Below, one piece after another: positions 1 to 64,000 of a stretch of DNA of 64,000 bases. Every line of letters begins with the position of its first letter. Positions within the stretch are counted from its first letter, which is position 1. Where the stretch lies: assembly GCA_014885115.2 (NCBI GenBank), contig WKLE02000787.1:31549-95548 (forward strand), in the 5' to 3' direction. A program made the position numbers and the translations under genes. The DNA comes from Asterionellopsis glacialis. Its lineage: Eukaryota > Bacillariophyta > Plagiogrammaphyceae > Rhaphoneidales > Asterionellopsidaceae. The notes under the pieces are model-generated. The model did not search any database, was not told the origin of the DNA, and worked only from the letters and a program-made list of their open reading frames with translations.

Positions 1-3000
1 CGCCTACTACAAGGAAACGTGTCCGCAAAGAAACTGAACCGACAAAAACTAATCGACAAGATATAGAGGATTTCCTATATGGCGACATGTACGTCCAAGA
101 AGAGAAAAAGTCAGATGAAGAGAGCGATGATGTAACTGAAGAGGGCGACGATACACAACAAATGCAAGAAACTTCAGAAAGACAATTGGGTTTGGAAGAA
201 GAGATTCGATTGCGTGGTGGGGTCATAGCGTACATGCAAAGACAAAACCACCTTAATAAGTCCGAAAGCAAATGGACCGCTTTATTCTCACGAAAAGTTC
301 TTATCCACCACCTGATCGAAGAGCGCAAAAAAATGCTGCCAAATCCCACAGAGTCCGCCGAAGAATCATTGAAAGCCGATAGACCTGAGAGTAACGAGGA
401 GACGGAGTCCTTAGCATTTATGTACGCAATTAGATATCTCCCGCATTTTCTCCTTCGCACGGTACATCGATATGGTTTCCTGAAAGCTTTTGAATCATCA
501 TCTTTCCAGCTGAGTCTAAAATACTTCTGTGATAAAAGCTTCCTTCGTGACAGGCTCCTCATACTAGGGATTTACAATGGTGTTATGGTTCACATGGAAG
601 AGTTGGACGCATTTTTTGATGCCTTTAGAGGTAACAAAGCCAAGTCTACAGAATGGCAGGATTTTCATAGCAAGGTAAACCGTTCTGTGATGGCATGCCT
701 TGAATCATTAATGATGGAAAACATGGGGAGGGCTGGCTTTTTCACCCGAGGTCCGCTCTCTGGGTCGCAGTCTGTTACCTCGGCCGCTGTAAATGATGCT
801 CACTCTATGGCAACATCAACGAAAGCATCCGGGGTTGGAACCGTAGCTAACTGGGATCAGGCAAAGGGTCTAGGCCATGCAAATTCTAATTTTGATCTGG
901 AAAGTGGGCATCCACAAATTGTATCCTCCTGTTTAGAAATTGGAAGGTCGCTTCATTTCCTTGGAGTAAGTTTAGGTAGGCAAGAACAGGAGAGACTAAG
1001 CGCATCATGTAGTCAAGATACGAGGGTTTCAGTTGCCTTCGACGAAGACACGACAGATTTGGAAGTATCAGCATATCGGTTAGCTCGTAGTTCATACCAG
1101 GGAGCTCTGAAGACTTTGAAGAACGCTGAGGTTCTGATACTTTCCGGTAAGAAAAGACAAGAAAACGCCGATGCACATGCCCGTCCATTGGACGTGGCAC
1201 AAATAGCAAACGAGCGAAAGCGTCTTTTGGAGCATATTCGAGAAGCAAGGGTTACAATTGAACTTTATTTGGGAGATACCTTAACAACTTTTGCCTATTG
1301 TCAGGAGGCAAAACTTAAGGATTATAGCAGGGCTTTGCAGGCCTATAGGGACGCACTTTCATTGTATGCACGCCATGTCGGAAAGAATCACGACACAGTC
1401 ATTCACACTCTTCGAAGTATGGGTCATATATACGTAGAGCTACAAAAATGGCATGAAGCACTTCGGTCCTTCAATGAATGCTTAATGCTTCTTCGGAGAA
1501 GAGGAATGACTACATCAGATGCATCACGTGAATACCACGAAGAATTGGCTACGGTACTCAAATCGCTCGGTGAAGTATTTATGGAACTTTCGGATTATGA
1601 CACGGCTTTGGAACGTTTTGAAGAAGCTCTGGAAAACATGCAAAAATCGCTTCGACCAGATGTGACTGCGGAAGACAATCCCGTGAATGTTAAACACAAC
1701 AGTACTCAGACGAAAGCCTTTGTTCATCCATTTATTTGTGAGGTTATGTCAAAGCTAGCAAGTATCACCTTGATACAGGCGTCAGAGATGAAAGTAGCAC
1801 ACTACAAGAACCGTTTAGAAGCAATTTATGTAAAGGATAGCGATTTGGACGAAAACACATTGGATAACAATAAGGTGAATCGACTTCAGTTGGAGCGCCA
1901 AGCAATAGAATGGCTAAAAGAGTCCGTTACAATTAGACGGCAACTTCACGAACAACCAGAAAAGAGGTTTGGAAGTTATGGCAATGCAGACGATTCCATA
2001 AATTTTGCCTATGATTTGTTAAATCTTGGAAAGCTTCACTTTTGCCGTTGCGAGTACTCCTCAGCGCTGTCAATTTGGACTGAGGCGGGCACAATTTTGG
2101 AGACTTTCCTCGACAAGAGTAATGCTTCAATAAACGACAGTTATCATCCATCCTTACCAAGAGGAAGCTCGAAGGCTTCAGAAATAAAGCCCCGGGCAAC
2201 TGACTGCTTGATTGAAATTGTATATCTTCTCGGCAAGGTGTACTCAAGACTTAATGAAAACGATAAGGCGTTGATTTACTTCGGCGATGCGTTAGGGAAG
2301 TTGAAGCAGAATTTACTAGGTAATGTGCATAGTCCGGTTGGTGAAGAATCCCAGATTACTCACATAGATCGTCGGGGCTTCTCGAGGGGAAATGCAGCAT
2401 CTGCTACCTCTGGTATAAGGAATGAGCTGGATATCGGACACTGTGAGTACTCAATCGGGTTAACGTACCTTAAGGATCTTCAGTTCGAAAAGGCAATACA
2501 ACACTTTCAAGGAGCTCTTGGAATTTACAGTAAAACATCAAGGAGTCTCCAAGCTCTCATTGATTTAGGTGAAAGCGATCTTATTGTAGATTCTAACGTT
2601 GCATCAATGGAAAGACTGTTGGAATTAACGCTAGATTTTTCAGTTGCAAAAGTAAAACAGTCATTGGGACTTGCATACAATGCATTGGATAATGAAGACG
2701 AAGCAACTCAAAACTTATCAGCCTCTGCGGATGAAATACACATAGCTTCTAGAAAAATGGCAGTTGTGGACATAGACCTCTTTCCAAGTGTTGTAACGTG
2801 CTGCAGCTCAAATGGTATCTCATTGTTTACATCTATTGTATTATCCGGAGACGCTCACCGTCGTCTAGCAAATATCAGTTTAAGTCAGGGGCTTAACGAG
2901 AAAGCCATGCTTTCTTTTGAGGCTGCAATACAATTTCTTGAGTTAGAGAATACTAGAGGACGAATGGCAATTGAAGCGGACGACGAATGTGAGTTTGAAC

Positions 3001-6000
3001 GTTTTGAGAGGGAAAAAGTCGATGATATGCTAATGAATTGCTATGGCAATATGTTAAAATTGGTAAATAATGTCGTGCGAGACAAGGACGACGACGAATC
3101 TTCACCAGATATGGCACACATGGATACTTTCACGCGAGAGGATATTCTATTTCGAATGGGAAGTATCTACGCGCAGAAGTCACTGTACGGGCCAGCACTC
3201 GAATGCTACCTGGAAGCAAAAACGCTGATTGAAGAGAAACTAGAAACTTCGGACCACAAAATTATGGGTCACCTACAATTTAATCTTGGAAATATTTACA
3301 GAGATATCTCAAAGGCATCACATGGAGGAAAAGAAGATCTTTCTAGAGAAAAAGCCATTCAATGCTTTGACGAATCTTTGAGAATTTCACGTCTCAGTGG
3401 TAATTATGATGCTTTGAATACAGCGGACATATTGGAAAGTTTGGGAGCACTACATATGGTACACTCAGATTTCAAAAGGCCACCTAGCCAAGGAGATATT
3501 CAAGCTATTGCTTTTTTCAGAGATGCTATTGATATTCGTCAGAAAACTAGTAGCACAATGACTTTGACCTGTGCACAGGCCATGCACAGTCTTGGTGTTC
3601 TACTCGTAAGAAAATACAACGATTTAGATGATAACAATTTCGACTACCGCTTCGAAGTCGAGATTGACGAAGCCATTGAATTATTGACCCAGTCGGTTCG
3701 CGTTCGAAAGACAGTTCTGGGCGACCACCCAGCAGTTGCAAACACAATTCACTGTCTAGGAAAGGCGTTTTATTTACAGTCAAAACTGCCTCAAGTGCGC
3801 GGAAGTCCTGTAATGAAAAATGCACTACAACATTCGCTCGAAATGTTCGGCGATGCTTTTTACATCCGCAAACATTTTCTAGGTTCATTTTTCGAAGGGA
3901 AAGATGTGATGAAAGAAATCAATTCCATCACTGCTGATGGGATGGGTATTTATGATGCGGGAATTGCTACAATACAAAACTTGTACGATATGGGATTGAT
4001 CCATGGTGCAGGCAGAAAATATGAGGATGCGATGAACCTTTTTACTGAAGCGATTTCATATCTGAATAAATTTACCAAGAGGTGCCATGATATATCGAAA
4101 AATCAAACGAAAACCGAAGAGGTACAAAATGCAATTATACAGTGCGACTCTTTGCGTGCAAATATATTTTTTCAAATTGCATGCATTCACGAAAGCAATG
4201 GAAAGCAGGAGGAAGCTATTCAAGGTAAATTGAAAATGACCCACGGCAGGACTAATATTTTGGTTCCAGCGACTAACACAATCGTTTCTTCCACCTGTCT
4301 CGTTGTAAAGGCTTCGAAGAGAGCTTGAATAACCGAGGCATCAGTCGCACGAAGAATTCCTCAGCGGATACCATTTTTCGCGACTTTCTGGATGGTCAAA
4401 ATGTATCCATGGACCTTGGAGACAGTCGAATTTTAGTTGAGACGTCTACTACAGCCAAGAAACTTGCTCGTGCCTATGCTGTGATGGGAAAGGTGAACGA
4501 AGCACTTCAATGCTATGGTGTTTGCCTTTGCCTCTCTGTAGCTCTTTATGGAGAACGAAGCAGACAGATATCTAAAATACTTGGCCAGGCAGGAAAGTTA
4601 TACCATCAGGAACAACAATTTGACATGTGCGTGCGCCTTATTCAAAAAGCTTTCAGCTTGTGCGAATTTAACGGCGACGATTCCGAAATAAGTGAAGAAG
4701 AGGCAATTCTACACATGCGTTTAGGACAAGCCATTATGTCAAATGATGGAGAAAATAAAGAAGCTTTGCACAGTTTCAATACAGCAGTTGCATCATTAGA
4801 GGAACTGATAGAAGTAGCAAAGGATGACCACCGTCGTCCAACAAGCGAAGCATCAACTACTTCTCGCGAGCGTCTTCTACTCGAATGTTATAGTGCTATC
4901 CTCCTACTAATGCGAAGGGAGAGTTCAGGTAGCGAAGAAGACAAGGAAGAAATAGCAGAAGTTATGCATCACATTGGAAATCTTCAAGCATCGCTTCAGC
5001 TTTATGATGAAGCAATAGTTTCATTTTCCAGCGTTCTTGAAATCCAGAGAATACAAAAAGGAGATGATCACCTGAGTATTGCAGATTTACTATTCAATCT
5101 TGGAAACATATTTCTCGAGACTGGCAATCTTAAAAGGGCCCGAGAATGTCACGAAGAATGCCATCGCATCACAGCGCTTGTACTCGGTGAACCTGGCATC
5201 GAACTTGCTGAAAACATGATTTGCATGGGGCATGTTGAATTTCGATGTGGTGACTACCAGCAGGCTTTAGAATGGTACGATGGAGCCATCAGGTTACTTG
5301 ATGACAATATCGATGGCCAGGAAGCATCCATCATAAAGGTCCTCCAAAGAAAGGTAAGTTGTTGCAGATGAGACTTTGACCAATTTTTCCATACACTGAA
5401 ACCTAGAGACGCCTAGCGCTAACGCTATTGATGCTCATAACGTATCTATACAGGGTATCGCACACGACAAAGTTGGGGATCACGACAAAGCAATTGAATC
5501 TTTTGGTGAAGTTCTTAAACTTGGAAGAAAAATATGGGGCAGGGATGACTTAGAACTCAGCAATGTCTTGAATGCATTAGGTAATGCTCATAGAAACCGA
5601 TTAGAGTTTGCTAGGGCTCTTCGATGCTACGAAGAGAGCCTTCGTATTCGCCTAAAGGCAGGAGAGGAGTTGAGTGTTGCGAACACCAAAAACAATATTG
5701 GGGCAGTTTTGGTTGCTCTGGAGCAAAATGATAGAGCAAAAGCATTTTATGCGGACGCGCTTCGTATCAAAACCAAAGTGCTAGGGAAAAAGAATACCGA
5801 GACAGCCCGAACACTATTCAATCTCGGCCAGCTCTATGTGGAAGAAAAGGCCAATGATGTTGGATTGAGGCTCCTGCGAGAAGGTAATTAGAATGTGTGC
5901 CTATTTGTATTTTTCGGCTTGTACAATAATCCTGACACCATTTCTTTTTACAGCATTGCAAATTTTTAGGATAAATCTCGGAAGTGATCACTACGAAGTG

Positions 6001-9000
6001 GGTGCGTGTTTACACAATATTGCCATCATCCATGGCAGCAATGGCGAGATCAGCGACGCTTTAGAATGTTTTAGGAACGCTGTGGAAATTTTCAGAGAAT
6101 CTGATAGTAGCCATTCAATGCTGGCTTCATCCCTCCACCACATTGGAGTTATACTTTTCAAAAGGAACTGTTTTGAAGAAGCAAAGCCTTTTTTCTCAGA
6201 AGCACTTGAATTGAAGCTCGAATTAAAAGACCAAGACGAAATCTCTGATACACAATATTACTTTGCCACTCTCCTCTCTGAATCTGGAGATATGGAGCAG
6301 TCTTTAGATATACACCGCCGCAGCTTAGACGGTCGCAGGAGGCACCTTGTAGATGACCACCCTGATGTTGCTAATTCGCTGTATGCAGTATCTCAGTTAC
6401 TTATCAAAAAGGGTTTACATGACGATGCTTTAGATTACATCCAAGAGTGTTACGAAATCAGGATACGTTTGTTTGGGCCGGATAAAAATGAAACAATCAA
6501 TGCTGCTTTATCTCTGTGTAAAGTTTACCGAGAAATTGGGCGGCTCGAAGAATGTTCAACCTTACTATCACAAATACTGCAAATAAAGATCAGCCTAGAG
6601 GGAACGGACAGTCTTTCAGTTGCAGACGTGGCATTTCGTCTTGGAATTGTTCTTTGTGAGATGGGAAAATTTGCTAATGCTTTGGATATGTATAATGAAT
6701 CACTGAGAATCCGACTTCTCAAATTAGGATCAACGCACGAAGATGTTTGTCGATCGAAAGAGAACATTGGCATTGTAAATCAAGAAATAGGAAATCACAC
6801 GAAAGCTCTAGAATTTTTTAAGGAAGCGTTAGAAGCAAAGCCCAACAAAGCTGGTAAACAAGATGAGCGCATTGGTGCCATTCAACATGCTATGGCGAAA
6901 TCGTATGCCAAGTTAGGTGACTTTGACGTAGCTTCAAGACTTTTCACAGATGTGATTACTAAACATCAGTCTATGTCTGTGCCGCAGAACATCGAAGTTG
7001 CAAGGGTACTACTTGACTATGCAGATGTACTAGATCAGAGAGGGGAATTCGAACAGTCTTTGCAATACTACGATCGTGTGCTTGATCTAGAAGTATTGGA
7101 TCCTACGACATCGGAAGTTGGAAACATCCACGCAAAAATGGGTTCTGCATATCTTGCAAAAGAGGAGTATATGGGAGCATTTGACTCTTTCAAGGAAGCT
7201 GCGCAAATCTTTGAAGGATGTCTGTCTAAAAGTACACATCCCCAAACCGAAGAAGATCAGGTGATTATACGAGAATTGATTAACTGCTACGGAAAACTGC
7301 TTCAAACTGCGAACTTTAATCTGGTAGATTTGAATGTCAACAAGTCAAGGTACTACTCTAAGATTGCTCACTCTCTGGTGCGCCTGAAGGATTACGAAAG
7401 AGCAGCAGACTTCTACAGAACTGCTATCGACATGCACAGACAAACGCGTGTTAGCGAGTTCTTCATTGTTGCATCAAATCTGCACAATCTGGGTAATTGC
7501 TTGTATCAAATAGGTGGTCTTAATGAGGCCTTGACTTGCCTACAAGAAGCACTGATGCACTTTCGGAAGGCTTCAGATGTCGAAGATGTAGTTGTTGCCG
7601 ATACCTATCATTGCCTTGGTCTCGTCCATCACGCAAGATCAGACTACAGGGACGCACTTTTATTTTTTGACAAGACTCTTAAAGTTCGACGAAAATCAAA
7701 ACTTGAAGATAATTCCGCTTTGGTTTCTACACTTTACAACATGGGACTTACCCTTTACTCTTTGGGGATGTACGAGGCCTCTTTAAAAAGTTGTGGAGAA
7801 GCTCTGAGACTTTCGAAGACATCTAATACGAGCCAAACACTTCTTAGCTCTGACATACTAGCTTGTATCGCTTTAAACCACAAAGACAGAGGAGAATATG
7901 AAAAGTCTCTGAAATGTTTGAAAGAATGCCTACGGAAGAGAGAGCTTGTTTTAGGTGGGGGCAGCCTCCTTGTTGGAACTACATTATATGAAATTGGATT
8001 AGTTTGTGAAGCGAGGGGGGAATCGATATCATCGCAGACATTTTTTACAAAATCACTCGCAAATCTGGAGACAATTGCACCAATTCTCAGTAAGAAATTT
8101 ACAATATTCCAAGGTGATAAAAGTGAGGCTTCGGATGTTCTTACAGTGGAACTGGAAAGTGCTCGCCAAAGTAGCACAGAAATGGAGGAAAATCCAATCA
8201 AAGTAGCCGAAACTGTTCTGATATATAGCACAATCCTTGGCCACCACGAACGTTATCCAGAGGCTATAAAATACTGTGAAGATGCCCTTGGTCTTCTGCG
8301 CGAAAAGCTTAGTCCTGACCATACAACAGTCGCCGAAGCATATTTTAGGCTGGGTTTCCTCCATTTTCAGGTTGGTAGGTTTGAAGAATCACTTGGATAC
8401 GTACTTCAGGCGTTGCAATTAAGGACAACAAAATTAGGTGAAATGCACCCTGATGTGGAGATGACTGCACGACTTCTAGGACAAGTGTATGGGATTCTGG
8501 GACATACCGAAGATGCTCTGCACTACTTGAACAAAGCTTTGAAATGGAAACGGACAAGGAAATCAAGAAGAGCTCAATCGTCCAGTGAAATTCAAATGTT
8601 GATTGGAATGGGAAAACTTCACCTAGACGAGCTCGAGTTAGACGAAGCCCTTGTTTGTTTCACAGAGTGCATGAAGTTGCACAAACAAAGCCACGATGAT
8701 GCGGATATTCGATTGGCAGAAATTCTGTATCTCTTAGGATCCACACTTTTTGAAAAGCGAGAATATACTGATGCTCACTCTCGGCTTACATCAGCGAAGC
8801 ACATTATACTTGAGCAAGAAGACGAAGATAAAAAACGATTGCTTTGGAAGATAGATTTTTCTTTGGTAAGCAACCTGAGTTTCAGCGTCCGGTCCTTTTG
8901 ATTATCAATTATCTCTTACCATTATTGTTAACCTGTTTTCACGCTACTTAGGGTCAATTGCTTGAAGAACAGAAATCTTACGAAGAAGCGCGGGATGCCT

Positions 9001-12000
9001 ACAATGACTGTCTTGAAATAATCCAGTCGTTGGAAGAAGTGAATCAGTGCTCGGTTGCACAAGCACTTCTTGGGGTTGGACGAATTTGTATTGCTACTGA
9101 AAATTTTGCTGAAGGTCTATCGGTTATCGAAGATGCAAAAGCTTCCTTTACTGAGGTACTTGGTCCACACCATTTAGAACTCGCCACTTGCTGGTATACC
9201 CTGGGAGTGCTGCATCGATCAATGAAAAATCACACAAAGGCGAAGGAATGTTTTAAGATGTCTTTGCAAATTGGGCGGAGACACCTTGACAAGAATAATT
9301 GTGATTTATATGAATCCCTGCAGAGCTTAGGAGCATGCCTGTCGGATCTCCAGGAATACATTGATGCTCGTAATTACCTAGAGGAAGCCTTACAGATTGG
9401 CATTGCAAATGAAGGGCCAGACGGAAAAAATGTCGGCGAGACACACCGCTATTTAGCTCATGTCCAGCTTCAAATTGGCGAGCTCTCGGCTTCTCTTGAA
9501 CACTTTGAGCGGTCAATTGCAATAGGAATGTCGTATCTTGGATCATACGAGCAAAGTAATTTGGGGTCTGAGCAATTCGCAAAACTGAATGCTTGTTTTG
9601 AAGCTGCAATACCTTTGGCGAAACCAGAAAACGACCCAGAACGACTAGGGAGATTATACTACAGACAAGGAATTCTACAAACTATGAACAGACTGCATAA
9701 AAAGGCCCTGAAATCCTTCACGGAGGCCCTTCGTTTGTACAAGACTTTTTATGGTGACAATCATGTGAGTACAGCAAATGCTTTATTCAACATAGGAGTT
9801 TGTCTGAACGAAACCGGAGACCCGGATAGGGCTGTGAAATGCCTTTCTCAAGCATTGCATACCACCCAGTCTCAACTTGGCGATGATCATATCGATGTGG
9901 CAGACACTTTACAGCAGCTAGCTGTATCTTACAAATTGAAATCAGATTTCGAAAAGGCACTTGAATATTGTAATCAAGCAATGCGAAGACGGAAAAATAA
10001 AGAGGATTCCGCGTTTGCGGCCCTCCTAGATTTAGACGGCCAGCTGGTGAGTAAAACTGACCTCTTTCTATCGCCCGGAAAATAGATACACACTGACAAT
10101 CGTTACATACCGTTTCTTTGATATTTCAAACCTCAATCTATGTTCAGAATGTTGAATGCGAAAAATACGACGAAGCAGAAAGGTGCTTCCGCGAGAGCAT
10201 TCGCGTCAAGCGAAATTTACACGGAGGCGCTCATCTTGGTGTCGCAGATTCACTTTTTAGCCTTGGCTACGTGTACGAAACGTTTCAAGAAGATTTTTCA
10301 AAAGCACTTCGTTGCTACGAAGAATGCCTTTACATTCGCAAGTCGAACGTTGGAGATACTGGTGTAGACGTAGCCAACTCATACTTGCACTTAGGTTGCG
10401 TTCATGCATCGCAAGAACATGAAACAAAAGCAATTTTTTGTTTTGGAAAGGTCATCATGATTTGCTCCGCAGAAGACCATGAAATGGGAGCGATCGTGGA
10501 CGCTGCACTTGTGAACAAGGGCCAGGTATTGTATTCACAGGGAAAGTGTGAAGAGGCACTTGAATGCTTTCAGAAGACGCTTGATTTGCGGAGAAAATGG
10601 ACCGGCAAGGAAGAGGACGAAATTTCAGAAGAAAACGCAGACGTTTTCCGTATGAAAGCACTGGTCTTCGAAAAATTGGCAGAAGAGGAGGAGACTATTT
10701 GGACATTAAATTTAGCTTTGGCCATGTACAAAGCCACGCTTGGAGACGACCACTTGCGCACTGCAACCACTCTGCAATTGCTCGCTGATCACTATCTTGG
10801 GAAGAATAATCACGACAAAGCATTTTCATTTGCAAGTGAAGCGCTCGAGATTAGAAAGAAGGCGCTTGGGGACAGCCACGAGGATACTGGCGATTCCTAT
10901 TTTGCGATGGGAACGGTGCATTTTGCAAGGAACGAATTCGAACAAGCCCAGCCCTTCTTCGAGGCATCATTGTCTGCTTTCATTGAGAGTAGAGGAGAAC
11001 TCCACATTACTGTCGCAGATTCTTTGTATTACATCGCCTGTATTCATGGTAAGTTGCTTTCAACCTTGTTTTTTGCCTTGCTTTGGAGTGGTCTCATTAA
11101 AAATCACCTTTGAACTTTCTTGGCCTGCAGAGCTGAACAAAAATACGGAGCAAGCAATCCAATGTTTCCAAGGATCTTTATCGGGTCGTCAATACAACTT
11201 GGGAAATGAACATGTATTAGTTGCTGACGTATTTTTCAAATTAGGTATGATGCATCAAATACAAGAAAGTCTTGATCTAGCGGCAGGGTGCTTCCGAGAG
11301 TGCCTCAAGATAAGGATCAAAGTTCTACCCGAAGATCACATTGACATTGGCGATACGCACTTTTACTTCGCCGGTGTGCTATTTGATAACGAAAATTCAC
11401 CCTCCAACGAGGAAGCCACCCAGCATTACATTGATGCAATCCGTGTTTACAATAAACATCTTGGGGAGAATCACGTTTCGGTTGCAAAATGTCTTGCGAG
11501 TCTTGGAAACATTTTCGAGGACAGCAACGATTTGGTCAAAGCTGGGAGTTGTTACCAACGGGCAATTGCCATTTTCGACCAGAACCTGGATGAAGATCCT
11601 TCGAGAGAGGATGTTAGTAACTTTACACTTGAAGATGACTATCAAGCTCTCGCTGGTGCCTTGTTAGACTGGGCGACGTACCTTGACCGTAGTGGACAGG
11701 ACAGTGCTGCAATGAAGGCGTACCACCGGGCTATGAAATTGTACAATGTACTACTTGGCGCTGATCATGAAATCATGGCTACCATTCTTTGCAACATTGC
11801 CAATCTCCTCGGAAGGCAGGAACGATACGATGAGGCCATGTCCCTCTTCGATAAGGCCCTAAAAATGAGAGTTGCAAGCTTCGGCGAGGATCATCCCTCA
11901 GTAGCAGATTTGTTACTGAACTGCGGGGTACTGCATAGTAAGAACTGTGAATACGAGGATGCTATAGCTACGATCGAGGAAAGTCTACACATCCGTCGTT

Positions 12001-12209
12001 CTGGTGGACTGGAAGCTGGTGTGGCAGAGGCATTGACGCAATTAGGCATTGTGCAAGGCAACTCTGGAGACTTCAGTGGAGCTCTGGAAAGTTGGGACGA
12101 GAGTCTGTCAATTTACAAACAGCTTGGTTTACCCGATGAAGATCCACGCATTGCAGAAGTCGTCAAACATCAAATAGTTGCGAAGCAAATGATCAATAAT
12201 GCTACATAA
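1..12209 (+). CDS. Giant TPR-repeat protein, seven exons, 5' partial
   Basis: The frame is open from base 3 with no start codon forced, so the gene begins upstream of the window. Exons are 3-4224, 4311-5353, 5454-5883, 5954-8865, 8952-10046, 10148-11048 and 11131-12209. All introns are GT-AG, 70-101 bp, and joining them keeps one frame of 3893 residues. The product is almost wholly tetratricopeptide repeats. Most are the ~42-residue kinesin-light-chain/nephrocystin-3 type, recognisable by recurrent LGDDHxxVADTL, GxxHxxxGxYxxAL and ALxIRxKxLG motifs. Acidic and basic low-complexity sequence precedes the first repeats. No catalytic domain is visible, so the inferred role is a protein-protein scaffold. 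Function and partner are unknown. The many intron junctions within repeats are consistent with growth by repeat duplication. The family assignment is certain; the exact exon borders are predictions. Confidence 0.85.
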
Positions 12210-12316
12210 ATATTTTTTTTTAGAGATTTAATTTTTAGAGTATGATGCTAAATTTATGGGTTATCATTTTGTTGATAACAGCGCGCTGTGACGGTTGCAC
12301 AAAGAGTTTCCTATGT

Positions 12317-12798
12317 TTATTCCTTGGGAAATTTTGCTAAAAGTTCATCCCTTCTCTGGGCTGCTTTGTCATCGTAGTACCGTGCCGCCTTGTACGAAGA
12401 ACAAACACCACCCTCTTCGTGCTTCAGGGAAGAGTGTGCAACAAAGAAGTGATCAAACTCACGTTGTCGGCGATCAACAGACCAAAAATTGTGACGCTTG
12501 GTTGGTGCTCTACCTTCATCTGAAAATTTCTGTGCATTGATGTTCGCCCTGTGTAATGGAAGAAAAGACGAAACACGGAGTCAGAAATAAACACATCGAG
12601 GGAATGATCTTGGACGGAACAATTGACTTCGAGAGCACACAACGCAAGACGATCGGATCGTCAGTACGGAATGTACGTAGATGTTACACGCCGTATCACG
12701 GCACCAACTTACTCGGCAACGCGGTCTCTCATCATCCTTTCACGAGTTCCATACTTTTCCATCAAGTCTTTGATGGTTGCAGTCACGGGGTTGGACAT
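12317..12798 (-). CDS. Small conserved-looking two-exon protein, 105 aa, unknown function
   Basis: Read on the minus strand, exon 1 is 12798-12713 and exon 2 is 12548-12317, joined across a 164-bp intron (12712-12549). The donor reads GTAAGTT and the acceptor TACACAG. The joined frame gives 105 residues starting MSNPVTATIKDLMEKYG and ending LLAKFPKE. Both exons lack long ORFs and are easily missed. The protein is hydrophilic and rich in Arg, Lys and Asp, with no signal peptide or membrane segment. I do not recognise the family. The stop lies 107 bp from the stop of the convergent TPR gene. Support comes from the clean splice signals, frame conservation across the junction and a protein-like composition in exon 2. 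Confidence 0.6.
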
Positions 12799-12838
12799 TG
12801 TAAAGATGGCGGGGTGTTCAATCCAAGTAAGTAAATAA

Positions 12839-13640
12839 GAGCAGCAAATGTTAGCACGAACTGCGTTCGGTGTCGGCGATATCACAAATTCACTATGCTA
12901 CCGATACAGGCTTGAAAAGAAGTGAGGACTCGTACCGGTACCTGTAACTCGCAAGTCAAGGTCACAAAGTATCTCTGATAGGAAGGCTACGTATTGATTG
13001 CTACCGTTAGCTACCGGTAGGACTTGGATGGTGTAGAGAACGACCACGAGTAGAACTTTGAGGAGTGAGGTACTGCACGGCTCGCTCGCCTGCGTCATGC
13101 GGCCGGCCCCTCCATGATAGAGTCAGTCTGTCTGTCCTTCCGAGACTACAAAAGGCATGACCTTTCTGTCTGCTGTTCTGCTTGCCTATCTTCGACAGGC
13201 AGACTGGCATTTTTAGACGATGTACGAGTAGAGAAAAACATAGAGAAAAACGTCTCCGCCGCCCGCCCTTTTTCTTCTTTTCGATATAAATTTTTCGAAA
13301 AATGATAATTGTTTCGTACCTGGTATTATACGAGTACACGTCAGAAATGCCTACCGTAATTACCAAGTAGGACTAGTATGTACGTACCGTACCAGGTACG
13401 GTATGTCCTACTCTTACTTATTTTCTTGGAAGTTTGCCACCACGATTGCATCACAAGAAATCGATTCTTTTTTTGAGATTGGCATGTGCTCCATCACGTT
13501 GGACTTTAGGTCGTCTAGAGGACCAACTAGGATTACGTAGAACACCCCGCTCAAGAATTCTTGAAAGGAAGGAAATATACATTCATCATCATCATTTTCT
13601 GGGCGCACTAACTTACGTTCCAAAAAGAAGGACAACCAAT
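12839..13640. other. Intergenic region with short inverted repeats
   Basis: No credible gene is seen. The stretch separates the divergent small gene and the DUF1769 gene and should contain both promoters. It holds a perfect 9-bp inverted repeat around one base (TACCGTACC-A-GGTACGGTA, 13385-13403) and related GTACCGGTACC and TAGGACT words. It also has one ACGTCA word at 13338-13343. Confidence 0.6.
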
Positions 13641-14534
13641 ATGTCTTCAAGTAAATCCCGATCAAGGATTTCGAAGGAATCACTATCCAAGAGTCCTCAT
13701 CATCCTGTATTTCTACGAGCTGGCGAAGGGATCAAGATCCTTGGACCTAAACAATATACCGACGTTGACGCTAACGACCAGACACTTCCATTGGGGGTAC
13801 CGATTGAGTTTGAAAGTTCCTTGTTCATTGGTAAAATTTTGATCCGTCTCAAATCTGTCCCATCTTCATTTGAAAAAGACGACTCAAATCACAATACATA
13901 CTTTGAGGGTCGGAAACGTCATTTTCAATGTATTGTACAGGGACGAGTAAAGGAAGAGGGTTTAAAGTTTTCAGATTTGTTTATGGGTGACATTTATAAC
14001 CGACCACTGAAGGGACTCCCACCCAAAAGTGTCATGCGTTGGGTTGAAAAATTTATGATGAAAATAAACCCAGCGATGCAATTTCAATTGAGTCTAGATC
14101 GGCCAAGAATTCTCGTACCCATTGGAACTGTACAAGAAATGAGTGTGGATATACCTGGAGAGGAATCAGATATTATGGTAAGGGATGGTATGGAGGAAAA
14201 TACAAAACTGCTGGTAGGAGAAAATCTGGATGGGCAGCCTACTAGTGCAGACTTTACTTCAGCTGCCCAACGACGGAAAACAATGTCAAAACCTGAACAA
14301 TCTTCAAAATATTCTTTGGAAACTGATAAAGTTTACACATTTCACGTTTACGATCAAACAATTGATTTTGGGTCGTATGAGCAAGATTATGGTATGGTTA
14401 AAGTTGACTTGTCGTCTCATTTGGATGGACAACCTTTGGCTATAAATGCTTTGACACTCGATGAAAGATACATGTATCGGTTTGAAATCTGGCACGAGAA
14501 AATTCTAAATGATGACGATGTGCAGGTATCTTGA
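13641..14534 (+). CDS. DUF1769 (UPF0590-like) family protein
   Basis: The protein is 297 residues from the ATG at 13641. An in-frame ATG at 13434 would add 69 residues of unconserved sequence and is more likely 5' UTR. The central motif YFEGRKRHFQCIVQGRVKEE, then F-x-D-L-F-MGDIYNRPL and later VYTFHVYDQTIDFGSYE and MVKVDL, match the layout I know for DUF1769. That domain occurs in fungi and protists and has no established biochemical role. There is no signal peptide or membrane segment. A GTATCTTG donor-like word sits just before the stop, but no convincing downstream exon is seen. The opposite-strand SUMF2-like gene converges on it, with 398 bp between stops. Confidence 0.7.
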   Translation: MSSSKSRSRISKESLSKSPHHPVFLRAGEGIKILGPKQYTDVDANDQTLPLGVPIEFESSLFIGKILIRLKSVPSSFEKDDSNHNTYFEGRKRHFQCIVQGRVKEEGLKFSDLFMGDIYNRPLKGLPPKSVMRWVEKFMMKINPAMQFQLSLDRPRILVPIGTVQEMSVDIPGEESDIMVRDGMEENTKLLVGENLDGQPTSADFTSAAQRRKTMSKPEQSSKYSLETDKVYTFHVYDQTIDFGSYEQDYGMVKVDLSSHLDGQPLAINALTLDERYMYRFEIWHEKILNDDDVQVS

Positions 14535-14932
14535 ATTTTGTACAATTGATTACATAAACTTTTTAGAGCAGTAAAATCTATGGGGATTGATCTTATGTGT
14601 TTGTACGTAAACCATTTTTTGAGTTGAAATTTCGTGGGCTGCAAAAGAATGTACGGAGGTCACTGTAGCGAATCGACTGGTGGGGAGAGCCCCCAGAGAG
14701 GAACTGTGCCACTGTAGTGACTACCCAGGCACCGAGAGGTAGGACCTAACGCTACTGGGCCTTAGTCTTACCTGATACATCGAGGAAAACGACTGTACAG
14801 GTGAAAAAGCTAGAATAAAATTTCTATCGAAAGTGGGAAATAATGAACTAAAGATTATGTTGTTGGTGTATCTGTTTAAGTTTTCAATGGGTTGATACAC
14901 ATTCGCTATAACTAATTTTTTTTCCAAAAATA
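14535..14932. other. Convergent intergenic spacer
   Basis: This 398-bp spacer lies between the stops of the DUF1769 and SUMF2-like genes. I see no gene. It contains a GTAGGACCTA word of the kind recurring in other spacers of this window. Confidence 0.5.
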
Positions 14933-16721
14933 CTACAATTCCGATGAAACTGTGGTACGTTTTCTCTTTACTTTCTTCTTTCTTTTTTTGACTGGCTTGC
15001 CATCAAATTCATCATCTTCATTATCGAAATAATCATCATCTATTGAGAATTGATCTTCCCATCCCCGTTGTGGGATCATATCACGTTTACCAAACTCATC
15101 TTCTATAGCAAGTTGTCCATGTCGTTCTTCATCGTGATATACCCAATCATATTCAGTTCGACGTTTAGCCGATCTAGCACAACGAAATCCTACATTTCCT
15201 GTCGTCGTCGTCGCATGGAGAGTAGAACGAGCACCCAACGTAGCTGCATGATTAAAGCTCCCATCTAAACTATCGACATAACTTGCACCACGAACAATAC
15301 GTTTTTTGTGTTTACCACCACGCATCCATTCCCAAACATTCCCTGTCATATCATAAAATCCCATTGAATTTGGTGGAAAATGTTTGACAGGTGATGTACC
15401 ACGCCATCCGTCTTCAGCTTTGTTCTCCCATGGGAAGGACCCATTACCCCACAAATTGGCATACTTGGAGGCGACATCCCATGTATCTTCCTCACCCCAA
15501 CTAAATAGAGTACGATTCTTGGGTCCCCAATGTCCAGCACGTGCAGCTGCCTCGTATTCACGTTCACCTGGTAAACGTTTCCCTACCCATTCGCAATATT
15601 CAGCAGCATCACGATGTGACACATGTACAACTGGATGATTCTCACGGTACTTGTATGTGGACGATGGGCCCTCTGGACGACGCCAACTATGAAACAGAAT
15701 GATGAGAATAGAATAAAACAATAGATGTGAGTTTCCAAGGGAAATAGTTGCATGGAGGAATGCATCTTATACAGCATTAGAGATGGTGCAACTAATTCAT
15801 TTGATGGGTACGTACTAAGCTCCATCCACAGTGACCCAGTGTTCCTGTAATTTTGACAAAATAGCAACCAATTACATGCAAACAGTAGCAAGCAGAAAAA
15901 ATTGGAAATGAGATTACAAGAGTGTCGATATAACTGAGAGGGTATGATTTTTGTTGTGTCCAATCAAACCAAAACAGGAGACAAGGAAGCGTTCNNNNNN
16001 NNNNNNNNNNNNNNNNNNNNNNNNNNNNNNNNNNNNNACTACTTACAGCTTCTGGATCCCTATCTCCTTCGTCTAACATTTCAGCTTTCGGTAAAAAACT
16101 TGACAAAACAAAGCTCCAACCAAATTGTTCAGCTTCTGTTTCGTAATAGGTGCTTCGCACAAACTTTCCAAATTCTTTATTTGTCACTAAGAAGGCATCT
16201 AAAAAGAAGGGTTCCACGCGAACAACCTTGGGTGGGACAGCACCTCCATCCAAGGGATGTTCTTCTACATGTCCAAATGGCTTGAGTACACCGTCTGCTT
16301 TCCCATGTCGTCGTTCACGCAAGACATCTTCACGTGTTTTACCATGTGGTAAATCATGGAATGCATCTGGACCATATTTTTCATGATGTAAATCTTTTTC
16401 TTCAATTTCTTTATGAGATTCATCAAACCCTGTTCCAAAAATATATTTAATTCCATTATCCTCATGAAACCCAATACGATGATTTTTTTTGTCCTCGTCA
16501 TGATGCATTCGTCCAATATAAATCATATTATCATAATGTTCTTCATTTGGATCTGGATGTGGTTCAATATTGGCACCAATTTCTTCATCGTCTAATATTG
16601 TTGTTTCATACCCATTCACTTCGATTACGGGTGAACCTAGTAATAGACATACTGCAACTGACAGAAGCAGCCATGATGAAGGTCGTGAAGAACACTGCAA
16701 CACCATTGTGTTTGTCGTCAT
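14933..16721 (-). CDS. SUMF2-like paralogue of formylglycine-generating enzyme, secretory
   Basis: Minus-strand exons are 16721-16047, 15844-15816 (29 nt) and 15686-14933, giving 485 residues. Intron 1 contains the assembly gap. The start at 16721 (MTTNTMVLQ) gives a clear signal peptide ending near VIEVNG. The FGE-sulfatase domain follows, with VTNKEFGKFV, HWVTVDGAYWRRPEGP, HPVVHVSHRDAAEYCEWVGK, RLPGEREYEAAARAG, GFYDMTGNVWEW and NVGFRCAR. In the loop where active FGE has its two catalytic cysteines the sequence reads GASYVDSLDGSFNHAATLGA, without cysteine, as in SUMF2/pFGE. The C-terminus is basic and ends in SSEL, which resembles the ER-retention-like tail of SUMF2. Inferred role: a non-catalytic ER partner or modulator of sulfatase maturation. 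Confidence 0.8.
15995..16037. other. Assembly gap (43 N)
   Basis: A run of 43 N lies wholly inside intron 1 of the SUMF2-like gene, whose donor is at 16046 and acceptor at 15845. It therefore does not interrupt predicted coding sequence. Its true length is unknown. Confidence 0.99.
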
Positions 16722-17235
16722 GGTCGAATAGAATGTCGGTCGAGTACGAAGGGGTTGCTTTGTGGAAAAGAGTGTGAAGGATTTTCGATACCAACACATG
16801 TCATATGTCCTACGTACCTAAACTCTGGTAGGACTGGAATGAGCAGAACTACAAGTAAGTCGTTGGTAGTCTGGGGGGAGATTTCAAAATATCACTCACT
16901 ACCACGTCACGTAGAAGTATACGTGAAACCCAATGCGAGTTAGGTCGTTTGAGTCCAGTGATGGAGTCGGGTCATTCGAACGAAGAAAATAGGTTATCAG
17001 TCCTATTTTTCAGAGCCACCCTCCATTTTGGGAAATTTTTATTTCAGAGACCCAAGCATCCGAAAAAAAAATGTTCTTTGTGTGAAGCTTGACTAGACTA
17101 CAAGACGCCTCTGCAAAAAGCACCACACTGCATTCGTTCTGCGGTCCTTACAACGAAAGAACCATTCCCTACAAGAACAATATTGCATCTTTAATATATC
17201 ATTATTATTATTAACAACAACAATTTAGAAAAAAG
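16722..17235. promoter_or_regulatory. Divergent promoter region, SUMF2-like / MAK16
   Basis: This 514-bp spacer lies between two divergent start codons and should hold both promoters. It contains one ACGTCA word near 16905 and a GGTAGGACTGG word near 16829. AT-rich sequence with ATTATTATTATTAACAACAAC precedes the MAK16 start. No defined element is proven. Confidence 0.4.
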
Positions 17236-18252
17236 ATGCAGCATGATGAAATGATTTGGCAGGTGATTAATCACCAATTTTGTTCTTACAAAAGTACAAT
17301 CGGGAAAGCTAAATCCGACAAAACCATGTTTTGTCGACATCCGTATAGTGTAACAGGATTATGTAATCGTACAACATGTCCATTAGCCAATTCGAAATAT
17401 GCTACCATCCGTGAAGAAGAGGGAAAAGTCCATTTGTATATCAAAACAGTCGAACGTGCTCACTCACCTAAAAACCTATGGGAAAAGATTTTATTGTCAA
17501 GGAATTATAGTAAGGCATTGCAACAATTGGATGAACATCTGGCATACTTTCCCAAGGCCTTGGTTCATAGGAATAAGCAACGTCTTACCAAAGTTCATCA
17601 ATATTTAATCCGTATGAGAAAAATAAAATTGAAGGAATTAAGTGGACGTAAGGCCAAGATGTTTGGGATTCATCGTAAGATTGATCAACGTGAGGAACGT
17701 CGTGAGAAGAAGGCCTTGACAGCTGCCAACATTGAAAAGAATATTGAAAAGGAATTAGTGGAAAGATTGGCGCGTGGTACATATGGAGATATTTATAACT
17801 TCCCTGAAGTTCCATATCAAAAGGCATTACAACAAGCTGAAGAGGATGCCGAAGTAGAAGAAGAGGAGGAGGAAGAATACGAGAGCGAAGAAGAGGAAGG
17901 TGAAGGAATTGTTGAATATGTCGAAGATTTGGAGGACGAAGAGGAGGAGGAGGAAGATGTTGAAGATATGGAATATATGGGAGATGGCCAATGGGGAAGT
18001 GCTAGTGAAGAAGAAGAGGAAGAAGATAGTGACGAGGATAGTGAAGAAGACTCTTCTTCGGAAGATGAGTCATCATCAGAAGAAGAATCCTCATCTGACG
18101 ATGAGGGTAAGGCAAAGAAGAAGAAGAAACCTGCATCTAAAAGACCAAAGACGCAACGACGCAAGGGAACTCGTGTTGAGATTGAATACGAAGAAGAGAA
18201 TGAAGAGGAAAACCCTATGGAACAAGATGCAGTTGCAGGCATGGCCTGGTAG
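17236..18252 (+). CDS. MAK16: MAK16, 60S ribosome biogenesis protein
   Basis: A single-exon 338-residue protein that matches Mak16/RBM13 along its N-terminal half. It opens MQHDEMIWQVINHQFCSYKS, then has the Cys motif FCRHPYSVTGLCNRTTCPLA, followed by YLYIKTVERAHSPKNLWE-type and HRNKQRLTKVHQYLIRMRK sequence. The last ~130 residues are a long Glu/Asp/Ser-rich tail ending in a basic stretch, typical of nucleolar assembly factors. Known role of the family: nuclear maturation of the large ribosomal subunit in pre-60S particles. Length and domain order fit the family, and no intron is needed. Confidence 0.95.
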   Translation: MQHDEMIWQVINHQFCSYKSTIGKAKSDKTMFCRHPYSVTGLCNRTTCPLANSKYATIREEEGKVHLYIKTVERAHSPKNLWEKILLSRNYSKALQQLDEHLAYFPKALVHRNKQRLTKVHQYLIRMRKIKLKELSGRKAKMFGIHRKIDQREERREKKALTAANIEKNIEKELVERLARGTYGDIYNFPEVPYQKALQQAEEDAEVEEEEEEEYESEEEEGEGIVEYVEDLEDEEEEEEDVEDMEYMGDGQWGSASEEEEEEDSDEDSEEDSSSEDESSSEEESSSDDEGKAKKKKKPASKRPKTQRRKGTRVEIEYEEENEEENPMEQDAVAGMAW

Positions 18253-18729
18253 AATATCAATAGTCACTATTGTAGATATAGCCTTTTCTTATGCACCAAT
18301 TATCAAGTATATCTCTTGAGTATTTACTTTCTTACATGGGTTGCGCTTGTTAGGAGTCGAAAGCATGGGCGTTTCGAAATTTATTTCTTCAGTGATGAGT
18401 TCAAAAAGGTCTGCGTCCTATTTTTCTCCATTATTATGTTTGTTCTCTGATAGATGTGCACTTCTTCTCATGATGGCCGATACTGACTGTTTGTGCGATG
18501 TTTTGAGTGTCAGTGTGCAGAAGAGAAGCGTCCACGCGTCTGTCATCTGCACGGAACAATCTCACAAAACATATTGGAAAACCACACGAAATCTCGCTTT
18601 CACAGAAAAAAATCATGAAAATCTTTCAAGATCGCACAACGACATCAATAACGACAACAAGCCAATATTGTACTGTATAATTAGACCCATCAAAAGTAAT
18701 TCACCTTCCACGCAACTTTAAAATTAAAA
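18253..18729. other. Intergenic spacer MAK16 - SET gene
   Basis: This 477-bp spacer is read as the 3' flank of MAK16 and the 5' flank of the co-oriented SET-domain gene. I see no gene or repeat. A short ORF starting near 18341 has no recognisable composition. Confidence 0.5.
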
Positions 18730-20373
18730 ATGGAGAAGAAACGCCCTCGAGATGAGGATGAGAGTAGTAATAGTGGCAGTACCAAAAAATGTCCAGAATG
18801 GTGGTCGAATGCTGTTCAATGGATAATGTCTGGTGATGCTGGTGGTATGGTACATCCTGGAGTGACATTTGACAAGGATACTCGAGAATTGGTCTTGACA
18901 CAAAAGGCAGATCAAAATGAACTTCTTCTTCAGATTCCAAAAACTCACTTAGTTTCTGTCGTGGAAGCTATGAAATCATCATCATCATCATTATCATCTG
19001 ATATTGCAACAGACATAGCCGCCGCCGTAACACGTGCTAAAACAACTACTACAGCAAGACTATTCAACAATGAGCAGGATATTATATTAGCCTTGATTCT
19101 GGCTTCCTGTCAATCTGAGGAAAATAGCTTTTATGAACCTTATTTAAAAACTCTTCCTGGTAGTGCATCGTACAACTTGATTCCAAGACGTTGGGATACG
19201 TTGCAATTAGAAAGATTATTGACAGGTTCTAATTTGATGAATCGTGTACAAAAAAGTAAAGAGGGAACGATGAATGATCATGATGTGATTTGCAAAGCCT
19301 GGAATGATGTGATTGGAAAGGACGAGAGCAAACGTAAACAATTTCCTTCCTTTGATTCCTTTTCAGACATGCTTGCTGCAGTTACATCGCGTGCCTTTGC
19401 AGGTATGGGAGGATCCAAAGAAGATGATGACATTGCCATGATCCCACTATTAGATTTGGCCAATCATCATCGTGGTTCTGGTGGTGAAAAGAAGAATGTG
19501 TCCTATACAAAAGATGATACAGATGGGTCTGTACAAGTTCGAGCTACTCGTGCATTGGATGGTGGTACAACTCTTCGAATTACCTACGGTGCTCAGGGGA
19601 ATGGACAATTATTATTGAATTATGGTTTTACAATACCAAATAATGTTGAACCAGATGGTTCATCCAATGATGTTTTAGAATTCCTTGTAACATCCCCTTC
19701 ATCTGAAAGCAACATTGTAGAACTTCGTGCCGGACCAAAATCATACACCTTTGGACCACTCGTCAAGGCAATCGAACTATTTTATCCCAAACAGGGAACA
19801 ATGACTTCAGTAGATGGTGCTAGTCGTGCTATGAATGATAAGGATGACATGGAAGCTTTTTTAGATGAATGTGATGAAGAAGGAGAGGATGGTGGCCCCG
19901 AGGCGTTTTTGGATGAGTGTGAAGAGGAGGAGGAAGACGAAGATTTTGATTGGAATAAACCAATGGACGAAAATGACGACGACGACGACGACGCAGATGA
20001 TGATTTTGGTATGAGTGGTCCAACTTGTACTGAGAGTAGTGTGAAAAACGAAATAAAAGCATTAGATGCACTGGAAGAGGCTCTGCTTAATGCTGAAAAG
20101 AAGTATTCTTTAAACGGAAAAGAACTTGATGAAGCTCTCTCGAACTCGGAACCTTCACCTTTACACTATTCAGCAATTTTAGTGTCTTCCGAAATCAGAA
20201 CCATTCGGTTGTATTTGGAAGCTATTGGTATCATTCGAGATAAGCTCCAACGGAGTTCAGCTAGTCAAACACCCCCTTCGAATGGTACGACCGTCGACGA
20301 AAAACTCGTCAGTCAACAAGCTGGAGAACTAGCAAAAGCATTTTTAACTATTCGTTATCCAAGCTTTCTATAA
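18730..20373 (+). CDS. SET-domain protein lysine methyltransferase (RuBisCO LSMT/SETD3-like)
   Basis: A single exon of 547 residues. The SET core is split in the LSMT manner. GVTFDKDTRELVLTQKA and LLLQIPKTHLVS lie near the start, then an i-SET helical insert (EENSFYEPYLKTLP, YNLIPRRW), then IPLLDLANHH (the D-x-x-NH cofactor motif). LRITYGAQGNGQLLLNYGF follows (the YG...N..LL..YGF catalytic end). A very acidic insert rich in Asp/Glu lies at about residues 370-430 inside the C-terminal substrate-binding region. Family role: SAM-dependent methylation of lysine (or histidine, in SETD3) on non-histone proteins. There is no plastid presequence, so cytosolic or nuclear is more likely. The substrate is unknown. 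Confidence 0.85.
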   Translation: MEKKRPRDEDESSNSGSTKKCPEWWSNAVQWIMSGDAGGMVHPGVTFDKDTRELVLTQKADQNELLLQIPKTHLVSVVEAMKSSSSSLSSDIATDIAAAVTRAKTTTTARLFNNEQDIILALILASCQSEENSFYEPYLKTLPGSASYNLIPRRWDTLQLERLLTGSNLMNRVQKSKEGTMNDHDVICKAWNDVIGKDESKRKQFPSFDSFSDMLAAVTSRAFAGMGGSKEDDDIAMIPLLDLANHHRGSGGEKKNVSYTKDDTDGSVQVRATRALDGGTTLRITYGAQGNGQLLLNYGFTIPNNVEPDGSSNDVLEFLVTSPSSESNIVELRAGPKSYTFGPLVKAIELFYPKQGTMTSVDGASRAMNDKDDMEAFLDECDEEGEDGGPEAFLDECEEEEEDEDFDWNKPMDENDDDDDDADDDFGMSGPTCTESSVKNEIKALDALEEALLNAEKKYSLNGKELDEALSNSEPSPLHYSAILVSSEIRTIRLYLEAIGIIRDKLQRSSASQTPPSNGTTVDEKLVSQQAGELAKAFLTIRYPSFL

Positions 20374-20508
20374 ATAATGTATCGATTGACAATTACATCA
20401 TGTATAACAAAATCAGAAATAACCAATACTGGCAAGCATATTATTATAAATGAAGTAACAAAAAAATTTATAGTCTATCAAACTCGTCCCTCACCAAGAC
20501 TCGTATCC

Positions 20509-22467
20509 CTATACTTGTGCAATCTTAGCGTTATTTTCTTCATCATGGTGACTATCTTCCTCTGCCGATTGACCCTCTTCTTCAGGACCTAATTGGTCGT
20601 CGTCATCATCATAATCATCGTCACCGTCGTCATCGACAATAGCGCAACTTGTGCTTTTGGATTTATTCTGTTTTATTGCCATTTCCAAATTTTCTTTATC
20701 TAGGTTTTCGTCGTCATCTTCTCCCACGATATATCCTGATTCGGTGTATTCATCGAACTTTTTGCCCATGAATCGTGCATTCCAAATAAGGAAGGATGCA
20801 ACAACCATTCCTACCAAACTTCCATTCGCTACTAGATTTTGTGCTGAATCTGAAAATGTATTGGTCACAACACTTCCCAAGGCCTTGGATCCTCTTGCTC
20901 CGAATATATCAATCCAACTTTTGGCCTTGTACTTTACAGCTGAACTTGTGGGTTGGTATAGCATTTCCTTGGTGGGATTGTTGAGCGCATACGAGCACGC
21001 CTTGAGCATCATCATGGCAGCAAATACAACGTAAAGTGTGGGGTGGAGCCTCACAAAGATAATAACGGCCAGACATAACGTGGGGAATAAGAGGAGAGTT
21101 GTTCGTAGTCCCAAGTACCGAATGACAGCACTTGTACCAAAGAGGGATAATGTAAAGGATAGTGTATTGGTAGCTTGTCCAAAGAGTCCCATAAATGCTG
21201 TAAATGCCGCAGTTGACTCTTGCGACATTCCATGTTCACCTGTGACAGCATTGTAGCAACTCATACCAGCTTCACATGGGTATTCTCCAGCAAAGTAATC
21301 TCTAGCAAGAACCTTCATAGTGTAATCTACAATTGTGACTTCAACCATGAATAGACAACTAATGGCAAAGATTCCTTTGACGTAATTGAATTCCCAAAAC
21401 AACTTGAGTCCTTCCAAGACACCAGCCTTTTCTTTCTTTTTGGCAGGTTGAGATGCATCTGCAGCGGGCGCTCCATTACGTTCCGAGACACCATAAATAC
21501 TAATGTACATGTACATGGTTCCCTGCAAAAGGAGCATACAAAGTGCCCCCACCAAGTAAATCTTGGCCACACCAACGACATTTGCATAACTATTGACAAC
21601 TGTCGGTCCAATGATAGATCCAATTTGGGCGGTTGCTACCATGACACCATAACTAGCCTTGGCCGTCTTGTAATCAAAATTCGAGTTAGCAAAAGACCAA
21701 AAGAGGCTCACCATGACAGATCCGAATGATTCAATGGAACAGTAACTTATCCATCCTAGGATGCGTGAGGGAGAGGGTTGCTGGTTGGCCAATCCAATCG
21801 TGTCATGCATGAGAAGGAAGGAAATAGCCGAAAAAAGGCAAAAGTAAAAGGAACCAAAAACGTAAAACAATTTGTGACGTGCAATGTCGGAATCCAAAAG
21901 TCTGTTATAAATGGACACAACACCCAGAACCACAAAGACGGAGAGCATTTTGGCTTTGGGGATGACTGTCACACCACAAAGAGCTGTAAGGACGGGATCT
22001 TTCAGAGACCGAAGTAACCAATAACCGCCAATCATGAAAAATAGAGTCGAAGCAAGACATAAGGTACGCAACATCTCTGATACAGGGAGATCATCTCCAT
22101 ACAATCGGTGGTATATTTTCTGAAGCACTCGTTGTACCTGGATCAGAAACCGCCCCAAGGCTGTTGTAGCTCTTGATTCTGATAGTGGATGATCCAAAAA
22201 TTCATCCTCCAGATCTTCTTGCACATCTTCGACATCGACATCATCATAAATGCTTGTGCTTCCACTCTTTTTGGAGGTTCCACCGACAAGACCCTGTGCC
22301 GATTCAGCTTGTCTTGATTTGGCTATTGATGATGCACTAGGTCCAGACACTTGTGTCTTTGTTCCCATGGAATTCCAATCTTTCACTTTCCCATCACCGT
22401 CTACCACAGATTCCTCGAGGTTTTGCGCCTCTTTCGAGGTCATGGGGAAAGGATCCCGGCTCGCCAT
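20509..22467 (-). CDS. TLC-family ATP/ADP (nucleotide) translocase
   Basis: A single minus-strand exon of 652 residues. A hydrophilic acidic N-terminus of about 140 residues precedes a polytopic domain with roughly eleven membrane segments. Characteristic TLC motifs include [67 protein letters not shown] and [26 protein letters not shown]. Family members exchange ATP/ADP or import nucleotides in plastids and intracellular bacteria. No signal peptide or transit peptide is evident, so this isoform may sit in a non-plastid membrane or use an unconventional signal. The C-terminal tail is highly acidic and the last ~60 residues lack membrane segments. The substrate cannot be decided from sequence. 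Confidence 0.9.
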
Positions 22468-23116
22468 CGTAGTTGATGTGAATGTTCAGTACAGCGTGTC
22501 GTCAGTGACGGCTGCTTTTGATTTTTCTTTCAGCGTGGTCGATGCCTCTCAATGCCAGAATGAGAGGAAAAAAAGATGTGTGGAGCATTTCTATGTACTG
22601 TACGAGCACGGCTAGAGAGAGGACTCTAGCTAGATATTTCCCTGGTTGGCCAAATAATCAGACCCTCAACCGGCAGAATGCCGGAAGGCCCCGAAAAATG
22701 ACTGTGACCCGAGGGGAGAGCGCGCACACTCTCCGCAAGCCTTGAAAATGATTTTCCCTAACCCTAACACTTTAGACACCTCGAAGTGCGATAGGTAGAG
22801 TCAAAATCAGTCACGTGTCAGTCGAAAAGGCACACTGCACATCATCAGAAAGTGCCATAATTCCCATAATTAATTTTAATTAATATCTTCTGTTCGAAAG
22901 TCGAAACAAAAAGATCCATCAACAATTTTCCATTGAGATCGTTTTTTTTAAAAAAAAATACTCCCGCTGTTGTGATGTTCATCATAAACGTGTCAACATT
23001 TCCTTTTATTGACACGTATCAATATTTCTCCTGCACACACTATTATTAGAATTCTACTTTTCTTTCTTTCTCTCATATCTTTTTGTTTCTTTTTCGAATA
23101 AGACTGTAGATGAAAA
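22468..23116. promoter_or_regulatory. Divergent promoter region, translocase / secretory protein
   Basis: This 649-bp spacer lies between two divergent starts. It includes GGCTAGAGAGAGGACTCTAG (22610-22629), one of the CTCTAG/AGAG inverted-repeat words recurring in spacers here. It also has an AT-rich stretch near 22860-22890. No gene is seen. Confidence 0.4.
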
Positions 23117-26100
23117 ATGATAAGGATGAGAAGAGGACTGCTAGTACTGCATGTATTCGCATGTTGTTGTGTTGCATTATGCATTGCCGGTAAAGGTAGT
23201 GAACGATCTTATGATAGTAATTTAGATTATCCTCTCCCACCACCGACGAAGGACGAATATGGACGTGGAATCCGTCAACCAAAGATTTTACAAGATGATT
23301 GTCATTTTCAAAGTGATCGAGCAAGCTATCATCATCAAAGATTTATTGCAAAAGGTGGGTGTTTCATGTTGTTCAAAATATGCGTCCATTTTCTTTTTCC
23401 GTATATATTTTTATTCGTTAACTTACATGCTCATTTACTCTTTCTTCTTTCTTTTGAAAACAACAACAAAAACAGTTGATGAAGCATTGAAGGCTATTAG
23501 TACTATTTTAAATACGACACGTCATCCTATTCTACCAGAAGCTTCTAATCATTCCTATGATGATAAATATGAACTTGTTGATGTTATGACAAATACTTTG
23601 ATTGCATCATCTTTGACAGTATTACAAAAACTTGGTAGTCATAATGATAATCATGATGCATTACAACTCCAAAAGGTCTTGAAGAAGGTCCAAAAAGAAA
23701 AACTTTCAGTAACATTACGTTTTACAATGAATCAACAATGCAAGTTTGATAAAAAAACTGAACGTAAACTTGTTGTATCTGAAACAGAGATCGAAAAATC
23801 AAATGGTGGTGATGGTATGTGGAGTCGTCTTACATCATCAACAGAAAATGTTAAAATTAAAAAGACTGTACAAGAATATCATTACAAGATCAAGGCACCA
23901 TACAAACTTTCTCTAATTATTGGTGATGATGATGATCATGAGGAGATTAAGCTTCAAAGTCAAAATAATAACACCATGGTAAAAACTATTACTCTTTTGA
24001 GTGGATTAAATCAGAAACCACCACCATCACCCATAAAAACACAAGTATATGATTTGAAAGTCGATGTGACGTGGTTATTTCAACATATCCTTCTCCTTCA
24101 ACAAGAAGGTGACACTATTAGTAGTGAATTTTCTGTTGACAGGTTATCTGAATCATGTAAAACACCAAGACGTAATAATCAAATCAATACTGCCATGTAC
24201 GTTCGGACTGAATTTCAAAAATGGATACGAAGAGTTCTTCGTGTTTTGTACGATCTTGACACTGCTGTATTATCAAATAACCAAAAAGAAGAAGAAGAAG
24301 CCACACAAACAACAACAGTCTTTGAACATATTGAAAACAATTTACCAACTATTTTTTCTCCCATCATACCATTATTTGAACATTCATCAATCTTACCACA
24401 AAGCGATTATGATACCTTTTTATCTAAACATGATCAATCACTCGATAAAGTCATTCAAAAACGGAATTATATTACAATTGGTCAATTATCTAGAGGAGGA
24501 ATTTTGTCAAAAGACGAGGCAACTATGATTGTATTATTAGATCATCTTCACGAGCTTTTTACGACATGGGCAGATAGTATTGGATATGTGGAGAATATGT
24601 TACAAAATCAACTCATCCAAGCAGTTGGTAAGAAATTAACAGCAAAAGATTTTGATGAATTCCTAAGTTTCTATTCCAAAAAGATTTTTGGTCCAGAATA
24701 CTCCCCACGACCTTTTTCATATGCTGTTAGGCGTAAGGACCATTACCCAGATGGTATCATTTCTATTGAAACTACTAAGGACAATAATAAGATGAAGTCA
24801 GGAGGAGTACCCGTTGATACTACCACTCGTCGGATTTCTGGTGACACTAGTCCTCCCATTTTTATCCCAGTCGATGCAGCTACGGCTGTAGAGATCCAAG
24901 GCGATCGCTTTGTACATGGTTGGATTCAACACAGATGGGGTAGTCAAAAGAATAAGGAGCATACGTTACTTGCCCGCGCACATCAATTTTCAAGCTTTAT
25001 GGTTATTCTGGGTGTAATGGGAGGGTCGAATACTTTCATACCCAAGGATGCTATCATCTTACAAAACAAGGATGAGGTGTTAATCCCTTTGTTGACAAAT
25101 GTGTTACCAAGTGCAAAGGAATTTAAGGATTCTATTGCCTCTCTATCACCAGAGCAACGAGCTTTTGCTGAGGCCTATCGTCAGATGCAATTAGAATCTT
25201 CTGTATTCGGTATTTGTATCATTCAAATCAAGCCTCAGTTGGAACGTCTACTCAACCTTCCAGAAGGATCTTTAACGAAAGAGATCCAACTTACTCAGGA
25301 CCTCATGTCACTGTTTGTAGATTATCAAATCCCATCTGATCTTCTTTCGTTTGATGGACCAAATGATGCTGGTGTGAGTGATAAGGTTAGTGAGGTGAAA
25401 CATCATGTTCAGGCAGTAATGGATGTTATTACTAATACCAAAGCAAAACAGTTGGGCGATGAAAAGCAAAAGGCAAAAATGAGAGAAAACATGGAATGGG
25501 ATACTCTCGGTAGGAGGGAGGGGATAGAAAGGGAAAGGGATGATGTCGGAAATCATATCGGAAGGGGGCCAGCAGGTGCTCAGCCTTATTCAAGTCAGTC
25601 AAAGCAGAAAAGGTACCAGAAGAATTGGGTTTACTCGGATGACCTTGATGGTGCATTTGCAGATTATCCAAGCCAACAATCTCAATCAAGCAAAGCACCT
25701 AAGAATCCAGACTTTGTAAAGGACCTTTATAGTGGGACTTTATCAAATGCTCTGCTGATGGATTCTGAAGCAGCTCGGTCGGCACCGGAAGAACATGTAC
25801 AATTTGAAGAATCTGCAGAAAGTGTCCATCAAGATGACAATGAATCCTTTGATGAAATCAAACACCAAGACAAACTTGTACAGGATCAATCTCTGTCCGA
25901 TGAGTTCACTTTGATTCCCAAAATATTAGATGCAAAATTTGAACAAACCGATAAGGATGGTGCCCTGAAATCTACTATAATCAAAACAGGGAAATTCTGG
26001 ACTCGAAATAGACAAGAGAACTTGCTAGTTGTCTCAAAGAAAGAAATGTTAGACTCTAGTACTGTGAAATCGGAAAAGAATAAAGCAATGGATTTATTGA

Positions 26101-26387
26101 CTGCAATCAGTCGCAGTGGTTCTCTCCCTATCAAGTCGTCTGAATTGCACGTCCTGGTAGCGGTATCACACTGCTTTGAAAAACAAATCATGGAGACGAT
26201 TATCCAAGACAATATTAACCCTATTGAAAAGTTGGAACGCTCAATGATGATGATAGCCTCAGTTATTCATGGCGTAGCAGAAAATGAATTGAAGGTTGAT
26301 GGCGGGAAGAAAAATGATGTGGTGATTGAAGGTGGGAAAGGAACACTTGCTGAGGATATCACCAAGACCTCAGAAGCCGAAAGTTAA
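23117..26387 (+). CDS. Large secretory-pathway protein of unknown function, two exons
   Basis: Exon 1 is 23117-23354 and exon 2 is 23476-26387. The 121-bp intron (donor GTGGGT, acceptor AACAG) joins phase-1 ends and gives 1049 residues. The N-terminus MIRMRRGLLVLHVFACCCVA is a signal peptide. The middle is Lys/Gln/Asn-rich. From about residue 560 there is a dense conserved-looking domain with FVHGWIQHRWG, LARAHQFSSFMVILGVMGGS, MQLESSVFGICIIQIKPQLE, LTKEIQLTQDLMSLFVDY and QIPSDLLSFDG. I recall similar motifs in uncharacterised protist proteins but cannot name a family. The C-terminus is acidic and helical with no membrane anchor. An ER, secreted or vacuolar location is inferred. The gene converges on the ubiquitin protease, 107 bp apart. 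Confidence 0.75.
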
Positions 26388-26494
26388 AATACAAACACGT
26401 AGGTCAAGTAAAAGGTTATAGTCAATCCTAAATGAAACTCATGCAATGTAGTAGTGTATGAGCATGGTATAAAGTTGTACGTTGCATAATTCTT

Positions 26495-29272
26495 TTAGAT
26501 CTTTTCATAAAATAGCATGTAGGCTTGTGCGCGTTGAACATCTTGCCAGTGAAGTGGTGTAACATCCAAGTCAGATACAAGTACCCACTCTTTGGATGAC
26601 GAAGAATCGGGAGCTCTTCGATACGCTTGATAGTGACCAGCATGTGCATTACCTCTATGTTCAATAACACTCATAAGTCGATAAAGAATAGGTTTTGTAC
26701 CTTGACCACGTCTTGAGGAAGTCGACTGAATGTTACTTCCCTCCGATGTTGTTGTCTGACCCACCCAAGAAGAAGATTGACCTCCATAAGCACAATGATA
26801 ACGAAGATCTAATGTTTCAGGAAAGTCAACATGTTGCATAGCCTTGCACATGGTATCTCTCATCGGATCGTAGTACCGCCGTTGGACATGGAAACAAAGT
26901 ACGGAAGGAAGTCGAGTCAGCAAGAGACATTTTTTGGCATGTCCACGATGAAGTGCAGTACTACTAGTCTTGCCCAAAAAGTCGTCAGTATCCAGGAGGC
27001 CATCTTCGACCGCTGTACTTTTGTTCATACTTTCCCATTCTTCCGTATCGTCAGGATCCATAGTCATGAGTTGGAATTTGCGAACCTCGGCTATATTCAA
27101 TTCATCCTTCAGTGATTTAACTTGTTCGTGTCGTCCGTCTGCCACTCCTTTCTTCCGCAAACGAGATAAAATTGTATCAATCGCACCTCGTAGCATAAAA
27201 ATCTCTTCCTCTAATTTTTCTAGTTCACTCTTGATTGTGCAATTTAGACATTCCACATCGTTGACTCGTTCTATAGATGTAAAGTCATCTATACATTGAC
27301 TTAGTGAACACGCTGGGAAGGTGGATGCTGGCGATTGTGATGCTGATGTTGGAGAAGACATATAACGTGATACAGAGGTAGGAACAATCGCAATGTCCAA
27401 GAATGGAGCATTGCGTATCGGACGGATATGATGACATTTGCAACATTGTAAGGTTGAACCGATCCATCCGGTTAAAGGAGATGGTGATATAGGTGATATA
27501 GTTTTGAGCATGTTGTTCATTGCAGGTGTCAACTGAATTCCTCCTTGAATATCGACACTTTGGTTTTGTTGCATCCCTATTTCGTGCTTAGATGACTTGT
27601 GCTGCTTTGCTTTTTTAGTCCATTCAACAGATCTGCATTCATGATCCCCTATTTCAAATTCTTCCTGCTTTTTTTCTTCGCGTTTTTCGCTTGCATGGTG
27701 ATCAAACGCTGATACCGAAGTTTCACTCGAATTTTGTTCAGCACCATAGTCCGCTTGATCCAGTAGGGACGAGAGTGAGAAATTTAGACCATCGTCGTCG
27801 TCCTCTGCACTGGACTCAGCTTTACCATTATTATTTTTGTGCTGTATTCTTCGTTCGGGCAAGGGAAACCTGGATGATGCGGATGATTCGACCGAGTCAG
27901 TTGTATCATCCAGACATGCATCTGTAATAATCATATCTATCAAGGCTTGCAATACTTCTTGAGCATCCTGTTGCTCTGTTCCAACATGAGCTCTTCCGTG
28001 TCCATACCGTGATTTGAATTGAGAATGCTTTTGCCCGATACGGTACAAGAGTTCTTGTGGTTGGATCGATGAATAATTACTATTTTTATCTCCGTCACAT
28101 CCATTGAGGAACAACAACGTTTGCAGTAAAAATTCGCTTAATGACTCTGTCATGTCCGTGGAATATTCTTCTATTTGCTCGTCATCCAAGTTATGTTGTT
28201 GTTGCTGTTGTTGCTGTTGTTGATGATGTTGGTGTTCACTGTGAAGTTGTACAATCCGTTCCAAGTAAAGCATAAATTGTGGCAGACCTGCCAAGGATTG
28301 GAGGACTGAATTCAGAAAACAGGTTTGACCATAATTTTTAATTCCATGAATTTCCTTTCGTGATAGTGCTACAGCAATCCTTTCGCATCGCTGACGTTCT
28401 GTTAGTTTCCCTAGTAGACGGTACGGCATCACGGTGGAACGTCCAAATGCATTATTATGTTGTGACACTGGTTCGCGAAACAGGAATCGTCCAAGGCCTC
28501 CTCTTGACCGATGGCGGTATAATTCACGTATCAAACATTTTTGAGGTAATCCATATCGTATACATACATAAAGTAAATCAGATACCAATACACACCCCAA
28601 GGATGTAGCACTGTCTTTGCATAAGGCAAGAAACGAATCCAAGTCCAAGTCTTTGTCTTGAGTAGTGTTGTTCAATGTTTGTGTAACCGCATCTGTTGAT
28701 GATATGCCCATGTTGAACAAATCCGAAGTAGATGAAGTGAGGAAGTCTGAAACTAATAAAGGTGCCAAGAGGGGTAGGTCTCGACGATGATGATTTGTTC
28801 CGGCAAAGGATGTGAAACTTGGTTCGTTCGTATTTGACGTCTTTGTAGAAACAAGAGAGCGTTTCTTCCCCACATTTTTGGCATGTTCCATTTTTGGCAT
28901 GGTTTTATTGAATATAGGTAACATGGAAAAATTCCCTGGCCTTTGCTGATGCATAATGCTAGAATCTAATTGTAATGGTGGTGTATTCCCATACATTTGC
29001 TTTGGTGGTTGTTGTGGTTCAGGAATTAGAACGTCCGTAGAAAGTTCATCTAAATCATCCTCTTCGACCTTTGACGATGATGATGATGAAGGTAATAATT
29101 CTGCATCAAGAACAAGTTGACCATTCGTCTTGGGAGCAAAACTCGCGATTCCATTTGAGACTAGATCGCTTGACGATGCTGTTAAAGAAGAAAAGGAGGC
29201 AGCCTTCATGGAGACCAACGTTAAAAGGTTCCTGTAATTCGGGTCGAGACAGATTGCCAAACAAAAAAACAA
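26495..29272 (-). CDS. Ubiquitin carboxyl-terminal hydrolase (USP family)
   Basis: A single minus-strand exon of 925 residues from the first ATG. An internal ATG at 29209 (MKAASFSSL) is an equally good start. The Cys box is HGIKNYGQTCFLNSVLQSL with catalytic Cys318. The QQDAQEVLQAL segment follows. The His box is RLMSVIEHRGNAHAGHYQAY with catalytic His880. A CxxC pair (LQCCKCHHIRP and VECLNC) forms the usual zinc finger of the fingers domain. A Gln-rich run (HQHHQQQQ...) sits between them. The domain plan resembles USP30-type enzymes, and a hydrophobic segment (SLGCVLVSDLLYVCIRYGL) lies upstream of the catalytic domain. Function: removal of ubiquitin from proteins. The substrate is unknown. 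Confidence 0.9.
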   Translation of the reverse strand: MFFCLAICLDPNYRNLLTLVSMKAASFSSLTASSSDLVSNGIASFAPKTNGQLVLDAELLPSSSSSSKVEEDDLDELSTDVLIPEPQQPPKQMYGNTPPLQLDSSIMHQQRPGNFSMLPIFNKTMPKMEHAKNVGKKRSLVSTKTSNTNEPSFTSFAGTNHHRRDLPLLAPLLVSDFLTSSTSDLFNMGISSTDAVTQTLNNTTQDKDLDLDSFLALCKDSATSLGCVLVSDLLYVCIRYGLPQKCLIRELYRHRSRGGLGRFLFREPVSQHNNAFGRSTVMPYRLLGKLTERQRCERIAVALSRKEIHGIKNYGQTCFLNSVLQSLAGLPQFMLYLERIVQLHSEHQHHQQQQQQQQQHNLDDEQIEEYSTDMTESLSEFLLQTLLFLNGCDGDKNSNYSSIQPQELLYRIGQKHSQFKSRYGHGRAHVGTEQQDAQEVLQALIDMIITDACLDDTTDSVESSASSRFPLPERRIQHKNNNGKAESSAEDDDDGLNFSLSSLLDQADYGAEQNSSETSVSAFDHHASEKREEKKQEEFEIGDHECRSVEWTKKAKQHKSSKHEIGMQQNQSVDIQGGIQLTPAMNNMLKTISPISPSPLTGWIGSTLQCCKCHHIRPIRNAPFLDIAIVPTSVSRYMSSPTSASQSPASTFPACSLSQCIDDFTSIERVNDVECLNCTIKSELEKLEEEIFMLRGAIDTILSRLRKKGVADGRHEQVKSLKDELNIAEVRKFQLMTMDPDDTEEWESMNKSTAVEDGLLDTDDFLGKTSSTALHRGHAKKCLLLTRLPSVLCFHVQRRYYDPMRDTMCKAMQHVDFPETLDLRYHCAYGGQSSSWVGQTTTSEGSNIQSTSSRRGQGTKPILYRLMSVIEHRGNAHAGHYQAYRRAPDSSSSKEWVLVSDLDVTPLHWQDVQRAQAYMLFYEKI

Positions 29273-30409
29273 TCCAGAGACCAGTTGGATATTATATGGT
29301 TAGAAAGAGCAGGAGGGGACTTGGACAGCTACAGTACGCCTCTATTAAGATCTGATATATTTGTTCTTTTGAGATAGGGCCGAGTAGGGTCCTCTCTAGA
29401 GAGCAGTCGGTGTGATGTAACGGTACCAGGTAGCGGATGGGGTCCCCTTGCCCTAGTCGACCATGTCTGAGAGCGTCGGATTGACTACTGCGTTATGAAG
29501 GGAAAATTCGGAAAGCGAACTGAGTCTCTTTAGACCTATTCAATGCAAATAAAAGAAATAAGAAAAAGGGAGTAAAGAATATTGAATATACTATATTTAA
29601 TATATACTGTGCACTACCTAGATAATTTATATAATATTCAAGTAAAATTTTGAGTTTCTGTTGGGTGTCTCTCTCCATCCTGAGTACGGTAGGCGGGAAG
29701 ACGAAGTACCAGATACCAGAGGTTGGGAGGCTGTATAGGACCCTACCAGGTATTAATACGAGTATTGTACACGTACCAGGTACCAGGTACATACGCATAC
29801 AAGATACATATGGTAGCATAAGCAGTTATGGATATAAGGACAGATACACAGACAGACAGATACACAGACAGACAGATACACAGACAGACAGATACACAGA
29901 CAGACAGTTTTCTTTATCTTCTGTATTTTTTTTCTGTTGAGTTTTCCCAATCATGCGATGCACGACTCCCGGGCAACTCAATCCTTTTCGAAAGGGAGAG
30001 CAAAGTTAGAAACGCAAGCGATAATCTGTCCATGTATGCACGTAGAAAAGCGGACCATCATGTCTTGCCTGAATAAGCTCAGCTTCACTTCGCCTCTTTT
30101 TTGGATACGGGCGATATCTTGAACTATTCTAGAACCTGCAAGGCATCGAGGAAAGATCTTGGGTTATCAGTATTGAACTTTCAAATAGCGAGTCGAAGGT
30201 TGGATGTAAAATATTAATAATGGGTTTCAAATTATAATAATGGTACTTGCTAGAATAAAGTTTAATGTAGGAAACGCGTATATTTCTCAAGAGGGGATTT
30301 TGCATTTTTGAAACAGAAATGGAGACGTTTTATACGGTGGTGTTCGTGAAAAATTAAGACACGTTCTAGATTCCAAAATGATTAGTAACAGGATGATGAT
30401 AATCGTGAC
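29273..30409. other. Repeat-rich intergenic region
   Basis: No gene is supported. The region holds CTCTCTAGAGAG (29392-29403), an AT-rich stretch near 29570-29640 and several ACCAGGTAC words (29421, 29743, 29772-29790). A 16-bp minisatellite follows at 29841-29907. The distal part (30080-30409) is AT-rich 3' flank of the Cys-rich gene. Confidence 0.7.
29841..29907. repeat. 16-bp tandem repeat, about 4.2 copies
   Basis: Unit CAGATACACAGACAGA is repeated head to tail without visible mismatch through 67 bp. The short ORFs across it, on both strands, are products of the repeat and are not read as genes. Confidence 0.95.
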
Positions 30410-30748
30410 TTAGCTGCACTGAGAACAAAGACAGGTGGCACCATGGTTGGCTGTACCACACTGAGCGCACTGGCAATTGAAGCTGTGGTTGGACACACAA
30501 CGTCCACATTGGCAGTTCGAAGCATGAGCACCGCAAAGCCCACATTGGCAGCTTGCACCGTGAGTGGCGCAAGATCCACACTGGCATCCAGCTCCATGGT
30601 ATTTGCTGGCGACCATTGCCCTAGCGGTTGAGGAGGATCCAACAAGGGCTGGAACTTGAGCAAATCCACGACGTCCGGTGGTTTGGGTGAAGGCTGCAAC
30701 GGTTGCAGTTGAGGCTGCCAAGCAGACAGGAATGGTCATACGGGTCAT
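30410..30748 (-). CDS. Plastid-type Cys-rich protein with repeated CQCxxC motifs
   Basis: A single minus-strand exon of 112 residues. The N-terminus MTRMTIPVCLAASTATVAAF reads as a signal peptide with a phenylalanine right after the predicted cleavage. A basic, Ser/Arg-containing stretch follows, which is the ASAFAP-type bipartite signal of diatom plastids. The mature part is five evenly spaced cysteine clusters: CQCGSC, CQCGLC, CQCGRC, CQCAQC and CLCSQC. They are separated by 6-8 residues of Gly/Ala/His/Asn/Ser. This dense CxCxxC pattern suggests metal (zinc, copper or cadmium) binding like a metallothionein. No named family is recognised. The promoter is shared divergently with the theta carbonic anhydrase. 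Confidence 0.7.
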   Translation of the reverse strand: MTRMTIPVCLAASTATVAAFTQTTGRRGFAQVPALVGSSSTARAMVASKYHGAGCQCGSCATHGASCQCGLCGAHASNCQCGRCVSNHSFNCQCAQCGTANHGATCLCSQCS

Positions 30749-31744
30749 CGTGGTGTATTCTTGTGGGCTTGCGAATGGAAATAGTCTTGGTTGTTGGAGT
30801 GAAGTTGTGGTTGACTTCGGGGACTTCTAGGGAAGTTGCGATAGTTTGACAATAATACTTCAAGCGCATTACCAGGTACTCACCGGCCACAACAAGAGAA
30901 AACAAAGAAGAACACTGCAACCTTTCTAGTAGTTCCTAAATCGGGAATTCACTGACACATGCGATCGATCTACTCGTATGCATGATCTCAAAAAAGGGAT
31001 ATGATGCGTAACAATGACGTATGCGAAGAATATTGCAAAATATCCAAAAAAAACAGTAATTATTGTAACTTGACGTAGGATGATGACGTCCTTTTATTGA
31101 ATTTATTAGATTGCATGACGACTTTCAAGAATGAATATCCATACTGTCTGTATCCCACATGACGAGATAGTGACGATCTTTTTGACTGAGTCAGGCATTA
31201 CCTGGTAATAATACACGCAAGCAAATTAGAGGTCTACAACAGTGCCCCCATGAAAAATCAACACAGATTTTAATTATAGAATGTCCACATATTCCGAAAA
31301 ATATCGGCATACATTTAGGGTCAGGGAGAAAAATCAAGGGTCTACTCGTAATTCGACAAAATTATTACTCCTTTTATATTGTTCTGTACTCAAAATTGTG
31401 CTCAATACCCCCAGAAAACTTATCTTCATCTGCCCAATTTTCGCTATAAAAAACCAAGAAGGCATTCTCTTGTAGTTTATTTCCGACAGTGAGTACACCC
31501 TTAGTTTTCGTACGTCATCAATTCGTCATCAGCATCACCCAAAGATACAAAAAATAAAAATATGGAATCCGAAGCATGCTTTTTTTACCAGGTGGGGAGT
31601 AACGTGTGTAGACCTAACCTCAAGATGACAGAAAAGCAAAAAAACTGCATCAAAAATCAAGAAAGAGCTAGTGCATAAATTCTTATTCTTTCTCCACAAT
31701 AGGTTGTCATAACTCGGAATTAGTTTCGAAAGACAGAAGCAATC
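30749..31744. promoter_or_regulatory. Bidirectional promoter with a cluster of TGACGT (CCRE/CRE-like) words
   Basis: This 996-bp spacer separates the divergent Cys-rich gene and the theta carbonic anhydrase. Exact TGACGT words lie at 31015-31020, 31071-31076 and 31084-31089, and the reverse ACGTCA at 31512-31517. TGACGA near-matches occur at about 31160 and 31171. TGACGT is the published core of the CO2/cAMP-responsive elements upstream of Phaeodactylum carbonic-anhydrase genes, bound by a bZIP factor. Regulation here is inferred from the motif only. Confidence 0.5.
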
Positions 31745-33556
31745 ATGAAACTAATTCTTCCATTTCTCTTCGGAGTCGTCACCACCAATGCATTTGTGCC
31801 CTCAAACTTTGGTCGCACGAATCCTGCTCGACTTTTCGCTGAAGTCGAAGTTGAAACATATGATACTGCAGCGGAAATGACAGCTGCTACCCCTGTCGCA
31901 GCAGTAAAAGTAACCCAAAAACCATCTGTTTCTATTGCTGAACTTAAGGAGATGGTGAAGAAAGAAGTGGTGAGTGAAATGATGTCAACTCCACCAAAGA
32001 AAAGGAGTCTTTTGAGACGCATCTTCAGTCGTAATGCTAAGGTCGAACCTACTTCCACAGTAACTGATTTGCCCTTCGACAAGGTCCAAGAGGCCTTCCC
32101 TGGTGCACTTACCAATGCTGAATTGCTCGACATGATCAACTCCTCCATCGAAGATGCTGGATACGACAAGAGCAAGACATTGGTTGCCACTTCCTTGTGT
32201 TGCGATGAAGTCAACCGTCCTCTCGAGACTGACCTCTCCGCAAACTTCGACACCAACTTCCAAATGGGTGGTCTTGCTGGTTTCCCCTTCGGTGGTGCCA
32301 CCAGTTTCGGTGCCATGGCTGCTCACATCCCAGATGGCGGGTCCTGTTGCGTTGTTTTCGGACCTCACGTCGGTGTTGACTCTACCGGTAAGGTCGGAAC
32401 CGTCGAACGTCGTGGACGTGCCAACGGAGGATCTTGCTGTGGTAGTGCCGTTGCCGCCGCTGGATACGTTGGATCTGTATTTAACGGAGAAGCCAAGGCC
32501 CCCCACCCCGATGATGTCCTTGATGCCCAACAATACTACGTTGGATCCATGCTTATGCCATTCGCCGAGCAACTGGAGAGTGCTGACGACAAGATGGTTG
32601 AATTGCCCATGGCCCTCTACAGTGCTCAAGCTGAATTGATGGAACGTATTGTACAGAAGTCTGCTGGCGGTGTTGCCGATGGTCAGATTGCTGTTCTTGG
32701 AGGTATCCAAATCAACACTCCTCCAGGATACACTGACTATTTCCTCCCCCAAAGTTTCGACTTGTACAACAACAAGGGAGAAAAGATCGATGATCTCATG
32801 CCCACCAACATCCTCAGACCTTTCCCCAAGGTTAAGGATGTCTTCCCTGAAGCACTCTCCAATGCAGAGTTGGTTTCCAAGGTCAAGGCTACTCTTGCCG
32901 ATAAGGGTTACGATGATAGCAAGACCTTGGTTGCCACTTCCTTGTGTTGCGATGAAGTCAACCGTCCTCTCGAGACTGACCTTGCCGATGCCTTTGACAC
33001 CAACTTTAACATGGGTGGTCTCGCCGGTTTCCCCTTCGGTGGTGCCACCAGTTTCGGTGCCATGGCTGCCCACATCCCTGATGGAGGTGACTGCTGTGTT
33101 GTTTTCGGACCTCACGTCGGTGTTGACTCTACCGGTGCTGTTGGAACCGTCGAACGTCGTGGACGTGCCAACGGAGGATCTTGCTGTGGTAGTGCCGTTG
33201 CCGCTGCTGGATACGTTGGATCTGTATTCAACGGAGAAGCCAAGGCCCAAGACCCCAAGGATGCTCTTGATGCCCAACAATACTACGTAGGATCCATGCT
33301 CATGCCTTACGCTGAACAACTTGAAAAGGCTGATGACAAGATGGTTGAACTTCCACAAGCCTTGTATGATGCCCAAGCCTCTTTGATGGGACGTATTGTC
33401 AAGGCCTCTGCTGGCGGTGTTGCTGGAAAGGGTAAGATTGCTGTTCTTGGAGGTATCCAAATCAACACTCCTCCCGGTTTCACTGATTACTACCTTCCAA
33501 TGAGCTTTGACTTGTACAACAACAATGGTGACAAGATCGAAGAACTCTGGAGTTAA
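31745..33556 (+). CDS. Theta-type (LCIB-family) carbonic anhydrase with two tandem domains, plastid-targeted
   Basis: A single exon of 603 residues. MKLILPFLFGVVTTNA-FVP is a signal peptide with the diatom A-F plastid junction, so plastid delivery is inferred. Two LCIB/CGHR domains follow, about 108-345 and 357-603. Each has the metal and catalytic set: SLCCDEVNR (Cys152/Cys401 with Asp and Arg), AAHIPDGG (His194/His443) and NGGSCCGSAV (Cys231/Cys480). Both copies therefore look active. The family hydrates CO2 or dehydrates bicarbonate, and diatom members act at the pyrenoid thylakoid or plastid envelope. Codon use is strongly biased (GCC, TTC, GGT, AAG), consistent with high expression. The upstream spacer carries TGACGT elements. 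Confidence 0.92.
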   Translation: MKLILPFLFGVVTTNAFVPSNFGRTNPARLFAEVEVETYDTAAEMTAATPVAAVKVTQKPSVSIAELKEMVKKEVVSEMMSTPPKKRSLLRRIFSRNAKVEPTSTVTDLPFDKVQEAFPGALTNAELLDMINSSIEDAGYDKSKTLVATSLCCDEVNRPLETDLSANFDTNFQMGGLAGFPFGGATSFGAMAAHIPDGGSCCVVFGPHVGVDSTGKVGTVERRGRANGGSCCGSAVAAAGYVGSVFNGEAKAPHPDDVLDAQQYYVGSMLMPFAEQLESADDKMVELPMALYSAQAELMERIVQKSAGGVADGQIAVLGGIQINTPPGYTDYFLPQSFDLYNNKGEKIDDLMPTNILRPFPKVKDVFPEALSNAELVSKVKATLADKGYDDSKTLVATSLCCDEVNRPLETDLADAFDTNFNMGGLAGFPFGGATSFGAMAAHIPDGGDCCVVFGPHVGVDSTGAVGTVERRGRANGGSCCGSAVAAAGYVGSVFNGEAKAQDPKDALDAQQYYVGSMLMPYAEQLEKADDKMVELPQALYDAQASLMGRIVKASAGGVAGKGKIAVLGGIQINTPPGFTDYYLPMSFDLYNNNGDKIEELWS

Positions 33557-34803
33557 GGATTCTTCTTACTGCTACCGTACCATGTAGCTTGCTTTCCGAA
33601 ATAATTTTTCCTCTCCTTGATAGTTTCCGGGATAGTGTATGTTTAGGACTATAATATAGAACCTGTTAAGCTAAATGATGGCTTCATAGTTTCCAGAATC
33701 TTTTGACCATTCATCACTGGGCTTTTGTTAGTTCGCTTGGTTTTATGTACGAAGGTTCTTCGTCTGCAGCAGTACTGCTTACCGATTAATCCACTGGAGG
33801 GATGCTTTACTTCTTTTTATGTTTAAAGTGAACTTTTCAAATAATATGAAGTTGTACATGCCTATCATTCGTTTTTTCCTTGCATCTGCAAATACTGTCA
33901 AAGGGCTTTCTTTTAACTAATAACTTTAGCCTTCTACAGCACTTGCCTCCTATAGAACTATCGTGGATATCACCTTTCCTTAAAAAACTTGCATCTGTTT
34001 GAAACCAAGGCAATGTAGAGTCTTTCGCCACCAGTTATTGTAAGTCATACAATAATTAAAATAATGGAAAAAATGAAATTGGTTTAGAGACCTGCATGTT
34101 CAATGGTTTTGTCCCAATTCCCAATAGGAGATACTATTAGCATTGAGGCATATTTGGTAGGGGGTCACTCTTGGTGCACTCATTTGATAGCAATCCTTGT
34201 GTTTGTATTAGATAAGCTGTTTCCTTGGTGCACTTTGTTGCTTCAAATATAATGAATGTTTGGATTATTAAAATGACAGTATTAGTGACTGGTTTCAATA
34301 ATTTGTTTCTCATCTAATCTGGAGCGTGGTGTGTGGAACCAAAAGGAGCATCAGCACGCACAGGAAATTCATTCTACCAAATGTTGCAAGAACTTCTTGC
34401 AAAGGTAAGCGCAAAAGGACTCAAGATTTCAAAACGTAAAAGTACTTGTTTTGTGATAAATTTAGAAACCGATATTATTATTGATCTTGAGGTCTGTCTA
34501 TGCACTCATAAGTTTGCACCGTGAGTATGGGTTGTTTCGTAGCAATATAGTGTCTGATCATACTCAACTCTTGTGTAGTTGCGATAAAATTTAGTTTCTT
34601 TCTGCCCCTTGGGTTTTGGCCCTTTCTGCTCCTCAGGACCAACAATAGAATCAGTATATTTTTGCATAGCAGATTGCATCTCGTTATACCTTAATGTTCT
34701 GAAAATTCTCCAACTAAGAAGTCCATCCGAACAGTATCACTGAGGAATAATATCGAGGGAGTCAATCAATTTTCGAAAACTTCTTGAAGTACAGCAGATC
34801 ACT
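33557..34803. other. Convergent intergenic region, carbonic anhydrase / bestrophin
   Basis: About 1.25 kb of AT-rich sequence between the two stops. A 63-codon frame at 34333-34524 (opening on GTG) shows no family I recognise. No RNA gene or repeat is seen. Confidence 0.5.
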
Positions 34804-36177
34804 CTAGGGCAAATCCGACGGTAATTTTTCACCTGCCTTTACCCAGCGACTAGCAGCTCCAAAATTAAGTTCTGACACTAGTACATCGACCCGTATATTT
34901 TGTCCGGGGTATCCTTCATTTCCAAAGGGATCAAGGAATGACTTTGAAAGTTCAAGAAGTCCCTTGAAAAAGAAGGTAAGAAAACCCGTCAAGGGTATCG
35001 AGAGACTCCCGAGTTCTGGATAAAGAGCAAAGGGAGCGATAATAATGAGAGTATCCACAAGAACTTGCACCAATTGGACGTATGCGAGTGGCATTCGACC
35101 AGCAGAATAGTCACCAATATTGAAGTATTCAGCACGGAGTGCTGTAAATTGTCGTAACAGATTTTCTTCAAAACCATTATCACCACATAGTGTTCCGACC
35201 TTGAGGCCCTCCATGACATGAAGTCCAACCCATTCCAAGAGAACATATGTGTACTGCGATGGTGGGAGTCCACACCCAAGCAGCGCTTTTACTTCGCTCC
35301 TTGTTAATTCTCCATTGTCTGCAAGTCCCCGGAGACCCATGGAACTTAAAAGAAGTGGCCCAATTGGCAGATCGTTATCCATATCCGAATCATCAAAGTC
35401 ATCATCATCGCCAAATCCTCCATCTGAAACACCATTAGAACATGTAGGTGCTGCCGCCCAGAAGAAAGTGTGACTTAACCGAATTAATCGTGCACAAGTG
35501 TTTACTAGCTGCGTTGCAGCATCACTGTATCGAGTGGTACAGGTTACGACAGCTTCATCTTGATCATCCTCACAACGTTCTCTTTCGGCACCAATTACAA
35601 TAAGCATACATATATCATTTATTCGTCCTTGTATAGCACGTGTTGTAACGTATACCGATCGCCAATGAGAATATGCTTGCGAAGTGAAGAATGTAAGGAT
35701 GAATGTACAAAGGGTAAGTTGATATTCCCACAGTGAATTGAGACCCTGTAATTGTTGAATCATAGGATCATCGGCAGGTGGGACTGACAATAGTGGCCAC
35801 GACGCGGCTGATAATGAGTGAACACCATAGTCCACGGATGCACTTAGACCCACAACAGCACAAATCGGAACAATTGTAAGTTTAAGAACCGTACCACGCC
35901 ATCTTGTCCAAAGCCAAAGAGCATCTGGTTCGTATTCGCAAATGATGGGTCGATTAGCCTTATCATTCACAGCCCAATCTGTGAGAGTATCAAGCTGACC
36001 CTTTCTCCATCCTGGAGTGGATGGCATCCCCTGCAAGGCACGCTTCGGCGGTATAGAGTGTAATGTCAGAGATAGGGGAGGATTAGTGTTCCATAAAATG
36101 CCAGGACGCATCTGTAACGAACCGATGCTTTCAGACGAGAGCAAAATGCTTGTGACGATCCGTGAAAGTGGCAACAT
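34804..36177 (-). CDS. Bestrophin-family anion channel
   Basis: A single minus-strand exon of 457 residues; an in-frame stop just upstream fixes the ATG. The bestrophin/RFP-TM layout is clear. A first membrane segment follows WLWTRWRGTVLKLTIVPICA. Then come LNSLWEYQLTLCTFILTFFTSQAYSHWRSVY, VYVTTRAIQGRINDICML, RLIRLSH, a helical region with GDYSAGRMPLAYVQLVQVLVDTLIIIAP, and SIPLTGFLTFFFKGLLELSKSF-LDPFGNEG. The last part is the family's DPFG signature. An acidic Asp-rich insert interrupts the cytosolic part (about residues 255-275). Algal bestrophins pass chloride or bicarbonate across thylakoid membranes. The N-terminus is not a clear signal peptide, so localisation is open. Confidence 0.82.
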   Translation of the reverse strand: MLPLSRIVTSILLSSESIGSLQMRPGILWNTNPPLSLTLHSIPPKRALQGMPSTPGWRKGQLDTLTDWAVNDKANRPIICEYEPDALWLWTRWRGTVLKLTIVPICAVVGLSASVDYGVHSLSAASWPLLSVPPADDPMIQQLQGLNSLWEYQLTLCTFILTFFTSQAYSHWRSVYVTTRAIQGRINDICMLIVIGAERERCEDDQDEAVVTCTTRYSDAATQLVNTCARLIRLSHTFFWAAAPTCSNGVSDGGFGDDDDFDDSDMDNDLPIGPLLLSSMGLRGLADNGELTRSEVKALLGCGLPPSQYTYVLLEWVGLHVMEGLKVGTLCGDNGFEENLLRQFTALRAEYFNIGDYSAGRMPLAYVQLVQVLVDTLIIIAPFALYPELGSLSIPLTGFLTFFFKGLLELSKSFLDPFGNEGYPGQNIRVDVLVSELNFGAASRWVKAGEKLPSDLP

Positions 36178-36495
36178 CTCTTTGAGTTTTTATGTTCTTG
36201 TTGAGCTGTCGTCGACATCTATCATGTGCTAGCGCAAGAATGTCATGCCGATCCATTTCACTATGCAGGACTCTCTATAAAGAGGACTCTAGTCCTACAT
36301 AGACTAGACAGACTAGTCTGCTGTAGAGATATTTTCTCTAGAGGATCTTGTAGAGCACCAGGTGATGGATGTGTCAAAAGTCAACAGACAAGAAATAATG
36401 TTCTGGGTGTCCGCCCATTTTCTGAAAATTTCTTTCCGGCTGGCTTTCTCGCTACTCTTTTACTATGCGTGATTTGACAACTGATGACGCAGATA

Positions 36496-36501
36496 TGACG
36501 T
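36496..36501 (+). promoter_or_regulatory. TGACGT word upstream of the bestrophin gene
   Basis: An exact TGACGT lies 319 bp upstream of the bestrophin start codon, with a TGACGC word 12 bp away. It is the same core as in the neighbouring carbonic-anhydrase promoter. A single 6-mer is weak evidence alone. Confidence 0.25.
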
Positions 36502-37004
36502 ATTTAGACGTTTTGCCACGGTTATGCATCCACACAAGTGATAAGAAATACAGCGTTGCAGGCAATATCTGGGCATTGTTACATTAGCCGACATTTGCTC
36601 AGCAGAGGGCGCCCATATTCTTCACAACTCATGGAAAAGTGAATGCACTCTTTGTAACCCTTGCTCTTGACAAGAGATTCGGACACTTCCTTGACAATGT
36701 CTCCCTTGGGGACTCTGGCAGGAAGCTCTCACCTACCTGGTCATAAGCACTCTAGGATGTAAGCTTCACTTTCCTCTTAGCAAGTGGTTCCATGACAGAG
36801 TCTCTATTCAATGATGGTGTTATTATCCATTGGAAGATTGGGTATATATTACCAGTAACAAGGCTTTTGGCATTCATGTTCACAAATAGACAGGCACAAA
36901 AATAGAGCACCCAATACGGGCCGTTTTATCTGTAATGCTGCACCTTGTAATACTGTTCCCTCTCCACTCTGTGTCTTGCTGATATCACCACCCTTTACCC
37001 TTAC

Positions 37005-37440
37005 TTGACAAACAATTCTTCCCATGAAATAATGCTTTGCAGTGCAGGTGGTGTACTCCCACCTCCTGAACCAGTCCATCCTGCTACACTGGAGGAGGCA
37101 GTAAATCTTTTTCCTTTGGGCTCCTCTTGGGCAATCGCGCATCTCTGGTCAGATGATAAGGGTGCTGCAGTTGGCAGGAACAGCACTTGCAGTTAACAAT
37201 GGATCCTACAAAGATCTGCAAGGAAGTTCAGGAATACTCATTGAAGGACCAGCAGGTACCACTGGCAGACTCCTTTCTGTCAACCAAGTCCCCTGGCATA
37301 TCCTCAAGGGGTCAATCTCCCTACCAGTTGGAACTGTCAGAGCACATATTTTTAAGTCTACCAAGATGCATTGAGATTGTCTGTGGTTTTGACAAAAGAC
37401 ATTTAACTTTTGCTAATAATCAAGTCAACAATAGCTAAAA
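37005..37440 (+). pseudogene. Decayed retroelement RNase-H-like fragment
   Basis: Adjacent plus-strand frames give LGSSWAIAHLWSDD, then, shifted, TALAVNNGSYKDLQGSSGIL, then, shifted again, VPGISSRGQSPYQLELSEHI. I recall the pattern 'VSDGSFKD.GTAAW...G...VPG...QS.YR.EL' as the RNase-H-like part of reverse-transcriptase-derived ORFs in algal genomes. At least two frameshifts break the frame and no flanking reverse transcriptase or terminal repeats are visible. The assignment rests on recall of motif shape. Confidence 0.4.
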
Positions 37441-38434
37441 AGATAAAAGAAAAATCCAAAATCTTGTAGAATTGGACCATGTTCTTTAATAGCTGATTTG
37501 ATTTAATTCAATTTAGTTTAATTTATTTTTAATGGTGGGCATTTAGTGAATCTTTTGTATCTACATCATTACATACTAATTTTGGGTTTACTTTCAAAAG
37601 CATTTGGGTGCAGCTGATTTTTTAATTCAGACCTTGATATCTTACTTGCTGTTGTACAATGATGGTACTATAACTATACTATCAGCCCTTGTGGATTTCC
37701 TTCTTTTTTTAAATAGAGGATGACTGAAACTTGAATCTTGATGGGGCTTGCAGAATAAAAGGGTACAGTGGGTTGCTTACCAAAGCACTTAAGAAATACT
37801 TTTCACAAATTCACATACTGATTTTGGTAGCAACAAAATTAAAGTGCCATTGTATTTTATCTGGTGTGCACACCTACACTCAAGAACATTCCAAATAACA
37901 GTAGTAAATCGTCCTGAAATCATTTCTTGTTCCATGCACAATATGATAGTATACAAAGTTGTAAACCAAAGAAAGTTGATCCTATATGGAAAAGAGATTT
38001 TATTAGGAGTATCATTGCACAATTCTTGAACAAATATTGCTAGTTCCTGTTAAAAATGCTGCTTTAATGAATCTGTATTCATAAAAGGATAAGTATTTTT
38101 TTTCTCACAGAATATCATTTTGACAGCATAAAAAGAAGCCTCCAAAAGAAGGAAAGGAATAAGATTTTTGAAGTCCAGAGGCATCAGACAAGGTGAAAGG
38201 TATCAGACAAGTCTACTGAACTTGGTGACTGCGCATTTTTACCCCCAAAAGCTCTGGTGCCTTATTTGGCCTGCTTGGTCGTGTGTTCAATTAAAATTTA
38301 TGTCCTGTTCTGTTCTGTTCTGGAATGGATATAATATAATGGAATGGAATCTATGCTTCTGTTATTGCTGGCCTTGACACCATGACACCATAAATAAAGG
38401 CAGAACTACACGTACTTTCAACAGTGATCATGTC

Positions 38435-41400
38435 TCATGTTGATGATGCCAACAATGAAATCGCCAACGACGCGAAATCCTGCTCACTTGCATCTACTGC
38501 TGCTCTGCAGCAAGAAAGAGCTTTTTGAAGGCATTCTATGTCGTGCGACGGAGCTCCTCCCTCCGACCAAGATTTGCAAATTCTCCATACTTGTTTTGTG
38601 ATCAATCCAGACATGCGGGATACGCGGCAAAACGTACTCAGATTCCATGGTAAGTCATGGACAAACATTTCTGAAATACTTTTAAGAGAAGCATCACGAA
38701 GGCTTTGGAGCTGTAAGTTTTGCTGATTCGTCCGGACTAATAAGAATGCAAGAGAATTTTCGATCACTGAGCTCTTGTTTTGACACCAGCAGCCAATCAT
38801 AATTGCCAAAAACTCAACACATAGAGAACAATCACTACCGGTAACCAATAAGAGAGATTCCAAAATATTCGTCAAGAGATCTTGCATTGAAGCAGACGAT
38901 CCTTCTGCGGCACCTAAGGCGATTTCGAATGCTACCCTGCGAAGCGAATTGTCATACATGACGGTCTCGGTAGATAACTTTTGGCGAGTAAACCAAGCCA
39001 CGGCTTTGGAGACCTCAGTAGAAGAGCGGCTTCCTTCGTCAAAGTAACCTGACCTGACAAGCACCATATCACACATAACTCGCATCAACGATTCATCGGA
39101 CACTTGGGAGCCCGTGAAATTAATAAAGTTCATTTCGTCCAATATATTAAGAGGAAATTCCTTTAAACAAAGAATATACGTTTCTAGTAGAGCGAATCGT
39201 TTCGCTTCCGCAGTGCCATTTTTTGTCACCAATTGCAGTGCGCAAAATCCCTCAAGTACTGTATCAGCTGTGAATCGACGGATAGTGCTCTCGCCCTTTG
39301 GTGATAGCTTATTTTGTTTTTTCCGAGCTGTAGGTTTGATGAGTTGAAGAATCCGGTGAAGTGATGAAAGGAATGATGCCATGTATATCTGGCTGCCATT
39401 TTCAAATTCATCGCAACAGATTTGCCAAAGGTTCTTCAAGGACGGTCCGATCGCTTCTGTAGGAAACTTGAATATTATGTTTGGAAGCGACGATAAAAAC
39501 TCCTCTGCGCCCGAACTCGACTCCCCAAGAATCGATCGAAAAGCAGGGCGAGGCAAGGAAGAAATCCTCATTGCAATATTGAGATAATCCCGCCCGTCAA
39601 AAGACGCTCTCCGTCGACCGGTAAGTTGAGATATGAGAAGCTTGACGAGAGCAAGCTTTGTGGCGCTAGCTCCAAATTCAGCATCATTCAAAAGTGGCTC
39701 AATAAAATCAGTTGCAAACTGACTTGGTAACGAGAGGGTTGTAAAACAATTGAGAACGGTTGCCAGATTCGGAATCGAAGCATGGCTTGAGTCTGCACCA
39801 CCTTGCGAGTTGTTCTCACAGCTAAATTGCGTTAGCTCGGTAATGGTGGCCAAGCATGTTCCCGTTGGTGGCTGTGGAACTCTTGCGAAACTCAGCTTTC
39901 TACTCTTAGCTTTCGTAGAACTTTCGGCGGCAGAAACACCTATCTTTCCGAAAGTAAGTAGCGGCTGATTTGTCGTTTTGTCCGAAGAAGTTGAGATTTT
40001 CATCGAAGATAATAAGCCCAGAGCCAGGGCAGCGGAGTCCCGGCAGCTACTTCCGCCAGGATCATTTGAAAGTTGAGTCAGACGTTTGACAATTCTAATA
40101 ATGTTCTCTTTCCTAGAGGCTGGGTCCAACTGAGCTGGCGTATAAAATAGAGAGGATCCGATCCCTAGAGGAGGTAATGAGCCGATCGAAACGGTCACAG
40201 AAAGCATCGACAGCAACTGGCTTTCGAAGCCACCTTCTTGGCGATCTCTTTCGAGAAGACGACCCACCCAGGAATCAACAACCTCCACAAGCTGCCGTTC
40301 TGAAGAAGGAATTTGGCTAGCCATAGCGTTAAGAGCATAGAATGCGTCGTCGCTATTTCTGACCTGTTTTTGTCCCCAGGCTTCTTCCAAAACAGCCACA
40401 CAATCCTCAACAGCTGTGTCAAGATCGCGCTGACCAAGTACTCCTGAAGTCGTGCATGCAAAAAGTATTGACGGTATGGCTAGACTTTTTCCTGATCCCC
40501 AAGCAATCTTTTCCAGCATGCGGTACGATGCAAGCAATAATTGAACGTCGACAGTTGACAAAGTTGGCACACAGAGGCCTAGTGCTAGGAAAATTGATCT
40601 CGCCTTTTGCCTCATACTATCATGAATGTTACAAGAGGAAATCTGAATCTTCGCGATAGACATCACTAGATCAGACGTAGATTTGCCACTTCTGATGCAA
40701 GCAACTAGACTAGTACATTCTGGAGGTTGAAACTCCAGACATGAAAACAACTCCTCTGTGAGTTTGCCCAAAATCTTGCACAGGCGTCTTTGTAGATCCT
40801 TTCCGGAGTCTTTAGCTGATTTTCGAGCTAAGGGCAAAGCTTGGCAAATCATCGCCAGACCATAGAATGGGTTGGACCCATAACTTGTAATAGAACTCAG
40901 CAGTGTATCTAGCACGGTATCTACACGAGATATTGAACGACTATTCAAAGCGCGAAGCCCAATTAGCCCAAGACATAAATGAGCAACGTCCTGATTTTCA
41001 AAAAGATGGTTCTTGTGAGCATCCAACAACTCAGTATGTATTTCATCGACGAATCGTGACATGTCAATGTCGGCCACTACCTCTGAGGTTTCGGCGAATG
41101 TGTCCGGAATATAAATTGCCAGAACTGCCAAAGCTAAGAATGCATTGTCAGAATATTGGAGTATATCACGCCAGTCACGAATAGCTTCAATGGCAGACCT
41201 GAGAGCTTCTTCTTTTGATGAATCTTCTGAAGTAATGATGACAGACCATACCTTTCCGATTGAATGAATCCAGCCTGCTAAACTTAAAGCATGCATAATG
41301 GAAGGATCCGATGCGTCATCGCATACATCATTTGCAATATCTGACAGTTGATCGATCAAAGCGAGTAGGTCAATGCTACTAGATTGTGTTTCGAAACAAA

Positions 41401-44095
41401 GCAGAGATGCTATAGCGGTAGGGGTTGATGGGTTTTCGTTGTATAAATTTCGAACAGCATTTGATGAAGGGAGAGCTCCAAGAATGCTCTTGGTTGCTTG
41501 GATTCTTTCTGTTTTCTTTGATGACCCGGACGCTTTGCTGCCTTTTTGCCATAGCGATGATCCGAGCGTTTCCTCCTCATTAGCGACTAAAGTGTTGGCT
41601 AGTGACACAACAGCAGTTGAAAAGCGAGGATAATTTTCATCAACTTTAGAATCGCCAACGATCCCTATCCCGTTCCTCACTATGTTAGTAAGTGTTTGAT
41701 AGCGTTCTCCTTCCTCTGATACTTTAGATTCTGCATTACCAGTGGCCAAGGCTATCACGGAGCGTATACCATCTTCACGTACGCCAAGCGATTGAAGAGA
41801 ATACCTTGAAAGAGAATCGTATATATTTTGTCGAATACGTGATGAGGCGGCGGCCGAATAGTTGCCGTTTCCTTCCATGCACAATTTCTTTGATTCTGCA
41901 AGTTCCACTAAAACTCTTACAGCCTCACTGACCTGAGGTGAGACTTCAATGCCATCTTGGAGATTATCTGAATCATCTTCCTCGCTACTGCTACCTTCAC
42001 TGCTACATTCTCCATCGCCAAGCAAAACGATAAGAGCCTCGAGAGAGACATCCGGCAACTCCAACACATCCTCAGCTGTGATCGGGCATAATTTCTTTTT
42101 CAACACTTTCATCACCAGTGAAAAATCCAACTCTTCAGCCACAACCAAATGGTGCAAACTCTGAAGGGCATAATGCACCACTGAAGGATGCTCATCCGAT
42201 AGAAAAGTTTGGATCCATCCTATTACGTCAGACGCATCACGAATTCGATCCTCCTTTGCCAAGTCAGCAAGGGTGGCAGCTACCGCCAGCCGGACCTCGG
42301 TTGGAGAATCCACAACGCCAGATCCAAGGGAATCACAAACGCGACGATACAAACGTTTGTTGGAGCGACAAAGGCGAGGATACAATCGAATCACACTGCT
42401 TCGAAGAGCATCCGGTGTGCCTGGCCGTCCAAACTTGTTGCCAATGAGGTCCCAAACCTGCTGAGCACAGGTGGGATCCTGGACAAGAGCATCACATAGA
42501 AATTCGAGCAACCGCAAAAGGGTATGAGCATCATTTCTCTTTGATGCTGATTGAATAGCATCGACAAGAACAGGAAACATCTGTATTCCAAGATTTGGAC
42601 ATTGATTTAACAATCGTTGAAGGTAATCATAGACGGGTTCTGGGTTATCCTCGTTTCTATATAGGAGACCTACACCAAGGACAAGTGCTGCATTTTGCTG
42701 AATTGCAGATAAATTTATATTGCCTTTTTCAGAATCGATTAGAGACGATGTCATTACTGCTAACATCGCTACATCGTCATCATTGTGTTTGTCGAACAAC
42801 TGCACAATGCCTGTGACTCTTTCCGGTGGCTCACTTTTATCAGTCGGTGAAATTCTAGTTTCATATTGCATTAGTGCTTTCACTGAGTCTTGGCAACCTT
42901 CAGTATGTGCAAAGATGCAAGCTAATATTCGTATCATTCCTGGAACCAGGCTACTTTTCTTATTACTGCTTTGGAGTTGGCCGAGGAATTCCATCATACT
43001 GCATGCATCTTCCTTTATGGGTGTCGATAGTGCCATGGTTGACATACGAAAAATAGATAAAGGATCTTCCTCTCTGCATAGTTTCAGCGTTTCAAGCTTT
43101 GATAATATAGGCTGCAAAGGATACCGACAAGTTGCTGTCGTGCCGATTGGTGTTGTGGCATAGTATGGTAAGATTTCACGCACTAACTTTACTGCCCAAT
43201 TCGACAGTGCAAGACTATCATCACCGTTGCTTGAATCATTCCTGGAGAGAGTAGCTACAATATCCACAAGCTCCAATAACCACTGATTTGCGATTTCGAT
43301 TGATACCGGTTGGTTTTCTTTAGGCGCTCCTTGAATACCGCATAAAAATAAGTCTAACGATGTGGTCATCCACTGTAGTATGTCAATGACTCGTTCCTTT
43401 GTTGCTGCTGTTGTTTTGGACCACGTAAGCGTCCGACAGGATCTCCATATTTCTTGTAGAAAAATATTTTTTTCATCCAAGGGTGAAGAAATCGTGAGTA
43501 CAGAGGCTGCCATGAGAGGAGATAACAATGTGCGGAAACTTGCTTTTACGGAGGAAGAAAATGCAACCAATACAAAATGCCGAATCCAACACGCCCTAGA
43601 TGTTGCGAGTTTCAAAGTCGTAAAAACTTCATAGATTGACCCAACATCCACTGCGTCCTCCTCTACGTTGCGCATAATTTTTGCGTATGCTCCAATTGCT
43701 GCAGATAATATTTCAAAGCAGGCAGTTGTTGTTGTTGCTGTTGTTCTGTGGTTCATCCCATGATCTACGCATACTTCTTCACATCGTAAAATCCAGCGTG
43801 GCAAGGAGGTGTGGAAGATACTTCCTGGTGGTGTTGCGGCGATTACTGAAAAATAACCATAAGATAACGCTGCATTGGCATTGTTCGATAAGAGTGCATC
43901 GAAGATTTTGTCTCCGGCAGCATCAGTTGGACGAGCCACTATTGCTTCTTCACCAAGATGACGACCTAAGGCAGCAGCCGCTTGATCTGGAGGTAAGTCA
44001 TGCCCACCGGAAGCATCACCGTGACGCTTCAATCGTTGTAATAGTGATTCTATCTTTTCATCATTGGCGGTCTTTGTAGATTGTTTGCGACCCAT
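38435..44095 (-). CDS. Giant helical-repeat (HEAT/ARM) protein, FOCAD/RST1-like
   Basis: A single uninterrupted minus-strand exon of 1886 residues, notable beside the intron-bearing neighbours. The protein is almost wholly amphipathic alpha-helical repeat, with Leu/Ala/Ser patterns such as SVVHYALQSLHHLVVAEELD and EVRLAVAATLADLAKEDRIR. There is no membrane segment, signal peptide or catalytic motif. Length and the repeated helical plan resemble focadhesin (FOCAD) and plant RST1 (DUF3730), which bridge the SKI complex and cytosolic RNA exosome. The central region (LGIQMFPVLVDAIQ, DPTCAQQVWDLIGNKF, RSSVIRLYPRLC) is the part that suggested this. The assignment is tentative; another ARM-fold scaffold is possible. 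Start MGRKQSTKTANDEKIESLL is the first ATG. Confidence 0.55.
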   Translation of the reverse strand: MGRKQSTKTANDEKIESLLQRLKRHGDASGGHDLPPDQAAAALGRHLGEEAIVARPTDAAGDKIFDALLSNNANAALSYGYFSVIAATPPGSIFHTSLPRWILRCEEVCVDHGMNHRTTATTTTACFEILSAAIGAYAKIMRNVEEDAVDVGSIYEVFTTLKLATSRACWIRHFVLVAFSSSVKASFRTLLSPLMAASVLTISSPLDEKNIFLQEIWRSCRTLTWSKTTAATKERVIDILQWMTTSLDLFLCGIQGAPKENQPVSIEIANQWLLELVDIVATLSRNDSSNGDDSLALSNWAVKLVREILPYYATTPIGTTATCRYPLQPILSKLETLKLCREEDPLSIFRMSTMALSTPIKEDACSMMEFLGQLQSSNKKSSLVPGMIRILACIFAHTEGCQDSVKALMQYETRISPTDKSEPPERVTGIVQLFDKHNDDDVAMLAVMTSSLIDSEKGNINLSAIQQNAALVLGVGLLYRNEDNPEPVYDYLQRLLNQCPNLGIQMFPVLVDAIQSASKRNDAHTLLRLLEFLCDALVQDPTCAQQVWDLIGNKFGRPGTPDALRSSVIRLYPRLCRSNKRLYRRVCDSLGSGVVDSPTEVRLAVAATLADLAKEDRIRDASDVIGWIQTFLSDEHPSVVHYALQSLHHLVVAEELDFSLVMKVLKKKLCPITAEDVLELPDVSLEALIVLLGDGECSSEGSSSEEDDSDNLQDGIEVSPQVSEAVRVLVELAESKKLCMEGNGNYSAAASSRIRQNIYDSLSRYSLQSLGVREDGIRSVIALATGNAESKVSEEGERYQTLTNIVRNGIGIVGDSKVDENYPRFSTAVVSLANTLVANEEETLGSSLWQKGSKASGSSKKTERIQATKSILGALPSSNAVRNLYNENPSTPTAIASLLCFETQSSSIDLLALIDQLSDIANDVCDDASDPSIMHALSLAGWIHSIGKVWSVIITSEDSSKEEALRSAIEAIRDWRDILQYSDNAFLALAVLAIYIPDTFAETSEVVADIDMSRFVDEIHTELLDAHKNHLFENQDVAHLCLGLIGLRALNSRSISRVDTVLDTLLSSITSYGSNPFYGLAMICQALPLARKSAKDSGKDLQRRLCKILGKLTEELFSCLEFQPPECTSLVACIRSGKSTSDLVMSIAKIQISSCNIHDSMRQKARSIFLALGLCVPTLSTVDVQLLLASYRMLEKIAWGSGKSLAIPSILFACTTSGVLGQRDLDTAVEDCVAVLEEAWGQKQVRNSDDAFYALNAMASQIPSSERQLVEVVDSWVGRLLERDRQEGGFESQLLSMLSVTVSIGSLPPLGIGSSLFYTPAQLDPASRKENIIRIVKRLTQLSNDPGGSSCRDSAALALGLLSSMKISTSSDKTTNQPLLTFGKIGVSAAESSTKAKSRKLSFARVPQPPTGTCLATITELTQFSCENNSQGGADSSHASIPNLATVLNCFTTLSLPSQFATDFIEPLLNDAEFGASATKLALVKLLISQLTGRRRASFDGRDYLNIAMRISSLPRPAFRSILGESSSGAEEFLSSLPNIIFKFPTEAIGPSLKNLWQICCDEFENGSQIYMASFLSSLHRILQLIKPTARKKQNKLSPKGESTIRRFTADTVLEGFCALQLVTKNGTAEAKRFALLETYILCLKEFPLNILDEMNFINFTGSQVSDESLMRVMCDMVLVRSGYFDEGSRSSTEVSKAVAWFTRQKLSTETVMYDNSLRRVAFEIALGAAEGSSASMQDLLTNILESLLLVTGSDCSLCVEFLAIMIGCWCQNKSSVIENSLAFLLVRTNQQNLQLQSLRDASLKSISEMFVHDLPWNLSTFCRVSRMSGLITKQVWRICKSWSEGGAPSHDIECLQKALSCCRAAVDASEQDFASLAISLLASST

Positions 44096-44683
44096 GTGGA
44101 ATGATAGGTTGAGTACGTTTTGACCCTGTCTAAATGCAATAGCGTAAGGAAGATCTCTAAATAGCTAATAGTATATACTACTCCTTATGATGTATTCGGA
44201 CAGTTACCTACTTTTATGAACTATCAAGTAACGAGAATCTCTCTACGACGGCTTTCTATTCTACAGAGAGTAGATCGTCTAGAGGTCTATATTTCATTAT
44301 TGAGACCTTGTTTGAGAGAGTTGAGATGATCCATGACTTGAGATTTAGATGTGCTGGTTTCAGATTTCAGTCCAGTGTCAGCGTCTATCTCTAGAGTCTC
44401 TAGCTATTTCCAGACTAACTTTATATATCTATATGTTAGGGATGAAGTTAATAAAGTGGGCATGCAGTTGCCGTGAGTTAAGGACTACCTACGGACGGTA
44501 ATGAAGAAATGATGACGTCATAACACCTAATGTGACGCGAATATGACGTGGACAATCCTGACTTCGATGCGTGTCAGAAGATTTTGGTGGTACGTATGAA
44601 TACGACACCTATTCACAAGAAGTTGTGCTTGTTGTTCTTCTCTCTTGTTCACGCAGAGAAAAGCATAGATACGGAGCTGCACA
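44096..44683. promoter_or_regulatory. Divergent promoter with full CRE palindrome and TGACGT cluster
   Basis: This 588-bp spacer lies between the divergent helical-repeat gene and the plastid-type gene. It contains TGACGTCA (44513-44520, a full palindromic CRE), TGACGC (44533-44538) and TGACGT (44544-44549) within 37 bp. These lie 135-171 bp upstream of the plus-strand start. It also has CTCTAC/GTAGAG-like words near 44240-44285. Confidence 0.45.
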
Positions 44684-45403
44684 ATGATATTCAAGCACAA
44701 CAACAGCGGCAACACAGAACCAAGGCCGTTGTATGACATTGATGAAATGAGTGACTTACACATGAATAGTAAAGAGAACATCCTCAAAGGCAAACGGCTG
44801 GGCTGCGTTGGCTATATGCTTTTCTCGCTCTCCCTATTTGGTGCTCTTGAATACACATCTGCTTTCACTTTCCATGCCACATCGCTACGACAAATCACAT
44901 TAGCACCTCCGTCGCTGTCATCAAGGCTTTTTCAAGCAGAAACTCCTGATCAGGACATTGAACGCACTCTCGCAAGAGCAAAAGCGTTATTAGAGAAGTC
45001 TAAAGCCAAACTGGCAGCTAAAGACGCAGAAAAAGATGCTGCAGCCTCGAAAAAAGGCGAAAACACTCCTTCAGCAGGAAATGTTCCTTTTTTTGCAGAT
45101 AGAGAAGGCTCGTCAGTAGAAGAAAAACGTCGTCAAGTTACCAAATCAGAAAATGAGGAAACTGGTCTAATCACGACTGATGGGGAAATGATGGCAAAAC
45201 TCTCAGAGGAAGAAAAATGGGAGGTGCGATCGTTAGATGATGTCTTCGAGAATGAAATTGAAGATCCTGAATCTGAGAAATCAAAAAAATTAGCGGAACG
45301 AGATATCGCGGCAAGTATACGTAGCATGCGAACAATCATGCAAATGGAAGATTACAAAAAGATTTTTGACCCAAGGAATAGATTTATTGGCGAGGATAAT
45401 TAG
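44684..45403 (+). CDS. Plastid-type small protein of unknown function
   Basis: A single exon of 239 residues from the first ATG, which has the best start context. ATGs at 44762 and 44816 would give a more typical presequence. MLFSLSLFGALEYTSA-FTFHATSLRQ is a hydrophobic segment followed by an A-F junction and a Ser/Leu/Arg-rich stretch, matching the bipartite plastid signal. The mature part is charged and helical, with a likely coiled coil (IERTLARAKALLEKSKAKLA) rich in Lys, Ala and Glu. A conserved-looking end follows: WEVRSLDDVFENEIEDPESE and DIAASIRSMRTIMQMEDYKK. I do not recognise the family. The promoter carries a CRE cluster, so light, CO2 or cAMP-linked control is possible. Confidence 0.65.
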   Translation: MIFKHNNSGNTEPRPLYDIDEMSDLHMNSKENILKGKRLGCVGYMLFSLSLFGALEYTSAFTFHATSLRQITLAPPSLSSRLFQAETPDQDIERTLARAKALLEKSKAKLAAKDAEKDAAASKKGENTPSAGNVPFFADREGSSVEEKRRQVTKSENEETGLITTDGEMMAKLSEEEKWEVRSLDDVFENEIEDPESEKSKKLAERDIAASIRSMRTIMQMEDYKKIFDPRNRFIGEDN

Positions 45404-47073
45404 ACAGCGAAGAGTCGTCATTTAGCGTATTATGCACTTTTAAAAACAAACCTTGACGATCTTTTACTTACTCGTACCATGTTTGTGGAGTCTAAAAGGT
45501 TCAATAAATGAGATTGTGCACTGAAAAAGTTTCATTGCTAGGACCTAGTAGTTTGATTTGAGCCGGGTTGCTTCCGATTCCATTTTTTCTCTTTGGTCCG
45601 GTAAACTGGGACCGACATGGAAGTGCGGGTACACACTTTTGGGAGTGCAGTACATGTTGAAGTGTACAAAAAAACTCAAACTCCCAAGTTTGGTTTTTGA
45701 TGTTGTTTCGTCTATGTTTATGAATCGTTCTTTTGTATAACAGTTGCTGAGTTTTTCTTCGAGAACTAGATTTTTGGGTGTGAGCTTGAGCTGAAACACT
45801 CCAAATACAAAATTCCACAGCTTATTTTTCCAGTGAGTGTACCAGGTGCAGCTTTGTTGCCATGGTTGTTGCATTTTCACAAGCTGTGTCATCGATTTTT
45901 AGCCATGGTGCATATAAAAATGTGCGAATGAAAAGTGTGATAATAGAGCCAAACTAGTCTATTGCAAGGCAGGTTTGTCCATGTACCACAAGCTCACACA
46001 GAGCGATCATCAGGCATGAAGTTGTTCTATAGTAAGTATGCTCGTGTTTGTATTATCATGCTGGTTTCTTTCATATGTAATTAACCATCCGTCCTTCCGC
46101 TATTCAATTTCTTTTACTTTTAAACTGACTGCAACATTCCATCTCATTCTAATTTTATATGAAACAACTCCCAAACTATTGTAGTGAAAATTTTACAATG
46201 TACATTCGACCTCAGAAACCACTGGCTTTGGGTGGAGAGAATTTCAAAAGCACTGGGTATAATTACCAGTATACTCAATGAAATCAACAAAGCCACTTCG
46301 AAGTTTTCAGTTTTGCAAAATCAACCAAGTCATTTCAAAGTTTCACTTTTTTGTTGAAGAAAAAGTTCCCTCAAAAAGAGGCATCTTAGATTATTCTCTT
46401 TCTATCTCTCGTTCTAGTCTCTAGAAGATCCTGAGAGATGCCAACATCATAGGCACACGTGATTCCAAGAAATGCAGTCATAATTCGTTTACTTTATTAG
46501 GACTCTTTGGTCTAGTCTGGAGAGTTCAGATCATTCAATCATTTTTTAGTAAATATTAATAATCCTTTTTTGTCCCGCATCTATTTGCATGAACTCTAGT
46601 GTCTGTCTGTTGTCAGGCAATGCTCGAGTGAGCAGAGGAGGTGGTGTCTTTTGTATTCTGATTTCTTGTTCAATCTTTGTCTTATTCTGATATCTTTTTT
46701 AGACAAAAGTCAGATGAGTAGAGCTAATATTGAGAAGAAAACTTGAGCATAGAATCTTGCGTACATTTTTTAACATATTCCTTAACATGTACATGTTTTT
46801 ATATGTAAAATCATGTAGATTATACAGATACTTTAGCAGCCAGAGGTACGTGAGCACTACATATGGTCCTATAGGATTGCTCCAGGTAGAGTGTTTATTG
46901 CCAATACCTGCAACAGCAGGTAGTATCGTGGTCGGTTCTACATAGTACCTGTAGTGGCCCATGGTAGGTACACAATTTTAAACAACAGGTACCTGGTACT
47001 TGCATTCGAAAATAGACACTCCAAGAGAGTTCCCAAAAATAGAGGTTTACGGGTGCAAAACAACTATTCGACC
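45404..47073. other. Intergenic region, no gene supported
   Basis: About 1.67 kb of AT-rich sequence. Overlapping minus-strand frames at 45501-45892 have a weakly transposase-like look but are not convincing. CAGGTACCTG (46986-46995) and CTAGTCTCTAGA (46414-46425) belong to the dispersed spacer motifs. Confidence 0.5.
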
Positions 47074-48595
47074 ATGAGCAAACCATTCGACTACTCGAAG
47101 TGGGACAAAATTGAACTAAGTGATGATGAGGATGATGTCCATCCCAATATTGACAGAGAGTCATGGTTTCGAATGAAGCACCGCAGTCGCGTTGAGCGGG
47201 AGGAACGAGAAGAAGCTGATAAAAAGCGCATTCTTGCCGAGGTGAGTGGAAATACTTGTATTTCCAAAGACGTTTTTCCATATTAAACGTGCAAATACCG
47301 TATTTAATATTTCTTATTTTCCTATTTTTTAGATGGCCACTGCCAACCAGCGTATCAAGGAACTGGAACACAACCTGAAAAAGCTTGAGGAAGGCAAGCC
47401 TATTGTTTCGGATGTGATAGATGATAGTGACGATGATGACGACGATGATGACAGCGACGACGACGATCTTGATGATTCGGAAGGACTCAAGGCGGAGTTA
47501 GCCGAACTCAAGAAAGCTAATGCAGATCGACAGGCCAAACTGGACGAGTACGAACGTAACAAAAAGTGGAATGTAGACAATATCTGTCATATTGCTGAAG
47601 AGAGAACAATTGTGAATCCCGATTCCGCCAAGACAAAATTTAAGGACGGTTATGCAGTACCAGATGAAGAACCTCGTAAAGTCAAAGACACGTTTGTTTC
47701 GAGCAAAAAAAAGGAGGAGAAGGAGAAGAAGGAAGCGGCAGAAAAGGCAGCTGCTGATGAAGAAGAGGCTAGTTTTACGGAGCGTGTTGAACAGGCAACC
47801 AAACAAGCTGCAGCACCCAAAATTCCATCTTCTTCTTCGTCATCAGGGGGCAAAAAGGATTCCAGTTCCAAAAAAGTGGCTGGACCGGAGGTGACAGAAA
47901 TGGGGGCCATGCTCACCTATCATGAATTCACAGAAAAACATGCCGATACTGTTGAGGAGTTTATGGCTATTGAATCTTTTGAGAAATCCAAAGAGTTTCT
48001 GATTCAGCATGGTGATGTTCTTCTGCAAGAAAATGCCTCGAACTACCTTCTATTGGCCTCCCTTGAGGACGAAATGAACGGATATCGAGAAAAGATGCGA
48101 CTTACTGCACGACAATCACAAATCATTTCAAATATTGCTGAACTCGCGAAAAGTCTCAATGCTCATCCCGGAAATGTAATTGCCCCCTTTTTTATGCGAT
48201 TGGAACAAAAGCCATTCCGTGATGGATTTAATGAGGGCACCGAGGGATTCATCCAAAAGATTATTGCTCGAGCCGTCAAGAAAAAGCTTGAGATGGAACA
48301 GGAACGAAAGGGTGAAAAGGGTGAAGCAGTTGACCTCGCGGATATTCCACGGGAGGAACGATTAGGTCCTGGAGGGCTAGATCCGCTCGAAGTCATTGAA
48401 ACTTTACCAATTTCCATGCAGACCGCCTTTGAATCTCGTGATGTTAACAGTCTCAAGCAAGCTCTACTACAACTTGACCCAAGAGAAGCCGAACGGCATA
48501 TGAAGCGCTGTATCGATTCGGGGCTTTGGCTCACGGAACAACCAACGCCTATGCCAACTGCAGAAGGGAAACCAAAGAAAGAAGAAATTTCGTAA
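47074..48595 (+). CDS. CDC37: CDC37, HSP90 kinase co-chaperone
   Basis: Exon 1 is 47074-47241 and exon 2 is 47333-48595. The 91-bp phase-0 intron gives 476 residues. The N-terminus MSKPFDYSKWDKIELSDDED is the diagnostic Cdc37 kinase-binding start, with the CK2-phosphorylated serine at position 16. RESWFRMKHRSRVEREEREE follows, then a coiled coil with an Asp-rich insert. The central HSP90-binding region includes YHEFTEKHADTVEEFMAIES, NYLLLASLEDEMNGYREKM and RQSQIISNIAELAKSL. The C-terminal domain ends ERHMKRCIDSGLWL. Function: loads client protein kinases onto HSP90 in the cytosol. The domain order is complete and the length is slightly above the animal orthologue because of low-complexity inserts. 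Confidence 0.95.
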
Positions 48596-48948
48596 GTTTC
48601 ATTTGCTTTATTAGAGAGTAGACTTAAGGGTGACACATAACTGAATTTATTAAAACATAGAATACAATATAGTTTGTGTCAGTTTGGTTTGTGTATTTCG
48701 ATGTTACTTGATTGGTTATCATTTTTTGAAGCAGCTACTTAGCATACATGGTACACTAGAGTATCATGATGGTCCGATTTCCAAATCGCGCAAATGAATC
48801 CAATATTCATGTCGGAACCATTCTCTTCAAATAAAAATGATTCTTTAAAAGAATCATTTTGGTCCGACTACAGTGTGTGTACCAACCTGTTTAGGTCTCT
48901 GTCTTAACCTTCCTTGGTTCAAGTTGACAAATATTTAATATCTCCTGT
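48596..48948. other. 3' flank of CDC37 with a long hairpin
   Basis: A 353-bp spacer. It contains a perfect 13-bp inverted repeat, AAAATGATTCTTT-A-AAAGAATCATTTT (48834-48860). Imperfect outer arms GTCGGAACC (48811) and GGTCCGAC (48861) enlarge the stem. It could be a transcript-end structure or a tiny inverted-repeat element. Confidence 0.6.
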
Positions 48949-49528
48949 TCAATGTCTATAGCGTTTCTTCACAGGAATCGAGATCTTTTTTTCTGTATTT
49001 ATGTTTGTTTTCACCACTTTAATATGAATCATGGGACTATTATTTGCATCAGTTTGTTCTCCTGGAATAATGGATTCATTAGACCGTGTATCATCTGAAT
49101 CTGTCACTATGACAACATCTAAGCCACTTCCAGTATGTCTCATCCATGAATTTTTGTGCTCAGGTGACAAAAAATTTCTTACCCTGCTTTCGTTACATCG
49201 TATGTCATAATTGCAATCACAATATCGTCCCATCCAATATTAGTAATACCACTTGTGCTTGTATCTTTACTAGTAGTAGTAGTAACTTGATGAACATCAT
49301 TGCTGTGGCTTTGTATTGGTTTTCGACGAAGAAAGTTAAGCAATTGATGTGCTTCTTCACGATCACACCAGGTTCCTTCAGCGCTTAGTGGACAGAAGGA
49401 AACTAAATCAGTTGATAAACGCTGGCTTCAATACATGATACATTTGCATGCACAGGAACGATACGACTTCTCTGGTCGGTACTAGCAGTAGTTGTTCTGT
49501 TGTTGTTTCGGTACTGTCGTGTCCGCAT
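48949..49528 (-). pseudogene. Possible fringe-like glycosyltransferase fragment, frame-disrupted
   Basis: Three minus-strand frames in succession look coding. First, an ATG at 49528 opens MRTRQYRNNNRTTTAST. Then a shifted frame reads LVSFCPLSAEGTWCDREEAH and ITNIGWDDIVIAIMTYDVTK. Then another shift gives PEHKNSWMRHTGSGLDVVIV-TDSDDT. The 'DDI.I.I.T...K...W......DVV.VTDSDD' order resembles the start of fringe/galactosyltransferase-like domains. No splice sites with workable spacing repair the shifts. The frame ends TGA at 48949, well short of a full glycosyltransferase. It is read as a decayed or truncated copy; sequencing error is an alternative. Confidence 0.35.
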
Positions 49529-50296
49529 GGAATTGAAAAAATATTATGAAGAAAAATGGTGCAATCGAAAATAGAAATACGTCTCTTCTTTTAGGACTGT
49601 AGCGTTGCTTCAAGGGGATGATGCCAGTAGACACATCCTGTTGTTTAGAAGCAGCAGATAGTCTTTGTCAAATCTTATCTTGGTAGTACCCGATCAAAAA
49701 TTGAAAGCCTTTTGGCATCGCAGCAATTGCGGCAAGATCACATCATATATTATATTTTTTAGAAAATTAATCATACTACTGTAATAAATTTTGAAATCAC
49801 TACGGTAGACTAGAGACAACTGGTAGTCAACCAGTGCGGATTTTTTCAAAAAAAAAGATGTATCTCTTATTAATTTTAACCTTGATTAGTCTAAAATGAA
49901 AACCCACAAGCAATGTTCCTTCGAAAACTCTAACGCTATGAAGTGTATTTTTCAATCCATTTCCCGCGCACAACCGATTGCGCAGGATCGTGCTTGGAAA
50001 CTTCAACATAGACAAGACATTGAAACGCAACCAACTCTCTCTCTAGAGTAGAGAGGACTCTCTAGACCTACCGGTACCGGAAGGACCCAGTGAGTAAGTA
50101 ACGGTACCTGGTACCCAGGTAGGACCTATCTCTACTAGAGAGTACCTGATACGGTATTCTCGTAAGTAGAAGCGGGTTGAGTCTGACAAAGAAAAAACCT
50201 GCCAAAGAGTTCGACTCGTTCCCTCACAAAAGGAGAAAGATAGTATCATTACACGTGTTAGTTCACATTTTGTTCAGAGAAGACAAGCAGTTGAAC
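49529..50296. other. Intergenic region with palindromic spacer motifs
   Basis: 768 bp without a gene. At 50033-50150 lies a dense cluster of the dispersed motifs: CTCTCTCTAGAGTAGAGAGGA, CCGGTACCGG, GGTACCTGGTACC and CTCTACTAGAGAG. It lies about 150-260 bp upstream of the plastid reductase start. Confidence 0.6.
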
Positions 50297-51575
50297 ATGA
50301 AGGGATTGACCATCGTTGTCGCGGTTCTTTCCGCCTTTTCTGTTGATGCATTTGTAACCAACTCCAGGCCACTCCCTAGTTTCTCATTGGGATCTGCTCG
50401 AAAGAGCAGTTCCCTCGAAATGTCGGCTGGTGGTGTCGTGATTACGGGATCTGCCGGTGGAGTTGGTTTCGCTTATGCTGGCGAATTCATGGACCGTGGT
50501 TATGATGTTGTTATATGCGATGTCAAGGATTGCTCTGCTGCTGCAAAGGCTCTTACTGGACGCCATCCAAATGGCAAGGTTTACCATACCCAGTGTGACG
50601 TATCTGATGTCAAGAGTGTCGAAAAGCTTGGAGATTTTGCCAAAGAAAAGATGGGTACAATCAACTACTGGATTAACAATGCTGGTGTGAATGGTGGAAG
50701 GAGAGCACTCAAAGATGTTCCTGTTGAGCAAGTCGATTTGGTTGTGAAGGTTAACCTTCTTGGAACCCTACTTTGTACCAAGGTTGCCATGGACATTATG
50801 GCTGAACAGGTAATTTGAATCTGAATCAAAATTTTCTTTTTATTTTCAGGTTAGTCCCTCTTTTGTTTTCCTATTCTTACTTTTTGTTGTTGTGATCTGG
50901 ATACTCTGTTACCTAGGCCGGTGTGACAGGCCATATTTTTAACACAGTCGGAAGTGGTGTTAAGGGCGGAGGAACACCTGGTTACGCTACATATGGTGCT
51001 ACCAAGCGTGGGTTGCCTCAACTAACGGATAGTCTCCGAAAAGAGCTTGATGAAGGAGTTCAGGGATATGAAAAGGAAAAGACTGCCGGAACTATTCAGG
51101 TTCATTGCCTATCACCTGGTATGGTTTTCACTAAACTCCTTTTGGACAACTCAACTCCTGAACTTCGAAAGGTATGTTTTTGTTTCAAAGGATAGTCTGC
51201 AGTTTGTGGGGAAAGAAATTTGCACTTTTTTAAGGAAGGGTTTTCATCATCTCTACTTGTTTTAGAAATAAATCAAAGACAGGCGTTTTACGTTGATACT
51301 ATTGCTAACATTTTTGTTGTATCGTTTCTTTTTAGTTCCCCTTTGGCGTGTTGGCGGCCCAACCGGAAGAAGTTGCTGCTGATCTGGTGCCCAAAATTAT
51401 TGCTACAACCACGAATGGAGGTAGTGTAGAATTCCTTACCACAGATCGCATTCTCACTAAGTTTTTTGAGCGTTTTGTGCTGCAAAAGAAGAGTGAATAC
51501 ATTGATGACGACGGAAATGTGATCAAGTTCCCTGGTGAACAGTACGATGCCGATGGTGTGCGCGCTCTTTACTAA
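50297..51575 (+). CDS. Plastid-targeted short-chain dehydrogenase, NYC1/NOL (chlorophyll b reductase)-like
   Basis: Exons are 50297-50809, 50917-51171 and 51336-51575; introns of 107 and 164 bp, both phase 0, give 335 residues. The start MKGLTIVVAVLSAFSVDA-F is a signal peptide with the A-F plastid junction; an upstream in-frame ATG at 50177 is less likely. SDR motifs are TGSAGGVG at residues 50-57, CDVSD, NNAGVNGG, catalytic Ser184 and Y197-G-A-T-K201. The length and the segment LSPGMVFTKLLLDN followed by a C-terminal extension match NYC1/NOL chlorophyll(ide) b reductases. Algae with complex red plastids are not known to make chlorophyll b, so the true substrate may be another pigment or tetrapyrrole. 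Confidence 0.85.
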
Positions 51576-51951
51576 AAAGTAATTTAGTAATAATTTAAAT
51601 TTGGTATTCTTTGATCTGTTCGGTCCTCCTTTTTTAGTAGTAGTGCAGTTTGGTCGCCATCGTTCAGGAACTATGTGCGGCCTAGCGATAGCGATATGGC
51701 ACTCAGGTGCAATACTGGGAGAATTCTTAGCTCACACCGAGATTATAATAGAATCTTATTTCAGGTGCTACAGAGTACTTCTTGATTACAATTGAAATAT
51801 GTCCCACTTGAATCATTTGATGGTAGTGCTACATAAGAGTATTCGAAAAATATAAATATCTAAATATGCATTATGATGTTACGGTTTGAGTTCGACACAG
51901 ATGTTGACTATACTTCTCAATCACATTCTATCCCATTCTTTCTTGTTTAAC
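51576..51951. other. Convergent intergenic spacer
   Basis: 376 bp between the stops of the plastid reductase and the four-TM protein. No gene or repeat is seen. Confidence 0.5.
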
Positions 51952-53488
51952 TCAAAAACTTGCTGTGGGTTCTACGATACCACTTTCATCTTCGTATATT
52001 TCAAGTTTCTTTGAGTCGTCACCTTCAAAAGACTTTTCCAGATCGGCAATGCACTTGTCGATCAGCTCTTCTGATTCACCGGTCTCTTTTTGTTTTTGCT
52101 CCATTTCCTTTGCAGCCTGTAACCTTGATTCGGATATCTTAAACGTTACGGTCTTCATGTCTGTCGAATGGGACTCAACTGAGCGTTCAGACGCGACAAC
52201 AGAAACTTCGTCTCTTGCTTCACCTGCTTGCACATTCTCAGCATTCTGTGCTTGTGTTGGTGCTTCTGCTTGTGTTGGTGCTTCTGTTTGTGACCCAAAA
52301 GGCAGCCATGGACCCTTGTGGCAGTAATCATAAAACAACTCTCTCTCGATTCCACACGTACTGGAACTCAAAGACGTGTCACCCGGTGGCATTTGATTGC
52401 GAGAAGCTTCCATCATAGCTTGATTTACTTGCATCGTGTTATTGTATGCACTCTCTTGTACCGATCGTTGCCCCATAGATCCATCGGGAGCGGCTATTGA
52501 ATTGGAATCGGCTTTACTTGCGGATTCTGCAGTAGAGCTTTCTTCCTCAATGCCTCTTAAGCTAGCAGCTTCCATGTTTTCTTCAGCCATGCCGTTTTCA
52601 AGGATTTCTTCTTCGTCGTCATCATCGCTTCCATAATCAAGTGCGTACATTTCATCCAGCTCGCGCTTCTTGGGGACCTTGAGGCACACCATGAGGAGAG
52701 AAACCAAGAAACAACATCCGGAAGCAATTGCAATGATCCCTGTCTCTCCCAGCGTGCACGTTTCTGCGGTTCGTGGAAAAACGTTGTTCTCACCGTAAGG
52801 ATACCAGATGCTTCCGTGGCAAATTTGAGTGTCAAAGAAGAGAAACTTGGAACCTTCTGCCAAAAATCCAACCATGACGGCTGGCAGCAAGGATCCCGCC
52901 CAGAAGAAGCATGCCGGTAATGGAGTGAGAACCATTAGCCATATTGTTGCCTGACAGAAACCAAGTTGAAAATGAAATAAAAAAAAGATCAGGGCGCTGA
53001 AATTTATGAAGTAGTACGCTGCAAAATTTCTTCAGTATGATTTGTGTTCTTACCGTGGCTGCCATTCCGGAAATGCCAGAAATGTAAGACATGATACGGG
53101 CCACTGTCCACGTCTTGTCTCCACTAACAAAAAAATCTTCAAATGTGTCAGAAAAGTCTCGACACCCATCAAACAAAGCCTCATGCAAACTGTGGTCGTC
53201 GGGGATGTCCATGTAGCTCTGGTACCGAAATAATCCGATATCAATGGTACTGGTATTCCATCCTTCATTTGTAGGGGTAAAACCCACATCGACTTTCAAA
53301 AAGTCACATCCAAAAGAAGAATAAAGGTCAAGAATACAAGCAGCAGTAACAACGGGAGCCACGAATAATGGGTACCAACCGTAACGACAGCAACAATGCC
53401 GAGCGTACCGCCATATCTTGGAGTCTTTCGATCTATCCCGATCGTCATAATACTCCTCTTTTTCGTTCATTACCGTCGATTTGCTCAT
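51952..53488 (-). CDS. Four-TM membrane protein of unknown function, two exons
   Basis: Minus-strand exons are 53488-53054 and 52950-51952. The 103-bp phase-0 intron joins GMAAT to ATIWLMVLTPLP and gives 477 residues. The start at 53488 (MSKSTVMNEKEEYYDD) is preferred; the next ATG is at 53470. Four hydrophobic segments are visible: WYPLFVAPVVTAACILDLYS, MSYISGISGMAATATIWLMV, FFWAGSLLPAVMVGFLAEGS and IIAIASGCCFLVSLLMVCLK. Between the first and second is an extracellular-type loop with conserved-looking Cys and Trp. The last ~215 residues are a cytosolic acidic tail with a QTEAPTQAEAPTQAQ repeat. Proteins with this plan are common in diatom genomes, to my recollection. No function is known to me. 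Confidence 0.7.
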
Positions 53489-54445
53489 GTTGATGCAGAT
53501 TTTAAAAACGCTCCGCGTGAAAGAGAAACGGCTATGATCAGAATGTGGCAAAAAGTGCTCCAAAACCGTAAAAAATATATATTTTGGAAAATGTCTCCTG
53601 TTGTTCTGGCATCGAAAAAATGAGAGACCGCATGGCTTGACCGTTGCTTTATTCTTTTGCAACGTTGTTCGACTTCGTTGTACAAGTAGAAAATATGAGT
53701 ACAGGTAATACCTGGTACTGATACAGAATATGTAGGACAGCCGGGACTTACGTACATGTACCTACCATCTACGTGCAACCATTGGAGAGTCGTTACTTTC
53801 TTTGGTTTCGGATCTACTAGAGGTTACCGACCTTGGTACCCATTATTATTCAACAATTGCAGATTATACTGATGTACACCATATTACCAATCACCTGAAG
53901 TAGAGCTAGTACTATTTACAACGTACGCTAGCTAATCGGAAAAGTCACTGGATAGATGTCACAAACAGTATTAAATAGTCGATCAAATGTACTATAACAG
54001 GTACAAGGGATAATAATCTACCAAGTATTATGTATTCAAGATATTGTACCCATGGTCCTGAAAAATACGTACATATATTATTTACTGTATCAGGTATTTA
54101 CCAACCGCTTTCTCTTAAAATTACAAGTTTTCTAACATGGTATTTCGTGGTAACCACTGACGACTCCGAATATTTCTCGTATAATAAAATATGCAGGTAT
54201 GCATCAATTTATGGTACAGTACCTGGTACGCTGGAGTCTAGGAACTCTCTCTAGAGGATTACCAGGTACCAGGTACTTAGTACCAAGTAGGACTGCGAAC
54301 TTGGTTCCAAGAAAGATGTTTTGAACAGGTAGTAGTCCATCCAAGCCCTACCAACATGCTGTCAGTCATGCGGGATTTGACCTGAAATTCTGGAATTGGT
54401 GTTCTTCACTCCAAATCCCGGCCTCCTCTTCAGTTAACCTACACC
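53489..54445. promoter_or_regulatory. Divergent promoter region rich in ACCAGGTAC motifs
   Basis: 957 bp between divergent starts. Contains GTAATACCTGGTACTG (53706), ACAGGTAC (53997), GTACAGTACCTGGTACG (54216) and TACCAGGTACCAGGTACTTA (54261-54280). CTCTCTCTAGAGG (54247) is also present. No gene is seen. A 74-codon frame at 54030 is not convincing. Confidence 0.6.
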
Positions 54446-55771
54446 ATGGACGACAACAGCTGTGTGCATACTACTCGTAAGCAACAACAACAAATGCCCC
54501 TGGAATGTGCATGTCAACATCATCAGTCATCATCAACCCCTGTGCTATGTCCCGTATGTGTTGATCGGGCGTTAAGATCTCAACTGGACCGTCATCACAT
54601 GGCGTTGCAAGAGACGGCGGAGGCGAAACAAGAATGTGCTCGTCGGCTAGTGGAATTGCGGTCTGGTTCGGAGGAAAGTCCTTTCAATCTGTCGGAACTC
54701 GTGCAGGAGTCGCAAGTATTAAAAGATAGGCTAGGATTTTTACGGCAAGAATGTGGATCTCTTGCAGTGAAAGTAGCCGCGCAAGTCGTAAAGAACGATG
54801 AACGTCAAGTCGGAAGAACTGAACCTTCTGCTCCACGACAGAAGTTGCACAGGCTTTATCAAGCTCTCTGCGATCCAGTAGATGGGGCATTGACAAATTC
54901 AATCGTACATACGACGGGACTTGTAAGGGTGGCAAGATACCAATGGGCGGTCCAAGCTTTTACTATCCACCGTCTCGATGTAGGATTGGAAAACCATGAT
55001 GATGACAACCGAAATCCGAATCGTCGTCCGAAGGGAATTGGAAAAATTGGTGGTCTCCCCTTGCCTCATGCAGGCCCTGAATTGTACGGTGTTCTTCCAC
55101 CACAAGAGTTGATATCTGCACTGAGATTGGTGGCCTCCCTGACGTGCACAGTGGCACGGTGTTTGGGAATAGATCTTCCGCATCCGATTTTATTGCGACC
55201 GCCGGGAATGAACGGAAAGAACCGCAACGATGATTTGTGCGATATTGTTCACACAGTGAAAGTAGAAACAAAAGAAAAAAAAGACCATATGACCGGAAGA
55301 CAAGAAGAAAAGCAACAGCCTGTGGGATCGTCATCCACAGCTTCTTTGATGACACTCGTTGGTGCAACATCTGCATGGGGTCGATCTGCCAAAAACGCTC
55401 TTCTTGCTCGGGCTACGGGAGCCCTTGAAGAGGATGTCACTGCTATGCCTCCTCCTTCCATGGAACCAGCCCTAGTCAATCGGCGATTACTACATGCAAC
55501 GTGTGTTGTTTTGTCTGAAGACTCTAAGTCATCCTCGCTTTACACTTTGTCAAAAGAAACCATGTTGGATGATCAGTTTGCGATTGGACTACAATTCTTG
55601 CAGAACAATGTTGTCGCACTTTGTATTCGATCGGGTGTTCCTGTTGATAATTTGTGGCCAGCCGAAGCATTGCTACTGAATCTATACGCATTGTGGCTAC
55701 ACTGCCAAGATCAAATCGTTGAAATTGTCTATGGCACCACGGGTGGGCAAGAAAAGGAATCTAGAAAATGA
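54446..55771 (+). CDS. ATG14/UVRAG (Vps38)-like PI3-kinase complex subunit, tentative
   Basis: A single exon of 441 residues. An N-terminal cysteine cluster (Cys21, Cys23, then LCPVC at 35-38) is followed by a coiled coil rich in Gln, Glu, Arg and Leu (about 50-130). A C-terminal folded region follows, with KIGGLPLPHAG, PPQELISALRLVASLTCTVA, RCLGIDLPHPILLRPP and DDQFAIGLQFLQNNVVALCI. The order Cys motif, coiled coil, then 'LP...L...L..YV..L...LA..L.I.LP.PI' is that of the Atg14/UVRAG family. These bind Beclin and Vps34 in autophagy or endosomal sorting. Similarity is visible only at motif level, so the call is tentative. No signal peptide or membrane segment. Confidence 0.5.
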   Translation: MDDNSCVHTTRKQQQQMPLECACQHHQSSSTPVLCPVCVDRALRSQLDRHHMALQETAEAKQECARRLVELRSGSEESPFNLSELVQESQVLKDRLGFLRQECGSLAVKVAAQVVKNDERQVGRTEPSAPRQKLHRLYQALCDPVDGALTNSIVHTTGLVRVARYQWAVQAFTIHRLDVGLENHDDDNRNPNRRPKGIGKIGGLPLPHAGPELYGVLPPQELISALRLVASLTCTVARCLGIDLPHPILLRPPGMNGKNRNDDLCDIVHTVKVETKEKKDHMTGRQEEKQQPVGSSSTASLMTLVGATSAWGRSAKNALLARATGALEEDVTAMPPPSMEPALVNRRLLHATCVVLSEDSKSSSLYTLSKETMLDDQFAIGLQFLQNNVVALCIRSGVPVDNLWPAEALLLNLYALWLHCQDQIVEIVYGTTGGQEKESRK

Positions 55772-55805
55772 AAATCTTGTAGAGTTTATAAATATGTTTT
55801 TATAG

Positions 55806-57425
55806 CTACCAATAGTCTCTATCACCTTCGCCTGTCGCTGTTTCTATCTGGGCCTCTCTGGAGCTAGTGCTTGTTGCTACATTCTGATTAGCTATGATTT
55901 CCCTTTCTTTATTCCGATTTGGTGTCGACGATCCCCATACTAGTATCATCCCATCCTTCCCACCAGATATGAGACCTAAGTTGACCTCATCAACGGCTAA
56001 AGATGTCACACTATCCAAGTGGCCCTCAAGTCTTTGTGCCGGCTTTCCTCCTCTATCAAGCGAATATCCCAAGATGGCATCCCCGTGACCAATCCAGGCC
56101 ATCATAGATTTAGCTGATGGTGGTATCACTATTGGAATTCGTTTATTGTGTTTCGAAACAGCGGGTTGGTTCGGTCTTGTCCCGAAGAAAAAATGGGTTG
56201 GAACCAACCGACCCGACCTCAAATCCCAATGGTACAAATTTCCATCTTTTCCAGTGGTGACAAGAAACTGCCCATCAGGGCAGAAACTGAGTGCTGATAT
56301 AGCACCACCATGCGATTGAACTGTGCTTGATTCTACAAGCGAAAAGTTGCTTGGAGCTATGGCCCCGGATGCTGTTCGTTTCCCAGTATTTTTTGAAGAT
56401 TGTTGTCTCTTTCTTAAATGTCGATAAGAGGACGAGTATTTTCCAGCAGACATAGACAGATCAGGGGAAGCGTCACGGTCTAATATAGTGGTACAAGCAT
56501 TCGAACCGGATTTGCGAATATCCCAAAGTGCAACTTTTAAAAAGAAACCATCAAACGTAGTATGATACAGGAGAATAACCCAAGACAAAACAAACACCAA
56601 AATGATGAGCAACCGTAAATACAAAGAAGTAAAACCATGCTTTGCATGTGCTACTGAAAAAAATACGAACAAGATTCACTCACCGGCTCCATCATTAGAC
56701 CCGCTTGATAAAACATATTGGCAGGTTGGTGACCACTGAACTGCCGTGACATTTTGACGGTGTGCCACCAAAGTGTGCGAAGAGGCACCCGAGCGTAAAT
56801 CTACCAGCTTCACTGCACTACTGGATGCACTACTGGAAGAACCTCCCACTGCCAAGAGTGATTGAGATGGCCCACTCATATCAAAACAACAGCATTGTTG
56901 AAATGGACGGTACATCGCCACTGGTACCATTCCATTGGTATCCCAAACTAGCATAGACCCGTCGGAACCTGCTGATACAAATGCTCCAGTGTCTACGGGG
57001 TACCACTGTGCCGCTACCACTGAAAGTGAGTGCCCCGCGGGTATTTGTAACGAATTATCTGTACTGGGTGGTGCCCGAACTGATTGTGCCACAGCCTTGT
57101 GGATTTGCCGACCATGACCGGTATTGATTCCATTGCCAACGCTACCACCGGTCAAGTGGTGCTCCGTTCCCCAAATCGATAAATCGTAAATACTGATGGT
57201 AGCATCGCCACTACCAGCTAGCAAAAATCGTCCTTCAGCAATATCAAGACTTGAGATTTTACCGTTGTGGGACGAAGCAATCTGAGGGCTCTCTAGCAAT
57301 TCAAAGTATTCTTTCAACGCTGCAACTCCGTTCCAGAATCCCTGACGGCGGACTCTTCCTTCTGCGCGAGCATTAGTCAACAAGGTAAGAGAACGAGGAT
57401 AGTTTTTGTGAGATTGACGGGGCAT
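55806..57425 (-). CDS. ERCC8: CSA/ERCC8-like WD40 DNA-repair ubiquitin-ligase adaptor
   Basis: Minus-strand exons are 57425-56684 and 56533-55806. A 150-bp phase-1 intron (donor GTGAGT, acceptor TAAAAG) restores DGAVALWDIRKSG and gives 489 residues. WD40 blades run from GKISSLDIAEGRFLLAGSGD through AQWYPVDTGAFVSAGSDGSM, VKLVDLRSGASSHTLVAHRQ, TAVQWSPTCQYVLSSGSNDG and LSFCPDGQFLVTTGKDGNLY to LEGHLDSVTSLAVDE. Blade order, the 'QWYPxDTGxFxSxxxD' segment and 'LVxHRQxxxAVxWSP' are typical of Cockayne syndrome A. That protein is the CRL4 substrate receptor in transcription-coupled nucleotide excision repair. A Ser/Lys/Arg-rich insert separates two blades. Assignment among WD40 proteins is good but not certain. 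Confidence 0.8.
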
Positions 57426-57982
57426 TCTTTTTCAAATGCATAATGATGCTTCTATCTTATCTGAGATGAGTCGGCTACGAAATATACATAGAACACCATT
57501 TCGTATAATAACAGTCAGAGCTCAAGGAGTAGACTCTGGACTGTAACATGCATGGCATGTCTGGAAATGGTATCTTTCGCCGCGAGCTTGCCATAGTCAA
57601 TACCTGGCAGAGTAGTCTCACGGCTTTTGACAAAGTCCCCTACCTACTAGTAGTGATGGACTTACGAACACGCTAGTACTAAAGAATTATTACTAAAAAT
57701 TATTAAGGATAATGGGACTTACTCAGGAAACAAGCAAATGTGTTGCACTGACTAAGTCCCCTTTTATCTCTAATTTGCATCTGCTGAAGTACCAGGTACG
57801 TAGTCTACTGTTAGGTCATGTCAGTCAATAGAGCTTACAACAGTCGTAAAGTGTTGCAGTAAATCATGTCTAGCATTGAAATTGCGAATACTTTCCAACT
57901 TTGGAGATACGAACAAGACTACTTTTAAAATATTTAAGTTTTAGTTTATAATCATTACAATGTCTAGCAATATACGGATAAA
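57426..57982. other. Intergenic spacer between CSA start and GST 3' end
   Basis: About 560 bp, including the CSA promoter. One TACCAGGTACGTAG word lies at 57790. No gene is seen. Confidence 0.5.
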
Positions 57983-58071
57983 CTTGATTGAAACAAACGG
58001 AGCATTGCTTCAGAGTTCTGAATAAGTTGATTAAGGGGTCGTCACTCGTCATTACCTGTTTGTTTGTCAAG
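57983..58071 (-). promoter_or_regulatory. Candidate SECIS element in the 3' UTR of the GST gene
   Basis: Read on the minus strand, 65 nt after the stop. An outer stem CTTGA/TCAAG (58071-58067 with 57987-57983) leads to a perfect 8-bp helix AAACAAAC/GTTTGTTT (58065-58058 with 57998-57991). An internal loop follows, then a quartet-like pair TGAC/TGAA (58051-58048 with 58012-58009, giving G.A and A.G pairs). Then comes stem GAGT/ACTC and an apical loop that starts CC. The spacing ATGA-N10-CC-N24-TGAA fits the eukaryotic SECIS consensus in its CC variant. The upper stem has few Watson-Crick pairs, which weakens the call. Confidence 0.4.
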
Positions 58072-58135
58072 ATCATCATGTATTGTACTTGTCACGAATG
58101 TCATTAAATGGCGCCATAGATGTCATACTTATTTC

Positions 58136-59017
58136 TTACTTCATGGAAGCAAACCGTTCTAACATTCTATTTATACCCTGCATGGTTTGTTCTTTAGATA
58201 GTTCAGTGGTTTTGACAGAGGGCCGTCCTAAAACAGATTCAATCCAAAGTTTGGTACGTGTCAAATTGTGTTCCTCACACATTTTGATAGGATCAATATC
58301 AGTACAACTAGGTAAAACATTGCACGCACGTTGAACGAAAGGTGCAATGTTGCACTCTGCAAGTGAAAATTGTTCTCCAAATAGAAAGTGAGCATCACCA
58401 CGGTTGCTAGCACCCATTTTTTCGAGAAATGTGTTCACACTATATAGACCTTTTTTGAATTCCTCAATAGCTTGTTCCAGTTGTTGCTGTTGTTCTTCTT
58501 TATTTCCATCTCCTTCAGCTCTCATTGCGGCAGCAGCACGCACTATGGGAAAGTACGAAAAGCTTGATCCACAGAGTTCCGTAAAAAGTCTCATGGTGGC
58601 ACGATCATCAATATTGGATGGCAGTAAATCTGACTCTGGAAATCGTTCTGCAAGGTATTGTGCCACAACTAGACTTTCAGTTAGAACCAAAGTAGAGCCT
58701 CCTTCCTCACCCTGCGTAACTTCTAAAACAGGAACTTTAGCTCGAGCATCTGGAAGTGGATTAGCCTTGGCATATATGTCACAAAACTCTTTAGGTTTGT
58801 TCTGTAAATCAATTAAGACTGTTTCATAATTTGGTATCGATCCACTACGACAACACTCTTCGAGGGCAATCCAAACCCTTGCAGCGTACGGTCACGATTT
58901 CGATGTATGTAAGCGAAATGATGCCGATGACGGCTGCTTGTTTATGGCTGTCGCGGCAATCAACGTGCAAAACAATAAGAACAAGATCGAGACTGATAAT
59001 GTCGCCATGGTGGCCAT
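58136..59017 (-). CDS. Glutathione S-transferase with in-frame TGA at the catalytic position (probable selenoprotein)
   Basis: Read on the minus strand from the ATG at 59017 (a second ATG is at 59008; both have A at -3 and G at +4), with the TGA at 58892-58894 decoded. This gives 293 residues and no intron is needed. The start MATMATLSVSILFLLFCTLI is a signal peptide. FRLHTSKS, the TGA codon (residue 42), then PYAARVWIALEE is the beta-1/alpha-1 active-site region of omega-like GSTs, where the family has CPYA or SPYA. AKVPVLEV and LTESLVVAQYLAERFPESDL follow, completing the thioredoxin fold. A helical C-terminal domain follows with FGEQFSLAECNIAPFVQRAC. A SECIS-like hairpin follows the TAA stop. 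A nonsense-mutated pseudogene is the alternative, but the rest of the frame is intact. Confidence 0.75.
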
Positions 59018-60418
59018 GTTCTATGGCGACTATTCGTTCGGCCGTAGACAGTGATAATTTAATAGGAACAAGGGAAAAAATGAGATGTCAGAGATGTCTC
59101 CGACGAGTACGTACTTCACTCGTACTACTAATATCTAGTCTACTTGCTTGATTTTTACCAACCCCATTTTTCGGTAAAGAAGTGCATATCCTGAACACTA
59201 GTTCGCAGAAAATCTGATAAACTCGCCTTACCTTTTCACAACATTTCCTGTAGGTTTTCCGAAAAATGGCCATCATAACAACAAAACTTCTTCTGTACCA
59301 AATAACCATGCAATGATAATTCATTTCGTTTATTATTTGAAGCCTATTGTTATACCATAATTGTATTATTTTACAACCAAATTTGTAATGAGATTGTGTC
59401 TTCTTTCTATACAAAAGCTGCACCAGTAACACTAGCTGGTTGTTCACTGTTTGCATGCGATATCAAAACAAAGTTTTTATGATGAAGTGGTGAGGTTTAT
59501 GATTCATGTGACTAAAAATACTTGGTATCATATCTGAATCAATTTTAATGCAGATGGAGCTCAATACTTGATTTGTAGTGAACTGGTTGTCGAGTTGACG
59601 AGGCAACCACGAATGGATATATATATCACGGATAAACTACACAATGCCATACTTTACATTATATCTTCATCAATTTTGGACCATTTGACATTTTTTTTGT
59701 TTTAGAAACGATTGCCATGAGGTGTAGATATGGGGCAAATACTTGTATTGTCTAGCTGATAATTGAGCTTTCGAGACAAACGTAGCATTGATGAGAATAG
59801 AAAGGAAGAAAAAGAAAGTGAAGATCTTTCTTCTTTTTTCCTCCCTTTTCTGCTCTTTCTCTCTCTCTCTTCCCCTTTCTTTCTCTAGTGCCTGGGGTAG
59901 GAGCTTTTGAAATCGTTTAATAAATGCATCAATACACTGTAGGAGCAGCATTTTTGCCAACTTCCAACATCAAGGCTCAGAGTATTATATACTGATTGAC
60001 TTCCATTATATTCGGACAAAACCATTTCTCGGAATGGATGACCTTCAAGGAAGAAAAAGTAAGTAATGCTACCTACAGGGACGTCTGACGGCAAAGATTT
60101 CATACTATAAACGTTGAAAGACCCCAAGTCTTAGTTCCTGATGTTCTTTGGAAATTCAAATACTGTGGGTAGTGAACCAAAAAGTACCTGTACAATTATG
60201 ATAGATTCAATTTACGTTGTTTGTCGTTTTTTAATGGTACAACTTTGCAGTACGACAGGACATAGTCCAAATTTTGTAATCTAAAAGAGCCACAGAGGTA
60301 TTCTGCTTTGGTTTAAGTTGAAGTGACATGTAATGAAAGTACATTTGCCGCGAGTATAGTTGTAACACAGCTTAGAAAGACTTTGCAACAAATTCAGAAA
60401 ATAAGACAGAACTTTCTA
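59018..60418. other. Intergenic region, no gene supported
   Basis: About 1.4 kb, AT-rich, with a long polypyrimidine run (59820-59887). Short minus-strand frames at 59088-59456 and 59670-60127 have low-complexity or unrecognisable products. The GST promoter should lie at its left edge. Confidence 0.5.
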
Positions 60419-60623
60419 CACAGTCTGGTTTAAATAGTAAAGGTTACAAAACATTGGCGTGGGCAGAAAGTACAAATCTGCAGTGGTGTATATCATGTAC
60501 ACTACTTATCTTTGGGGGGGGGGACACGGTCTGGTTTAAATAGTACCAGGTAAATTTACAAAACATTGATGTGGGGAGAGAGTACACATCTGCGGTTGTG
60601 TATATCATGTAGACTACTTATCT
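60419..60623. repeat. Tandem duplication of about 100 bp
   Basis: Copy 1 (60419-60513) and copy 2 (60525-60623) share CACRGTCTGGTTTAAATAGTA, TACAAAACATTG, GAGTACA-like sequence and GTGTATATCATGTA-ACTACTTATCTTT with scattered differences. They are separated by a run of G. The second copy ends about 20 bp from the stop of the Nudix gene, so both probably lie in its 3' flank. Confidence 0.85.
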
Positions 60624-60645
60624 TTTCTCTTTTGGGGAGAAGGCG

Positions 60646-61446
60646 CTATATCTCACTTTTTTTCTCTTCTTCGCTATCGTCACTTCCTTCATCCTGGCGA
60701 ATGTATTTCTCATTCTCTTCATCGAAAATTACTTTCACAGATGCCTCCGTAGATTTGGCCTCTTTCATGGTTCGGACAAAGTTGAGGGCCTTTTCAACAA
60801 TCTCAATGTGTGCTGTGGATGGATCTTCGCAGTTTGCACCCTCTGTTGCTTTTTGGAGCATCTCGTAAGCAACTTTTGCCTTGAGAGCCTTGATTGACGC
60901 AATCAAACATGGATGAAATCGATCTGTTTGGGAGACAACATCATCCATTACCCACCACTTGCTCTCGTGGTACTCATCCGGGTCCAAAGCTGGGACACCT
61001 CTGGCTTCTTCTTCCCTTGTCAGACAAAGAGAATGAACCGTCGATATATCTGCAGTTCCGTTTGTTGATGGCTTTTGCTCTCTGTAAGACCAAACCATGG
61101 AATAGTTAGCCACAACTTCGTAACGTGATTCTGGGAAGTCTAATCCAAGTTCGCGTTTCAGATTACGCCTCGCTGCGGCGATTGTTGTATCTCCTGGTCG
61201 GCTCCTTCCACCAATGAACCACCAGTCTGGCTGAGGTTTAACCTTCCTTTTACCAAGAAGCACTTTTTTGCCGTCGGATGATACTACAAGCACATCACTG
61301 CAGCCCTTGACAAGAGCGTCTAATGCCAACCCATACTCACGTTCCGGCAAAAACACGCGCTGAGGAGTAAAAGGTCCAGTTACAAACTGAGGAGTGTCAA
61401 ACATTGTCCAGGTATTGCAGAGTGAGTGATAGCACTTGATGTACAA
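60646..61446 (-). CDS. Nudix hydrolase-fold protein with degenerate Nudix box
   Basis: A single minus-strand exon of 266 residues; an internal ATG at 61404 (MFDTPQFVTGP) is an alternative start. SDVLVVSSDGKKVLLGKRKV and DWWFIGGRSRPGDT lead into ARRNLKRELGLDFP, which has the shape of the Nudix box. Compared with G-x5-E-x7-REUxEExGU, the first E is D, and R-E-U-x-E-E-x-G-U reads R-N-L-K-R-E-L-G-L. Two of the usual acidic metal ligands are therefore missing and one Glu remains. Later EYHESKWWVMDDV fits the domain end. The C-terminus is acidic. Hydrolase activity is doubtful; it may bind nucleotides or act on an atypical substrate. No targeting signal is clear. Confidence 0.75.
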   Translation of the reverse strand: MYIKCYHSLCNTWTMFDTPQFVTGPFTPQRVFLPEREYGLALDALVKGCSDVLVVSSDGKKVLLGKRKVKPQPDWWFIGGRSRPGDTTIAAARRNLKRELGLDFPESRYEVVANYSMVWSYREQKPSTNGTADISTVHSLCLTREEEARGVPALDPDEYHESKWWVMDDVVSQTDRFHPCLIASIKALKAKVAYEMLQKATEGANCEDPSTAHIEIVEKALNFVRTMKEAKSTEASVKVIFDEENEKYIRQDEGSDDSEEEKKSEI

Positions 61447-62779
61447 CCAGAGTTTCCGATGTTTTAGTGTAACAGGAGGTATCCAGCGAAAGTTCGTTGG
61501 AGTGGGGTTCGTTGGAGATGTTCATCGGGATAAACGACCGCGCAAATTTTTTTCGTGTGTCCCAATAAGAATGACCGATGACCGATGACTCGCGTTGAGT
61601 TAAAAATATAGGAGTGGTACCGTTGAGGAGTGGATTGAGAAACATGCCAGGAACGGTGTAATCAATACGACCACACCAGAACTCCGACTTATCCCGGTCA
61701 TTTACTGTCTGCGGTAGCTGTTTTCCCGCCTTTCAGAAAGTCCGGGAAAAGTGATTTTACATTTCAGAACAACTGCACCACATATACAGGTAAGACTGTC
61801 GCTATCCAATTGGACTAAGAATTTTCGGAAATCCCGACTTTCGAGAAAAAGCAAAAAGAAAAACTCGACTCATAATTTTTATTTTAGAGATTTTTTTTTC
61901 AAGTGACGGACTCTCATTTTTTTTCTGTTTTCGTTTTCATGAAGCTCTATCCCTTGCTTTCTCATGCCTTTCGCCTTTCTTTTTTAATTTTGTTTAAGAT
62001 AGCATCCCCAGGATGGGGACACGTAATGTCTTGGTATTCTTTGGGTAGCAACAGTCGAAACTTATTGTAAAGTTCAACCTGCTTTATTTCGGGTATTCCT
62101 GGATCCGGGATGACTGGAATGTTGTAGTCAAGAAAAAGCGCAAACTATAGGTGCAGTAAATGCAGCTGACAAAAAAATTACATGTTGTTGCATGCGCAAA
62201 ATGTGCATGATGTAGGTGTCCATACATCAGAAAAAACAATGTTCAAATCAACGTATCTCAACTGCCAGCCAGAGATATCCGGAACAAGTACAGCACACCA
62301 ATCAAAAGCTCTTCTTCTGGAGCATTCAAAAATGCAATAAACAGAAATATTTGATTAACTTGATTTTAGTCTGAAATCACCCAGAGGTGGCCAGATTTGA
62401 TAGTGCCATTCTTATATATACAATATTTGGTATGAATATTGTTGCTTGTGATGAACATTCAGAACGACCTTTTCCCAGTTTACCAGGTACGTTAACTTTT
62501 TGCCTACATTTAGTACTAGTTCAAAATGGCACATTATGACAGAAACACCCCCAGGGTTTGGACGGACAAACTGATGTCAGACTATTTCTGTCAGGCATGA
62601 AAAAGATAACCCCAGGAGGTGGAATAGAAAAAAGCACAGGAATCACGCAAGTTGCAGTACTCCAGATCCACGAAAAAGCCACCAGAAGACAAGAAAAATG
62701 AGAAAAACATGAATTGCATCATCTTTTGATACCAACACTCAACAACAGCAACAACAATCAACGTGCTGAGCCTCTTTCC
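61447..62779. other. Intergenic region, no gene supported
   Basis: About 1.3 kb. Homopolymer-rich T/A tracts near 61860-61930 and a TTACCAGGTACG word at 62480. No convincing coding frame is seen. Confidence 0.5.
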
Positions 62780-64000
62780 TATTATGTTGCTCAAAGTAAC
62801 AAGAGGGCTCACACTGTCTTATACAAGCATCAGCTTGAGTGTGCCTTTTTCATTCTGTATCTTTGATACAGCTTGTGACAATGATAAGGCCAGTGGGATA
62901 ATTGCACCAGCACTTTTCCACCATCTTAAGGCAGCTAAGGAAGGGGTGGTATATCCCCAGAAGAAAAGGCCTAGACAAGGCATGACTGATCAAGAAAAAA
63001 AGAAGTGCTTAGGTGTGATCCACTGAAGAAGATTAGTATTAAACAGGGGTTCTTCAGAAATCCTTTTTATCCTCCCCTCCACAAAACTGTAAATTTTGAC
63101 AACCTTACAATATTTTACTAGGGGAGTACATCTGTGGAAGATGAAACTCCACAGATGGAACAAGCTTATTATGTTGTAAAGTATATAGCTACATTTGCTT
63201 GTTTATCACCTCTCTGTGTAAGCATGATAAACAGCAAATGCCCAAAGAACTTACGGAGGACAAGCTTAAGGACTTGTTGAAGGGAGTAACACAGATGGTG
63301 TCACTTGCAGAACAACATGGAGAAGGGGACATTAAGGAAGGCAAGAAACCCCTAAGTATAGAAATGCACAGACTTATACAAAAGTGGTCTATTGAAGAAG
63401 GTTCCAGGGAGGCCATCTTTGTAAGGACCTTTTCTTCCATGACTTGGAATTTGAACTGTCCCAGTGAAAGTACATCTTTCATGTGCTGCAAGCACATAAT
63501 TTGGCACGCGGATGCATTAGGAATACCTTTTGCACATGAAAAGAACAATCAATAAGGAGACAGTAGAAGGTTCAGAAAAATCTCAAACAAAAAAGTTTAG
63601 TAAAAGTTTTAGGGCAGTCCTCATATCCCTGCCTCATGGGATATGAGGTCATAGATATGTTCATCCATTCCTATTGAGGAAGGGCTGAAGTACCTATGTC
63701 TCAAGTGGCACTACTGCTCCCCTGTCCAGAATTTCTGTGAATTTGAGAGGAGGCTGGTCAATGGGTGGAGTCCATGATGTGTATTTTTTGTATGAGAAGG
63801 CAGGGGATCAATATATAGGAACATTGATGGTTGGGTTGAATGTGTATAGCCCTGAGTGTGCAGTATCTGAGCCAGAGTTTTCACCTGTCTCAGATGGTAT
63901 CTCACAACAAGAACCAGATGAGTTACAAAAAGAGATAGACATCAAAGTTGAAGATGCTCTACATCAAATTTTTGGCAACAATCTTCCAGTATTGATAAAA
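62780..64000 (+). mobile_element. Decayed mobile element with tyrosine-recombinase-like ORF (Crypton-type), open at right edge
   Basis: Plus-strand fragments in changing frames. 63199-63555 contains KPLSIEMHRLIQKW, EAIFVRTFSSMTWNLNCPSE-S and a following HIIWHADALGIPFAHEK. After a break, NLRGGWSMGGVHDVYFLYEK-AGDQYIGTLMVGLNVY runs on, open to the window end. From memory these match the order 'LS...Y..LC......F.FA..FL...WNLM.RSE', then 'RGGWS.G.V.D.Y..YE.AGDQ..GR.V.GL' in tyrosine-recombinase-like ORFs of algal and oomycete transposons. Stops and shifts between the blocks mark it as non-functional here. No terminal repeats are seen. Confidence 0.45.

What the first reader, a model, noticed from the sequence alone, without database searches (positions are those of the whole stretch)
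58136..59017. GST with UGA exactly at the catalytic residue: likely a new diatom selenoprotein
Seen: one in-frame TGA (58892-58894) separates a canonical GST body from an in-frame upstream stretch. That stretch supplies a strong-context ATG, a signal peptide and the missing beta-1 strand (FRLHTSKS). The codon sits where GSTs have the Cys/Ser of CPYA/SPYA. Known: Sec commonly replaces catalytic Cys, and stramenopile algae have selenoproteins. TGA is an ordinary stop elsewhere here (14532, 55769), so the code is not reassigned. An annotation pipeline would truncate this gene to a product without its active site.
Basis: partly seen in the sequence, partly recalled or inferred. Interest (0 to 1): 0.9.

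Follow-up and report, generated by a model that had tools for sequence, protein, structure and literature searches.

The report
Probable selenocysteine GST, missing SECIS
A probable diatom gene for a glutathione transferase carries a UGA "stop" codon exactly where related enzymes have their catalytic cysteine, and its closest relatives appear to keep that codon too, so the cell probably inserts selenocysteine there; the RNA signal normally needed for this could not be found next to the gene.

Summary
On the minus strand, 58136-59017 reads as one GST of 293 residues with a single TGA (codon 42, 58892-58894). Read through, it gives a complete GST fold (pLDDT 91.7) with codon 42 at the N-cap of helix 1, the omega-type catalytic Cys position.

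The TGA is probably conserved. Of 139 homologues examined, 23 cover the position: 14 Cys, 9 "W". One W record was demonstrably translated with TGA as W. Of the other 116, 115 begin after the codon and one avoids it. The 43-row clade around this gene shows no Cys.

The genome has tRNA-Sec, SepSecS and five other genes with in-frame TGA at positions recalled as Sec sites. A selenocysteine GST is the best explanation.

One defining feature was tested and not met: the five sister genes have SECIS-like hairpins (MsrA's is weak), but the GST 3' flank scores at background. The element may be divergent, displaced or lost.

Sec-GST is already a listed algal and bacterial selenoprotein family, so this is a new member of a known kind.

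The parts
58136..59017 (-). Read-through GST reading frame, 293 aa plus TAA, one in-frame TGA
58892..58894 (-). In-frame TGA, codon 42, at the catalytic Cys position of the omega-type GST active site
   Evidence: N-cap of helix 43-57 in the model
58946..59017 (-). Putative signal peptide (residues 1-24), assigned by eye; helix 4-23 at low confidence in the model
   Evidence: translation; no signal-peptide program available
58895..58918 (-). FRLHTSKS (residues 34-41), overlapping strand beta-1 (model strand 33-38), upstream of the TGA
58631..58912 (-). GST N-terminal thioredoxin-fold domain (GST_N_3, residues 36-129), interrupted by the TGA
58325..58477 (-). GST C-terminal domain core (GST_C_2, residues 181-231)
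58136..58594 (-). 152-aa ORF that an ordinary ORF caller reports; lacks the active site
57426..58135 (-). 3' flank up to the next same-strand ORF; no SECIS-like element above background
58039..58104 (-). Unconvincing SECIS-like candidate (ATGA, 7 bp, ACGA); best ATGA/GTGA-core candidate of the energy scan and best of the loose scan, not above background
57314..57379 (-). Hairpin with a non-canonical TTGA core inside the downstream WD40 ORF; more stable (-17.0) than the best of 60 shuffles (-13.4), but at background in the scoring scan (19.0); judged not a SECIS
55806..57425 (-). Downstream WD40-repeat ORFs (two ORFs) that bound the 3' flank

Best explanation
A Cys-type (omega/DHAR-like) glutathione transferase whose catalytic residue is encoded by UGA and read as selenocysteine by the cell's Sec machinery. 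Shown: the intact gene around one TGA, a family in which the position is Cys or 'W' (shown to be a TGA translation in one record), and the presence of tRNA-Sec and SepSecS in this genome. Inferred: that the other W are TGA, that Sec is really inserted here, and that this goes through a SECIS which these scans do not recognise. Also inferred: that the enzyme works through a selenolate that forms a mixed selenenyl-sulfide with glutathione, giving thiol-transferase or peroxidase-like activity in the secretory pathway, rather than classic conjugation.
Against: No SECIS. My scan scores the five sister genes at 26-35 and the GST at 21; 239 of 400 background segments reach 21. A looser scan gives 194 of 200 background segments at or above the GST. 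The best score anywhere in 54000-60000 (minus) is 22.5, at 54527-54582. The DNA of the W homologues could not be read, so TGA is proved in one record only, and there at a W other than codon 42. Within the gene's own flank type (HSSKS-type) no Cys homologue was seen, so the Cys comparison rests on the sister groups. The selD model found no match in the genome. No transcript or protein data for this species.
Confidence: 0.75

Rival explanations
1. The family is a Sec-GST, but this copy has lost its SECIS and now terminates at UGA: a gene at the start of decay, making only a 41-residue peptide.
For: No SECIS-like element above background in the 3' flank, while sister selenoprotein genes have SECIS-like hairpins.
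Against: The rest of the frame is intact: no second stop before the TAA, the invariant GST positions of the alignment are kept, high-confidence fold. It is the only match to this protein in the genome (4 candidates scored).
Confidence: 0.13
2. UGA is read through at some rate without selenium (near-cognate tRNA), giving a Cys, Trp or Arg protein.
For: The TGA is followed by C, a context recalled as leaky. No SECIS found.
Against: The codon sits at the catalytic Cys position and alternates only with Cys in the 23 homologues that cover it. The genome has Sec machinery.
Confidence: 0.05
3. Sequencing or assembly error at a normal TGC/TGT codon.
For: One base would suffice (inference); reads were not available.
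Against: Nine homologues carry W at the codon and 115 of the 116 others begin after it; 0 of 43 rows in its clade show Cys.
Confidence: 0.02
4. The TGA is spliced out, or translation starts downstream and the product is a short GST_C-only protein.
For: The ORF caller gives such a product, and 115 of 139 homologue records begin after the codon.
Against: Invariant Pro43 follows the TGA directly; the bases before it are GA, not AG, and the first AG downstream would remove codons 42-47. Starting downstream drops beta-1 and the active site, which the full-length homologues keep.
Confidence: 0.05

Closest known systems
Sec-containing GST of algae (one of 42 algal selenoprotein families; PMC7539508)
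   Same: GST family with a Sec form and widespread Cys or other homologues; the passages read mention it in specific Mamiellales and, fused to MsrA, in Emiliania huxleyi.
   Different: The passages I read do not name a diatom Sec-GST; the figures and supplements were not seen. I could not compare sequences. The gene here lacks a recognisable SECIS.
Bacterial Sec-GST from Sargasso Sea and GOS metagenomes (PMC1088965, PMC2398784)
   Same: GST family (COG0625) with Sec and common Cys homologues (table passages).
   Different: Bacterial, with a bacterial SECIS inside the coding region (recalled). A scan of bacterial and archaeal genome contigs with two peptide patterns found no relative of this family.
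Omega-class GSTs (Trametes GSTO, human GSTO1) and plant DHAR
   Same: Fold, and the catalytic Cys position (SKSCPYAARV aligned with CPFAQR).
   Different: Cys, not UGA; about 20-27% identity in the structural matches; the signal peptide of the gene here lies outside the aligned range.
Engineered seleno-GSTs (reviewed in PMC9944854, passages read)
   Same: Sec in a GST active site gives glutathione peroxidase activity, which suggests what the natural enzyme may do.
   Different: Made in the laboratory by chemical or auxotrophic substitution at the active site.

Membership tests
Eukaryotic selenoprotein | In-frame TGA inside an otherwise intact conserved frame | tested here: met
Eukaryotic selenoprotein | TGA aligned with Cys or TGA in homologues, with conserved flanks | tested here: met
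   23 of 139 homologues cover the codon: 14 Cys, 9 W. That W stands for TGA is shown for one record, P0122, at another of its W, and inferred for the rest.
Eukaryotic selenoprotein | SECIS element in the 3' UTR | tested here: not met
   GST score 21, within background (239 of 400 segments reach it); five sister genes score 26-35, with 1 to 40 of 400 background segments reaching them, MsrA being the weak one. In a looser scan GST 18.5 (194 of 200), MsrA 24.5 (69 of 200). The Rfam scan is uninformative: Rfam also reports no SECIS in four control loci nor SECIS_1 in the genome.
Eukaryotic selenoprotein | Sec machinery in the same genome | tested here: met
   tRNA-Sec, SepSecS. selD model: no match. 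EFSec, SBP2, PSTK not tested.
Eukaryotic selenoprotein | Sec physically present in the protein | not testable with these tools
   needs 75Se labelling or mass spectrometry
Cys-type (omega/DHAR-like) GST | GST N- and C-terminal domains and fold | tested here: met
Cys-type (omega/DHAR-like) GST | Catalytic Cys (here Sec codon) at the N-cap of helix alpha-1 | tested here: met
   codon 42 just before helix 43-57; aligned with the CPFA Cys
Omega class proper | Class assignment by phylogeny or activity | tested here: inconclusive
   best omega 23.0, tau 22.8, DHAR 22.6, tied within 1 Z unit; no class-level tree was built

The most novel reading that the evidence does not exclude
Selenocysteine is inserted into this GST without a canonical SECIS: by a strongly divergent, distant or unconventional recoding signal, in a genome where five other probable selenoprotein genes carry SECIS-like hairpins, within a GST clade (43 rows here) that keeps UGA and shows no Cys form.
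Probability: 0.15. Interest if true: 0.75.

Novelty: new member of a known kind. Interest (0 to 1): 0.5.

Why it matters
Gene callers hide this family: of the 139 homologue records examined, 116 lack the active-site stretch and 9 carry W there. If it is a selenoprotein, diatoms carry a probably secreted, selenium-dependent GST clade with Cys forms in sister groups, a natural counterpart of laboratory-made seleno-GSTs. It would also add a test case for what a diatom SECIS must look like, since five sister genes have hairpins and this one does not.

Tried and rejected
SECIS searches. Rfam on the 3' flank gave no SECIS at E up to 10, but it also reported none in four control loci, and SECIS_1 found nothing in the whole genome, so this is uninformative. 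Home-made scans differ in rules. In one search a TTGA-core hairpin at 57314-57379, inside the WD40 ORF, was more stable (-17.0) than the best of 60 shuffles (-13.4); it scores 19.0, within background, has a non-canonical core and lies in a neighbour's coding frame, so I set it aside. The energy scan did not rank the hairpins of the two GPx genes and was not used as evidence; there the GST best (-6.8) is weaker than the background median (-10.2). The scoring was drafted after looking at GPx, SelT and MsrA; only PDI is an independent control. The background was drawn from the window and from loci that include the controls. In one search the MsrA top candidate is not the one. A GGA-core variant reached 18.5 at best. 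The pattern ATGAYGGC..GCCTGA had 11 genome matches against 3 for the reversed control; 3 of the 11 are the GPx and SelT hairpins from which it was drawn, and none lies on the GST contig.

Relatives by DNA. Viral contigs and bacterial/archaeal contigs gave none, so the codon of the W homologues was not read in DNA.

Rejected: intron, sequencing error (see rivals), code reassignment (TGA ends other ORFs). AhpC-TSA_2 (SelU-type) matches had no in-frame TGA, 3 of 3. Of 46 thioredoxin matches two had a TGA; the one on C386 looks like an exon end rather than a Sec codon. The selD search gave nothing; its first look had no candidate, so this is weak. Of 4 matches to the tRNA-Sec model, ARAGORN calls one tRNA-Sec, one tRNA-Ser and one tRNA-Leu; the fourth was not scanned. 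The quick tree was replaced by the careful one, whose bootstrap had not fully settled; P0122 and P0071 were left out, and P0123-P0140 came later. The third protein search scored only 8000 candidates and listed 120 of 293. The notebook calls the WD40 gene CSA/ERCC8-like; that name is recalled and no call bears it out.

Literature: searches. PMC7539508: abstract, sections 5 and 14 and passages; PMC2375036: section 11 and passages; PMC1088965, PMC2398784, PMC6627142, PMC13188914, PMC7435645, PMC9944854: passages only; all others: listing only. The 2013 Aureococcus selenoproteome paper is not held.

Full report
What is there. The minus strand of 58136-59017 reads as one frame of 293 codons with a single internal TGA at codon 42 (58892-58894), a TAA end, and an in-frame TAG two codons before the ATG. 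Pfam finds GST N- and C-terminal domains above their cut-offs. Ordinary ORF calling yields only the 152-residue C-terminal part.

Is the TGA conserved? Three protein searches were run (120 of 162, 16 of 16 and 120 of 293 hits listed). They give 139 distinct homologues. Twenty-three cover codon 42: 14 have Cys and 9 have W. Of the remaining 116, 115 start at residues 48-116. The last, the Amphora coffeaeformis model, replaces the residues just before PYAQR with unrelated ones. W occurs with two kinds of flank: HSSKS-type, as in this gene (6 rows), and FNSGS-type (3 rows), where Cys is the other choice; no Cys row has the first kind. P0122 offers a check. Its tail is frameshifted, and the stretch FWIVRFVK fits a shifted reading of the family's FSELCGSSSF only if its W is TGA. 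So that record was made with TGA=W, and the W at codon 42 is best read the same way. For the other eight W records this is inference; their DNA could not be reached. In a careful tree of 120 rows, the 43-row clade that holds this gene and the two MMETSP transcript proteins (support 100/99) has 6 TGA-type rows, this gene included, and no Cys row. Elsewhere Cys and W rows mix, with at least two changes forced by well-supported branches.

Can the genome do it? The same genome has a tRNA-Sec with anticodon TCA and SepSecS. It also has in-frame TGA in 2 of 3 GPx matches, 1 of 3 Rdx (SelT-like) matches, 1 of 10 MsrA matches and a PDI-like exon with WUGHC; that these are the usual Sec sites is recalled. 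A selD model found nothing. EFSec, SBP2 and PSTK were not sought.

The missing piece. A SECIS-like hairpin is the top candidate in the 3' flank of each of those five genes (scores 32, 30, 35, 26 and 29.5, reached by 5, 6, 1, 40 and 6 of 400 background segments). The GST 3' flank reaches 21, a value that 239 of 400 background segments reach. With looser limits the GST is at 18.5, reached by 194 of 200; there MsrA (69 of 200) and one GPx (13 of 200) are weak as well. The best score anywhere in 54000-60000 on that strand is 22.5, at 54527-54582. One TTGA-core hairpin inside the next gene (57314-57379) was unusually stable but scores at background. The controls are few and the score was drafted on most of them, PDI being the independent one. 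I therefore take this as a real but not fatal negative. Rfam fails on the control loci as well and says nothing.

Alternatives. A GT-AG intron cannot take out the TGA and leave the invariant Pro43, because the bases before codon 43 are GA, and the first AG downstream would cost codons 42-47. A sequencing error is hard to square with the family. Loss of SECIS with incipient decay remains possible, but the frame is intact and the genome search found no second copy.

Prior knowledge. GST is among 42 algal selenoprotein families; the passages read name Mamiellales and E. huxleyi (GST-MsrA fusion) and say that diatoms hold 20-44 selenoprotein genes (PMC7539508). The 16 selenoproteins listed for Thalassiosira pseudonana in 2007 did not include a GST (PMC2375036). 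Bacterial Sec-GSTs are known (PMC1088965, PMC2398784, PMC13188914). Engineered seleno-GSTs have glutathione peroxidase activity (PMC9944854), which supports, but does not show, a peroxidase- or thiol-transferase-like role here.

Verdict. Most likely a Sec-GST (0.75): a new member of a known kind, with an unresolved recoding signal as its most interesting feature.

Noticed in passing
L013 (G000:C1197:11492-11539 and 11727-11774): The SelT-like (Rdx) gene has two similar SECIS-like hairpins about 235 nt apart in its 3' flank.
   Followed up: partly
L073 (G000:C418): A PDI-like exon with WUGHC (in-frame TGA) and a SECIS-like hairpin about 160 nt after its stop.
   Followed up: partly
window 59164-59178 and 59255-59269: Inverted repeat with 15-nt arms, 76 nt apart, upstream of the GST start; no function assigned.
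   Followed up: no
window 54446-55771 and 60646-61404: Neighbouring ORFs match ATG14 (autophagy) and NUDIX domains in Pfam.
   Followed up: no
G000, whole genome: Rfam SECIS_1 finds no element in a genome with at least five probable selenoprotein genes, so the model probably misses SECIS elements of this lineage.
   Followed up: partly
P0052 (public record): A Nitzschia inconspicua Cys form of this GST is annotated with an unrelated-looking C-terminal extension, 439 aa in all.
   Followed up: no
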